A DNA stretch of 64,000 nucleotides from Crambe crambe (taxonomy: Eukaryota; Porifera; Demospongiae; Poecilosclerida; Crambeidae), in assembly GCA_963924555.1 (NCBI GenBank), contig OZ004595.1:1798001-1862000 (forward strand), given 5' to 3'. The position numbers and the translations under genes are program-made. Below the pieces are notes generated by a model. It worked only from the letters and a program-made list of their open reading frames with translations, had not been told where the DNA came from and ran no database searches. Shown piece by piece: positions 1 to 64,000 of the stretch; positions within the stretch are counted from its first letter, which is position 1, and the number at the start of each line of letters is the position of its first letter.

Positions 1-1162
1 CACGACCCTCCCAACGCAAGCTCCCTCCAACAAATCTGATCAAACCTCTTGTGCAGTCTAAAAATCAGTACAGTACGTAACTATGGTGACTTATCAACAG
101 CTGGAAATTTAACTGGAGAAAGGCAAGAACTGACTGAATAAATGGGGAGACTAGCCCTACATTGCAGGCTGTTATGTCACTGTCAGTACTGAGTGGAAGT
201 ACTGAATCAGATGTTTCCACTAAGACCTTAAAAAAATTTAAATTTACTGTTTTTCAGCTTCCATGGAGGGCCTCCCACACTAAGCCCTCCCCTCCATCAA
301 AGGCTTACATTGGCAGCGCACACCAGCATCTTCATAGTGCAAACAATCCGCAGTATGGGAGTCATAAGCACAGTCTACCAGAGCACTCTCAGTCCCAACA
401 CACCTGACGTCATCAAGAAGAATGGGACCAGTACCTCCACCAAATGCCATGAGAGCAGTGGCATCTGAATAGTATACATACAAGATCCACAATGTATGAT
501 TGTATGTATACACCTAGTAAGGTAAAGCGGGGCTATTTCGAATGGCGGGTAATTCCGTATTGTTCAAATATTTCTGAAACTACTGAAGCTTCTGAGCTCA
601 ATGTTGGAGGATATAATCTACTATAATAGTAGAATACACCTTTCAAATTAGAGCTCATAAGCTCGAGGAGTTTTGAAAATATTTGACCCTACGGAATAGC
701 CCCACCGTTCGGAACAGCCCCGCTTTGCCTTACCTGCCAATAATTGCTAACCAACTTATGCACTTACTAGTGTCTGAATAACCAAGCTGTCTGCATGCTA
801 CTATAGCATCAATTTCCTGAAAAAGATCATGGCACACAGTTCCCCAGACTCCATTGACGCAGACTTCCACACGACCCTCCAATGGATTACTGCCTGTGCT
901 GATCAACCTGATGTCTCGATGATCACAAGCTGCATGGGATAAATTTACCCAGGATCAAACTAACAAAACAAGAAAGTAACTAGCTAGCTAGCCACTGGAT
1001 CTGAGAAGTCCAGAGAGTCAGAACTGTCAATGATCCACTTTTATGTTCAGGGAGTAGCTAAGCTATAAAACAAGCTATGGCTAGCTAGCATGTCTGCTCA
1101 CCTTGGGGACAGCTTAATCCAAAGAAGATATGGAGTGCGGTAACCACAGTCAGTATCTTCAT
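1..1162 (-). CDS. SRCR-domain receptor, 5' part (runs off the left edge)
   Basis: Four exons are readable on the minus strand: 1162-1102, 929-768, 464-309 and 57-1. All junctions are GT-AG and phase 1. Exon 1 encodes a signal peptide, [20 protein letters not shown]. Exons 2 and 3 make one scavenger-receptor cysteine-rich domain; exon 2 has [17 protein letters not shown] and ACRQLGY, and exon 3 has [14 protein letters not shown] and a closing DAGVRC. Exon 4 starts a second SRCR domain ([13 protein letters not shown]) and is cut by the window edge. SRCR domains bind ligands outside the cell and are abundant in sponge receptors. Whether this protein is secreted or membrane-bound cannot be seen. 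The two-exon, phase-1 domain structure would let SRCR units be added in frame. It lies head to head with the Ig receptor gene starting at 1696. Confidence 0.85.
517..733. mobile_element. Palindromic MITE-like element in an SRCR intron
   Basis: The two ends are inverted copies of each other: AAGGTAAAGCGGGGCT on the left and, in reverse complement, AAGGCAAAGCGGGGCT on the right. Further paired blocks run inward (AAATATTT and the CTCATAAGCTC/GAGCTCA segments). TA flanks both ends, which would fit a TA target duplication. It has no coding capacity. Partial copies sit in intron 1 of Ig genes B and C. Confidence 0.6.
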
Positions 1163-1695
1163 GCTCACGAAGACTGGAGATCGAAGACTCGATTAAGACA
1201 CGCCTTCCACCTGGTTTAACGTGTGGGAGGGATCTAGCTACTAATTATTTCAGTGACGTCACCAATGACACCATCCGCCCACGCAATGGCCAGCAATGGC
1301 AGCTTTAGCTACAACAGGGAGAAACAGTCAGCCCCTACTCTTTCATATTGCAAGTCATTAGCTTTAGATCTAGTTCAACTGCAGTTAGAAGGTCACAAAA
1401 CAAAAAAACAAAACAAAACAAACAAAAAAAAAACAACAAGTTGTAGCTAGCTAATTTGGTATCATCTCCACAAATTGAGCCAGTTCATATTGTTGTCTTC
1501 ATTCAAAATAATGTGAAGAAGTTAGTAATACACAATCCCAGGAATGTGAAAGCAGTTGAATATTTGGTAAGGGTCGACACTGTTGCTGGAACTCATTGAA
1601 TTCAATACTCTTAATCTTGTGTAGTTCTACCTTGGGAAAACAAATGCTATAGCAATCATCCATCGTTCAGGCTACGTGAGACTACAGTCACAACG
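1163..1695. promoter_or_regulatory. Shared divergent upstream region of the SRCR and Ig-receptor genes
   Basis: The 533 bp between the two start codons contains no recognisable coding exon, so both genes must start transcription within or near it. It holds an A/C-rich tract (about 1395-1437). Just before the Ig gene ATG there is GGCTACGTGAGACTAC (1670-1685), which also ends the foldback element at 60126-60974. No core promoter motif is convincing. Confidence 0.35.
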
Positions 1696-4600
1696 ATGGC
1701 GCTTCTGTTTAGTCATACTCTATTTTGGTGCTCCATTCATACCATTTTAGGCATTCCTACTCTGGACTTTTTTGTGCCTTCAAGAGAACTCCAAAACGTG
1801 CTAAGGTTCGAGTGCTTAAATGGTGCAGGTCAGGCTGATTCCAATGCAATATTCAAGTTTCGCAACAGTATGGGTATACTTTTCAAGGAACGGCTTACAG
1901 ACACAAATGAAGAATATCTGACCTACAATATTACAGAAGACTTTGAGGCATTTATTTACTGTGTGATAGGAGGAGTGCATTCAGAAACTATCCACTTTAC
2001 AGGTAATATTAATAGCTGAGGTAATTCTGAAATGGGGTAGCTCTAGTACTTAATTTCCAACATTGCTGGTACTTCTAAGACAAAATCCACATGCAATTTC
2101 AGCATCATGTAGCTATAGGGATTATCATGTACTTAAAAGTCAAAATTTCATAAGATATTGATGCTTCGGTTGAGATATCTTATGTCATCCTTATATCAGT
2201 ACCAAGTTTTAGCTACTCATCCTTTCTTGTTTGTAAACTTTTTAATGTTTGTCATTGTTCACTGCAAGAATAAAATTAAATATAGTTCCATTATCAGCTG
2301 ACATTCTAAATTTCGTTTATTTTTCTCTTTTATATTCAGCTTAAATTCTTTTTGAAACCTACGTTTCGGCTAGAATAAAATTATTATTTTAACAAACCTA
2401 CTTAGTTAGGTGACTGTCAAAATGACACTATATTTTTGGTGAACATGAAAAACTGCTGGGTTATTTCAACAATGATTAGTCTCACCTAACAGGTATGTTT
2501 ATCAAAATAACAATTCTGTTTTTGCAGTGTTGATGTCATTTATTATGTTCTTGGCTTGTAAGATAGTTGGTGCATGGTTGTGATATAAGTACTTATTATT
2601 AATGGTGGCTTATAGAATGAGTATATATAGTGTAGCCATATGTAGCTCATGTAGTCTGGGCATGTGCATGCATGGGTGTGAAAGCTAGCTGCTATGTGCT
2701 ATAGAGCTAAGCACTAGATTTTAGATGGATGGATATAATTTCAGTTTTTGCCGAAATTAATGGTGTCCATTAGGTTAAGAAAAATAGTGCAGCTGCATGC
2801 TGGGTCTGTATCTCGTATTTTCTTAAAGTGGCATGATTGCTGTAATAGAAATGCCACCCATAGCATGAACGATGAAATCTCTCTAAGTATAGTTACTATA
2901 CAGGACAAATTAACTAACAAGTTGTCATCTTTCAGAGCTACAAAATACTGGGTCATTCACTGGCACATTCTGCCAGCATAATTTTGGTCTATCAAAGTAG
3001 GAAGCATAATGCTGGCATAATAGGGTATCGAAAGTGAACTCCAAGGTTGATCTTGAATCTATTCATCACCTATAGCTTGAGCAAACACTTGTCTGCTAGT
3101 GAGATTGCAAATGCCATAGCTATTTATGTAATCTTTCAATACATCAGCTACGAGCATATCAAAGAATAATAGGTCAGTAAAAAAAAGAAAAGCTAGAATT
3201 AAAGAATAGAATAATAGGGAAGGAAAAAAGCATAATGTGCCAGTCCCTATATTCTTATCCCTGCCATTTTAAAATTTTCACTACACCTTGGTGTATTGTA
3301 CTCTTAATAATCACTAGTATGCATTTCCATTTCAAACTACCTATGGCGCTTGATTTTCGAGAAGCATGCAGTTTTTGCAGATTTAATGAGTATAGCGTGA
3401 AAGTTAAGCTTGTGAAACTGATCACTATAGGACTAATCAAGTCAGGTATTGTGTCCAACTAGTTCACAAAGTCTCTTCTGTTCAATGCACATGTTTTGAT
3501 ATATGTAGTAACTGACTCTTTTATTTAAGTTTCAGCCGTTGATAGTGATGGATAGATTTCTCTCCGATAAAGAAAGAATCAACTGTACTGCACATGCATA
3601 CATTGGTGTACTCAAGTTGCTCCCTCCTGGTATCCTTATCTTCATATTTAACTAGACACATACTGTGTAGTCAACTTTTGGTTTGGCCAACTGAAGGAAA
3701 TAACTTTCACAATTTCATCGCAGGTATAAGAGTGCACACGCATTCGCCCCCTCAGAACCACACTAACAAGCATCCAGGTGTCTCTGACTCTTGCCAGCTG
3801 GATACATGCATATTTTCATCTTTAGAATTACATGCATGAAGTGGAACAGCTACTTTGGCTAGATTAGCTACTTCGGTGCGGTGCATGCTGGTTTATGAAG
3901 AGAGATTTCCCACCCATCTCTGTATACAATAATCATGTCTAAGTTTACATTCAACATCATTCAGATCATACAAAATTTCCTGCTTATGTTTACTTTGATC
4001 TGAAAGAATAGTCATGTAAGCAAATTTTCTTCTCTTTGTGCTCATTTGATTGTATAAGTTATGTTTGTTTCCTTTGCACATATATGCCTATAGGCATTTT
4101 GGAATGTATATAGTCATGACTATGGAATGCTCCCTGTAAACAGTAAAGTGCATGTAAAGGGAAATGCAAGCATTGTGGCTAAATAATTATTATTATCATG
4201 GATGAACTTATCTTAATTAAAGCACATGTGGATCTAATACGTACAGAGGGTCAGACTATAATAGTCATATTTATTTCAATACAGCTCTCCCAACAGTATC
4301 TAATCAAAACATTTCCACTGATGTATTTCGTGAGACATATGCAATGCTGATGTGCCCCATACCTCTGCCTTCTGATGTTAGTCTTTACACAATCAGTTGG
4401 GTACAAATCGTGGATTCAGTTTCAATGCAACTAATGAATGATTCCGAGTCAAGAAGAGTCATATTCTCTCCTGATAACAGAACCCTTTCAGTACTGATAA
4501 CAAATTCTACTGATGATAGGATATTCCAATGTAGGGTGATCTTGCGACACTGCTCCAACTCTCATCTCTGTTCACAATCCTTCCATTTTGTAGGACCATT

Positions 4601-5682
4601 CATGGAAATCCGAGTGCTGGGTAAGTTTATGATGTACATACGTATAATACGAGCAATAATTATAGCACATTGATTATTTTTTGGTAATTTTGATTCAGAG
4701 AGAAGTGCAATAACAGTTCCCCCTTCATCACAGACAGTAACAATTGGTGACACAGCAATATTTGAGTGCAATGCTAAAGGAAGTAATATTAGTATAAGAT
4801 GGAATTTCACTGGATTAACTGATAGCTGTGAACGCCATGGGATTTCTGTGTATAAAACTCAATCCATAATAAATATGATCAACACCACTTTGGAGATCAG
4901 GACTGGTGAATTTCTTCCTATCTTAACGAGGACAAACTACACCATTCAGTGCATTGTGGAACAAAATTTGGACTCTCCATCACTTAGGAGAGATAATCTA
5001 GAGATCACTATCACTTTAACTGTGAATCTTCAACAAATAACTGAATCAAGTATAGGTAAGGATTCCTACCCATTGTCCTAGAACAGAGTAAATCATTTTT
5101 TGAATGACTTCAACAAGTGCAGGACAGAGATTGACACTTTACCATAAACATTATTAGCTATTAGCTATAAGCTAGGTATTAGCTATGACGTGAGTGCAAA
5201 ATTTTTTCTATAATCCAGCTAGATTTGGGGCTGATCTGATGCTGCAGTCATGATTTATATGATGCTGCAGTCAAGTCATAGCTTGTACATAATCCCACAT
5301 GACATTTTTATTCGGAAGAAATTTTTTGTGCTCACTTGTACTAATACAGCCATTAGCTATTTTAATTACTACATACCAGTTCCTACATTCCATATAGACA
5401 TGCACTAGCTATTATGTTGTCACTGTAGATGTTCCAGTATCAGGAACCGCAATCGGAGTGATAGTTTTAGTGCTGATAGTTCTGGTGTTGATTGCAATTA
5501 TTCTGCTGCTGTTGGGCACTACCATACACTATAAGAGAAGGATTCAGCACTCTCCACAAAGTCACTCACAAGTGGAGTCAAGTGTTGACTTGAAGGATAA
5601 CCTTGCATATGGATCCAAGCCACAAGTTGGGGCAAGTTTTGCATATGAAAGCCCATCGTATGGGTCCTCAAGGAGTAGCTAG
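1696..5682 (+). CDS. Gene A: kinase-less Ig-domain transmembrane receptor
   Basis: Four exons, 1696-2002, 4285-4620, 4699-5055 and 5429-5682, are joined by GT-AG introns all in phase 1 and give 417 aa. Exon 1 has a signal peptide ([19 protein letters not shown]) and a first Ig-like unit (RFEC...IYC). Exon 2 is a second unit (LMCPIPL...FQCRV) with extra cysteines. Exon 3 is a third (IFECNA, IRWNF, YTIQCIV). Exon 4 carries a transmembrane helix (VLVLIVLVLIAIILLLL) and a short tail with tyrosines in NLAYGS and FAYESP. There is no kinase domain. Exons 1-3 are close relatives of those in the receptor kinase gene at 13039, so this is a kinase-less sibling, perhaps a co-receptor or decoy. Compared with the matching exon at 12204, a 13-bp insertion near 5670 stops the tail early and removes its TYEVIY end. 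Confidence 0.8.
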
Positions 5683-8600
5683 GCCACTAACTAACACAGA
5701 GGATGAGTCCAAGATGACAAGTGGTGATAGAACCTGTGAAGTTATTTATTGACCATGTGTGGCAGTGCAGATTAGAGATACTTTCTCTTACACTTATTTA
5801 AATTACTTTACATCATTCAGCAAGCGAGCGGAACAAGCTAATTATTATTATTATTATTATTTGAAAAAACTACGTAAGATTTCTCTAGACTAGTAGCTTT
5901 AGTAGCAGGTAATGATCCCAAAACAAAGTAAAACAAAACAAAACAAAAAAATAAATTGTTATAGCTAGCTCATTTGGCATCATCTCTACAAAAAATTACC
6001 TTGAACTAGTTCATATTATCATATTGATCTCTTCATTCAAAATAATGTAATGTGAAAAGAAGTTAATACAAACTTTTGAAATTGTCCCACCAATCAATTT
6101 TCGACTTTGCTGTGGTTTTAGCTAGCTATCTTAGCTACATTATTGGAAGAACTGGCAATAGTTAGCACCTGCAGTTTTGCAAATTTGTATCATCGGTGTC
6201 GACCCTTACCAAATATTCAACTGTGTTGGGAAAACAAATGCTACAGGAATCATCTTTCTGGCTACGTGAGACCATAGACTACAGTCACAACGATGGCGTT
6301 TCTGTTTAGTCATACTCTATTTTGGTGCTCCATTCATGCCATTTTAGGCATTCCTACTCTGGACTTTTATTTGCCTTCAAGAGAACTCCAAAACGTGCTA
6401 AGGTTCGAGTGCTTAAACGGTGCAGGTCTGGCTGATTCCAATGCAATATTCAAGTTTCACAACAGTATGGGTGTACTCTTCAAGGAACGGCTTACAGATA
6501 GAAACGAAGAATATCTGACCTACAATATTACAGAAGACTTTGAGGCATTTATTTTCTGTGTGATAGGAGGAGTGCATTCAGAAACTATCCACTTTACAGG
6601 TAATATTAATAGCTGAGGTAATTCTGAAATGAGGTTGCTCTAGTACTTAATTTCCAACACATTGCTTGTACTTCTGATGAGTCTGGCTATGCATATTCAA
6701 AAAAAAAACAACAAAACAATAACACATGACTTATGCTACAATTTAAGGATGACAGGTCAAGCATTTCTTTATAAATAAGAGGGACGAGTATATTGTACCC
6801 AATGATGACACATGATATCTCAACTGAAGTAGGGAAGACAAAATTCACATGCAATTCACCCTATTTATATTGAAGCAATTTCAGCTTCATGTAGCTATAG
6901 GGATTATTACATTTAAGTCAAATGCATGTGAAAATTGTCCTTCCTTCATAAGATATTGATGCTTCAGTTGAGATATCTTACGTATGTCATCATTGCATGG
7001 GTACCAAATTTTGTCGCAAATAACAAGTTAGGTGAGATTAATCATTTGAAATCTGTCAAAATGACACTATATTTTTGGTGAACATGAAAAACTGCTGGGT
7101 TATTTCAACAATAATTAGTCGGTATGTTTATCAAAATAACAATTCTGTTTTTGCAGTGTTGATGTCATTTATATTGGTTCTTGGCTTGTAAGATATTTTG
7201 CTTAGCTGGTGGTTGTGCTATCAGCTAGTAATAAGTACTTATTATTACTAAAATGGTGGCTTATAGAACGAGCTATGTATATAGTGTTGAATTAGTTTGT
7301 AATGACATAAGGCAAAGTGGGGCTATTTTGAATGGTGGGGCTATTCCGAAGGGTCAAATATTTTCAAAACTCCACGAGCTTATGAGCTCTATTTTGAAAG
7401 ATTTATAGTAGATTATATCCTCCAACATTGAGCTCAGTAGTTTCAGAACCTACGGCATGTAGGATTAAGTTAATCTCTTATTACTAGTCAATACAGACGG
7501 CCAAGTTACTGCACAAAAAGACAGCTGATATATCTATCTAACAGTAACAGGAAGTGATGCTGCATGAATCACAGGAAGTGCATGTGTACAAATAATAATA
7601 GCTAATAACAGTCGCACTACATCCATTAGGTAAGAAAAATAGTGCAGCTGCATGGTCTGCATGTATATCGTGTTTTCTTGAAGTGGCATGGTTGCTATAA
7701 TAAAAATGCCACCCAAAGCATAAAATTGAAATCTCCAAATAGCTACTGTATAGCTGTGATATACATTTGGGACAATTAATTTTCATAGCTAACAAGTTGT
7801 CAGCTACAAAATACTGCTCATTCATTCAACCCTGCATGCCATTCCTTTATTATGCAGTAGCTACACCTTGATGTATTGTACTCTTATCACTAGTAGCTAT
7901 GCATTTCCATTTCAAACTATACCATATGGCAACTTAATTTTTGAGAAGCATGCAGTTTTTGCAGGTTTAATGAGTAGCACGAAAGTTAAGCTCCGTGAAA
8001 CTGAACACTAGGACTAAACAAGTCAGAAATCTTCTTAGGTAGCTATTATGTCCAACCAGCTACTGTCATCTTTCATACTTGACTCCTATGCTGTGAAAGG
8101 ATCTTGAAAATTAACTAATCAGTTAAGTCTCTTCCATTCGATGCACACATTTGATATTATGTGACTGACTCTTTTATGTAAGTTTCAGCTGTGTAGAAAT
8201 AGCTAGATTTCTCTCCGATTAAGAAAGAATCAACTGTACTGCACATGGTGTACTCAAGTTGCTCCCCCCTGGTAGGTATCCTTATCTTCATATTTAACTA
8301 GACACATACTGTGTAGTCGACTTTTGGATTAGCCAACTGAAGGAAGTAACTTTCACGGTTGCATTGCAGGTAAGAGTGCACGCGCTTGCGCATTGACCCC
8401 CTCAGAACCACACTAACAAGCATCCAGCCAAAGTAGCTAGCTGTTCCCATAAGATACTTCATGCATGTAATTCTAAAGATGAAAATATGCATGTATCCAG
8501 CTGGCAAGAGTCAGAGACACCTAGATTATACTAATTAGCTAGCTACTTCAGTGCGGTGCATGCAGGTTTGTGAAGAGAAATTTCCCACCCATCTCTGTAT

Positions 8601-9535
8601 ACAATAATCATGTCCAAATTTACATATCAGCATCATTCAGATCATATGAAATTTTCTAAAATTCAGGCCTTCCTGCTTATGTTTACTTTGACCTTAAAGA
8701 ATAGTCATGTAAGCAAATTTTCTTCTTTGTGCTCATTTGATTGAGTTAGTCTTTCTAAGTTATGTTTGTTTCCTCTGCACATTATATGCCTATAGGCATT
8801 TTGGAATGTAGTCCTAGCTAGATATGTCTGAATGAATCATGGCTAGTGCAGGTAACTATTAGGGAAATACAAGCATTGTGGCTGAATAGTTATTATTATG
8901 GATGAACTCATTTTAATTAAAGCACATGTGGATCTAATAACAGAGGGTTAGACTATAATAGTCATATTTATTTCAATATAGCTCTCCCAACAGTATCTAA
9001 TCAAAACATTTCCACTGATGTATTTCGTGAGACATATGCAATGCTGATGTGCCCCATACCTCTGCCTTCTGAACATAGTCTTTACACTATCCATTGGGTG
9101 CAAATTGTGGATTCAGTTTCAATGCAACTAATGAATGATTCCGAGTCAAGAAGAGTCATGTTCTCTCCTGATAACAGAACCCTTTCAGTACTGATAACAA
9201 ATTCTACTGATGATAGGATATTCCAATGTAGGGTGATCTTGCGACGCTGCTCCAACTCTCATCTCTGTTCACATTCCTTCCATTTTGTAGGACCTTTTAT
9301 GGAAACCCGAGTGCTGGGTAAGTTCATAATATATAATTATTGTAGCAATAATAATTAGCTATAGCACATAATTTTGATTCAGAGAGAAGTGTAATAACAG
9401 TTCCCCCTTCATCACAGACAGTAACAATTGGTGACACAGCAATATTTGAGTGCAATGCTAAAGGAAGTAATATCAGTATAAGATGGAATTTCACTGGATT
9501 AACTGATAGCTGTGAACGCCATGGGATTTCTGTGT
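2757..9535 (+). repeat. First copy of a ~6.8 kb tandem segmental duplication
   Basis: This segment runs from gene A intron 1 through gene A exons 2-4, gene B exon 1 and exon 2, to the middle of a gene B exon 3. The sequence from 9536 on repeats it from position 2757, with very high similarity over kilobases including intron sequence. The join at about 9535/9536 sits inside a coding exon (reading GTGTATAA then TGGTGTCC), with only about three bases of shared sequence. This is the mark of a non-homologous tandem duplication. Confidence 0.8.
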
Positions 9536-12505
9536 ATAATGGTGTCCATTAGGTTAAGAAAAATAGTGCAGCTGCATGCTGGGTCTGTATCTCGTATTTT
9601 CTTAAAGTGGCATGATTGCTGTAATAGAAATGCCACCCATAGCATGAATGATGAAATCTCTCTAAGTATAGTTACTATACAGGACAAATCAACTAACAAG
9701 TTGTCATCTTTCAGAGCTACAAAATACTGGGTCATTCACTCTTATCTAGGGACTGGCACATTCTGCCAGCATAATTTTGGTCTATCAAAGTAGGAAGCAT
9801 AATGCTGGCATAATAGGGTATCGAAAGTGAACTCCAAGGTTGATCTTGAATCTATTTATCACCTAGCATGAGCAAACACTTGTCTGCTAGTGAGATTGCA
9901 AATGCCATAGCTATTTATGTAATCTTTCAATACATCAGCTACGAGCATATAATCAAAGAATAATAGGTCAGTAAAAAAAAGAAAAGCTGGAATTAAAGAA
10001 TAGAATAATAGGGAAGGAAAAAAGCATAATGTGCCAGTCCCTATATTCTTATCCCTGCCATTTTAAAATTTTCACTACACCTTGGTGTATTGTACTCTTA
10101 ACAATCACTAGTATGCATTTCCATTTCAAACTACCTATGGCGCTTGATTTTCGAGAAGCATGCAGTTTTTGCAGATTTAATGAGTGTAGCGTGAAAGTTA
10201 AGCTCCGTGAAACTGATCACTATAGGACTAAACAAGTCAGGTATTGTGTCCAACTAGTTCACAAAGTCTCTTCTGTTCAATGCACATGTTTTGATATATG
10301 TAGTAACTGACTCTTTTATTTAAGTTTCAGCCGTTGACAGTGATGGATAGATTTCTCTCCGATAAAGAAAGAATCAACTGTACTGCACATGCATACATTG
10401 GTGTACCCTCCTGGTATCCTTATCTTCATATTTAACTAGACACATACTGTGTAGTCAACTTTTGGTTTGGCCAACTGAAGGAAATAACTTTCACAGTTGC
10501 ATCGCAGGTATAAGAGTGCACACGCATTCACCCCCTCAAAACCACACTAACAAGCATCCAGGTGTCTCTGACTCTTGCCAGCTGGATACATGCATATTTT
10601 CATCTTTATGCATGAAGTGGAACAGCTACTTTGGCTAGATTAGCTACTTCGGTGCGGTGCATGCTGGTTTATAAAGAGAGATTTCCCACCCATCTCTGTA
10701 TACAATAATCATGTCTAAGTTTACATTCAACATCATTCAGATCATACAAAATTTCCTGCTTATGTTTACTTTGATCTGAAAGAATAGTCATGTAAGCAAA
10801 TTTTCTTCTCTTTGTGCTCATTTGATTGTATAAGTTATGTTTGTTTCCTTTGCACATATATGCCTATAGGCATTTTGGAATGTAGTCATGACTATGGAAT
10901 GCTCCCTGTAAACAGTAAAGTGCATGTAAAGGGAAATGCAAGCATTGTGGCTAAATAATTATCATTATCATGGATGAACTTATCTTAATTAAAGCACATG
11001 TGGATCTAATACGTACAGAGGGTCAGACTATAATAGTCATATTTATTTCAATACAGCTCTCCCAACAGTATCTAATCAAAACATTTCCACTGATGTATTT
11101 CGTGAGACATATGCAATGCTGATGTGCCCCATACCTCTGCCTTCTGATGTTAGTCTTTACACAATCAGTTGGGTACAAATCGTGGATTCAGTTTCAATGC
11201 AACTAATGAATGATTCCGAGTCAAGAAGAGTCATATTCTCTCCTGATAACAGAACCCTTTCAGTACTGATAATAAATTCTACTGATGATAGGATATTCCA
11301 ATGTAGGGTGATCTTGCGACACTGCTCCAACTCTCATCTCTGTTCACAATCCTTCAATTTTGTAGGACCATTCATGGAAACCCGAGTGCTGGGTAAGTTT
11401 ATTATGTACATACGTATAATACGAGCAATAATTATAGTACATTGATTATTTTTTGGTAATTTTGATTCAGAGAGAAGTGCAATAACAGTTCCCCCTTCAT
11501 CACAGACAGTAACAATTGGTGACACAGCAATATTTGAGTGCAATGCGAAAGGAAGTAATATTAGTATAAGATGGAATTTCACTGAATTAACTGATAGCTG
11601 TGAACGCCATGGGATTTCTGTGTATAAAACTCAATCCATAATAAATATGATCAACACCACTTTGGAGATCAGGACTGGTGAATTTCTTCCTATCTTAACG
11701 AGGACAAACTACACCATTCAGTGCATTGTGGAACAAAATTTGGACTCTCCATCACTTAGGAGAGATAATCTAGAGATCACTATCACTTTAACTGTGAATC
11801 TTCAACAAATAACTGAATCAAGTATAGGTAAGGATTCCTACCCATTGTCCTAGAACAGAGTAAATCATTTTTTGAATGACTTCAACAAGTGCAGGACAGA
11901 GATTGACACTTTACCATAAACATTATTAGCTATTATTAGCTATAAGCTAGGTATTAGCTATGACGTGAGTGCAAATTTTTTTCTATAGTCCAGCTAGATT
12001 TGGGGCTGATCTGATGCTGCAGTCATGATTTATATGATGCTGCAGTCAAGTCATAGCTTGTACATAATCCCACATGACATTTTTATTTGGAAGAAATTTT
12101 TTGTGCTCACTTGTACTAATACAGCCATTAGCTATTTTAATTACTACATACCAGTTCCTACATTCCATATAGACATGCACTAGCTATTATGTTGTCACTG
12201 TAGATGTTCCAGTATCAGGAACCGCAATCGGAGTGATAGTTTTAGTGCTGATAGTTCTGGTGTTGATTGCAATTATTCTGCTGCTGTTTGCCACTACCAT
12301 ACACTATAAGAGAAGGATTCAGCACTCTCCACAAAGTCACTCACAAGTGGAGTCAAGTGTTGACTTGAAGGATAACCTTGCATATGGATCCAAGCCACAA
12401 GTTGGGTCAAGTTTTGCATATGAAAGCCCATCGTATGGGTCTAGGCCACTAACTAACACAGAGGATGAGTCCAATGGTGATAGAACCTATGAAGTTATTT
12501 ATTGA
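6293..12505 (+). CDS. Gene B: chimeric Ig-domain transmembrane receptor
   Basis: Exon 1 (6293-6599: signal peptide and Ig unit) and exon 2 (8982-9317) are followed by a truncated exon 3 beginning at 9383. It runs into copied intron sequence at about 9536 and meets a stop at 9550-9552. Downstream lie a second exon 2 (11057-11392), an intact exon 3 (11471-11827) and exon 4 (12204-12505). Because every boundary is phase 1, skipping the broken exon gives an open 545-aa chain: Ig, Ig, Ig, Ig, TM, tail. Reading the broken exon instead would give a short soluble protein. The tail is the complete version, ending TYEVIY. This could be a real four-Ig receptor or a duplication by-product; the exons are clear but the transcript is inferred. 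Confidence 0.6.
7307..7460. mobile_element. Half copy of the palindromic MITE (intron 1 of gene B)
   Basis: It starts TAAGGCAAAGTGGGGCTATT and continues through GGGTCAAATATTTTC and the GAGCTTATGAGCTC block, matching one arm of the 517-733 element. The other arm is missing. The same half copy is in gene C. Confidence 0.55.
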
Positions 12506-15500
12506 CCATGTGTGGCAGTGCAGATTAGAGATACTTTCTCTTACACTTATTTAAATTACTTTACATCATTCAGCAAGCAAGCGGAACAAGCTAATTATTA
12601 TTATTATTTGAAAAAACTACGTAAGATTTCTCTAGACTAGTAGCTTTAGTAGCAGGTAATGATCCCAAAACAAAGTAAAATAAAACAAAACAAAACAATA
12701 AATTGTTATAGCTAGCTAATTTGGCATCATCTCTACAAAAAATTACCTTGAACTAGTTCATACTATCATAATTGATCTCTTCATTCAAAATAATGTAATG
12801 TGAAGAAGTTAATACAAATTTTTGAAATTGTCCCACCAATCAATTTTCGACTTTGCTGTGGTTTTAGCTAGCTACCTTAGCTACATTATTGGAACAACTG
12901 GCAATAGTTAGCACCTGCAGTTTTGCAAATTTGTATCATCGGTGTCGACCCTTACCAAATATTCAACTGTGTTGGGAAAACAAATGCTACAGGAATCATC
13001 TTTCTGGCTACGTGAGACCATAGACTATAGTCACAACGATGGCGTTTCTGTTTAGTCATACTCTATTTTGGTGCTCCATTCATGCCATTTTAGGCATTCC
13101 TACTCTGGACTTTTATTTGCCTTCAAGAGAACTCCAAAACGTGCTAAGGTTCGAGTGCTTAAACGGTGCAGGTCAGGCTGATTCCAATGCAATATTCAAG
13201 TTTCACAACAGTATGGGTGTACTTTTCAAGGAACGGCTTACAGATGGAAACGAAGAATATCTGACCTACAATATTACAGAAGACTTTGAGGCATTTATTT
13301 TCTGTGTGATAGGAGGAGTGCATTCAGAAACTATCCACTTTACAGGTAATATTAATAGCTGAGGTAATTCTGAAATGAGGTTGCTCTAGTACTTAATTTC
13401 CAACACATTGCTTGTACTTCTGATGAGTCTGGCTATGCATATTCAAAAAAAAAACAACAAAAAAACAATAACACATGACTTATGCTACAATTTAAGGATG
13501 ACAGGTCAAGCATTTCTTTATAAATAAGAGGGACGAGTATATTGTACCCAATGATGACACATGATATCTCAACTGAAGCATATCAATATCTTAGGAAGGG
13601 AAGACAAAATACACATGCAATTCACCCTATTTATATTGAAGCAATTTCAGCTTCATGTAGCTATAGGGATTATTACATTTAAGTCAAATGCATGTGAAAA
13701 TTGTCCTTCCTTCATAAGATATTGATGCTTCAGTTGAGATATCTTACGTATGTCATCATTGCATGGGTACCAAATTTTGTCGCAAATAACAAGTTAGGTG
13801 AGATTAATCATTTGAAATCTGTCAAAATGACACTATATTTTTGGTGAACACGAAAAACTGTTGGGTTATTTCAACAATAATTAGTCGGTATGTTTATCAA
13901 AATAACAATTCTGTTTTTGCAGTGTTGATGTCATTTATATTGGTTCTTGGCTTGTAAGATATTTTGCTTAGTTGGTGGTTGTGCTATCAGCTAGTAATAA
14001 GTACTTATTATTACTAAAATGGTGGCTTATAGAACGAGCTATGTATATAGTGTTGAATTAGTTTGTAATGACATAAGGCAAAGTGGGGCTATTTTGAATG
14101 GTGGGGCTATTCCGAAGGGTCAAATATTTTCAAAACTCCACAAGCTTACGAGCTCTATTTTGAAAGATTTATAGCTAGTAGATTATATCCTCCAACATTG
14201 AGCTCAGTAGTTTCAGAAATATTTGAACCTACGGCATGTAGGATTAAGTTAATCTCTTATTACTAGTCAATACAGACGGCCAAGTTACTGCACAAAAAGA
14301 CAGCTGATATATCTAACAGTAACAGGAAGTGATGCTGCATGAATCACAGGAAGTGCATGTGTACAAATAATAATAGCTAATAACAGTCGCACTACATCCA
14401 TTGGGTAAGAAAAATAGTGCAGCTGCATGGTCTGCATGTATATCGTGTTTTCTTGAAGTGGCATGGTTGCTATAATAAAAATGCCACCAAAGCATAAAAT
14501 TGAAATCTCCAAATAGCTACTGTATAGCTGTGATATACATTTGGGACAATTAATTTTCATAGCTAACAAGTTGTCATCTTTCAGAGCTACAAAATACTGC
14601 TCATTCATTCAACCCTGCATGCCATTCCTTTATTATGCAGTAGCTACACCTTGATGTATTGTACTCTTATCACTAGTAGCTATGCATTTCCATTTCAAAC
14701 TATACCATATGGCACTTAATTTTTGAGAAGCATGCAGTTTTTGCAGGTTTAATGAGTAGCACGAAAGTTAAGCTCCGTGAAACTGAACACTGGGACTAAA
14801 CAAGTCAGAAATCTTCTTAGGTAGCTATTATGTCCAACCAGCTACTGTCATCTTTCATACTTTACTCCTATGCTGTGAAAGGATCTTGAAAATTAACTAA
14901 TCAGTTAAGTCTCTTCCATTCGATGCACACATTTGATATTATGTGACTGACTCTTTTATGTAAGTTTCAGCTGTGTAGAAATAGCTAGATTTCTCTCCGA
15001 TTAAACTGTACTGCACATGGTGTACTCAAGTTGCTCCCCCCTGGTAGGTATCCTTATCTTCATATTTAACTAGACACATACTGTGTAGTCGACTTTTGGA
15101 TTAGCCAACTGAAGGAAGTAACTTTCACGGTTGCATTGCAGGTAAGAGTGCACGCGCATGCGCATTGACCCCCTCAGAACCACACTAACAAGCATCCAGC
15201 CAAAGTAACTGTTCCCATAAGATACTTCATGCATGTAATTCTAAAGATGAAAATATGCATGTATCCAGCTGGCAAGAATCAGAGACACCTAGATTATACC
15301 AATTAGCTAGCTACTTCAGTGTGGTGCATGCAGGTTTGTGAAGAGAAATTTCCCACCCATCTCTGTATACAATAATCATGTCCAAATTTACATATCAGCA
15401 TCATTCAGATCATATAAAATTTTCTAAAATTCAGGCCTTCCTGCTTATGTTTACTTTGACCTTAAAGAATAGTCATGTAAGCAAATTTTCTTCTTTGTGC

Positions 15501-16205
15501 TCATTTGATTGAGTTAGTCTTTCAGGGAAATACAAGCATTGTGGCTGAATAGTTATTATTATGGATGAACTTGTTTTAATTAAAGCACATGTGGATCTAA
15601 TAACAGAGGGTTAGACTATAATAGTCATATTTATTTCAATATAGCTTTCCCAACAGTACCTAATCAAAACATTTCCACTGATGTATTTCGTGAGACATAT
15701 GCAATGCTGATGTGCCCCATACCTCTGCCTTCTGATGTTAGTCTTCACACTATCCATTGGGTACAAATCGTGGATTCAGTTTCAATGCAACTAATGAATG
15801 ATTCCGAATCAAGAAGAGTCATGTTCTCTCCTGATAACAGAACCCTTTCAGTACTGATAATAAATTCTACTGATGATAGGATATTCCAATGTAGGGTGAC
15901 CTTGCGACGCTGCTCCAACTCTCATCTCTGTTCACAATCCTTCCATTTTGTAGGACCTTTTATGGAAACCCGAGTGCTGGGTAAGTTCGTAATAATATAA
16001 TTATTGTAGCAATAATAATTATAGCACATAATTTTGATTCAGAGAGAAGTGCAATAACAGTCCCCCCTTCATCACAGACAGTAACAATTGGTGACACAGC
16101 AATATTTGAGTGCAATGCTAAAGGAAGTAATATTACTATGAGATGGAAATTCAATGGAGTAACTTGTAATCCTGGTAGCTGTGAACACAATGGGATTTTT
16201 GTGTC
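9536..16205 (+). repeat. Second copy of the ~6.7 kb tandem duplication
   Basis: It repeats 2757-9535 in the same order: intron 1 segment, exons 2, 3 and 4 of the A type, then exon 1, intron 1, exon 2 and part of exon 3. The right limit, inside gene C exon 3, is approximate. The last ~50 bp there differ clearly from the first copy, so a different breakpoint or gene conversion is possible. Confidence 0.7.
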
Positions 16206-19200
16206 CATGGCAAGTAATAATTTTATGATCATCACCACCTTGGAGATCAGGACTGGTGAATTTCTTCCTTTCTTAACGAGGAAAAACTACACCATTCAGT
16301 GCATTGTTGAACAAAATCTGGACTCTCCATCACTTAGGAGAGATAATCTAGAAATCACTATCATTTTAACTGTGAATGCTCGACAAGTGACTGAATCAAG
16401 TATAGGTAAGGATTCCCCTTTATTAATTTTTACAGATTCTAGAACAGGTAAATGACTTCAAACAAATGCAGGACAGAGATTGACACATGGAGAATAATAA
16501 TTTGGTGTTTTATAATATATAATTCACCACTATATTATGACATTAGGTACTGCGGGATCTTCAGCAGTTGCTGTTGGAATTGCAGTCCCTCTGAGCATTG
16601 TTATGCTACTGCTAGGACTATGCATCACCATAATATTGACAATCTATTGTATTAAGAAGGAAAAAAATCAAACTTCTGATTCACACTCTCGCACAGACTT
16701 TTACAGTATGATGTGTATAGTTAGTTTTTAATAAACTTAATGTCATTATTTTAATTTACATATTAATAGTGAAAACTACTACTGTTACATCGGGAGGTGG
16801 AAAAAGTGGACCATCTAAGTCACTTGCGAAACACTTTTCTGACTCCAATTTGCTGATACCTAGTCATCATATTCGGCTAGGAAATACCATAGGACAAGGT
16901 TAGTATTACTACCAATATGGTCATAACTAGGGCAATACAGTGTATGCAACATTTGACAGTGAGTGAGCGAGCAAGTAAATAGGCTCCAACTCATTTACTT
17001 TAGGCTTAGCTCAGATATTGCTGTTAGAGGTAGAGTGAGGCATTTTGGAGTGTATAGACCTAGATATCGCTGCACTTGCTCACTGAATAATCTTTCCTCC
17101 ATGGGAAATAGCTAGCAGTATGCAAAATGAGAACAGCTATGTAGATATCCCTCCACCTGTCTTATTTCTGAACAAACAGGCTGTCCAACAGCATGCAGAA
17201 TTAATAACAGAAGAAGAACACATCCTGTTTAATCAGCTAACTATAATAGCTGTCTGGACATAATTTAGTTAAATATGCTATTCGTGGGATCCCTTACTTA
17301 CAAGAGTGCTAGTACACTCTCTGATATCAGAGTACCATACATCTTCTGGGAATGAAATGTTTACCTTACATTACTATATATCATAGGGGAATTTGGATTG
17401 GTGTATCGAAGCTACCTCACAAACTGGCAAGGAAGAACCACAACAGAAATAGTAGCTGTCAAGACATTAAAAAGTAAACAGATACAAGTTATACTTTGAT
17501 TAAAATTTGGGAGAGAAATTATCTAATGATTATGATAAAATTTATTGTAAACATAATATAAACTATTATTATGAACAGGTTTATATTCAGAAAAAAATAT
17601 TGAAGATCTGATAGCAGAAAGTGAAAGGATGAAGAAGTTCAACCACCCAAATATCATGAATTTGATTGGGGTTTGTATTGATGTAGGAGAAAGGCCATGT
17701 ATCGTCATGCCCTTCATGGCAAATGGTAGTCTCCTGGCTTACCTAAAGAAGGAGAGATCCCATCTCACAATAGCAGAAGATGCTGGAGAAGAAATGGTAT
17801 AACAATTATTATCATTATAAAGTGTATTATTTATATTAATTTTTTGCATTCCACAAGATTAAAGATGCCCAGAGAAAACTGCTGTCAATGTGTCTGCAGG
17901 TTGCTAAGGGAATGAGTTATCTTGCTAAACAGAAATTTGTGCATAGAGACTTAGCAGCTCGTAACTGCATGTGAGTTCCTTAGCCAGCTCTTGTAATAAT
18001 GCATTGCCAGAAAATGGGCAGGGGACTCAAATCCAAGCTTATGCAAAACCTTCATTATTGATAATCATAATTCTTCTCAGTTATATATTTATTGAGTGTA
18101 TATTATGCATTCACTATTGTAGCTATACTCCCTGACCAAAACATAGTCTTCTCTATAATTCTTATTCATGTGTATAGTTGCTAGTAATACTCAGTACCAA
18201 GACACAGTGCTGAGGTTATATGTATGTGGTATGTCTTTGAGTTCAAAGTTCAAAACACATGCATGCACATGAAACATCACATCATCACAAATCAAGTCCC
18301 TCAGCTTTCAGACACACATAACTCGCAGGGTTACAAGTTCTAATGTGCAGAACATAAGACACTAGTATGAGTGCGTAATGACTAGAACATAGCCAACCAA
18401 AACTTAGCTACTTCTAGCTAACCTAGCTTGCCCTTCTCAGCAATTCTTTGTCTAAGAAGCCAGAAAGTAGCTAAGCTATGAACAGCAAAATACAGGCCAA
18501 ATCGTGCCAGCTGCGACTGAACTGTGGTAATTTCAAGCATGCTCACCCTTTACCGACATCAATTGTTGAAAGAGTAGTAAAATTGTATGGTATGGGTGTG
18601 GTTTGGAGATGCATAAGTCATACAATGGCTGTTGAGAAGTTTTCATGTCCATACACTAGCTCCCTTGATGTTTGGCATCCATTGCATGCTAGCCTTGATT
18701 ATATCTTCTCTAAGTGTTCTTGACTGGACATGGTGATGATAACATACCGAGACATTCTAGTCTAACTTGTTAATACTTTAATAACAGGATTGATGAGCAG
18801 TTTCTGATCAAGGTGGGAGATTTTGGCCTCACTGAAGAAATATACAATTCTAATTACTTCCGACAGGGAGAAGAGGCTTCAGTGAAACTTCCGATCAAGT
18901 GGATGGCCTTGGAGAGTCTTCTTGATGGAATATTCTCTGAGAAATCAGATATAGTGAGTAAAATTCCAACAGAATTTTTTCAGGCAGCTGGCCATATGGC
19001 CAACCACTTCAGTTTGGTTGGCCATCTGGCAAAGTTTGGTGGTCATAAAGCAAAAGCAATAATTTAACAATCAGAAACTGGGCATTACTCCCCATGCGTA
19101 GCTAAATAATTATGTGGCTTTCACTTTATTACTGCAAGAATGGTTGTAAATTGCAATACACAATTAGCTATGTACCTTATATAACTCTATATTCTGATAG

Positions 19201-20760
19201 TGAAAGTGTGTACTACATAACTAAGGAACGCAAACAGAGGTATAAATTGTAGTTTACAGGGAGCATTCCCTTGGTACAAAGTACACACTTTGTTTTTGCA
19301 GTCTATATGTAGCAGGTATCCATGCATAACCCTATACTTGTCAGGCCAGTTATTTCTACTATTGATTCGCCCAAAAGGCCAAAATTTTTTTGGCTATTTG
19401 GCATGTTAAATGGCCAAGGGCCAACAGTTATTTTTAACTCTGAAAGATCACCATGTAGCTATGGTTGGTTATACTGTTCATGTCCATGCATGACAGTATC
19501 ATCATTTTGGGCAGAGGAATCACTGAGGCACAGGTGCCCTTAAAATCTTGAAGTGCTTCCCCCCCCCCCCCTTCAAAAAAAAAAAAGTGCGGTATAATGA
19601 GGTCAATCCATATCTGACAGCTGTGATGGCTGTGTGAAGACTGAGTGTACGATCTGACAGCATGTGACAGCTGTTCCATGTTTAACAAAAGGGACAACAG
19701 CTGTGATAACCTATACCTATGCGTCATGACAGAATAGTATACATATATATATATATTTAAGCCTACTTGTGGTTCAGATCAAAGTACCATACACCATACT
19801 GCAGACTTGTTGTTTACATATAGGCTGAGCCAACAAGGGAGGAGCGAGTTAGGGCAATATGCATTTCCATTGTAGGCTAAACCATGCCTCGCCCTTATGC
19901 TGTACAGGATATATTGCCTTCGCCCTTGGGGATCAGGCAATATATCCTGTAAAGCCCTCGTAGGCATGATTTACATAATTATTATATAATGTTCATAGTA
20001 GCTGTCCATTAATTATTTTCACCATCATTTTATTTCAGTGGTCTTTTGGAGTTACTTGCTGGGAAATATTCAGCCTTGGTCACACTCCTTACCCTGCCAC
20101 TGATCCATTTTCTCTGATCACATTTCTCCAAAATGGAGGGAGACTGGAGAAACCTGTTAATGCTGGTTGCACTGATCCAGTGTGAGTATTTTACAAGAGA
20201 GACTATAATGGGGACAATCCATTTGGCTTTTGTAGCTAGCTAGAGGTCAATTACATGCAGTCCCATCTCAGAGTTCACCAGCTAGCTGGTACCAGGTCTG
20301 AGAGGGGGGGGGGCTGATTCAGACATCCGTTTTCTCAGAGAATATAATCTTGGCCCACATGAGTGCATGAGCCAAGATTATGAAATTGATGGGTGTGGTT
20401 TCTTGGTGCACCTGCAGACAATGCCAAGAAGTAGTTTGATGGGTGCTTGAGAGGCATAATATATATAGAGGGATCGAATTGAGAGAAATTAATAGGTTTC
20501 AGTGTTATATAATTATGCATTTTAGCTGTGTAATCACAAATGTAGTGTGTCGTTTAAGGCTTATAAAATAGCTATATCTTTTATTCTGCATGTATAATAT
20601 TATTATATGCAGGTATATTTTGATTTCTCAGTGCTGGAATGAATCACCAGAAAAAAGACCAGATTTTGAAGGCTTAGTACATAAAATTGACTCACTATTG
20701 GAAAAAGTGGCTGGATATCTCGAGTTTGCAGCATTTTCTCAGACTGGTAAAGTCACATGA
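13039..20760 (+). CDS. Gene C: Ig-domain receptor tyrosine kinase
   Basis: Eleven exons agree in phase: 13039-13345, 15645-15980, 16043-16405, 16547-16705, 16770-16898, 17387-17473, 17579-17796, 17858-17970, 18788-18953, 20039-20181 and 20613-20760. The total is 722 aa. Exons 1-3 give a signal peptide and three Ig-like units. Exon 4 holds the transmembrane helix ([20 protein letters not shown]). Exon 5 is the juxtamembrane region. Exons 5-11 encode a tyrosine kinase: glycine loop IGQGEFGLVY, VAVK lysine, alpha-[15 protein letters not shown], catalytic [11 protein letters not shown], activation loop with [19 protein letters not shown], and a C-lobe ending in SPEKRPDF. All catalytic residues are present, so it should be an active plasma-membrane kinase. 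The tail is very short ([14 protein letters not shown]). Ligand and family are unknown. Its ectodomain exons are shared with the kinase-less genes A and B. Confidence 0.9.
14070..14240. mobile_element. Half copy of the palindromic MITE (intron 1 of gene C)
   Basis: This matches the copy at 7307-7460, and keeps a short AATATTTG block lost there. It was carried by the tandem duplication rather than inserted separately. Confidence 0.5.
16927..17100. repeat. Dispersed repeat in RTK intron 5
   Basis: It contains GGGCAATACAGTG, GAGTGAGCGAGCAAGTA and GGCATTTTGGAGTGTA, in the same order as in the stretch 36737-37310. No coding sequence or clear termini are visible. Confidence 0.4.
18954..20038 (+). 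other. Long RTK intron with low-complexity tracts and an imperfect palindrome
   Basis: This 1.1 kb intron splits the kinase domain before the WSFG exon. It contains a C11/A12 homopolymer pair near 19560-19587, a short TA repeat near 19740-19755 and an imperfect palindrome at about 19880-19975 centred on ACAGGATATATTGCC / GGCAATATATCCTGT. No exon was found in it. Confidence 0.5.
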
Positions 20761-20789
20761 CTTCATGCAGTCATGCATAGAGTGGAGGA

Positions 20790-20795
20790 AATAAA
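20790..20795 (+). terminator. Polyadenylation signal of the RTK gene
   Basis: AATAAA lies 30 bp after the TGA stop at 20758-20760, a suitable position for 3'-end processing. Confidence 0.5.
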
Positions 20796-21399
20796 CCCGT
20801 CATTTAACTTATGCTTTCCACTATTCTGTGTCACTTATGCACGCATATGTAGCTATTAGCATAACAATATCTTGTACTTTAACATGAATATTATTATAAT
20901 AAGCATAATAGATAGCAGAGCACCTCCAGTACATGACCAATTATAATCTGTATAGGCTTGCATTTGTTAGCTATATTGTCTTTCTGATGCCTTTTGATTT
21001 TTGCAAGTGTAGTCTTCTACATAAATGAATGAGAAGCCTCCAATACTCACCCAGTGATCAATGACATGATCAGTCTTAAAATTTTGTCGGCGTAGCAATA
21101 ATTTATGCGCATGCGCAGACATGTAATCATCACATGTCACATGACCAATCAAATTATATTATACATTTTATGCAGGACTTCATTTGTTCAGTCCAAATGT
21201 GCATAGCATAAACCTTATCATTATGGTGGTAATATACATATGCTGGACTATATTATACAGTATACTATATATATATTATGCATAGATACTACTCTAAATA
21301 CATTGCAGTATAACATTCAAAAATATAAACTGTATAAACATCCATTACTGCACAGCTCTCAGTGACGTACGTGTAACATAAATATCGCAATTTTCCATT

Positions 21400-21600
21400 T
21401 TGACCAATTAGTGTGGGGCTTCGCTCGCTCGCCAATTAATAATTTTGTGGACGGTGTGGTAGTACTCAACAATCGTACCTATATACTTAGCTGAGGTGTG
21501 TTTGTAACGCCAAGGGATCGAAGCAGACCTTACGATTCTCGAATCTCGAGCTTGGGCGGGTAAGACCTGTAGCTAACTAGCTATTTTTGTATAAAGGTTC
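21400..21600. repeat. Dispersed repeat, copy 1
   Basis: From about 21460 to 21590 the sequence matches 63614-63752: TAGTACTCAACAATCGTACC, GAGGTGTGTTTGTAACGCCA and GTAAGACCTGTAGCTAACTA recur in the same order and orientation. The rest of 20761-23096 holds no gene I can support. Confidence 0.55.
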
Positions 21601-22074
21601 TATGATTTGTAGCTGAGAGTTTTTCACTGAGCTATAAATTTAGACTGGCCCAGTGGAACCTTAGAGTTGCCAACACTAGACCATTAGCTATACCTATGTA
21701 AACCCAACTTTCACTCTCTTCTATTTTATTTCATGGCTGTTCACTCAGACCATCAGTAGTAACCCTCACCTGCTCATTTGTCGCCATTGCTATACTGTAA
21801 AGCATTACATATTTTAAAAAATTATAGAACTCAGTATTATAATTTGGTAGTAACAAGCAAACATAACGGCATATACACACATTTTTGGTATCAATCATGA
21901 CTGTACTGCTTAGTGTTGCAGCAGTGGAAGTCCTTCTACACTACTAGACTAGTGAGAATCACTTACTTTCATGGTTTTGAATCCACCTGTGACTCACCAT
22001 AATTAGGTTTTGGCATTTATTTTACTCTAGACTAGTAATACAGTCACTTTCAAGGCTTTGATTTAGCAATTCCA

Positions 22075-22077
<3 letters not shown>

Positions 22078-22106
<29 letters not shown>
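22078..22106. repeat. Poly-T tract
   Basis: About 28 consecutive T residues, possibly the A-tail of an old minus-strand retroposed sequence, though no source is recognisable. Confidence 0.6.
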
Positions 22107-22108
<2 letters not shown>

Positions 22109-22444
22109 AGCCTGGGGAGCTTGCATGCAGCATAGTTAACCAGTTACTACAGGGCTGACTCTAGAAATTCATAAGGGGAGTTCTTTTCTGAGCAGACCCA
22201 TACCACACTCTTTCCCCACCCACAGCCACACCCATATTGTGTCAATAGCATTGGTAATGTACATGTTATCACTTGTTATCACTTCAGTTGTTATTGAACC
22301 ATAGCTAAGGGTTATTCTAAAGGGGTCCTTCTTCTGAGTGGCAGCCTGGATCTGCCACTGCATCACCAGTATGGAATTGGTAACTACAGATAACTTTCCA
22401 TAATCCTTCAGTACCAGAAAGTGAAAAAATATTACTGGATAGCC

Positions 22445-22567
22445 CACACTGTAAAAATGAAAGTGTGCACTGCACACTAAATTGTCCCAATACACACACC
22501 AAAAACAAAACAGTGTGTGTATTGGGACAATTTAGTGTGCAGTACACACTTTCATTTTTACAGTGTG
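22445..22567. mobile_element. Near-perfect hairpin element (MITE-like)
   Basis: Two 55-bp arms are reverse complements with one mismatch and are separated by a 13-bp loop. The ends read CACACTGTAAAAATGAAAGT. It has no coding capacity. The near-perfect arms suggest recent origin or arm-to-arm correction. Confidence 0.65.
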
Positions 22568-22797
22568 CAGTTAACTAATACTTTTATCTCTTTTAACCCT
22601 GGAATTATGATTGTGAGAATTACCAAATAGCTAGCTAGCTATCATTTACCAAGCCCAGGGGTCTATTAATGACTCCTAAGATAAAGTTGTGCCTCTCTGA
22701 TCATTGGTCATCCACTTTATGAGGTATTAAGGAATATGCATTCACAAAATGCACCAAAATAATACAGTTTACCACCGAATGTATACTTAAATCAATG

Positions 22798-22846
22798 GCC
22801 ATGTACAAAAACATCACAATGACATGTACAAAAACATCACAATGAC
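22798..22846. repeat. Two-copy direct repeat of about 24 bp
   Basis: ATGTACAAAAACATCACAAT occurs twice in immediate succession. No function is apparent. Confidence 0.6.
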
Positions 22847-23096
22847 ATCAATTGGCAATGTAATAATGATGTCAGTCAATTGGCATATATATAGTAAGTA
22901 ATGTGTATACTTAATGACGTGGTCAGTTGGTATAAGGAATGTTCTTTGATATTCATAGGCTACATAAGAGCTAAGTATATAAATTCAAATTCCCAGATCC
23001 CAAATTGACCTTTACCACTGCATGTAGCAGCTGGGCTTTATTGCTGCCTCATACTAAGAGCTTGATTGCTTTTTTACAGTGTTGGCGCTAGGCTTA

Positions 23097-26000
23097 GGCC
23101 ACTACAAATTGTACTTTAGTTTCCCGTCCTGTAAAGCCCCACAAATACAGGCGGGCGGGAGGCAAAATCCATTATTCCAATATTCAATTACCATTACATA
23201 AACAGGATGTCTGAGTTTTTTTTTAATTGCATAAAATTGCATTCCAAAGGTATATAAATATACAAAAAACAAAAAAAAAAAAAGGTCAACTAGTTCTTTC
23301 TTGGGATTCTGGGCTTGGAACAGTTAGAACACTGAGGATAATATTCCTGTGACTCTTCAGATTCTGGCATTTCTTCCGAGCAATGGATGCAGATGTCTTG
23401 GAGGTTTGCTGAATAATACAGTTTTTCAACTGGTTCAGTGCACTGCAGTTTCTTGACGTACACAACATCCTTCAGGTCAGGTGGAATATCTGCATCCTGT
23501 AGCTCTGATCCACACGAGAATGATAACCCATCCAGCACTCTCTCCATGGCTTGCTTCTCTGATGAAGTGAGCTTGCGTCTAGCATAAACCAGCCTCCACA
23601 TAGAACACTCTTCACATAACAGCATCATGCTTGCATTTTTTACATGTTGAACACTGGGGTAAAATGGTAGACATTTTTCTTTCTGGGTGAGCTTGTGGAG
23701 AGAAGGTCGATGCTGTTCTGATGTTTCCTTTCTAGCAACATCAGAAAAAGGTTTGTAGTGGCCATCAGATGCTGGCATAGGATCAGGCATGTGTACAAGC
23801 TTCTGGAATACGGATTCCGGGAGTTGGGGAGGCTTGCAGATCTGGCAGGTAAGATTACCACACTTTTTGATCTCAAAGAAATAGTGTCGTTCCCTGCAAC
23901 AGTGCTCAAAAAAATCTGACAATCTTGGGGTCAGGGACTTGACCGACAACTTCTCTTTGTGACTTAGCTCGAATGTGCTGTCATATGTAGTAACACAAAT
24001 TGTCTATGTCACTTGATAGGGCAGCTGTAGACACCACAAAGGGCTCACCTTTGAGTTGTAGTCTCTGTGTAATCCTTGAAAGAAGGATTTTTACAGGAGC
24101 TATTGAGTCAGCAACAGACTCTTTGAAGGCTGGAGTTGCTTCTGCCTGCTTCCGCAACTGAGAGTTATTATTACACTTCTTAATCTCTTTCTCCATAGCA
24201 TCATCCAGTTTAGTACGTGCCAGGCCTACTGATTGTAGACCTAAATTTAGGATGGACATGATCCTTTCTGCTGGATTGCGAAAAGAGTGATAAGGGGCAG
24301 TACGAGTTGCACACAAGTAATCCAAATTCAGTTTCAAGAAGAGAGCAGCGAGAGCCAATTTCACACTCATGTAAGTGACCCTATGATCAGGGCCACCATC
24401 GGAATACAGTGGGTTAGACTTGGCTTTCTCTTGTAACATGTTACACAGTTCAGTAGAATGCTGTACAGGCGATGAAGGCTCAAAAGCTCCCTCTTTGTAT
24501 AAAACGTGAACCTTTCCTGTATACCAAGAACCACTTAACTCACTTGGGATTTCGTTCATGAGTGCAACTGAAGGGATTAGACTAAATCGAGTGAAGTCGT
24601 GATCGGCCACATGGAACGGAGAGCTTCTGTTCACCCAAACTTGTCTTCCTCGCTCAGCAGCTGCAACTGGATTATCTGGCTCGCCCACCTTTACTCTATG
24701 TTTGTCATCCACACATACCAACATGGCATGATCACAGACAAGCAATGCATATTCACGTACATAACGAAATATGCACACAGCATAATGAGCATCTTTGTGC
24801 TCCTTTCTCCACTGGCACTGTTGTACCATCTTTCTGACTTGCAGCATACTGGTGTAATTAGAAGCAGTACGAGAATTTCGATGAGAAGGGATGAATTGTA
24901 GTCTTATGAGTTCGTCACAAGGTATGAGAGTGTCAGGAGGGCACCTCTCCTGAACTTGATTTCTGAAGTCACGAATTGAAATAGCCTTTGCTAGATGTAC
25001 TACGTCTGAATGCCGCCTGTCATCCACTGCTGTGCCGACATCTTCTTCAAGAAAGGCTTTAGCCTTCTCCCAAAACATGCTAAACTTTGAAGGTCTCCCA
25101 GCATGCACTTCCCGGAGATCATATGTCACATCAGGCTCCTCTAGTTCAAAGAACATCTTCACACGCCCATCAATTTCAGCTTCTGTAAGGTTAGCTGGAG
25201 CTGACGCATCACCAGTGAGATCCTTATAAGTGCCGTAACACTGACTTTCTGACTGTCGGCGTGATGAGTCCAAACTTCTCAAAAGCTGTTTTTCTCATAG
25301 CCCTTGAGTGGAAAAGAGGAACCTTCGCCTTCAGATCTTCAATTATGGGCTGGCATGTTTGAAGAGCAGTGGAGATGTCAGTGGCTGAAGTATGCCAAGC
25401 CCAATGGAGATTGATTAAATTACTACCAGGTGCATATGTTAGAAGAACAATGGGGATATCCAGTCCCTTTTTAAGGCTTTCTAACCTATCAAATCTGCGG
25501 CGTCTATCAGAAGGTAGAAACTCTTGAAGGTCAACTGGTATATCTGAATCAGCATCACTAATAGCGGAGCTAATTTGTGCAAGGTCAGAGGACGGCGAAT
25601 GACGAGGAGCAATGTAAAGTACAGACACGGAGTTTCCAACACTGCGAACAGGCTGCTGTGAGGAGTGTATCAATGACATGGCTACTCTTTTTGAAGACAA
25701 CATAACAGCATACTTAGCCAATGATTTAGCTAGGAGCTCAACTTCTGACTTGAACTTCACCCAAGTGCCCGAATTCCAGAATACACATTGCAGATTGCCA
25801 AAAAGACGCTGAGAGTGTGAACGTAGAGTTTATGCACACAAACCCCCCACTTTTCGCTTTCGATGCTTGGACAAGTCTGGTCGATTATAGCCTGAAAATT
25901 GATGAAAGACAAGAGGAATTGCACAACTTCGTTCTGCTAATGTGCTGTAGTGGCCATCAATGTACCATAGTACATCACAAAGTGTACGCACGTGTTCGAT

Positions 26001-26856
26001 CCAGTTTTACACTCGATTGAAGGACTCCACGCTAGTTCTTCTTTTTCCAGCCAGTCAAGTATTGCATTATGGAGTTCATCTTTTTTATTCCGTGCAGGGG
26101 CTATACGTGGTGGAAGAGTTCGAGAGGGTGACCTATGCGCCATCAAGATTGTAAAAGCGTTAGGAAGCTGTACTGGTGAAGAGGATACAGAGGAAGGTTC
26201 ATCATCCTTCTTCACATAAAACCAGACATATTTCCCAAAGGAAGAAATAACAGCACTCAATTTAACATCTACACATAAAAAAGACACTGACGTTATAGAA
26301 TCTCAAGATTCATAGCTACATGTGAATTGCAAGCTATAGTGGGTGTACACTGAGGGCTTGTATTCACATCAACTGGACACAGGAGAAAAACTGTCCAGAT
26401 CACAGCTAGAAGCTAGTCTTATAAAAAAAAAAAAAGGCTTAGTAGCCTGTATGCCAGATTCTTAGGCCTGTTTATATGTAAAAAGGCTTAGCTATAGCTA
26501 CAGCTTACTGGAGTCTCCCACAATGTCCAGGGAATCTTTGCAACTTCCCACACGGATATCATCCACACTGTGGCCTGCCAAATCTTCACTGTTCGGTCTG
26601 CTAGCCAAATTGTTGTACAGCTCCTTGACAGTGGTTCTTTCATCATCTTCTTGGTATATAGTCCAAGGAAGGATGGTTTTCCTTCCAACAGAGTCATACA
26701 CACTAACACTAACTAGTGCCATAGCTAGAAAACAGCTGCAAAGTGTCACGTGATCTTAGCATGTGGTAAATATTGAAGTGTTAATTGAATAATTTAAAAA
26801 GTAGGCGGGTACTAAATTAGCAAGCGGGTGAAACTAAACTACAATTTGTAGTGGCC
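23097..26856 (-). mobile_element. 3.76 kb DNA transposon with inverted termini and TTA target duplication
   Basis: The left end begins GGCCACTACAAATTGTA and the right end is its reverse complement. About 27 of 28 bp match before GC-rich subterminal DNA (GCGGG motifs) on both sides. TTA stands directly outside each end (23094-23096 and 26857-26859). The body carries one minus-strand, two-intron-start transposase-like gene. A TTA duplication and GGCC ends recall PIF/Harbinger elements, but the encoded protein does not look like that transposase to me, so I leave the superfamily open. Confidence 0.8.
23290..26722 (-). pseudogene. Broken DDE-like transposase of the 3.76 kb transposon
   Basis: The reading path starts at ATG 26722 (exon 1 26722-26509, donor GTAAGC, then acceptor at 26268) and continues leftward to 23290. 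Recognisable blocks are an N-terminal FGKYVWFYVKKDDEPSS, WYIDGHYSTLAERSC, NLQCVFWNSGTWVKF, a central domain and a Cys-rich C terminus (CQICKPP, CEECSMWRLVY, CIHCSEE, CSNCSK) likely to bind zinc. In the long open frame 25282-23981, residues D192 (VDDKHRVKVGEP), D295 (YSDGGPDH) and E339 (NPAERIMSILN) are spaced as in a DDE/RNase H-fold transposase. The assignment is inference from spacing. Breaks: a frameshift near 25980, a stop at 25830-25832, a frameshift near 25225 and another near 23990. This copy cannot make the full protein. Confidence 0.7.
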
Positions 26857-27330
26857 TTATCTAAGTGGGTTACAGGTGCTTGGCTTAAGTGCTTGTGATA
26901 TCTCTCTAGTTTTTTAAAAGTTTTTTTATTTTATTTTATTATTATTTTTTTTGTTTTTTTTTTTTTTTTGGGGTGGGGGGAGGGGGGGCGATGGAAAGCA
27001 CAGCACCAAAGTACAGATACGAGCTCCATCAGCATTTGTCCTTCCAGATCAGATTCATTCGCCTCATACAATATGATGAAACCTCCACATAACTAGCTAC
27101 AACAGATGAACTTAACTTGGATAAAGGATCACAGCATCCAGTTGCCTATAATGTAGCTACTTGAGGAAAGGGGTCTTATGGAACAAAAATTCAAAACGGA
27201 GTTTTATTAGTATCATTCTTAATCCTTTAATTTTTGTCCCCGTTGTACTTATTGAATTTTACATCTCATGTACATTTTATATGTAGCATGTAAACTTGTA
27301 TTGTTATTCTAGATACATGAACAAGTAAGG
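26857..27330. other. Gene-free spacer with T-rich and G-rich low-complexity DNA
   Basis: It contains a T-rich tract (about 26910-26969) followed by a G-rich run (26970-26990). I see no coding exon or element termini in it. Confidence 0.5.
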
Positions 27331-27334
27331 GGAG

Positions 27335-27620
27335 ATTATTTAAAAAGCTAAAGGCAAGCGTGTATGGTTCAAAAAGTTAAGCAATTGACAAGAGAGTCAA
27401 GTAACCCCTTACCCATCACCAAACTCAAGAACCACACCAATATTACCAAACTACAAGCTAACTATTCCTACTTCACTCCCTTTAACTCATCCTGGCCCGT
27501 CAAGTGAGTGAAGTAGTAATATTGGTGTGGTATGGGTATGGGGTTACTTGACTCTCTTGTTGCTGAAATTTTTTGAATCGTACACATTAGCCATCCCTAC
27601 TTGCCTTAAATATTTTTAAT
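27335..27620. mobile_element. Foldback (palindromic MITE-like) element
   Basis: The left arm (AGGCAAGCGTGTATGG, then AAGAGAGTCAAGTAACCCC and ACCACACCAATATTAC) recurs inverted in the right arm (GTAATATTGGTGTGG, GGGGTTACTTGACTCTCTTG, CTTGCC). Pairing is imperfect at the ends. No coding sequence. Confidence 0.6.
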
Positions 27621-27675
27621 AGTTACTGTGGGATGGAGCCTGACTTAGTGGAAAAAGTACCAAAGATTGTAGGAG

Positions 27676-28411
27676 TATCAGAGAGTGCGGTAGCACTCTC
27701 TATGTAGGGATGACTCGGACGGCCGCGTGCGCCGCCTATAGACTAATACAAAAGTGAAATTCCAGTTCCCCCACTTAGACCTAACAAAAGCTACTGTGAA
27801 TGATTATCCAGCCTACTAGAGCCAACTACAATGTGCAGACCAAGTTTCAGGACCAGGGAGCTTACCGTTTCAGAAATACGGCAAGCAGGTAAATCGCTAT
27901 ATTCTTCTTCTTCTCTATTATCAGAGAGTGCGGTAGCACTCTCTATATGTAGGGATGACTCGGACGGCCGCGCGCGCCGCCTATAGACTAATACAAAAGT
28001 GAAATTCCAGTTCCCCCACTTAGACCTAACAAAAGCTACTGTGAATGATTATCCAGCCTACTAGAGCCTACTACAATATGCAGACCAAGTTTCAGGACCA
28101 GGGAGCTTACCGTTTCAGAAATACGGCAAGCAGGTAAATCGCTATATTCTTCTTCTTCTCTATTATTATCAGAGAGTGCGGTAGCACTCTCTATGTAGGG
28201 ATGACTCGGACGGCCGCGCGCGCCGCCTATAGACTAATACAAAAGTGAAATTCCAGTTCCCCCACTTAGACCTAACAAAAGCTACTGTGAATGATTATCC
28301 AGCCTACTAGAGCCTACTACAATGTGCAGACCAAGTTTCAGGACCAGGGAGCTTACCGTTTCAGAAATACGGCAAGCAGGTAAATCGCTATATTCTTCTT
28401 CTTCTCTATTA
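27676..28411. repeat. Tandem array of three ~245-bp units
   Basis: Units begin at 27676, 27919 and 28167, each with TATCAGAGAGTGCGGTAGCA, and end with a TTCTTCTTCTTCTCTAT tract. The copies differ by only a few substitutions. Each carries a small palindrome (AGAGAGTGCGGTAGCACTCT) and a GC-rich GGACGGCCGCG segment. Confidence 0.85.
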
Positions 28412-28429
28412 TTATTATTATTATTATTA

Positions 28430-29232
28430 TTCTTCTTCTTAGACAACCATATCTCTCGAACCACTCAAGCTACAGCCATGATTTCTGGACAAATCCACTC
28501 CAAATTCTACCAACTACGATCTTTTCTACTCGTTGATCCTCGAAAGAGTCGATGAAAAAGGAGACACTATGGAGCACAGCACTCGACTAATTCAATTAGG
28601 AAGCCATCTTTTCTAATAATACGCATGCGCATGTATTTGAATATCCAATTATTCGAAATCATAATATTACTCAGCTGTCTCTAGCTAGCTAGCTAGCTAG
28701 CTGATGATAGACTACTGTATCGATTCGGGGATTTAGATTCACCACGGTAGACTCTATTTCAGCATCTTCGACCTCCAAGTATGGCTCAACAACACAACAC
28801 CTTGACTCGATAAATGATTGGGCTGGTATGCTATTGGAGAACTTCTTTCATCTGTCCCTGCATACACAGAAGAATGAACTCTAATCATAGCTAAAACCAT
28901 AAAAGAGAGGAAAAAAGACCAGGAACAAGTAAGGGAAAAAGCATTTCGTGAAATGAAAAAAAGATGTAGGGATGACCACTGCTCAAAAAAGTAAGGAAAC
29001 AAGAAGGATGGAAATGGGATCAATCTTTGTTCTGTATATCCAGCCAACAATCCCTACATATACGTCAGGTAACTTCAGATTATAGTGTAGTAATGTGTGT
29101 ATATGTAGGGATTGTTGGCTGGATATACAGAACAAAGATTGATCCCATTTCCATCCTTCTTGTTTCCTTACTTTTTTGAGCAGTGGTCATCCCTACATCT
29201 TTTTTTCATTTCACGAAATGCTTTTTCCCTTA
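28430..29232. repeat. Composite repeat family R, copy R1
   Basis: It starts with a TTC/TTA-rich tract and AGACAACCATATCTCTCGAA. It then contains a (GCTAG)n block near 28683-28702 and CATCTGTCCCTGCATACACA, and ends with a long foldback (28930-29232). The arms of the foldback (TAAGGGAAAAAGCATTTCG; GTTCTGTATATCCAGCCAAC) are near-perfect inverted copies. Apparent ORFs inside are the two arms read in opposite directions. Confidence 0.75.
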
Positions 29233-29254
29233 TTATTATTATTCTTCTTCTTAT

Positions 29255-31294
29255 TATTCTTCTTAGACAACCATATCTCTCGAACCACTCAAGCTACAGC
29301 TATGATTTCTGGACAAATCCACTCCAAATTCTACGAACTACGATCTTTTCTACTCGTTGATCCTCGAAAGAGTCGATGAAAAAGGAGACACTAAGGAGCA
29401 CAGCACTCGACTAATTCAATTAGGAAGCCATCTTTTCTATAATACGCATGCGCATGTATTTGATTAGTGATACCGGATGCTAAGGTGGGCGGGGTCAATT
29501 TTTTATACGTAAAGATAATACTGCAGGACGGCACCAAAAGTGACCAAGATATAACCTGGCTGCGAAGGTCCAGATCCAAAGAAATTCAGAAAAAAAGCAT
29601 ATCAACAGAATCCTAATATTCTAGAGAATCTAACTGTGACAGTTTCTTTTAGATATAGTGCTAAAATTAGATTTGATGTTCAAAAACATATTTAAATTTC
29701 GATTTTCTTATGATATAACGCTTGAATAGGTCATGAAACCATATTTTTTGGAAACTGCATCAAAAACTGATTCTGATACCTTGGATAACTTCTTGCATCA
29801 AGCGGAAAAGAAGGCACACAAGAAGGATAAGGCATTCAACTTGTATAACTGATAGGTCAAAGTTCACGACCTCAACCCTTTCCCGCTAAATTTGAATCTG
29901 TGCTGCCTCAGGTGAATAGCCTAACCCCATAGTACACATTTTAATGTAAAATAAAAGTTGTGAAAAAGGTTTGAATTCTGGATCAATCTCTGAACAACAT
30001 AAATCAGTTCTGGCTGTGGAGTCATAGTTGATTAATGCTGCAGTCTGAACTCCTTAATAACAGCAAAGCTCTCAGATCCTGTACATGACTTTGAACATCA
30101 ATCACTGTCCACTGCAAAGCTTGGAAGCAGAAATTGCTGGTTTAATGCCACAAATTCTAAAATATAGCAAAGCCGTAATACAGTAAATTTGAAATGAGCA
30201 ACCAAAAACACGTTTTAGATGGGGAGGGTAGGCTACTCAAGTTCCTAACTTTGTCAATGTTGTGTACATTCAGAACAGGGACAGACTCTAGGACAAATTA
30301 ACAACGATTGTACAACAGTTTTACTAGTCTGGTGTAGTCCAGACTACATGGCCTATTTTTTTAAATTTACCCTTAATTCTATACTCACTTTCATACTCTT
30401 CCATATGAACTTTGTTTGAAGAAAATCCATCCAGTAGATCCTAAGATACGAGCAAAAGATTGCAGTACTATTAGCCATTATGACCTTTAACCTACTTGGA
30501 AAGGTGCCGTTTTTTTTAATTAAAAGAAAGTAAAATTTTCCTGTACAATTTCAATTGTAAAATGTTACGTATCTCTGCTTCTACTGGATGGATTTCTATC
30601 GGATAAAGTTTATCTGGCTGAGGAAAGAGAGCTTAATATTTTTAAGAAATGAATTTATAGTTTTATAGTATTTTTAAAAATAGCCCGGTATCACTAATTT
30701 GATATCCAATTATTCGAAATTATAATATTATTCAGCTGCCTCTAGCTAGCTAGCTAGCTAGGTATAGGTATATGTAGCTAGAATAGTGATGATGATGATA
30801 GACTACTGTATCGACTCGGGGATTTAGATTCAACAAGGTAGACTCTATTTCAGCATCTTCTACCTCCACCTTGACTCGTTGACAGTGATTGGGCTGGTAT
30901 GCTATTGGAGAACTATTCTTCTTTCATCTGTCCCTGCATACACATAGAAGAATGAACTCTATACATAGCTAAAACCATAAAAGAGAGGAAAAAAAGACCA
31001 GGAACAAGTAAGGGAAAAAGCATTTCGTGAAATGAAAAAAGATGTAGGGATGACCACTGCACAAAAAAGTAAGGAAACAAGAAGGATGGAATCTTTGTTC
31101 TGTATATCCAGCCAACAATCCCTACATGTACGTACATTACTACACTATAATCTGAAGCTACCCGACGTATATGTAGGGATTGTTGGCTGGATATACAGAA
31201 CAAAGATTCCATCCTTCTTGTTTCCTTACTTTTTTGTGCAGTGGTCATCCCTACATCTTTTTTCATTTCACGAAATGCTTTTTCCCTTACTTGT
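29255..31294. repeat. Composite repeat family R, copy R2, split by an insertion
   Basis: The first part (29255-29463) and second part (30698-31294) together reproduce R1, including its terminal foldback (31004-31294). Between them lies a 1234-bp inserted element. Confidence 0.75.
29464..30697. mobile_element. 1234-bp non-coding insertion element with TTTGA target duplication
   Basis: Its ends are inverted repeats, TTAGTGATACCGG and CCGGTATCACTAA. TTTGA lies on both sides (29459-29463 and 30698-30702), and the uninterrupted repeat copies near 28637 and 45040 give the empty site. No ORF over 60 codons is present, so it would depend on another element's transposase. The 5-bp duplication does not by itself settle the superfamily. 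Confidence 0.75.
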
Positions 31295-31599
31295 ATCAAT
31301 TTTGATGGTGTAAGTTAAAGAATGCTCAGTGTGCAAAAATGAAGAGACAGCAGGTACCAAATGTACTATTCACAGTAACTTCACTAAGATAGCTTGATCT
31401 GTTGCAAAGCCGAGCGCTGGTGAATTAGAGTGACAGGCATGGTCAAATTGCATTAGCTACGTACCATTTTATCTACAGGCTTAGCTTGGGAACAAATAGT
31501 CAGGTCAATTTCGCAGAATTTTTCATGAAATCGTTACCAACTGGACCAAAGCATAATTTTTTGTAATGTGATTTATCATACCATATTAAAGCTATTCAG

Positions 31600-33319
31600 A
31601 AGGGGTGCCATTGAATTTTCATTATGGAAGCAAAAGTATGAAGCTTCAAACTTTTTACCTTGAAGTTGCGCTATGCGCGAAATATATTAATTTCGCTCAT
31701 TGCACAGCTACAATAGTAAAAATGACGCGAATTTTAATTTCGCGAAAATTAAATTTACTTTTTTGGCCTGCAACCATTTTGGGTGTGCAGATTGGAAGTG
31801 CTGTGTTATTTGTGGAGGGGAAGAGGATCTTAAATGCCCAGCAGATAGTTATCAAGGTAATGGGCTTGAAATTTACAGCAGCTTTCTCCAAACTATCATG
31901 ATCTTCAATGTTTACCAGCTGTAGTGAAGTTCAGTGAGAATGAAGATGCTGAATCATTCATGACAAATAGAGCTAAGTGGCACAAGGCATGTCACCTGAA
32001 GTTTGCCCCTTTGAAGCTCGAGAAAGTAAGAGTAATAGCTAAACGATCAGTTGAAGTTGAAAATGAGGAGGAGCAAAGAAAATCGAAACGAAAAAGAGTT
32101 AGAACTCCTAGTGTGGTGTATTTTGCTCTGAGGTAGGTGATAAACTTCATAATTGTTCCACAATGAATCTCGATACTGAATTGAGAAGAATGGCTACAGA
32201 GTTACAAGATACAGCTTTGCTTGCTAGGATTTGTGGGGATGACTTAATAGCTATAGAAGCCAAATACCATTATAACTGTCTTTCAAAGCATAAAAATAGG
32301 TATCGAAGTGCACAAGAAGCTAAGCAAGACTCTACTATCAGTGAAGATAATAGTATAGTTGATGCTCAAGTATTTGTTGAAGTGGTATCCCATATTGAGG
32401 ATAGTGTTGAAGCTGGCAAATTCATTTTTAAGCTGCCTGATGCATGGTTTATATGAAAATCATTTTTAAACCCTTCAAGTTGAGAAACAAATAAAGTTAA
32501 AGCAGTAGCTGCTTGATCATTTTGGTGATAGATGTCAGTAGCAGTCAAATGGCAAGGCTACATTATTTCAAGGCTTACAGAAATTGTTGAAGGAAGCTGT
32601 TGCTGATAGACAATCAGAAATGTTAGCTATGGCTAAGGTTGCAAAAAGATTAAGAAAAGAGATGTTAGAATGGAAGCCTCCACAGTTTGCAGGCAGCTTT
32701 CCATCAGACTGCCAGAGTAAGTCAGTGAATTTGTGATGTAGTATGAAAATTTAGCTGAGTCACAGACTACACTAACAATTTCACAGCTAATATACTTTAG
32801 CTAATGTAAAAGTTAATAGACCTACAAAAAAGCTTCATCTCTTGAACAGAAGTATCATGAACCTCCACTTCCTCTTTATATTGGTTTAAGTATCCACACA
32901 CATAGCTACCAGGACTAAGAAAGAAGTAAATGGTTTGTATAGAATGGGAATCAGTGTTAGCTATAACCGTATTTTGGAATTGGACTTGCTTACTGTATAA
33001 TAATGTATGGAAGCCAGTGTGGACAAATCTTCCAGAGATAGCAAAAGCCTGTCAAGAACTTTTGAAATGTGGCTGTCAAGCACACCCCTTATGCTCAAGA
33101 AAGTGCAAGTGTAAAGATGCAGGGCTCTCTTGCACTGCTTTGTGCAATTGCAGTGGAAATTGTAATTCATGATCAATTTATATTTCGTGCTTTTTTATTT
33201 TGCTATGTCATCTCTATGGGTAGCGAAAATTTAAATTTTCGTGCTTACCGCAAAACGAAACAAAAATCTAAACAAAATGTCAAAAACTCTCCAAATCACT
33301 CAAACTGATGGCACCCCTT
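31600..33319 (+). mobile_element. Decayed mobile element with AAGGGGTGCCAT inverted ends
   Basis: AAGGGGTGCCAT (31600-31611) and its reverse complement (33308-33319) flank a 1.7 kb segment whose subterminal parts share CGAAAATT-type motifs. It encloses one broken gene. No clear target duplication is visible, so the exact ends are less certain than for the 23097 element. Confidence 0.5.
31770..33172 (+). pseudogene. Broken Cys-rich protein gene of the 31.6-33.3 kb element
   Basis: Fragments in successive frames form one co-linear protein: CCVICGGEEDLKCPADS (about 31793-31843), KFSENEDAESFMTNRAKWHK, VFCSEVGDKLHNC, MATELQDTALLARICGDDLI (about 32190-32250), EAKYHYNCLSKHKNRYRS, LLKEAVADRQSEMLAMAKVA, and a terminal CXC-like cluster (CGCQAHPLCSRKCKCKDAG, then LCNCSGNC, up to 33168). 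The Cys pairs suggest zinc-binding modules. Frameshifts near 32110 and 32440 and several stops show it is dead. I do not recognise a named family or its function. Confidence 0.55.
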
Positions 33320-33559
33320 ATAATTTTCTTTAGTATGGATTCATAAATGATGTTATGAAGTTTCACATTTTGGTCCACTTCGTAACAATAAAATATAAAA
33401 TTGACCTGACTAAAAAGGGGGGTTGCAGCCCCCTCAACCCCACCCCTAAATCCAGCCCTGCACATGTAAATTAATCAGTGGGCAGAGTTTCAAACTAGAG
33501 TCGGACAGAAACTTGCTCGGCATCTAACTGCTATTATGATTATCACTATTATTAATTCA

Positions 33560-36500
33560 ATGCAGATAAAAATGACAGCAGCATTGATAATTTTACTTCT
33601 TTCAGTTTCTCGTATTTTGGGATGTGGACTGGATAACATATGTAGAGCTGGTGGCTTTGAATCAACAAGTAAGATTAGTTATAAATGTCGTATCTCTTGG
33701 GAGAAACTTAGAATGTAAACCCTGTATGATTATCTTAAAGAGTTCTCTCATATAAACAAGGGGACGCCAGGTCAGGCACCTGGACATGTAGTCACATAGG
33801 GGAATGGTTCTTGTAAACCTTCTTCCATCTTTCTGCAAGTAGCAGAGAATAATTTTAAGAGTAATGTAGCCAATTTTTATTATTCAACGAGGCGATGTAA
33901 AAGAGTACCTCACAGAAACACATGGAAATATAGTTAGCTAGCTATTAAGTACTTAGTACCTAGGCCTTCACATAGGTATCATGTCTATCTCTATTAATTG
34001 CATACATTATATCTTCCTCTTTCCCTCCACCACATCAATAATTATTATATGGCTATCCTTTAGCTGTAGATCCTTTATCTGACATTGGAGCAGTTGCACG
34101 GTGCTCCGCATCTTCTTCGTCCTGGTACATACAGAGATACACGAATGGGAATGACTCACTGGATGGATCAGGTGCACCTTTAACTCTGAACACTTCATTT
34201 AGCCAGAGTGGAAATGAGTTGACCATACAAAATGTTAGCGGCTTTTCTGAAGGCACCTACCATTGTGGATTGAGTAATAATGCTATACAACCAGCATCAT
34301 TATGCTTGTTTGTACGAGGTAAGTATATCATAACTACATGGGGTAAGTCCAGCAAGGAAATGAAATTGTTAATGCTAATATATCTGTGAATAGGATCTTG
34401 AAACTAACTTACTGCTACACTACAATACAGTAGCCAGCTAGCTAGCAAGTGCATGTTCATTATACACAATGATGTCAATATTGTGGGCAATGGCTATATT
34501 TTGGTGTTGCAAGAGCTGCATAGCTAATAGCTAGAATCCAGCCAAATAAAGATTCTAAGAGTGGGATTTATTAGAATGATAATAGAACTAGCAATCCCTA
34601 TAATCAAGTATCATGCATTAATTTGTAGGACAACCGGTTTTTACTTCATGTCCTGACGCACTTGGAGCATGTCCCTCAATTATGCAGATTAATGGTACAG
34701 AAAATGGAAATGTATCAATTGACACCAGAATCAAGTTTGTCAATGGTGGATTTTGTAATAAGACAAAAAATATCAGAATTCTTACAGTCAGAAATTATCA
34801 ACAAGTGTATCTCTGTTCCAACTTAACAACTTTCTCAGACCAACTGTGTAATAGCACTGAAAAGTTTATAGTTGAGCAGCAGCAGCCTTGCACTGGACCA
34901 GATATCACCCTCTGTAAATATGATATGAAGTTAATATTACTGAACTTTGGTCCATCTGATGAAGGATTGTATACTGTTGAATTGCAATTTGAAAATGATG
35001 GCCGTGGTAGGGGAATGCTGATGCTACAATTCAACATAACACTATTAAATGAAATGTCCAATACTGGTAAGCCACATGAATCTAGTTATTGAGCACTTCC
35101 TACAAACATAAAAAAATCTGTGATAAATCATCCCGGATGTATGTATAGCCACACTGAAGTTTAGATTCAGCATTTCATTGTATAAATCTGGTTCTCACAG
35201 TAGTGTGCAAACAGTTAGGGATATTACCACAGCATGCAACTCTTCATAATTGTAATCCATGATTTCATATTAAAGGTTCAAATTCCTTCTCACCAACAAG
35301 CTCCACCACTTCAACTATCTCCACTGCTGCAACTACATCAAGTAAGTCGAATAAACTATTTTAGCAAGTGCACTGACTCTCAGGTCATGGGTAGTTATTC
35401 TTATAAGCCACGGTGACGCCCACTATACATTTTCTTCATAGACCAGCTGTTGAATAGCTCCCCAGTGTCACATGCTCAAGGAAACGGATGGAGGTATTGG
35501 AATTAGTGAGCGTTACTCTTATCGGCGAAGATGAATCACCATGCCTTGAAATTTGAAAGAGTATTAAAAATCAAATCAAATCACCATCTTAGCACTAAAT
35601 TAAAACAAGGTCCAATATAATGGCCTCCTTATTAGTTTTCTGACACATCCATATGCTTGCTAGTGATTGGCTTCATGTCATAAGAGCAACACCCACCAGA
35701 GTTCAATGAATTTCTTCTCAGTTCTCAGAGTTCTTAAAGAATAACCCTGACCTGCTCTGCATTTAAGAGACAGAGTATAACTCATTTCAACTCTGCCAGT
35801 GTAGCTATACCAAACAGAAATGGCAAAAATTACTGAAGAATGTTGAATCCAACGATTTTATTGTTAGCTGGACATGCTCATATCATGCTACTTACTTTGT
35901 GTCAACTCACTTCACTTGCCCAAGTAGCCCAGTCACTCTAGTATGTCTAACTGTTATAACTGCACTTGCTGTCTTCATTTCATTAATCATAGCCAATTAT
36001 GAAGAGGACTTTATACATGAGGCTGGGAACAAGTTTGTCTTTAATAAGACTAATGCCTTGGCACTGGTAGCTAGCTATATGGACTTAGGTAGGCATCTGG
36101 CCTATAATCTTTATTCACACTCATCATGGATCTCATAATTGCTGTCTACTCAAGCGATTGTAAATTCGCCTAGACTGTTATCTCTGCTGTTTCTGTTCTT
36201 TCTAGTCGTTGTTCTCTAGGTGCTCTTGGCTTTCCTGTCACCTTGCTAATCGTGGCCTGCTCTACATGCTTAATCATTCACACATGCATGCAATGTATTG
36301 CATGGGCAACAATCATGTATGAGGCTGTCTGCCTCACCAAATGTTGAGTCTTAGAATTTGATTATTATTACGACTACATAGCACAAAACAGGATAAGAAA
36401 ATAAACCACAGGATGACAATATTACAGAATGACTTGCTACTGCACAATATCTGAAGCTACTTACAGCTACATAAGTATGATGTATAAGTTGGGATTGTTG

Positions 36501-38536
36501 GCTGGATATACAAAACAAAGATCATTCCTGCTTACTTTTTTGAAAAGGGTCATCCCTACATTTTTTTCATTTCACACCCCTCTGGTCTTCTTTTCTCTCT
36601 ATTGTATATAGAATTCAGGAGATTCTTCTGTGTATGCAGGGACAGATGAAAGAAGTTTCCTGAGTAGAGTCTATGTATAGTTCTCCTGGTCAGCTCAATG
36701 ACATAGCTACTAACTTTAGCAGCCCAAATGATTACTAGGGCAATGTACAACATTTGAGTCACAGCGAGCGAGCGAGCAAGTATTCCTATAGGCTTTTAAA
36801 AGTGCTGATATTTTCAACTCCTTAGAAGATTTTGATGTGAGTATTATATGTAAGTGGCAGGTAGCTGTATGCATAGAAAACTGTAATGCTTACCTCAAAC
36901 CACTTAGATAAGCCTAGTGCCTACAAGCCGCTTAGATAAGGCTTGTGCCTGCTGCCCAAAAGGCTGTAGAAATGTTAGACAGGAGTGAGCAGCAAGTATA
37001 GTATTCCTATGCTAGAGCTGATAGTTCATTAATTTTGTGCTCTGACTGTTATGTAAGTGCATGCATAGAAAGCTAAGTACTTACCACAAAGCACTTAGAT
37101 ATGCCTACAATCCACTTACTAGCCCTAGCTACTATCCACCATGCTATAAACAAAGTGATGTAGAAATCAATCAAGCAATTATAATTGGAGCATGCTACTA
37201 TTGCACAACACATACTTATGTATGCCTGGGGCATTTTGGAGTGTAGACATAGAATTTCAATGAGTCATGACCTGAGCGTCAGCTTGCTCGCTGTGCTTGC
37301 TTGCTGCAATTATCAGCGAATCAAGATCAGCTATACTTGAAGGTCGAGGATGCATGCATGCAGTTGAATCTGAAATACCAGTAGTCAGTGAATATAAAAT
37401 CCCAGACGTGAAGAGCTATTTCTATAGATAGAGAGCTATACATGCATGGTTGTCTAATAACAAGTAAGGGAAAAAACATATCTGTGAAATGGAAAAAAAA
37501 AATGTAGGGATGACCATTGCTCAAAAAGGTAAGGAAACAAGGATAGGGATGAAGGATGGAAATGGGATCAATCTTTGTTCTGTAGCTATATCCAGCCAAC
37601 AATACGTCAGATAATAGTGCGTATATGTAGGGATTGTTGGCTGGATATACAGAACAAAGATTGATCCCATTTCCATCCTTCATACCTACCCTACATTTTT
37701 TTCTTCATTTAACAGATATGTTTTCCCCTTCTTCCTGGTCTTTTTTCATGGTTTTATGTATAGAGTTCATGTAGTCATATAATACCACTCCACTTAACTG
37801 TGGAGTGTATTTCTGTGAGATGCATATAATACTATGGCAGAATTATTCTCACATTCTATGTGCATAGGTGGTGAATTGTCTGGTGGAGCCATTGCTGGAA
37901 TTATTATTGCACCAATTATAATTACTATTATATTATATATTATAGTGATTATAGTGATTGTTTGCATTGTTTGCATCATGAAGAAAGGTCAAACAAGAGG
38001 TAAATATAACCTACCTACTTAATTGCTTATGACATAGATATGAATACATGCATAGAAACTATCACTGCAAATGTTTAAATAAAGGGTAAGCACGTAAACT
38101 GTCTCTCAATGAAAGGCCAATTAAGCTACTTTATATTACTCTTGAAACTGAACTCTGTTATTGAAAAGTGCAGCTAATACTGAGACTGTTTTGTACCATA
38201 TTATTATAGTGAAGTACTTCAACTTTCAGGTTCAAGATGACTTTTGTGTTGTTATTGTTGTTTTTGTTGTTGTTGTTGTTTCAAACTCCATTCATGCCCA
38301 TGCATATACACAAACATAACTAAAAATCAGCAAGTGGAATTTCAAACTATAAAATCAGACAGAGCTTAGTTTCTTGATCCTGGTGCTACAAATTACCAAC
38401 TAAGGCCCAGAAAAGAGCAACAAGATACTGAAGGACAATTGGCACAGAAAGTTTTATCCCAGTTCACAATTGTAGAGCTTTAGTACCAGTGGAGCACTTG
38501 GCACTAACATATAATTCATAATAGCTAGATTTTGGG

Positions 38537-38567
<31 letters not shown>

Positions 38568-40132
38568 GCACTCACTATAATAGAATATCTAATGGTAGGG
38601 TTTAGCCTACTTCTTCAGCATACAGTTAGGGCTATAGCCCTATCTGTCATATGGGTTTCTCCACCTATGTTACATATGCTTTTTCATGTAGATAAAGGGT
38701 AGAGGGGGCAAGGCAATTGTCATTAGCAATAGCTAGAGCTTGGCCAGTTTCAAGAGCAATATGAAGTAAAAGGAAACAGTTTAAACAGTTTGTGTATAGC
38801 TTTTACTCATTCAACAAGAAGCCAACTTTCATCTACAATAACTGATAGCTGAAGAAGTAAGAATCATGGAATGAAAACTGTAGCTACTAGAAAGTCACAA
38901 CTTGTCAGTACATGCTGTATTTTATACTTGGGCCAGACCAATTAAATTTCCTGTTTCTCATCAGTTCCCTCATTGTCCAAATTAAGAACACAAACACTCA
39001 TAGAGTGTTGTTTGAGTTAAAAATACACTTTCCAAAATGCATACACACTGTTAAAATGCAGCTAGCTACGCAAGTGAGTGCAAAAATTTTAAAAAGTGAA
39101 GTACATAGGGATAGCCATAAAATTTAGCTACATTATTACTATTCCTATCACTCCTAGCCCTCCTATATAATTTCAATAACCACACCTACGTATATCACCC
39201 AACTTAAATCCCTACTTCACTCCACCTACCATGCTCTAACAATGACAAATAATAGAGAGTGATAATAACAAGTAGCTACTCTATTATACTGAGAGAAAAA
39301 TAATTATTATTTACCATTATTATTTCTACCAGTTGAAAGTCCCAATATGCTAGCAGTGACTGATGATGATACGATAATAGTAGTGGGGGATTCTGATACA
39401 TGTGGATATGTGAAATTTTTCAAGTATAATTCTGAATTAAAAAAACTGGAGGAAATCAAGTCCTTCAACCTGACGAAAGGAGAGAAAAAAGTACGTCCCA
39501 GAGGAGTAGCAACAAATGGTACACATCTATTCATTTCAGATAAAGCCAATGGCTCTATCCTAAAATATACCTTGGATGGTGACTATATCGATGCAGCAGG
39601 TATGAAGTTTAGTGGTTGTTGTGGCATTGCAATTGACAGAGTAAAGAAAAGGGTTTACATAGCACATCAAGGAGAACATAGAATCCAAGTGCTGGACGAG
39701 GATCTTAAGCCTCTCCCTGAATTTGATTTAGAAAATTTAAAGGGACCACGTGATGTGGCAGTTGACGGAAATGGTAATGTTTATGTATCAGATACAGGCA
39801 ATAATTGTGTACGAGTTTTTAAAGATGGAAAAGAGATAGATGGAAAATGCATCAAAGAAATAGATGGAAAATACATCATGAAAGAGAGAAAATTTAAAAA
39901 GCTTGCAGGATTATATGTTGATCGTAACGACCGTATATTTGTTGCTGATCAGGATAGTAACCGTGTATGTGTGTTCGACTCCAAGGGAAAGTTAGTTTAT
40001 TCATTTGGTGAGGATGCAGAAAGGAATGAAATTTTCAGAGAGCTTATTAGTGTAGTAGTTGATAGTGATGGAAGGATGTATACATCTGACCATAATCCTG
40101 GTCATCTGAAAGTATTTCAACTACACGGATAA
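33560..40132 (+). CDS. Ig-Ig-stalk-TM-NHL receptor
   Basis: Six exons with matching phase-1 GT-AG junctions, 33560-33668, 34064-34318, 34629-35066, 35276-35341, 37868-37999 and 39333-40132, give 599 aa. Exon 1 is a signal peptide (MTAALIILLLSVSRILG). Exon 2 is an Ig-like domain (ARCSAS, SWYIQRY, EGTYHCGLSNN). Exon 3 is a second Cys-rich Ig-like domain (YLCSNL, DEGLYTVELQF). Exon 4 is a Ser/Thr-rich stalk. Exon 5 holds a transmembrane helix (GIIIAPIIITIILYIIVIIV) followed by KKGQTR. The last exon encodes about 265 aa of NHL-type beta-propeller (DVAVDGNGNVYVSDTGNNCV; LAGLYVDRNDRIFVADQDSN), which would lie in the cytoplasm. Alternative: the NHL exon could be a separate gene, though it has no good upstream start and its phase fits the TM exon exactly. 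Confidence 0.75.
36490..36690. repeat. Partial copy of repeat family R
   Basis: GGGATTGTTGGCTGGATATA, GGTCATCCCTACAT and TGTGTATGCAGGGACAGATG match the foldback arm and its flank in R1, in inverted order. It is truncated on both sides. Confidence 0.55.
36737..37310. repeat. Dispersed repeat with internal duplication
   Basis: GGGCAATGTACAACATTTGA, GAGCGAGCAAGTAT and GGCATTTTGGAGTGTAGA match RTK intron 5 (16927-17100). Inside, a unit with TGCATAGAAA and CTTAGATA(A/T)GCC occurs twice (near 36868 and 37062). Confidence 0.4.
37460..37732. repeat. Foldback arm pair of repeat family R
   Basis: ACAAGTAAGGGAAAA at the left and its inverted match at the right enclose two opposed copies of GTTCTGTA-TATCCAGCCAAC-type sequence, as in R1. 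Pairing is less perfect than in R1. Confidence 0.6.
38000..39332 (+). other. Intron between the TM and NHL exons
   Basis: It holds a T-rich stretch with a TTG repeat (about 38250-38280) and a T tract of about 28 nt (38539-38567). I saw no exon in it. Because it separates the membrane and propeller exons, it is the place to test whether they belong to one transcript. Confidence 0.5.
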
Positions 40133-40661
40133 CTTTAGTATACAACTATCTGTGACTCTACAAGATTTTTGTTTGCTTTATCCCCAAATTATTGCTATCT
40201 ATACTTACATAGTTTCACACAATTTTTTAATTATAATAATGTTGTAGTATTAATTTTGATAATAGTTAAGGTCTTGTGTGCAGTATGCACATTGGCTTGG
40301 TAGCATTGTGTCTGGAAATGTCACTTTATTATTGCTTCAAGTCATCTACTAACCTACCAAAACCCTCTGGGCTATTGTTTTCTTCGAAGAGGCAAATGCA
40401 GCACACGCAGTGCCAGCAGAGATCAGCCCACGTGAACTATCTGCTGAAGCACTACTTCACTGTAGCTAAAACTCGCGAAAAACACACATTTTAAATATGC
40501 CTATAGGTAGGAAGATATGGAGAGAATGTACAAAAGTAAAATAATAGCTATTATAATTATTATGTCAATGACTTGGTGTTAGCCATTTTGCTTATAAAGA
40601 TGTATGTTCATTTTCTAGTGCCTCCTCCTGTAGCAGAATAAAAGATGCAACAGTGCAATAA

Positions 40662-41815
40662 TCATTTTGAGTTAGATTTAAAATTCACCTTTTTATTGCT
40701 GGTGGTGGTTAAAAAGGATGGGTCTGAATAGTCATTTTCATCTGAGAATAAAGGATTTGGTATAGTACCATCCCTGCTAGACATCCTGTTAATTTTAATA
40801 CAACGAAATAATTATAGATCACAAATGCAAACACATACCATTTAGATCTCCTCTTTTGTCGCAATACAGTGTAAATCACGACTGCAAGAATCACAGCCAT
40901 CAACACACCACCTATGACTACAGCTATTATTGCCCACACATAAGAAGGAGTGCTTGGAGAAGGAGTGCTGGTGGTCGATACCTCAATGCCAGTAACCTAA
41001 TGAAAAATTATGATAGCTAAAATTGGTGTGTTGAAAAAAATTCACTGTAGCTACATGCTACTTCTGGATTGAAGATTATAGTGATATCTAACTAGCTACA
41101 TACCTTATACTGTATAGAACACTAATTTTCATGGTTCTGCTATGAACTGTGAACCATATAATTATAAATTCCCTTATTGATTTTTCAAACTCGTAAGAAC
41201 AAAAAAAATAATTAATTAACCACACGAATTCTACAGTAGCTCTCTGGCTAACTAGACTTATACAGACCTTGGCTGTGGTTCCTGCTATACTTAGTTCATT
41301 TGTCTTGGCTATCCAGTTGGTGAGGCATTGCAACTGCTGACTACTGCTGAAAGAGTCAGTGCTCACAAGAAGAGTTCTGTGAAAATTTTCAGATGAATGC
41401 TTAGCTGTGAATGTTTAGTTATATAGCTACAACGGCTTACTGATATACTGCTGTATTTGGATCATTTTCACAAATAAACTGGCCATTTGCCACACATGGT
41501 AGAGCCAGCCTGCAGATTGAATTTTGTGGTACAGTTGTAAGGGACTGCTCAACATCTGAAAGTTTTGTAGGCAAGTTTTCTGTTACCCACGTCTTGCATG
41601 GACCATTATTATCAAGTGAGATCATGAACTTGAATTCCATTGTCTGAGAGAGGTTAATCAGTTGAGGGGCACTGGCCACTTGATTGGAGCAACTGATAGT
41701 GACCACCACCACCCAGTAAGCGGAACAAGGACTCAAGTTATCAATACTACAGATGATTCATTGGTCAGGAAAGTTCTTACAGGGTTATTCTGAAATGAAA
41801 AGAATAACAAATGAA

Positions 41816-41902
<87 letters not shown>

Positions 41903-42211
41903 ATCTTGCATACTTCATTAAATGTGTTTCCTTCATTGGTGTAGTAGGAGACATTATACAAGATTAGTACATTGCTCTGACGTTGACCCAAAATGATCTC
42001 AAAATTAGCTGCAGTAGATTTGCTTCGGACTATATTTCCTATTGTAGGAATACTAATCTGGTTCACTGTAAAAGGAGTATATAGTCATAATGATAAATAT
42101 CAATCATTAGGCTACAACTACCTCCTTGAATGGTAGTAGTTCTGTTATAGACTTCAAAAAGATTCTGGCATATCATGGCTGTAACTTCGACATGATACGG
42201 GACAGAAGGCT
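40662..42211 (-). CDS. FN3-containing transmembrane protein, 3' part, interrupted
   Basis: Minus-strand exons: 42211-42122 (end of one FN3 domain, VPYHVEVTAMIC), 42065 to about 41910 (start of another, LILYNVSYYTNEGN), 41746-41441 (CSIDNLSPCSAYWVVVVTI, then a Cys-containing extracellular domain), 41376-41268, 40996-40839 (Ser/Thr/Pro stalk and TM helix WAIIAVVIGGVLMAVILAVV, then RQKRRSKW) and 40785-40662 (41-codon tail, ending TTTSNKKVNFK). The last four exons agree in phase. The second and third do not: between them sits a (GA)41 microsatellite with no donor in the required phase. No start or signal peptide is visible upstream, where a DIRS fragment lies. The gene may be 5'-truncated and damaged, or the assembly may be wrong at the repeat. 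Confidence 0.55.
41819..41901. repeat. (TC)n / (GA)n microsatellite
   Basis: About 41 uninterrupted TC dinucleotides lie inside the FN3/TM gene, next to or within an exon. Open frames through it on both strands are simple Arg-Glu or Ser-Leu repeats. Confidence 0.95.
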
Positions 42212-42424
42212 CTAAGAATACAATTGAAATGATCAGTTATCCCCTTTTTTATACCAGTGGGACACTCAGAGGTTACCTCCACTCGGACCAAACGGATGCT
42301 TTGATTGATAGCTGGGGGTTCTTCTTAGACTCCACTAGTGTCCAGGACTAACATCATTTGTCTTAATTGTCCCTAGTAAACCTATCATGACTCCTGGAAT
42401 GACCTAACATACTTACATGTAGGA

Positions 42425-42632
42425 GAGGGATATCCTTAGTATTGTATGCTATATCCTGGGACATCTCAGGATGTTCTGAAAGATCAACAGACATCCCAAG
42501 ATACTCCTATTGGTATGCACTAGGATACGATCAGAATATCCCTATGGGTATACACTTTGTTCCCATATTCTAGGATATAATGGGACATCTCAGGATATCC
42601 CTGTGGGATATTATGGGACATCCCAGGATATG
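42425..42632. repeat. Degenerate minisatellite
   Basis: Variants of TGGGACATCYCAGGATAT recur irregularly about four to six times (for example near 42458, 42571 and 42615), just upstream of the DIRS fragment. No coding role is seen. Confidence 0.5.
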
Positions 42633-44104
42633 CACTCTGTCTGGTGGTCTGTATTCCTGGACTACTGGAACGGCCGCAGCCTAATGGAAGTGCACACGTC
42701 GGTTTTCAAAGAGGACATAACCATCTTCACCGATGCATCTGGCAATTGGGGGTGTGGGGCTGCATGGAAGAATGAGTGGATTCAATACCCATGGGACCAT
42801 ATCTGGGTGGATCAGAACATAGCTACCAAAGAACTATTACCGATACTCTTCGCAGTGGCAGTGTGGGGATCGCAATGGCGGAGCAAGCACCTGCTAGTGA
42901 GATGTGATAATATGGCTGTGGTCCAGATTTTAAATGCACAGAATTGCAAGGACCAATCTTTGTTATACTTGATGAGATGTTTGCATTTCTTTCTAGCCCT
43001 GTATGATATCCGGCTGAGAACCCGACATATCAAGGGCACAAAAAATCTCATTGCTGATGCTATTTCCCGAAATCTTTTACAGGTGCTACGGCAGGCGAAC
43101 CCATTGGCGAGACACGAACCAACGAAGATTCCCCCCACCATCTTGAGGCTGATGGCCGAGAAACCAGACTGGAGATCAGACACTTGGAAGCGACTGCTGC
43201 GGAGCTCATTGGGGACAGCCTGGCACCTAGGTCCAGAAGAACTTACGCAGCGGCTCAAACCCAGTTCCTGAACTTCTGTCAAGCAATGAGCATGCAACCA
43301 TTACGCAACAGAACAGACACTGGTGCTATTCGCAGCCTTCAAGGCACAAAGCTGCTGTTATTCAACAATTAAGGTTTATCTGTCGGCAGTCCGTCACCTC
43401 CACATAAGCAAAGGGTTGGGGGACCCCCTATCTGATACCCTCCAACTTAATCTGGTGCTTAAGGGAATTAGGAGAAAGAAACCACGTGCAGGAGATGCTA
43501 GGCTCCCCATCACCCCGCTAATCCTTAAGGCAATTTTGGGAGTAGTGAAGGAAGATCCTCACAGCTTCATAAACATGACAATGTGGGCAGCATGTTGCCT
43601 GGGTTACTTCGCCTGGTTACGGAGTGGGGAATTCACTTGTGACCACAACTTTGACCCTAACCAACATCTCACAGATCAAGACATCGCAGTAGATGACTAC
43701 AGCAACCCCACTCTAATTAGTGTTCACCTCAAGAAGTCAAAAAAACTCTGTTTATGGGTCGGACAGGGATGGAGGTATGTCCCGTTACAGCAATTTTGCC
43801 ATACCTGGTAGTTCGAAGAGCAAGATTTGCAAGTGGCCCATTATTTGTCAACGAAAAAGGTTCTCCTCTATCCAGGATAGCACTAGTGACATGGCTGAGG
43901 TCAACATTGAACAAAGCAGGAATAGACTCATCAAAGTTTTCTGGTCATTCATTCCGGATTGGAGCAGCTAGTGTAGCAGCAGCAAGGGGAGTGGAAGATT
44001 CCACGAGTCAAACATTAGGAAGGTGGAAGAGCGAGTCATTTAAACGCTACATCAGGATGCCAAGAGAGGAACTTGCAAGAATATCACAAATTATAGCCCA
44101 TTGA
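42633..44104 (+). mobile_element. 5'-truncated DIRS-type retrotransposon fragment
   Basis: RNase H motifs (FTDASGNWGCGAAW, ATKELLPILFAV, VRCDNMAVV, HIKGTKNLIADAISR) are followed by a tyrosine recombinase (YFAWLRSGEF, GHSFRIGAA, LGRWKSESFKRYIR, giving the R...HxxR...Y residues). This pairing of RNase H with a tyrosine recombinase instead of a DDE integrase is characteristic of DIRS-like elements. Reverse transcriptase is absent. Reading frames shift near 43170, near 43303 and at an A7 run near 43740, so the copy is dead. DNA to about 44640, GC-richer than its surroundings, may be the element's 3' region. Confidence 0.8.
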
Positions 44105-44650
44105 GGTGGAATTGCTATTTACATTCACAATTTACACTCACAAATACAAAAATTACATGTATATATATATAATAATCAAAACAATGTCACATTCGGAAGA
44201 TAATAGTAGATGTCCAAGAGAATAATTTGGGGGATTTACTGATTTGGGGGAAGCCCCCAGCATCATTCTCTCAGGACACGCTCCTGTTCAAGTGATCAGT
44301 TAGCAGGCTCACACAGCGAGCCAATGGCAAGAGCTATAAGAACAAGGTTGGGCTATAACCTCAATTATGCTATTGGGCTCCCCCGCAACGCTGGGGATGC
44401 CCCAGGAAGTTATCCTCAAGGATACTATGGGCTAGCACCGGCTTCCACCGCAAGGTCGTGGAAGTCGGAAGTGGTTAGAGCAAAAGGGGTGGCCACGGTA
44501 AATAAAAGCCCAATCTGGCACTGCCCCAAAACTTTATAAACTTCCATATAGGAAGTTGCTTGGTAAACTTTAGGCACAGGAAGAAGTTAATATAAATATA
44601 TATATATCTCGAGCTCCCGTTGACATGACCAGAGAGTGGCTCGCTTCGCT
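44105..44650. other. Probable 3' non-coding region of the DIRS fragment
   Basis: The region contains a GGGGGATTTACTGATTTGGG stretch, GGGCTCCCCCGCAACGCTGG and a TA repeat near 44161-44171 and 44592-44606. It has no convincing gene. The boundary with repeat family R near 44650 is clear, but the element end is not. Confidence 0.4.
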
Positions 44651-44654
44651 CGCC

Positions 44655-45597
44655 AATTATTATTCTTCTTCTTAGACAACCATATCTCTCGAACCACTCA
44701 AGCTACAGCCATGATTTCTGGATAAGTCCACTCCAAATTCTACGAACTACGATCTTTTCTACTCGGTGATCCTCGAAAGAGTCGATGAAAAAGGAGACAC
44801 TACGGAGCACAGCATGCACTCGACTAATTCAATTACAGAGGTTTTCAGGTTGGTTGACACAAAATTTGCCAACAATGCAGAATTAAATTCGTGCTCGCTA
44901 TATTTAAGACCATTGCATTTGTATGACAGTATATTTTACTCGCATGAATTTATTTTGCACATGCGCAAATTCTACTGGTCAACCAACCTGAAAACCTCTG
45001 TAGGAAGCCATCTTTTCTATAATACGCATGCGCATATGTATTGATATCCAATTATTCGAAATTATAATATTACTCAGCTGTCTCTAGCTAGCTAGCTAGC
45101 TCTGGATAATGATGATGATAGACTACTGTATCGATTCGGGGATTTAGATTCACCACGGTAGACTCTATTTCTCAACAAAACACAACACCTTGACTCGATA
45201 ATGATTGGGCTGGTATGCTATTGAACTATTGGAGAACTTCTTTCATCTGTCCCTGCATACACATAGAAGAATGAACTCTATACATAGCTAAAACCATAAA
45301 AGAGAGGAAAAAAGACCAGGAACAAGTAAGGGAAAAAGCATTTCGTGAAATGAAAAAATGACCACTGCTCTAAAAAGTAAGGAAACAAGGGAATGGGATC
45401 AATCTTTGTTCTGTATATCCAGCCAACAATCCCTACATATACGTCGGGTAACTTCATGTGCGTATATGTAGAGATTGTTGGCTGGATATACAGAACAAAG
45501 ATTGATCCCATTTCCATCCTTTTTGTTTCCTTACTTTTTAGCAGTGGTCATCCCTACATCTTTTTTCATTTCACAAAATGCTTTTTCCCTTACTTGT
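44655..45597. repeat. Composite repeat family R, copy R3
   Basis: The order of blocks is the same as in R1 (AGACAACCATATCTCTCGAA, (GCTAG)n, CATCTGTCCCTGCATACACA), with the terminal foldback at 45322-45597. It is interrupted once by a 165-bp element. Confidence 0.8.
44836..45000. mobile_element. 165-bp MITE nested in repeat R3, TA target duplication
   Basis: It starts CAGAGGTTTTCAGGTTGG and ends with the reverse complement; the inverted ends are about 23 bp. TA flanks both sides (44834-44835 and 45001-45002). The empty site CAATTAGGAAGCC is intact in R1 (near 28597) and R2 (near 29417). A TA duplication fits a Tc1/mariner-type non-autonomous element. Confidence 0.85.
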
Positions 45598-45779
45598 AAT
45601 AAAATAGGGCTTCTTCCCTCCCTTGCTTCAAATTAGCTAACCATGACATTGTAGCATGCTCACTTTGTCTGCCATTCTTCTATTGTATTCTTCCTCATTC
45701 CTTATCATAGCCAGTCATTCACTGCGTTGTTATTATTATTATATATTTTTTTTAATTAATTAATTAATTATTTTCATAG

Positions 45780-46060
45780 ATAGCTAAATCAGCTCGGCTT
45801 GCTAAGGTAGAAATGGTGACAGGCATGTTAAACAGACTTCAAGAGTTGTGCCAGGTATGGAAGCTCCCCCTGCCACAGTATAGAGAGTGTGAGGGCTCCT
45901 ATCAAGAGTTTGGGAGGTCATTGTAAATCTCTGTGAAAAAGGAGAGAAAGCTACATTCAGGGCACTAGGACGGACAAAAAAGACGAATAAAGCGAACGTG
46001 GCCCAAGCTGCATTAGATTATATTTCACTCCTGGAGAGCCCTGCACCACCCCAGAGAAAG
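45780..46060 (+). pseudogene. Broken double-stranded RNA-binding domain (dsRBD) copy
   Basis: LNRLQELCQVWKLPLPQYRE followed by CEGSYQEFG matches the first helix and strand of a dsRBD. After a frameshift and stop (near 45922) come EKGEKATFRALGRTKK and NVAQAALDYIS, the second half. An AG acceptor-like site at about 45779 suggests it was once an internal exon. The related sequence at 59386 is open but lacks the LPLPQY segment. Neither copy is a complete domain. Confidence 0.6.
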
Positions 46061-46560
46061 AGATAGCTAATTATTGCCTTGTGAAGGTCAAAGGTCAACC
46101 CTTCTTGGAGTAGAGATGCCAGCCATTTGGAAGAAAGGTTTGATTTGATTAGTCATGGAATGAAGTGATGGATGTCTTTGTATTGTAGGAGAGCAAGCTA
46201 ATTGTCAGCATGTGGCATCTGTTGATCTGATCAAGATCAATAGGCATACAAGACTGATCTCTTAGCTCTGCATGCATTTAAAAAATCTTTTTTACTTTCA
46301 TAACCTGTTAATAATTACATGTGGGGCAGGATTTAAGTATTTGCAATGAACCTATGATTGGTTATTTTCTCTAGTATATTTATATCCCACATGTGATAAC
46401 TTTCCTCCTACACACAGTTATGGTAAGCAGAGCACTAAATAACAGTCAGCCATTTTGACAATACAATAACTAGCTAATGAATAGCTAGTTAAGTAGACAG
46501 TCCAGGAACAGTCCCGAAGAAGCTGATCCATCTGACCATGACTGAATATTATAATAATGT
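45820..46560 (+). repeat. Duplicated ~740-bp segment, copy 1
   Basis: The dsRBD sequence and about 500 bp after it (AGGTCAAAGGTCAACC, GTCAGCATGTGGCATCTGTT, ATATCCCACATGTGATA) recur at 59395-60120 in the same orientation, so more than the coding part was copied. Confidence 0.7.
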
Positions 46561-48024
46561 TTACTGTAAGGGTACAACTTGAACCTTAATAGCTAATTCT
46601 CCTGGACATTTGTGTACACAGCTAGGGCCAGCTTGTTGATTATCTAGATACCCATGTGACTTTGGACATGGCCAGACTGATCCAGCAGTCCAGGAATAAC
46701 ATCAGCATGTCACAAAAGGACCTAGCTGTAGTGAGTTAACTAATTGTTATGGTGTCAAACTGAGATCCTAATGGTAGCTATGCTGTGTAGAAGGTTAGTG
46801 TGATAGCGGACTAGTATGAGTCAGGCTCTTCCTAACCAGCAGATCCTGAGAGGAGCAAGTATAGCATAGTATCTAGTTATGTATGTGGTGCTCAGCTAGC
46901 TGCAATGCTCTAAAAAAAACAACAAAAAAAAAAACAACAACAACAAAACAAAATAATGACCTAGCTGCTGTGCATTTCCTTAGTGGACCCTTTACCTACT
47001 TACACGCAACATGTATATAATGTGAAGGTGTCCACCTGCAAGGAGAGAAGGCAGGACAACCAAAACTCTTTGGGAAAGGGAGAGGCAAGGAAAGATTTGT
47101 CCCTTGTGGATATACACGACCCCCTCATCATCCTTGGGAGGAGCACAGTCCTCCACCACAATGTAAAGGTTCAAAGTTCGTAGAGCGAAAGTGGGAGAAG
47201 CAGGTGTGGCTTCACCAACCTTTTGATTAAAACACTATCACTAACAGCTAGGAACCATAACATTTTTCACCATTTTCCCACATCTTTGCTTACATTAGCT
47301 AAGGTACTCATTTTCTTTCTCAGTATCAGATAGTTGATTCTTTATTTGCCCATTTTGCTTAGTGTAGCTAGTGTTAATTTGTCATGTCTTCAATAATTTC
47401 AGTTACTGTAACTAAAATCTTCACGATAACTTAGTAATAAGGAGTTCAAGAGTAGCTACTTTATTCACAAAGTCAGTGTCTGTCATATTGCAGCTGTTGT
47501 AGAATTAGCTTAGATAGCACTTGGCATAATGGGTGGAGCTATAGCTATTATTCTTATAAATGCTTGCCTTATACTAATTTTGATACAACTAAAGTTCGTT
47601 TAGTTGTAGTACATGATTTAGCTAGTGAAATATGATGTACTAAATATATTTTAGTATTAGCGTTAACTAAAACAACACTAAAATTTGGTACCTACTTCAA
47701 GGTCATAATTTCATATGCATGTCATGATGATGTCATTCTTATGATCATCATGCACACGTATGTGGTATAATTTTTGATGCCTAGCGAGGGGCAAATGGCA
47801 AAGGTTGACAATACGTGGTGAGCTAATGCGCATGCGTGAAGTTCATGATGTGCAATGCGGCATGTGCATAGCTATGCATGCAGCTAGCTAGCTATGAGAG
47901 GAAAGACTAGAATTCTTCACTCTAGCTGTTAAAAACTATCTATGACTTCACACATTGTAAAGCTAGCTAACTACGTAACACTGTAATAATAGGGAGTTAC
48001 TTGACACTCTGCATGACGGAAAAA
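46561..48024. other. Intergenic stretch without a supported gene
   Basis: It contains an A/C low-complexity tract (46911-46951) and GCTAGC-rich DNA near 47880-47893. Small ORFs at 46983-47183 on both strands look random. The 3' end of the phosphatase gene must lie at its right side. Confidence 0.5.
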
Positions 48025-49092
48025 TCAGACGAGTTCTTTAAAGTTGGCGTAAGTATCAAAGCTATCCAAATAGTCTGCCAGTATCTGGTGACACATCCTG
48101 TACTGACTCTGCAACAATACGACCATATTTATATATTATGTGGAGTCATAACTAGCAATAATATAATATACTTACCACATGCTTGACTAGTCCTGCCCTC
48201 TGGGTGCGTGCAGACTTGATGGCTTGGAAGATGTTAATGACACCCTCTGTCTTGAGACGTTCCAACTCTGAGTGAATGGCAATGAAAGTACCAGTGCGTC
48301 CAATACCATCACTAAGAAAACAAAATCATTACATAGCAACTGGGTTAGTACAGACTAACTGCTCAGCTAAAGAGGCCTCACTTGCAGATGACAGTGATGG
48401 GTTTATTCCCAGTGGTCATCTGTATCCTAGCCACCAGTTGACAGACCTCCAAGAGTGGATGGCTGTCTTGAAGAGGCTGTAACTCTGACCACTTGAAGAG
48501 TTGGAATTGAGTGAGAGTGAGGTTAGAGGAACCTTTCCTCAACTCCATTTTCCTCTGGATGTAGTCTCCTTGGTCGTGCTCATCAAGGAGTTGGACTTCC
48601 AGCTTGCTGTGGGTCTGTACTTCATCTTTCACACATGGCCAGTAGCAGTGACACATCTCTTGTTCAACGGTCTCACACAAGAGGACTTGACAGCAACTAT
48701 CATATTGCATTACCATCCTCCAGAAATCCCCCACTGTCTCTGCAAGGGGACCTTGTGCAGCAATGTATGCTCCACGATGGTGGTACCCCTACACATGTGG
48801 TTAGGACAACACTCGTAATAAATATGGTAACTAGCAGAGCTGTCAGAAACACAAAGCTCACATTGATGAAGCTGGCATTGATGTAGTCTGAACCTTGTAC
48901 TGGTTCAAAGTGGAGTCTCACCCTGTGGAGGTCACCTGTTCATTAGAGAGATGCAGGATGATGGTGAGTAGAAGTGGAGGACACACACTTACTAGGCAAG
49001 TGGTTGGAGTAGCGATTCTTGCTCTTGTTGCACTTCTTAGTGGCTTCTGTGTAGTCAGTCTCAGACACTTTAGGACTCACTTTCTCTAAAAT
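48025..49092 (-). other. RPTP D2 phosphatase domain, probably inactive
   Basis: Exons 49092-48993, 48935-48862, 48788-48382, 48311-48176 and 48108-48025. [39 protein letters not shown] and the final [10 protein letters not shown] keep the fold. The WPD loop reads KWSELQ, without the acid Asp, and the signature reads VICNDGIGRTG instead of VHCSAGxGRTG. Cys-x5-Arg is kept. By analogy with other receptor phosphatases, D2 is likely regulatory. Confidence 0.85.
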
Positions 49093-52000
49093 CTGCATCA
49101 TTATCATCATCATGTAGCTGCAGGCTTTGTACATGTGACCTACTATTCAGCTAACCTGGTACTGGTTCTCAAATCCTGACATACATGTACCACCAGTTTG
49201 CAACTGCTCCAAATGTTGAATTGCGATGCGTAAGTTAGTGGCAGATATTTCAGTATCCCCACAGAGAATCAGCTCACTTAAACCATCATGAATGAAGATG
49301 AATTGTGTCTAAAGAAATGAAACTTTTAGCACATGTTCTTGCCTAGTGTCGTATCTGTGCTTATTGCTGGCAGATACTTAATTGGAATGTACATAAATAG
49401 CTAGCCACCTACCTGTGTCTGGACCATGTATGTCCTCTGAGATCTAATGCCCTTCACAAATGGATAAATGTTAAGTGAACGCTCCACCCTTATTTGCTCC
49501 AGCATGGCATCCAATGTGATGAAGGTCCCCGTGCGTCCCACCCCTGCACTGCAATGCACCAGAATGGGGCGTGTCTCACTGTGGGCATGGACCTTGCGGA
49601 CTTGACGGATGAAGTTGATGAGTACAGTCATACTGCTGGGCACTCCATGATCTGGCCAGGAAGTGAAGTGGAACTGAAGAATCTCAATGGAACCAGAATC
49701 TGCAGACGTCTGAGAATAGAATGAGGGCTGATATACATGTAAAGTGATGGTAGCTAGTACTCACATTATTGGTGAGCTTCATTTTTCTGAATGTGTAGTC
49801 TGCAAAGGGTGTGATGGAGGAGAGGGAGACAGAAAGGTGAGGGGTTGGCTGAAGACAACTCTCCATTGACTCTGGCCAGTACCGGTCACATTTCAACTGC
49901 ATGGATAAGAGAATCATATGGTCTGGTGCTTCCAGGTTGTGAAAATGCCATGGTTTAGTGTTGACTCACCCTGCCACCTTCATAGCATTTAGTGAGCATC
50001 ACTATTGTTGAAAGTTTGTACTGCCAAATCATCCTCCAGAAATCACCTACTGTCTCTGCCTTGGGCCCTGCAGAATATGAACTGTGTAACTAACTATACC
50101 TGCATGAGGCTGCATGTCATCCACCACTTACCCTGAGCTGCAATGTATACCTTCTTCTTCCTGTATCCCTAAAAGATGCAAAGGATTACTAAGAAAATAG
50201 CTGTACAACTGATTATTACATCAATGAAGCTGGCATTGATGTAGTCTGATCCTTGCACTCCAGGAATCTCTTCCAACACCACTCGATTGTAGTCATCTGG
50301 CAGTGCATGCATTCAAGAAATGACTCCTCTAGCTGCTAGCTACATAGAGGAACTTACAAGGGAAAATATTTCCAAAGCGATTTTTGAGTTTGTTATGAGG
50401 TATATCTGAAACAGTGTATGGAAACTGTGGGGATGTGGGAATGGCCTGTGGTGACAGGGAAAGTGCAATGGTAGTTTATAGTGCATACACACTTGCTAAC
50501 TACACCTACAGTGTACTGATCTTCAAAGCCTTTATCAGCCTCTTGATGTAAACACTCAACATACTCACTGAATTTCTCGATTGCTATACCTGGTTTCTTT
50601 TCCTTCACTGGAAGTATGAAGTATCAGCATAATACCATGTACATTCTCCCCGTGATCCTACACGCACTTAGCAGTGGTCAGGTCTTACCAAATCGTGACA
50701 CATCCATGAGATAGTCATCTTGGTCTTCAATGCTTTCTTTAGTAGCAGCAGCACTTATTTTTTCCTCACTCTGTGTTGCACCAAAAGTGGTGGTTGTGGT
50801 GGCTTCCTCCATCACTTCAACTCTATCAGTTGACTTGTTTGCACTCATTACCCCCTCATACAGAGGCCTGGGACCATCCTTCTCCAAAGCTCGCACACTT
50901 ACGATAGAGAACTTGTGCTTAACCTTCCTCCTAGTACATGTAATCACACCAGCTGTATCTTAGGGACAGTCAGTGGCATTGCACTCTATAGGAACAAACC
51001 TTCTCCGTATTGCCACTAATATGACAACAATCAAGACCACCACAATGACTATGGCTATGACAGCTGCAGCAGCACCTCCTGCTGTCACTCCAAGGGAGTC
51101 ACTGTCATCCACATTGCTCCCAACCTTCAGTCGCAATGTGAGTGTGATGTTCTGTGAATCACTACCAGTCCCAGTCCTGCAGGTCAGTTGTTCCTCTGGC
51201 TTGTTGATGTTAAAGGAGTAAGAGAGGAAAGAGCTGGAACTGTTTGCCAATGATTTTCCATCAGCATTCAACCATTCCAGCATGGTGAAGGAAATGTCAG
51301 TGGAACAGTTTAATTCCACTTTCTCTCCAGCCATGAGCTCAACTTTGTTCTGTGACACTTGCAGACCTAAAGAGAACTTCAATGAACTTTGCAGGGAACC
51401 AACTAACTACATATATAGCTAGTTACCATAAAGACTTATAGTTTCAGTATCAGAGCTGTTGCTATTGGAGACAGTGCAGTCGTAAGTCCCAATGATATGT
51501 GTGGGTTCTCTGTTGTGAATGGTCAGAGTGTGATCACATCTGCTTTCAGTAAAATTCACTATTTCCTGATGAGTGCTGTACTGGTCTGAATCAGATAAAA
51601 GAGAGATATTCTTTGTCCATGTAACTGAGTCAACAGGCCCTCCACTAGACGTGCATGTGAGGGTACAAGAAGTGTGGTTGTACTCTAAGACAATTATCAC
51701 AGGGGCACCTACAAGGGGAGAGTTAAATTACTTCCTTATTAGCAAGCACATGCAATATTACCTAAATTCACTCCAATATATAAAGTTTTGCTTCCCTCCC
51801 CATCAGGCACATGACAGGTGAACAGTCCAGTGGGCCCCATAACACCAGCCCTACGATTGAGGAGGACTGCACTGGGACCTCTACTTCTAGTGAAGCTCGC
51901 ATTAGGAGCATTGACATCTACCACTGGACTAGTCTGCCCTGGAAGGAACCACTCTCCTGCTCCATCACCATCTCTTTCTCTACAGCAGGTGGTGAGGTTA

Positions 52001-55000
52001 GTGAGACAGTGCAGAGCATTGTAGCCTTCTCCTATATCAGTCAGGGACACTACACTGTTGTTGGGGTACAACACACCTCTCAGGAAGAAACCAACAGCTG
52101 CAGAATCGTTAATTATACAGTAGCTACATAGCAAGTGTGTAGTTATGCCAATATTACCCTCAGGTATTTCTGTGGTCCTAGTCACTTCAGTTGGTAATCC
52201 TGTTAATTGGAGAATAGTAGACTTGTTACTATGGAAGGCCCTCACTTCAAATGTATAGTTAGTTCTTGGGATGAGTTTGCTGGCAGTGAATGTTCTATTA
52301 TTAGCTTCAACTGTTTCATTGCCAAAGGGACTGGAGCAATTGTTGCAAGAATAGGTCACACTGTAGCCAGTGATCATGTCCACATTCCTTTCCCTGCATG
52401 GAACATCTCCCCATGTGATGGATATACTAGTGGGGGAGGTGGAGGAGACCCTCAGAGACTTCGGGGGAGAGGAAGGAGCTGCAAAATTATAACAGCATAA
52501 CAATGAACATTTAATAGAATACAGTCTAGGCTACCATTTAAAGTCATTGCAGTGGTGTTGGCAGGTGGACTACTCCCTGCTCCATTCATGGCTGTGATGG
52601 AAATGGTGAAGTCACTGTTCTCTTCCAGTCCTGTCAGAGTGTACTCTCTGAAGGTACCATTTACTGTACTTGTATTACTGCCCATCACTCTACAGCCTCT
52701 GACAGTGAATGAGTATGATATTTGGTATGAGTCCACCACATCCCCTGGAGACTGGCTCCATGTTAAGGTGATGAAAGTTGACATGGAAGAAGTGTTCAGG
52801 ATATCAGGGGAAGAGGGAGAATCTGAACACCACAAAATTACCATATCATGCATGCAAACAGTTTTGTAGGAGATTCACCATAACAAGTAGTTCCATTTCC
52901 AGTGTATCCTTGGTTACATGTACAGGTGAAGCTCCCAGGAGTGTTGATACATGTAGCATTAGAGTCACAGATGTTATCAGCACACTCATCAATATCTATG
53001 ATATGCAGTAAGTAATTAGCTATGCACTAAACTGAAGCAGTAGCCATTAAAATTACCTTCACAAGTGGTTCCATTTCCAGTGTATCCATGGTTACATGTA
53101 CAGGTGAAGCTCCCATGAGTGTTGGTACATGTAGCACTAGAGTCACAGTTGTTAGTAGCATTGGCACACTCATCAATTTCTGAAGATAGGAGAACTAACA
53201 CTTAAACATTGAGAGAATGGGGACTGTTTTACCAGTGCAGGTTGTTCCATTTCCAGTGTATCCATGGAGACATGTGCAGTTATAACCACCAGGAGTGTTG
53301 GTACAAGTAGCATTAGAACTACAATCATTATCACCACCTTCACCACATTCATCAATATCTGCATTCAGAATACCAGTACCACTATGAGACACACATACAC
53401 AAGGATATGATGTCAATTGTACCTTCACAAGTGGTTCCATTTCCAGTGTATCCTTGGTTACATGTACAGGTGAAGCTCCCAGGAGTGTTGGTACATGTAG
53501 CATCAGAGTCACAGTTGTTAGTGGTAGCATTGACACACTCATCAATATCTAAGAAAATGCTCAATGTAAGTAAACGAGTCTTGTCACAGAGCGAACAGCA
53601 AGAAGCTGAGTATTTCACTGAGGAGCGGAGTTTTTGTTGCTAAAGATAATTTGAATTTTAAGCAGGACTCTCAAGATGCTAAGCATCTGCCTTTTTATAG
53701 CTATTTTACAAAATGAGTTGATACAATGCTAAAATGAGCCAATAGGATTACTATATTAAAATAACCAATGAGATTAAGTGTCTGTTATTACCTAATAATG
53801 CAAAATTAACCAATGAAGTAAGTCAACAGTCATGCTTCTAGTGTCAATCTATCACAAGTCTACACATCAACTATACCATTGTATGTCCGACTTTTATTCC
53901 TTCCCTCTGCATCCCTGATAATACATGTCAAATTCCCCATCATAAAGTTAGAGGAATTAAAATTGGTGAGGATGTTGTGGTAAGTAGTAGATACTGCATT
54001 TTTGATGATCTGACTTTGAGTGAATATTGAACTGTTTGCTGTGATAGTTGCTCCATTTATCATCCAAGTGACTGAGTCCACAGGTCCACCACTAGATATG
54101 CATGTCAGACTGGCCATGCTGGAAGTGCTATTGTAAATGAGGTCAGTGATGACAGGAGAACCTGTAAGTATATATAGAGCATCAGGTATTTCTTATCTCA
54201 ATGCATGTTGCATACTTGAATTCACTCCAATATACAGAGTTCTATTAGTTGCACTCCCATCAGGCACCTGACAGGTGTACAGTCCAGTGGGTCCTGTACT
54301 AGTCCTATGATTGAGGAGGACTGCACTGGGGCCTCTACTTCTAGTGAAGTTTGTTGTGCCTTTATCTTTATGTATACCAATCACTGGACTAGTCTGCCCA
54401 GGAAGGAACCACTCTCCTGCTGAACCACCATCTGCTCCTCTACAGCAGGTGGTGAGATCAGTGAGACAGTGCAGAGCATTGTAACCTTCTCCTATATCAG
54501 TCAGGGACACCACACTGTTGTTAGGGTACAACACACCTCTCAAGAAGAAACCAACAGCTGCAGAATGAAAATTAGCTAATGATGGACATGACATAGCTAT
54601 AGCTATATTTTATCAAGTAGATTCACCTTGTGGTACTGCAGTAGTGACTCCTGTTATGACAGCTGGTGGTCCATTGAGGATAGTACTGCCATCATTATGA
54701 GCAACTTCAAATGTGTAATTTGTCCTTGGAATGAGATGATTAGCAGTGAACATTCTAGTACTATCATTTCTCCTTCCTCTAATCACATCATCAGAGGTGG
54801 TTCTGTAGACTATTTGGTATCCAGTGATATCCACATTCCTGTCAACACATGGGACTTCATCCCATGAGAGGGAGATGTTAGTGGGAGAGATGGAGGAGAC
54901 CATCAGATTAGCTGGAGGAGCAGAGGGAGCTGCCAAACAACTTTATTGCATGAGAGTAGAATTCAAATATAATGAAACTCACTAGTTGCTGAAGTCTTTG

Positions 55001-58000
55001 CAGTGGTGTTGGCAGGTGGACTATTCCCTGCTCCATTCATTGCTGTGATGGAAATTGTGACATCACTGTTCTCCTCCAGTCCTGTCAGAGTGTACTCTCT
55101 GAAGGAAGTACTCACATTATCACCTTCCACTTCTTCACAGCCTCTGATAGTGAATGAGTATGAGATTTGGTAGAAGTCCACCACATCCCCTGGAGACTGG
55201 CTCCATGTTAAAGTGATGGAAGTGGACTGGGGGGAAGTGGTGATTTTTGTTGGTGAAGAGGGAGGACCTGAACACCATAAATAATAAATGCCATACACAT
55301 TCAGTTTTGTATTAACCGTAGCAAGTGGTTCCATTTCCAGTGTATCCTTTATTACATGTACACTTGAAGCTCCCAGGAGTGTTGGTACATGTAGCATTAG
55401 AGTCACAGTTGTTAGTGGTAGCATTGGCACACTCATCAATATCTACATATGTGGGGGAGCATCGTGCATTGTGTACAAGAGAATCAAGGTATTGATACAC
55501 TCTCTGGTATCTGATAATAATTGAGTGTTTTTACCTTCACAAATGGTTCCATTTCCTGCATATCCTTGGTTACATGTACAGATGAAGTTCCCAGGAGTGT
55601 TGGTACAGTTAGCATTAGAGTCACAGTTGTCAGAAGCAGCACATTCATTGATATCTATGATTATGACATAATTTTAGATATAATGTGATATTGTCAGTAT
55701 GGCAGGCTATACCTTCACAAGTGGTTCCATTTCCAGTGTATCCTTGGTTGCATGTACAGGTGAAGCTCCCAGGAGTGTTGGTACATGTAGCATTAGAGTC
55801 ACAGTCATTAGTAGCATTGGCACATTCATCAATGTCTGTGCAAAATAAAAGTGATGGTGCTGATGTGATTGCTGCACCTCTAGCCCCATTAATAATTGTG
55901 TATGGACTTTAGATCACCTTCACAAGTGGTTCCATTTCCAGTGTATCCTTTATTACATGTACAGTTGAAGCTCCCAGGAGTGTTGGTACATGTAGCATTA
56001 GAGTCACAGTTGTTAGTGGTAGCATTGGCACACTCATCAATATCTACATATGTGGGGGAGCATCGTGCATTGTGTACAAGAGAATCAAGGTATTGATACA
56101 CTCTCTGGTATCTGATAAGAATTGAGTATTTTTACCTTCACAAATGGTTCCATTTCCTGCATATCCTTGGTTACATGTACAGTTGAAGCTCCCAGGAGTG
56201 TTGGTACATGTAGCATTAGAGTCACAGTCGTTAGTAGCATTGGCACACTCATCAATGTCTGTGCAAAATAAAAGTGATGGTGCTGATGTGATTGCTGCAC
56301 CTCTAGCCCCATTAATAATTGTGTATGGACTTTAGATCACCTTCACAAGTGGTTCCATTTCCAGTGTATCCTTGGTTGCATGTACAAGTGAAGCTCCCAG
56401 GAGTATCATTACATGTAGCATTAGAGTCACAGTTGCTATCATCAGTGGCACACTCATCAATATCTATAAAATTTTGAAAGTGAGTGAGTGAGTGAGTCTA
56501 TCACAATGTACGTCGATTAGCTACAGTTGAATGTCCGACTTTCAGCTTCTTCCCCTATAACGCATGTGAAACTCCCCATCATGAAGTTAGACGAACTGAG
56601 GATATTGTGGTAAGTAGCAGATGTTGCATTTGTGATGATCTGATTCTGAGTGAATATTGAACTGTTTGCTGTGATAGTTGCTCCATTTATCATCCAAGTG
56701 ACTGAGTCCACAGGTCCACCACTAGATATGCATGTCAGACTGGCCATGCTGGAAGTGCTATTGTAAATGAGGTCAGTGATGACAGGAGAACCTGTAAGTA
56801 TATAGAGGAAGATTATGTATCAGGTGTTTCTTATCTCAATGCATGTTGCATACTTGAATTCACTCCAATATACAGAGTTCTATTAGTTGCACTCCCATCA
56901 GGCACCTGACAGGTGTACAGTCCAGTGGGTCCTGTACTAGTCCTATGATTGAGGAGGACTGCACTGGGGCCTCTACTTCTAGTGAAGTTTGTTGTGCCTT
57001 TATCTTTATTTATACCAATCACTGGACTAGTCTGCCCAGGAAGGAACCACTCTCCTGCTCGACCACCATCTGCTCCTCTACAGCAGGTGGTGAGGTTAGT
57101 GAGACAGTGCAGAGCATCGTAGCCTTCTCCTATATCAGTCAGGTTTACCACACTGTTGTTGGGGTACGACACACCTCTCAGGAAGAAACCAATAGCTGCA
57201 GGTAGCTAAACATCCATTCAGTGATTATTGGCTACTTACCCTTGGGGACTTTAGTCACTCCTGTCACACTAGCCAGTGGTCCCACAATAGAGTTATTTGT
57301 AGAGTGGTTATAGAAGGCCCTCACTTCAAATGTATAATTAGTTCTTGGGATAAGTTCACTGGCAGTGAATGTCCTGTTTGCTTGAACTATTTGATTGCAA
57401 TGTGGATTCGAGTGATTGCTGTAATATTTCACTCTATAGCCAGTGATCATGTCCACATTCCTTTCATTGCATGGGACATCTCCCCATGTGATGGATATAC
57501 TAGTGGGGGAGGTGGAGGAGACCCTCAGAGACTCCGGGGGAGAGGAAGGAGCTGCAACATAGTTATACATGTAAATGTCTATTCATGCTAAAGAATAGGG
57601 TTTACTATCTATTAAAGTCTTTGCAGTGCCGTTGGCAGGTGAACTACTCCCTGCTTCATTCATGGCTGTGATGTTAATGGTGACATCACTGTTCTCCTCC
57701 AGTCCTGTCAGAGTGTACTCTCTGGAGGAAGTACTCACATTATCACCTCCCATTTCTCCACAGCCTCTGATGGTGAATGAATATGAGATTTGGTAGAAGT
57801 CCACCACATCCCCTGGAGACTGGCTCCATGTTAAGGAGATATTAGTGGACTGGGGAGAAGTGATCAGCACAATAGGAGAAGAGGGAGGACCTGAACAATA
57901 AGTAAATGTCATGTTATACACACAGTCAGCTATGTACGTAGTCATGTACCATAGCAAGTGGTTCCATTTCCAGTGTATCCTTGGTTACATGTACAGGTGA

Positions 58001-58807
58001 AGCTCCCAGGAGTGTTGGTACATGTAGCATTAGAGTCACAGTTGTTAGTGGTAGCATCAGCACACTCATCAATATCTACGAGTAGCTACGTCATAATCAT
58101 GTGGAGCTACGTATAATAGGTACATAAGTGGATCTTAAAGTCTAAAAGGAAGGGCTGCTGCAGATGTATATAGCTATAAGCCCACATGTTTAGGGTTTGG
58201 TTGGTTGGCATACCTGTGAGCAATTAATTTATCATCATTGTACACCATACTCACCTAGTGTTATAGTGGCAGTTTGATTCATTGTACTGTTCATATCAGG
58301 CACCACACAGGTGTAGGTTCCAAGTGGTGACATGGCATTATTCAAGCGATTCAGACGAACTTGATGAGTCCAACCACTCCTACTGAAGTCACCATTTGAA
58401 CTGTCTCTTAAACGAGGGACTATGGTACCATTAGGGAAATACCACTCTCCTACAGAAAGTTTATTAGGATTATCCATCTTTCTACAGCAGTGAGTGTTGA
58501 CATTGGTAGTGTTGCACACTAGAAAAGAATGAGGATCAGTAGGTAGAGCTGACCCAATATCAGTAATGAGTACAGTGTCACCAGGGAGATACACAACACC
58601 ATTCAAATTGAAATACAGTCCTGCAACAATGAGTAATTCCAAATTAAGTCACGAGCATTTACTATTCAACTTATTAGCCTGATAGAAAAATGCATATGCA
58701 CATTCATCCACAGGTTCTGGTGTAATTAAATACCAACCTTCCTCTTGAGCACTTGTGACACTCCATCTCAATATTATTGTGAGGATGAAGAGCTTCATCT
58801 TAAACAT
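48025..58807 (-). CDS. Receptor-type protein tyrosine phosphatase with EGF, FN3 and Ig modules
   Basis: Forty exons on the minus strand, all with matching phases, give 2610 aa. The start is ATG 58807 (or 58798) and the stop is at 48027-48025. The order is: signal peptide ([18 protein letters not shown]); an N-terminal Ig-like domain; module 1 (1 EGF, 2 FN3, 2 Ig-like); module 2 (6 EGF, 2 FN3, 2 Ig-like); module 3 (4 EGF, 2 FN3, 2 Ig-like); a last Ig-like domain; a TM helix; and cytoplasmic phosphatase domains D1 and D2. It should dephosphorylate phosphotyrosine proteins at the plasma membrane, with the long ectodomain binding unknown ligands. Every ectodomain exon boundary is phase 1, so modules could be added without breaking the frame. 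D1 has the key catalytic motifs; D2 is degenerate. Exon lists are in the domain entries. The family assignment is firm; orthology to a named vertebrate gene is not claimed. Confidence 0.9.
49156..50930 (-). other. RPTP juxtamembrane region and catalytic D1 domain
   Basis: Exons 50930-50689, 50607-50510, 50445-50358, 50296-50220, 50168-50132, 50067-49970, 49896-49765, 49709-49413 and 49308-49156. The juxtamembrane exon (about 80 aa) is Glu/Thr-rich. D1 shows [32 protein letters not shown] (acid Asp) and [11 protein letters not shown] (Cys nucleophile and Arg), then [12 protein letters not shown]1 should be catalytically active. Confidence 0.9.
51000..53548 (-). other. RPTP ectodomain module 3, last Ig domain and transmembrane helix
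   Basis: Exons: EGF 53548-53423, 53358-53233, 53179-53057 and 52995-52879; FN3 52822-52535 and 52478-52158; Ig-like 52097-51762 and 51708-51427; then 51366-51000 with an Ig-like domain (VELNCST, QLTCRTG) and the TM helix [20 protein letters not shown] followed by RRR. EGF units start DIDEC or EIDEC, with the calcium-binding type consensus. The TM exon switches the intron phase from 1 to 2. Confidence 0.85.
53877..56463 (-). other. RPTP ectodomain module 2
   Basis: Exons: EGF 56463-56341, 56258-56136, 56043-55918, 55835-55713, 55654-55535 and 55442-55317; FN3 55267-54983 and 54929-54627; Ig-like 54557-54216 ([31 protein letters not shown]) and 54161-53877 ([19 protein letters not shown]). All exons are phase 1 at both ends. 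Confidence 0.85.
55317..56341 (-). repeat. Recent tandem duplication of EGF exons with their introns
   Basis: Intron 55443-55534 matches intron 56044-56135, both with GTGGGGGAGCATCGTGCATT and GAATCAAGGTATTGATACAC. Intron 55836-55917 matches 56259-56340 (AAAATAAAAGTGATGGTGCT). The flanking EGF exons match too. Intron identity shows that EGF number grew by local duplication of whole exon-intron units. Confidence 0.85.
56525..58807 (-). other. RPTP signal peptide, N-terminal Ig-like domain and module 1
   Basis: Exons: 58807-58738 (signal peptide), 58620-58255 (Ig-like; [22 protein letters not shown]), EGF 58075-57950, FN3 57890-57606 and 57551-57240, and Ig-like 57195-56854 and 56791-56525. The donor after 56525 (GTAGCT) is weak but its phase is right. 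The FN3 and Ig-like exons are close copies of those in modules 2 and 3. Confidence 0.85.
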
Positions 58808-59385
58808 GAAGAGTTCAGACTTTTTTTACAGAAGGAGGCTGAATAATATGTTAGTCCTACAGACTATAGTACTCTAGGCATGTGCTAGGCTGGAACATTG
58901 TTCTATCTATGCTTAAACTTTACTTGCAAAATTCTCCTTTCAAGTAGAATTATAGCATGCTGAAGATGTCCCTTTTATGGATTTTGGATTGGAATAATCA
59001 AACTAGCTAGCTCAATTTCCTGTTAGCTAACTCCATTAGTGGAGTATGTATGAATACTTTATGTAACTATATCATCTCTTACTGAAAGATAACTGTAGAT
59101 CCGTAGCTATGATCCATATTTCGTTTCCAGAATATCTAGCTAGCTAAAGCACACATCCAGGCAACAGCTCCATTAAATTAATGGATTCCTCTGTGGACAT
59201 TCAACAGAGTAGCTACCACATTATTACTCTGTGATTATCTACAATAACATTAGGGTACAAGTCACTTGCATCCTAATGTAGGCTAGATGTTAATATGGGC
59301 TGAGTTGCTGGTAGAGGAATCACACTTCCACAGCAAATTACAGAGGGGTCCCCCACAGAGCTGAGTAGAAACATTTTTGGTATAA
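58808..59385. promoter_or_regulatory. Upstream region of the phosphatase gene
   Basis: This 578-bp AT-rich region between the minus-strand phosphatase start and the plus-strand dsRBD ORF has no exon I can support. The phosphatase promoter should be here. No core motif is convincing. Confidence 0.3.
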
Positions 59386-59622
59386 ATGGCGGCAGGTATG
59401 CTAAAACACCCGATCAGCAGACTTCAGGAGCTGTGCCAGATGGGCTCCTATCAAGAATTCGGGACTGAGGTCATTGTCACACTCTCAGAAAAAGGAGAGA
59501 AAGCTACATTCAAGGCACTAGGACGAACAAAAGAGGCGAGCAAAGTGAACGTGGCTCAAGCTGCATTAGATTACATTTCAGAACATAAGCCTAAACTGTT
59601 GGAGAGCCCTGCAAGTAGCTAG
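59386..59622 (+). CDS. Short dsRBD-like ORF (78 aa), possibly a pseudogene
   Basis: MLKHPISRLQELCQMGSYQE then EKGEKATFKALGRTKE and NVAQAALDYISEH resemble a double-stranded RNA-binding domain. The loop and strand LPLPQYRE, present in the copy at 45780, is missing here, so about a dozen residues of the domain core are lost although the frame stays open. No partner domain or further exon is seen. It may be a small non-functional copy of an RNA-binding gene elsewhere, or a last exon. Confidence 0.45.
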   Translation: MAAGMLKHPISRLQELCQMGSYQEFGTEVIVTLSEKGEKATFKALGRTKEASKVNVAQAALDYISEHKPKLLESPASS

Positions 59623-60120
59623 CTGCCATGTGAAGGTCAAAGGTCAACCTTCTTAGGATGAGGAAAGTGTAGAGATACCAGCCATTTGAAAGAAAGGTTA
59701 GATGAATTACTTGGTTAGTCATGGAATGAAGTGATGGATGTCTTTGTATTGTAGGAGGGCGAGCAAATCGTCAGCATGTGGCATCTGTTGATCAAGATCA
59801 ATTGGCACACGAGACTGATCTCTTAGCTCGTATGTTCTCTACATGCATTTCATAACCTGTCAATAATTACATGTGGGCCAGGATTGTAAGTGTTTGCAAT
59901 GGACCTGTGATTAGTTATTATTTTCTCTAGTAGATTTATATCCCACATGTGATAGCATTCCTCCTACACACAGTTATGGTAAGCAGAGTACTAAATAACA
60001 GTCAGCCATTGGTCAAATCACTTAACAGTACAATAGTTAAGTAGACAGGCCAGGAACAGCCCCAAAGAAGCTCCATCTGACCATAACATGACTGAATGTT
60101 ATTTTAATGCTGTTTACTGT
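59395..60120 (+). repeat. Duplicated ~740-bp segment, copy 2
   Basis: This is the counterpart of 45820-46560: the coding part and the downstream non-coding blocks match in order. It stops at the foldback element starting near 60126, which may have inserted at its edge. Confidence 0.7.
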
Positions 60121-60125
60121 AAGGG

Positions 60126-60974
60126 TAGTCTCGCGTAGCCAGACCCAATTCTTTTTTTTTCTTGGGGGCGGGGGAAAGAAAGGGTCTGGTCAACTCCCAT
60201 AGAGCGTTTTGTTCTGAGTGCACCCAAATTCCGGTGCACGCTAATTGACCACCACTTAGTTAGCGGTAAGGCGATAACCGCCGTGGTTACTATGAATCTC
60301 ATTAAAGTCCACATGGTTTTGCATTTTATCATGGCTGCTGCTGCATCATCTTTAGTGAAGTGTTCAAGTGTTGCTTGTGCAAAAGTGATCTAAGTCCAGT
60401 TAATTTGAGGAAAAAGGGCTGCATGGAATAACAGGAGCCAGGTAGAAATGATGAATGATGTCATCACAGTTAGCTAACTAACTAATCCAAGGCTGAGCTG
60501 AATGTGCTGTGTTTAGAGTTGGTCGTAATGGAAACTGCAGACTGTGATGCTTATTTTGTGCCATGTCTGTAGTGGAGAGCTTAGCAGGCAAGCCAATCTG
60601 AGGGACAAACTAGAAGCAACAACAAATAGTATTGCTATAAAGATCGATGCAATGTCTCACTCTGAGTAGTAAAGCCAAAAGAAAGCAGCCATCCCAAGCT
60701 GCATGCAGTCCTATCTCCTGTGTCAGTGTAACTGAAGGAACATCAGGAGCAACAGAAGTATCAGCAGCCATGATAAAATCCATGTGGACTTTAATGAGAT
60801 CCATAGTAACCACAGCGGTTATCGCCTTACCGCTAACTAAGTGGTGGTCAATTAGCGCGCACCGGAATTTGGGTGCACTCAGAACAAAACGCTCTATGGG
60901 AGTTGACCAGACCCTTTCTTTCCCCCGCCCCTAAGAAGAAAAAAAAAAGAATTGGGTCTGGCTACGTGAGACTA
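60126..60974. mobile_element. 850-bp foldback element with ~215-bp inverted arms
   Basis: The arms at 60126-60341 and 60764-60974 are near-perfect inverted copies, with ends TAGTCTCGCGTAGCCAGACC and GGTCTGGCTACGTGAGACTA. The arms flank about 420 bp of unrelated DNA. TA at both outer edges could be a target duplication. ORFs in the arms are mirror images of one another, so they are not genes. Confidence 0.8.
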
Positions 60975-61307
60975 CAATCACCTGGGAATGGAAATTTGTA
61001 ATGGATGCACTGACAAACAATGAATGAAAGCCAGAAAGTCTTCCATCATTACAGTATTATCTGCAGATCTGAGCGCTGCATTAATAATTAGGGGGCGTGG
61101 CTTGAGACTAGATACTTTATTAATGGGCACTTGGACGACCTCAAACATCTAAACAGTGCCTAAACAAGAAGTCATCTAGCTAGACCAGTATATATTATAC
61201 CCAACCAACATTTATTTATTATTGCAGTCTGGACCCTTTGACAAACATAAACTATGTTTTATTTATTTACTAGTTTTGCTACTGAGTTTGTCAGCTTTCT
61301 AGACACT

Positions 61308-61590
61308 CTACAGGTCTTCTTGGTTCTTCAGTAGAGCTGCAATTCGTTCATATTCATTGAAAATATCACTTTGAATGTTACTTGGAAGTTCCCAAGTGTT
61401 TTCTCTAACAATAACCTTGTAAACTGCAGCTTTGGAGGCGATCAATAGAGCACTCTGCACATGTGCCAAAAATCCGATTAGGTGGATTCGTAATCTACTC
61501 TCAGTAATCTTCCATGACACATGATGCAATACTGCTGAATCAGCACTGTGGTAGACAGCTATGTACTTCTTCTTGGACAGCTATGTCACC
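61308..61590 (-). CDS. Possible last coding exon of an unrecognised gene
   Basis: From an AG acceptor near 61580, an open frame LSKKKYIAVYHSADSAVLHH runs to a stop at 61308 (end FNEYERIAALLKNQEDL). The amphipathic, non-repetitive composition looks protein-like, but no upstream exon was found on the minus strand and no family is recognised. It could be a fragment of a gene to the right, or chance. Confidence 0.25.
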
Positions 61591-62226
61591 TAGTACTGAA
61601 AATGTGGGTACATCACTAGTGACTGCACCCGGATTCGACTTCATCCTTGCATAATCTGCTCTTGTTCCAACTCTTTATTGACCAGTTAACTAGTCATCCC
61701 TACATCACCTTCATTTAGCTATTAGAATAAATCTTTGTTTCATTTTTTAAAATAGAATTCTTTTTGCAGGAGGTTATTAGAGCTGTATCAATGAATATCT
61801 CATTATAACCACTTGTTCTGATTTTGTGATATTTTTTTTAATTGCTTAAGAATAAAGAGGACAATGAAGCAGTTGAAAAGTGAAAGGCAAATGTGAGAAC
61901 AGTATTGAGGGTCAACAGGCGAAACCTGCAGCCCGTACATGCAGATAAAAAGTAAATTAACAAAGCAAAAAAATAAAATAAAATAAAACTGGTCTAAAAC
62001 ATAGTGGCAGAGGGATTTTTTGAGCACTTTGCACATGGGCAACAGTAGTGAAAGGAACAAGGTTTGTCTGACTGAAATGATTTTTGAAATATTCTATTCT
62101 TTAATTCCAGCTGTATAAAGTCATTATTCTTTTTTTGCTGACCTATCATTCTGCTCGTACCTGATGTCGAAAGACTACTTATTTGCAATCTCACTTTTGG
62201 TCAGCTAGGCTAGCTAGTTTAGGCAT

Positions 62227-62352
62227 GATAAATAGATTCAAGATTAACCATGGAGTTCACTTTTGATAGCCTATTATGCCAGCATTATGCTTCCTGCTTT
62301 GATAGACCTATTATTCCCAAATCTATGCTGGCAGAATGTGCCAATCCCTACC
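62227..62352. repeat. Inverted copy of a repeat found in Ig-gene introns
   Basis: The reverse complement matches 2961-3070 and 9750-9860: TGGCACATTCTGCCAGCATA, GAAGCATAATGCTGGCATAA and AAAGTGAACTCCAAGGTTGA recur in order. Most of 60975-64000 otherwise holds no supported gene. Confidence 0.65.
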
Positions 62353-63613
62353 TATCTCAACTGGGAATAGTGCCGAGCCTGAGACTGTGATCATCTCCTC
62401 TGGCTTTAACTTAGGGAGAGGATAAGGAATTCTTGCCAGTCTTGTCTTATAGCGCATGCTCATACCGTGCGATTTTACAATTTGGGCCCAGTTGATGGGG
62501 TCAAAGGTCACACCGGGGTTAAAGGTCATGATATTTAACTCTGCTCTGATCTCGACTTTCTAGATTTAATATTATGCTAACTACCTAGGTCTCTAAGTCT
62601 TAGTGTCTAAGTCTTAGTGTCTACTATATCCTAATCCTGAGTCTCCTAAGTTGCAAGTATGGTGAAGATCAGTTTCTCTTTGAAGTGATGGAGATAGCTA
62701 CTCTTCTGGATAGTAGAAGTCTTCTTGCAACAAAGTAGCCATGGTTGAAAAGAGAGAAGAGGATTTCCTGTGTAACCACCCAGGCTTTCACTAGTAGTCT
62801 CATAAGTGTACATCCCTCGGATGTCTGATCTTGTGACAAATGAAAGGTGTAACTTTGTGATGAATATGATAGCTAGCTCACTATGTGCATATCTAACTAC
62901 ATGTTTTGGTGCAAAGACTGTGAGGATGAGAAATGCATATTTTATTCATTGCATCTCTGAAGTGAGGGTTGAGCGCGGGCCCCAACCATTGGGCCGGCCA
63001 CTAGTATATTAACAGTGTGCACTTGTCAGTCTGTGAGTTCAATTGTTTTGTACAATCATCATTTGTCAGTCAGTCATCAGTCCATTATAATTACTGCAAA
63101 GAGAAGCAGAGCATTTAGCGGGCCAGTCCGGAGCGTTACACCTGGTGGATAATTTGCAATGCCCAAATCAACCTCCTCTGATCCCTTCTGGTGTTTTGTG
63201 GGAGAGATAGACAGGCCTGTAGCCAGCAGGTGACTCAATGGGCTCCCCCTTTGATGGAAATATATATAGCTTAGTCACTTGCACCAGTTTGCTGAATTGA
63301 TATAGTTCGTATTAGCATTGAAAAATACCTTAATAGCTGAGTAACAATCTTTGAGGTCCTCCTGAGCCATAAAATCCTGGCTACAGCATGGGCCTCTTGG
63401 TTCTCAATAGCATAGCTGAAATTCCCGCCAAAGTCGTGGGAAAGCCATCTGGTTGAAGGGGTTAAATGCTGACCTTTGACCCCACAAACTGGGCCCAAAT
63501 TGTAAAATCGCTCATACCGTAGTGACATCAAGTCCTGTCCAAGTATATATACACCGTTAATATTCCTGCCTCCGCAGAGCTTACGTTGCTCAAGATTAAC
63601 TTTGTTGACGGCG

Positions 63614-63752
63614 TCTGGTATACCGGTAGTACTCGACAATCGTACCTATATTCTTAACTGAGGTGTGTTTGTAACGCCAAGCGATCGAAGCAGACCTTAC
63701 GACTCGAATCTCGAGCTTGGGCTGGTAAGACCTGTAGCTAACTAGCTATTTG
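63614..63752. repeat. Dispersed repeat, copy 2
   Basis: It matches about 21460-21590 with few differences (GACAATCGTACCTATATTCT, GAGGTGTGTTTGTAACGCCA, GTAAGACCTGTAGCTAACTA). Confidence 0.65.
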
Positions 63753-64000
63753 GTGTGGGAAGTTATAAAAGCCAGAATGGAATGGAACGGAACGGAACAG
63801 GAACGGGTCGTCACGTTCAAAAACTCTGCCCACTTTAAAATGTGACTGGCTCTAGGAAAACCCTCCGTCCGGTGCAAAAATCAATTATCAGATATGAGCA
63901 CGTTTAGTTGGCAGTGCCAAAATTTGGCTAAAAATTTTTTTAAGCATAAATGACAACTATGATCCTTGAACAAAGCACAGATGAAGTTTGGAGCTCAGAC

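Follow-up and report, generated by a model that had tools for sequence, protein, structure and literature searches.

A transposon family in the sponge Crambe crambe whose transposase is probably a divergent relative of ISAzo13 and Zator transposases

ISAzo13 elements are described as the prokaryotic counterpart of the eukaryotic Zator transposons, and both are said to make target site duplications of 3 bp (PMC10045372). A duplication of three nucleotides, TWA, is also ascribed to PIF/Harbinger elements, and most autonomous members of that superfamily are described as carrying two reading frames (PMC4482050). The element considered in this study lies in a 64-kb stretch of the Crambe crambe genome (the window, by which I mean the whole of the DNA analyzed). 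To judge from its sequences, the family to which it belongs probably consists of cut-and-paste DNA transposons with a DDE transposase distantly related to the ISAzo13/Zator type, and the window contains a defective copy. The likeness to Zator consists of the 3-bp duplication and a core related to ISAzo13/TP36 transposases, and the link would run through ISAzo13, by way of the published kinship between the two (PMC10045372).

The element is 3,760 bp in length (23097-26856 of the window) and its boundaries are exact. The left terminal inverted repeat (23097-23123, plus strand) is 27 bp long and of the type GGCCAC-N16-GTTTC, and it is identical at 26 of 27 positions to the right repeat (26830-26856, minus strand), which lies upstream of the transposase gene. 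The target site duplication TTA, to which no strand is assigned, can be read from the sequence on both sides, at 23094-23096 on the left and at 26857-26859 on the right. A first-pass annotation of this DNA had described a DDE-type element with 27-bp inverted ends and a flanking TTA duplication, and all of this was borne out.

The transposase gene runs entirely on the minus strand. A frame of 433 amino acids is open over 23981-25282 and contains the motifs VDDKHRVKVGEP, YSDGGPDH, and NPAERIMSILN at residues 191, 293, and 336. Within it lies the catalytic part of the transposase (23996-25228), the part with a profile-profile match to ISAzo13. The first of its three acidic residues, D192 (codon at 24707-24709), lies in VDDKHRVKVGEP and aligns with the D of VDTKKKELVG in ISAzo13; the second, D295 (24398-24400), lies in YSDGGPDH and aligns with TADCGGSN; and the third, E339 (24266-24268), lies in NPAER and aligns with WNRIEHR. 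The motifs and the intervals of 102 and 43 residues between the three had been read from the sequence beforehand, and correctly so. All three residues are invariant across 13 aligned rows of the family (the window copy among them), and so is the motif HDF (H228-F230, 24593-24601), which aligns with HDF in ISAzo13.

The rest of the gene is found in other frames. The Cys-rich C-terminal part (23293-23982), also claimed at the outset, differs in frame from the catalytic part; the open frame that encodes it spans 23290-23949. Its Cys columns are conserved in the 13-row alignment, and a Pfam search gave a weak match to zf-CW in three of the 13 members (best E-value 0.0017). The middle part (25227-25991) is again in another frame, which is interrupted near 25,830 by an in-frame stop. 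Of the N-terminal part, a first coding piece (26509-26722), beginning at a likely ATG, aligns at 30% identity (E-value 5e-4) with an intact copy over its residues 1-71, and a second (26030-26268) is 40% identical to an intact copy. The 240 bp between the two pieces (26269-26508) are probably a frame-keeping GT-AG intron, given their border sequences (GTAAG...TGTGTAG); the intact relative L012 is uninterrupted at this position. With changes of frame near 26,000, 25,228, and 23,985, the gene is spread over three frames, and the window copy of the transposon is defective, its gene broken by frameshifts and by the stop. The first-pass annotation spoke of one gene, which needs correcting in that the gene is no longer whole in the window copy.

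The host genome, 143 Mb in size, contains 102 matches to the transposase family, and intact reading frames of 975-1,110 amino acids were found at 13 of the 30 loci fetched. A complete element (L010) measures 3,785 bp, with an open frame and ends that pair at 27 of 27 positions; family matches also lie between paired ends at C3:2253886-2257451 and C3:3554198-3557939, and the genome has many short copies with the family's ends. Several copies are nearly identical to one another (L018 and L019, 99.7%; L029 and L030, 99.1%; L007, L008, and L011, 99.4-99.5%). The family is large and apparently recently active.

Across the genome there are 734 instances of the end motif GGCCAC-N16-GTTTC and 20 of the reversed control, which excludes an origin of the motif by chance. 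TWA flanks 657 of the 734 ends; those without it are a minority (77). The loci themselves provided ten distinct pairs of ends (eleven rows, L031 and L036 being the same element), and nine of the ten have the same TTA or TAA on both flanks, seven of the ten coming from loci that were fetched by a TTA-bearing pattern. One of the eleven rows, L055, joins the ends of different copies: they match at 17 of 27 positions and are flanked by TTA and TAA. The 30 fetched ends are all flanked by TTA or TAA (L043 by TTA) and, having been picked by the TTA-bearing pattern, constitute no evidence on the flank.

None of the 13 members matched a transposase model among the 24,736 Pfam and 18,950 NCBIfam families, none exceeded the cut-off of PF07592 (ISAzo13), and a search of the host genome with Pfam's ISAzo13 model gave no overlap with the transposon family. 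A lone sub-threshold match to PF07592 in the genome (L061, E-value 0.042) is elsewhere, bears stops, and reads as noise. A close match to a catalogued superfamily was thus looked for in these libraries and not found. The transposase had been called divergent, and the term is supported. It had also been called impossible to place, which is too strong: its catalytic core is in register with ISAzo13 transposases.

When the family profile was compared to that of 57 non-redundant ISAzo13 sequences, the score was 40.9 (P 1.8e-4 for one comparison), as against a mean of 16.5, a standard deviation of 2.8, and a maximum of 26.3 in 100 column-permuted controls. The rows of this set had been repicked by alignment, 112 loci yielding 74 with at least 200 amino acids and these yielding 57 that were not near-duplicates. 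The profile alignment brings the first D, HDF, the second D, and N..E into register. Scores of the family with other DDE types were 19.4 (IS630), 13.9 (integrase type), and 13.3 (IS5/Harbinger type). The ISAzo13 signal is dependent on the set used, and the putative homology is seen at the profile level alone. The 34 closer ISAzo13 members gave 28.6, and a narrower set, trimmed by regular expression (26 of 44 rows), gave 18.8, within the range of its 40 permuted controls (maximum 22.0). In that trimmed comparison IS5 (26.0), IS630 (23.3), and the integrase type (22.0) all scored above ISAzo13, over short N-terminal stretches. The 44-row set contained poor rows (L179, L188, L191, and L192, 15-22% identical to the reference).

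Scores near 40 can also arise other than by the relation of catalytic cores. The 44-row ISAzo13 set scored 43.7 with the IS5 type across 75 columns beyond the catalytic part (26.7 with the repicked set), and IS630 scored 35.8 with the repicked set, likewise beyond the catalytic part. An HMM of the family ranked two of 44 ISAzo13 proteins, at 12.4 and 10.5 bits, over every decoy (the best of which reached 5.5); in the reverse search integrase-type proteins came out on top (9.6) and family members (3.5) fell below the best decoy (6.0).

The likeness to ISAzo13 may also be followed by motif. The elements VD.K...VG, HDF, D.GG, and S..N..E occur in the family in identical order, and HDF, present in all 13 family rows, is found in 21 of 25 ISAzo13 proteins measured. 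The distance from the second D to E is 44 in the family and 43-44 in ISAzo13, and that from the first D to the second is 103 in the family and 91-93 in ISAzo13. The proteins differ in size, ISAzo13 being mostly about 400 amino acids long as compared to 975-1,110 in the family, and the Cys-rich end of the family is absent from 14 aligned ISAzo13 rows. Predicted structures were of too low a confidence to be used, with a mean pLDDT of 34.7 for the window frame alone and 39.0 when 14 ISAzo13 rows were included. In the latter model the expected order is present, with strands close to D192 and to D295 and E339 covered by a helix, but I give the model no weight.

The duplication by itself would suggest a divergent PIF/Harbinger (PHIS) element. 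The earlier remark that TTA duplications are known from PIF/Harbinger agrees with the TWA given in PMC4482050, and TWA is what most of the family's ends bear. The host genome does hold 34 matches to PF13359 (the DDE_Tnp_4 type) at E-values of 1e-8 or better, one of which (C3:3816170) has, 2.3 kb away, a lone TWA-flanked end at C3:3813916 with no partner end listed. Those 34 places, however, compared by eye, do not overlap the 102 places of the family; none of the 13 members matches PF13359; the profile score with the IS5/Harbinger type, a bacterial set only, is within its 20 permuted controls (maximum 19.0); and intact copies have a single long frame, not the two described for most autonomous PIF/Harbinger elements (PMC4482050). 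The family shares the TWA duplication with PIF/Harbinger, and the transposase, as the first-pass annotation held, is unlike theirs in the tests that were run. Because there is neither a PF13359 match nor a profile signal with the bacterial IS5/Harbinger type, PIF/Harbinger is set aside as highly improbable. The weak score with IS630 is over its 20 permuted controls (maximum 13.1), but IS630/Tc1-mariner elements are described as duplicating TA (PMC10045372) and the family duplicates the 3-bp TWA; with no match to PF13358 in any of the 13 members, Tc1/mariner-IS630 was rejected.

It is unlikely, if less so, that the family belongs to some other catalogued eukaryotic superfamily, such as AcademX, Novosib, Zisupton, or CMC. 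The duplications described for AcademX (3 or 4 bp, PMC10045372) and for CMC (2-4 bp, PMC4482050) would accommodate 3 bp, and the string CACTA is present inside some of the family's ends (GGCCACTA). That string is not retained in other subfamilies, which have GGCCACAC, GGCCACTC, or GGCCACAG, and the element begins with GG, so CACTA was rejected. AcademX, which is linked to an added nuclease (PMC10045372), was rejected as well: no such domain is present in the 13 proteins, and intact copies have a single long frame. Kolobok is described as having a TTAA duplication and a C/DxxH motif between the second D and E (PMC9587614); the flanks in the window share TTA only, and there is no C/DxxH between D295 and E339, so Kolobok too was rejected.

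A less remote alternative, though still a doubtful one, is that the family deserves the rank of a new superfamily among the DDE transposons of eukaryotes, an undescribed superfamily having been suggested by the first-pass annotation as well: a lineage derived from or sister to ISAzo13 and separate from (perhaps sister to) Zator, with a transposase of some 1,000 residues bearing N-terminal and Cys-rich parts of its own, and with the TWA target, as in PIF/Harbinger, reached independently. It would account for proteins that carry big extra parts and that no Pfam or NCBIfam model recognizes as transposases, for the absence of any overlap between the family and Pfam's ISAzo13 model in the host genome, and for a profile-level likeness to ISAzo13 that varies with the set used. 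Against this, the motif register and the 3-bp duplication fit Zator/ISAzo13, and the rank of superfamily needs comparison with Zator itself. A divergent ISAzo13/Zator-type relative remains the probable reading.

If that placement is right, the N-terminal and Cys-rich (zinc-type) parts of the transposase may bind the ends, each 27 bp long with GGCCAC on the outside and GTTTC on the inside, and the D192/D295/E339 site may then excise the element, with two metal ions in an RNase H-like fold. The excised element would be joined to a TWA target at points three bases apart on its two strands, and repair would therefore duplicate TTA. Intact copies elsewhere could mobilize in trans both short copies and broken ones, that of the window included.

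A text search of the literature found no description of the transposon family, but text cannot be searched by sequence, so publication is possible. The two general domain libraries do not recognize the protein as a transposase, and copies could therefore be annotated as unknown genes, or be labeled Harbinger by virtue of their TTA duplication. Should the placement hold, two transposase types share TWA, and the duplication alone therefore cannot assign an element to a superfamily. A profile made from the family would recover a large family in the Crambe crambe genome and perhaps in others, and the intact, nearly identical copies make its activity directly testable.

Relatives outside the host were sought with the family profile in viral contigs and in bacterial and archaeal genomes, and none was confirmed; a plasmid search with one member (L007) gave no match. 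Likewise, no relative was confirmed in viral scans that started from an ISAzo13 protein or from an alignment led by the window protein. A viral scan with an alignment led by an ISAzo13 protein returned seven loci.

The transposon copy occupies 23097-26856 (3,760 bp) and is bounded by terminal inverted repeats of 27 bp each, identical at 26 of 27 positions and both flanked by TTA. Its gene lies on the minus strand: N-terminal transposase pieces, upstream and reaching 26722, are followed by a catalytic frame of 433 amino acids (23981-25282) and then by a Cys-rich C-terminal frame (23290-23949). The first-pass annotation gave the coordinates, the TTA-flanked ends, and the residues D192, D295, and E339, within three named motifs of the catalytic frame, exactly. 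It also described one gene, but in this copy the gene is split: the alignment to the intact copy at locus L012 falls into five pieces across three frames, and a stop codon interrupts the reading frame near 25,830. A gap relative to L012, at 26269-26508, is probably an intron, since it is bordered by GT and AG and leaves the frame unchanged. The nearest relative, at locus L002 (97.6-98.7% DNA identity), also shifts frame near 23,985 but lacks the shift near 25,228. Given the pieces in three frames, the stop, and the frame change common with L002, the window copy in its present state is, to judge from its reading frames, non-autonomous, and its lineage may have been mobilized in trans. About 800 bp past the right end of the element, a 246-bp unit is found in three tandem copies 97% alike (27676-28415).

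The family is real and apparently recently active. A search of the host genome (143 Mb, 119 contigs) with the 433-amino-acid query gave at least 102 matches, a lower bound. Going by nothing more than the window's NHL and fibronectin type III frames, the host is perhaps an animal. Thirty loci were fetched, including the window copy, and 13 of them have an unbroken stop-to-stop frame of 975-1,110 amino acids. When the window frame is aligned to 12 of these 13, D192, D295, and E339 are kept in every row, and HDF (228-230), G296, G297, H300, N336, and others are also conserved. Locus L010 holds a complete element of 3,785 bp with a 1,020-amino-acid frame, inverted ends that match each other at all 27 positions, and TAA on both sides (in the orientation of the locus). 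Because several copies are 99.1-99.7% identical in DNA (L018/L019, L029/L030, and L007/L008/L011), the sequences argue for recent movement.

The end motif read from the copies, GGCCAC followed by 16 variable bases and GTTTC, occurs 734 times in the genome, as compared to 20 times for a reversed control; preceded by TWA (TTA or TAA), it occurs 657 times, as compared to once. I estimate from base composition that about 6% of ends would have such a flank by chance. The count of 657 out of 734 is free of flank selection, while the earlier pattern used to fetch loci itself included TTA. Identical TTA or TAA stands on both sides in nine of the ten distinct end pairs from fetched loci, the tenth joining ends of different copies; seven of the ten come from loci fetched with the TTA-bearing pattern, the exceptions being the pairs in the window, L003, and L010. 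Two end pairs on host contig C3 enclose family matches (C3:2253886-2257451 and C3:3554198-3557939). Short copies are numerous. Among the first 100 matches listed, an exact span of 272 bp is seen in at least four pairs and one of 322 bp in at least nine, duplication excluded (e.g., C1:3572877-3573154 and C1:5347705-5348032), and these short copies with family ends look like non-autonomous MITE-type elements. A lone end-like sequence in the window, GGCCAGACCAATTAAATTTCCTGTTTC (38931-38957; one mismatch, TTG flank), is perhaps a remnant of another subfamily, a weak case because window matches with up to two mismatches (13, as compared to 8.9 expected) are near chance.

The chemistry of DDE transposases is established, and by analogy I infer that the transposase would pair both element ends and cut at GGCC, that the 3' ends would then join the two strands of a TWA target three bases apart, and that repair would convert this stagger into the target duplication. 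Conservation supports the catalytic triad and the ends as parts of this proposal.

The family is overlooked by the domain models searched: Pfam and NCBIfam gave no transposase match in any of 13 members or in the window pieces. The catalytic frame matched no PDB chain, and no confirmed relatives were found in viral contigs or prokaryote genomes (family profile) or in plasmids (one member). The zf-CW domain was weakly matched in three of 13 members (best E 0.0017), and zinc and DNA binding may be the role of the Cys-rich part.

The motif string of the family, which I took to be like that of the bacterial insertion-sequence family ISAzo13 (PF07592), prompted a collection of ISAzo13 transposases, compared with the family profile by hhalign. 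A 44-row set scored 38.7 (P 6.4e-4) across family columns 159-348. On the same footing, IS630 scored 19.4, integrase type 13.9, and IS5/Harbinger type 13.3, and the maxima were 17.3 for eight reversed-profile comparisons and 24.3 for 20 column-permuted profiles. A non-redundant 57-row set, its rows repicked by alignment, scored 40.9 (P 1.8e-4), as compared to 100 permuted profiles with a mean of 16.5 (sd 2.8, maximum 26.3). The aligned motifs (family/ISAzo13) are CVDDKHRVKVG/SVDTKKKELVG, DHDF/VHDF, SDGGPDH/ADCGGSN, and RNPAER/WNRIEH. Of 25 ISAzo13 proteins measured, 24 have a distance of 43 between the second D and E; in the family it is 44.

The score varies with the set. When the ISAzo13 set was trimmed by regex to 26 similar members, the score was 18.8, inside the range of 40 permuted controls (maximum 22.0); the same set gave 26.0 with IS5 type, 23.3 with IS630, and 22.0 with integrase, in short stretches before the catalytic part. 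The score was 28.6 with the 34 closer members and 41.4 with ten divergent ones, but the divergent set contains poor rows. With the family HMM, two of 44 ISAzo13 proteins score above every decoy; in the reverse search, integrase proteins rank first and the family falls under the best decoy. A high score can also arise in other ways. The 44-row set reaches 43.7 with IS5 type in a 75-column stretch lying beyond the catalytic part, and this match may be due to some rows that have long carboxyl extensions or whose frames were picked wrongly; IS630 scores 35.8 with the repicked set, likewise outside the catalytic part. The family's match stands out by its length, 167-200 columns across the catalytic part, and by the register of its acidic residues. 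The link to ISAzo13 is, on these profiles, likely but not proven.

The family was not filed as ISAzo13 itself, because it fails the Pfam model. PIF/Harbinger elements have the TWA duplication (PMC4482050), as does the family, but the transposase does not fit (no PF13359 match in 13 members; profile score 13.3 with a bacterial IS5/Harbinger-type set), and I rejected that placement; the 34 PF13359 matches in the host genome do not, judged by eye, overlap the 102 family places. Eukaryotic Zator is described as resembling prokaryotic ISAzo13, with 3-bp duplications in both (PMC10045372), and the two are also paired in PMC5718144. As far as published description goes, the family shares both features, having a 3-bp duplication and a core likely related to that of ISAzo13. 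It is most likely a divergent lineage of Zator/ISAzo13 type. The first-pass annotation could not place it in a known superfamily and inferred a divergent or undescribed one; divergence is supported, and the likely profile link gives it a probable place. A separate transposon superfamily is a less likely alternative.

Zator/TP36 has been grouped with IS630 in print (PMC7386202). The family's IS630 score of 19.4 exceeds 20 permuted controls (maximum 13.1), which is what remote shared ancestry would lead one to expect. Some loci of a single bacterial genome, G003 (e.g., C6:36226-36939), match both PF07592 (ISAzo13) and PF13358 (IS630), in keeping with a common origin.

Elsewhere in the window, an open frame of 261 amino acids (39347-40132) matches NHL repeats (E 5e-20), and fibronectin type III domains occur in three frames on the minus strand (51739-55439) that are perhaps exons of a single gene.
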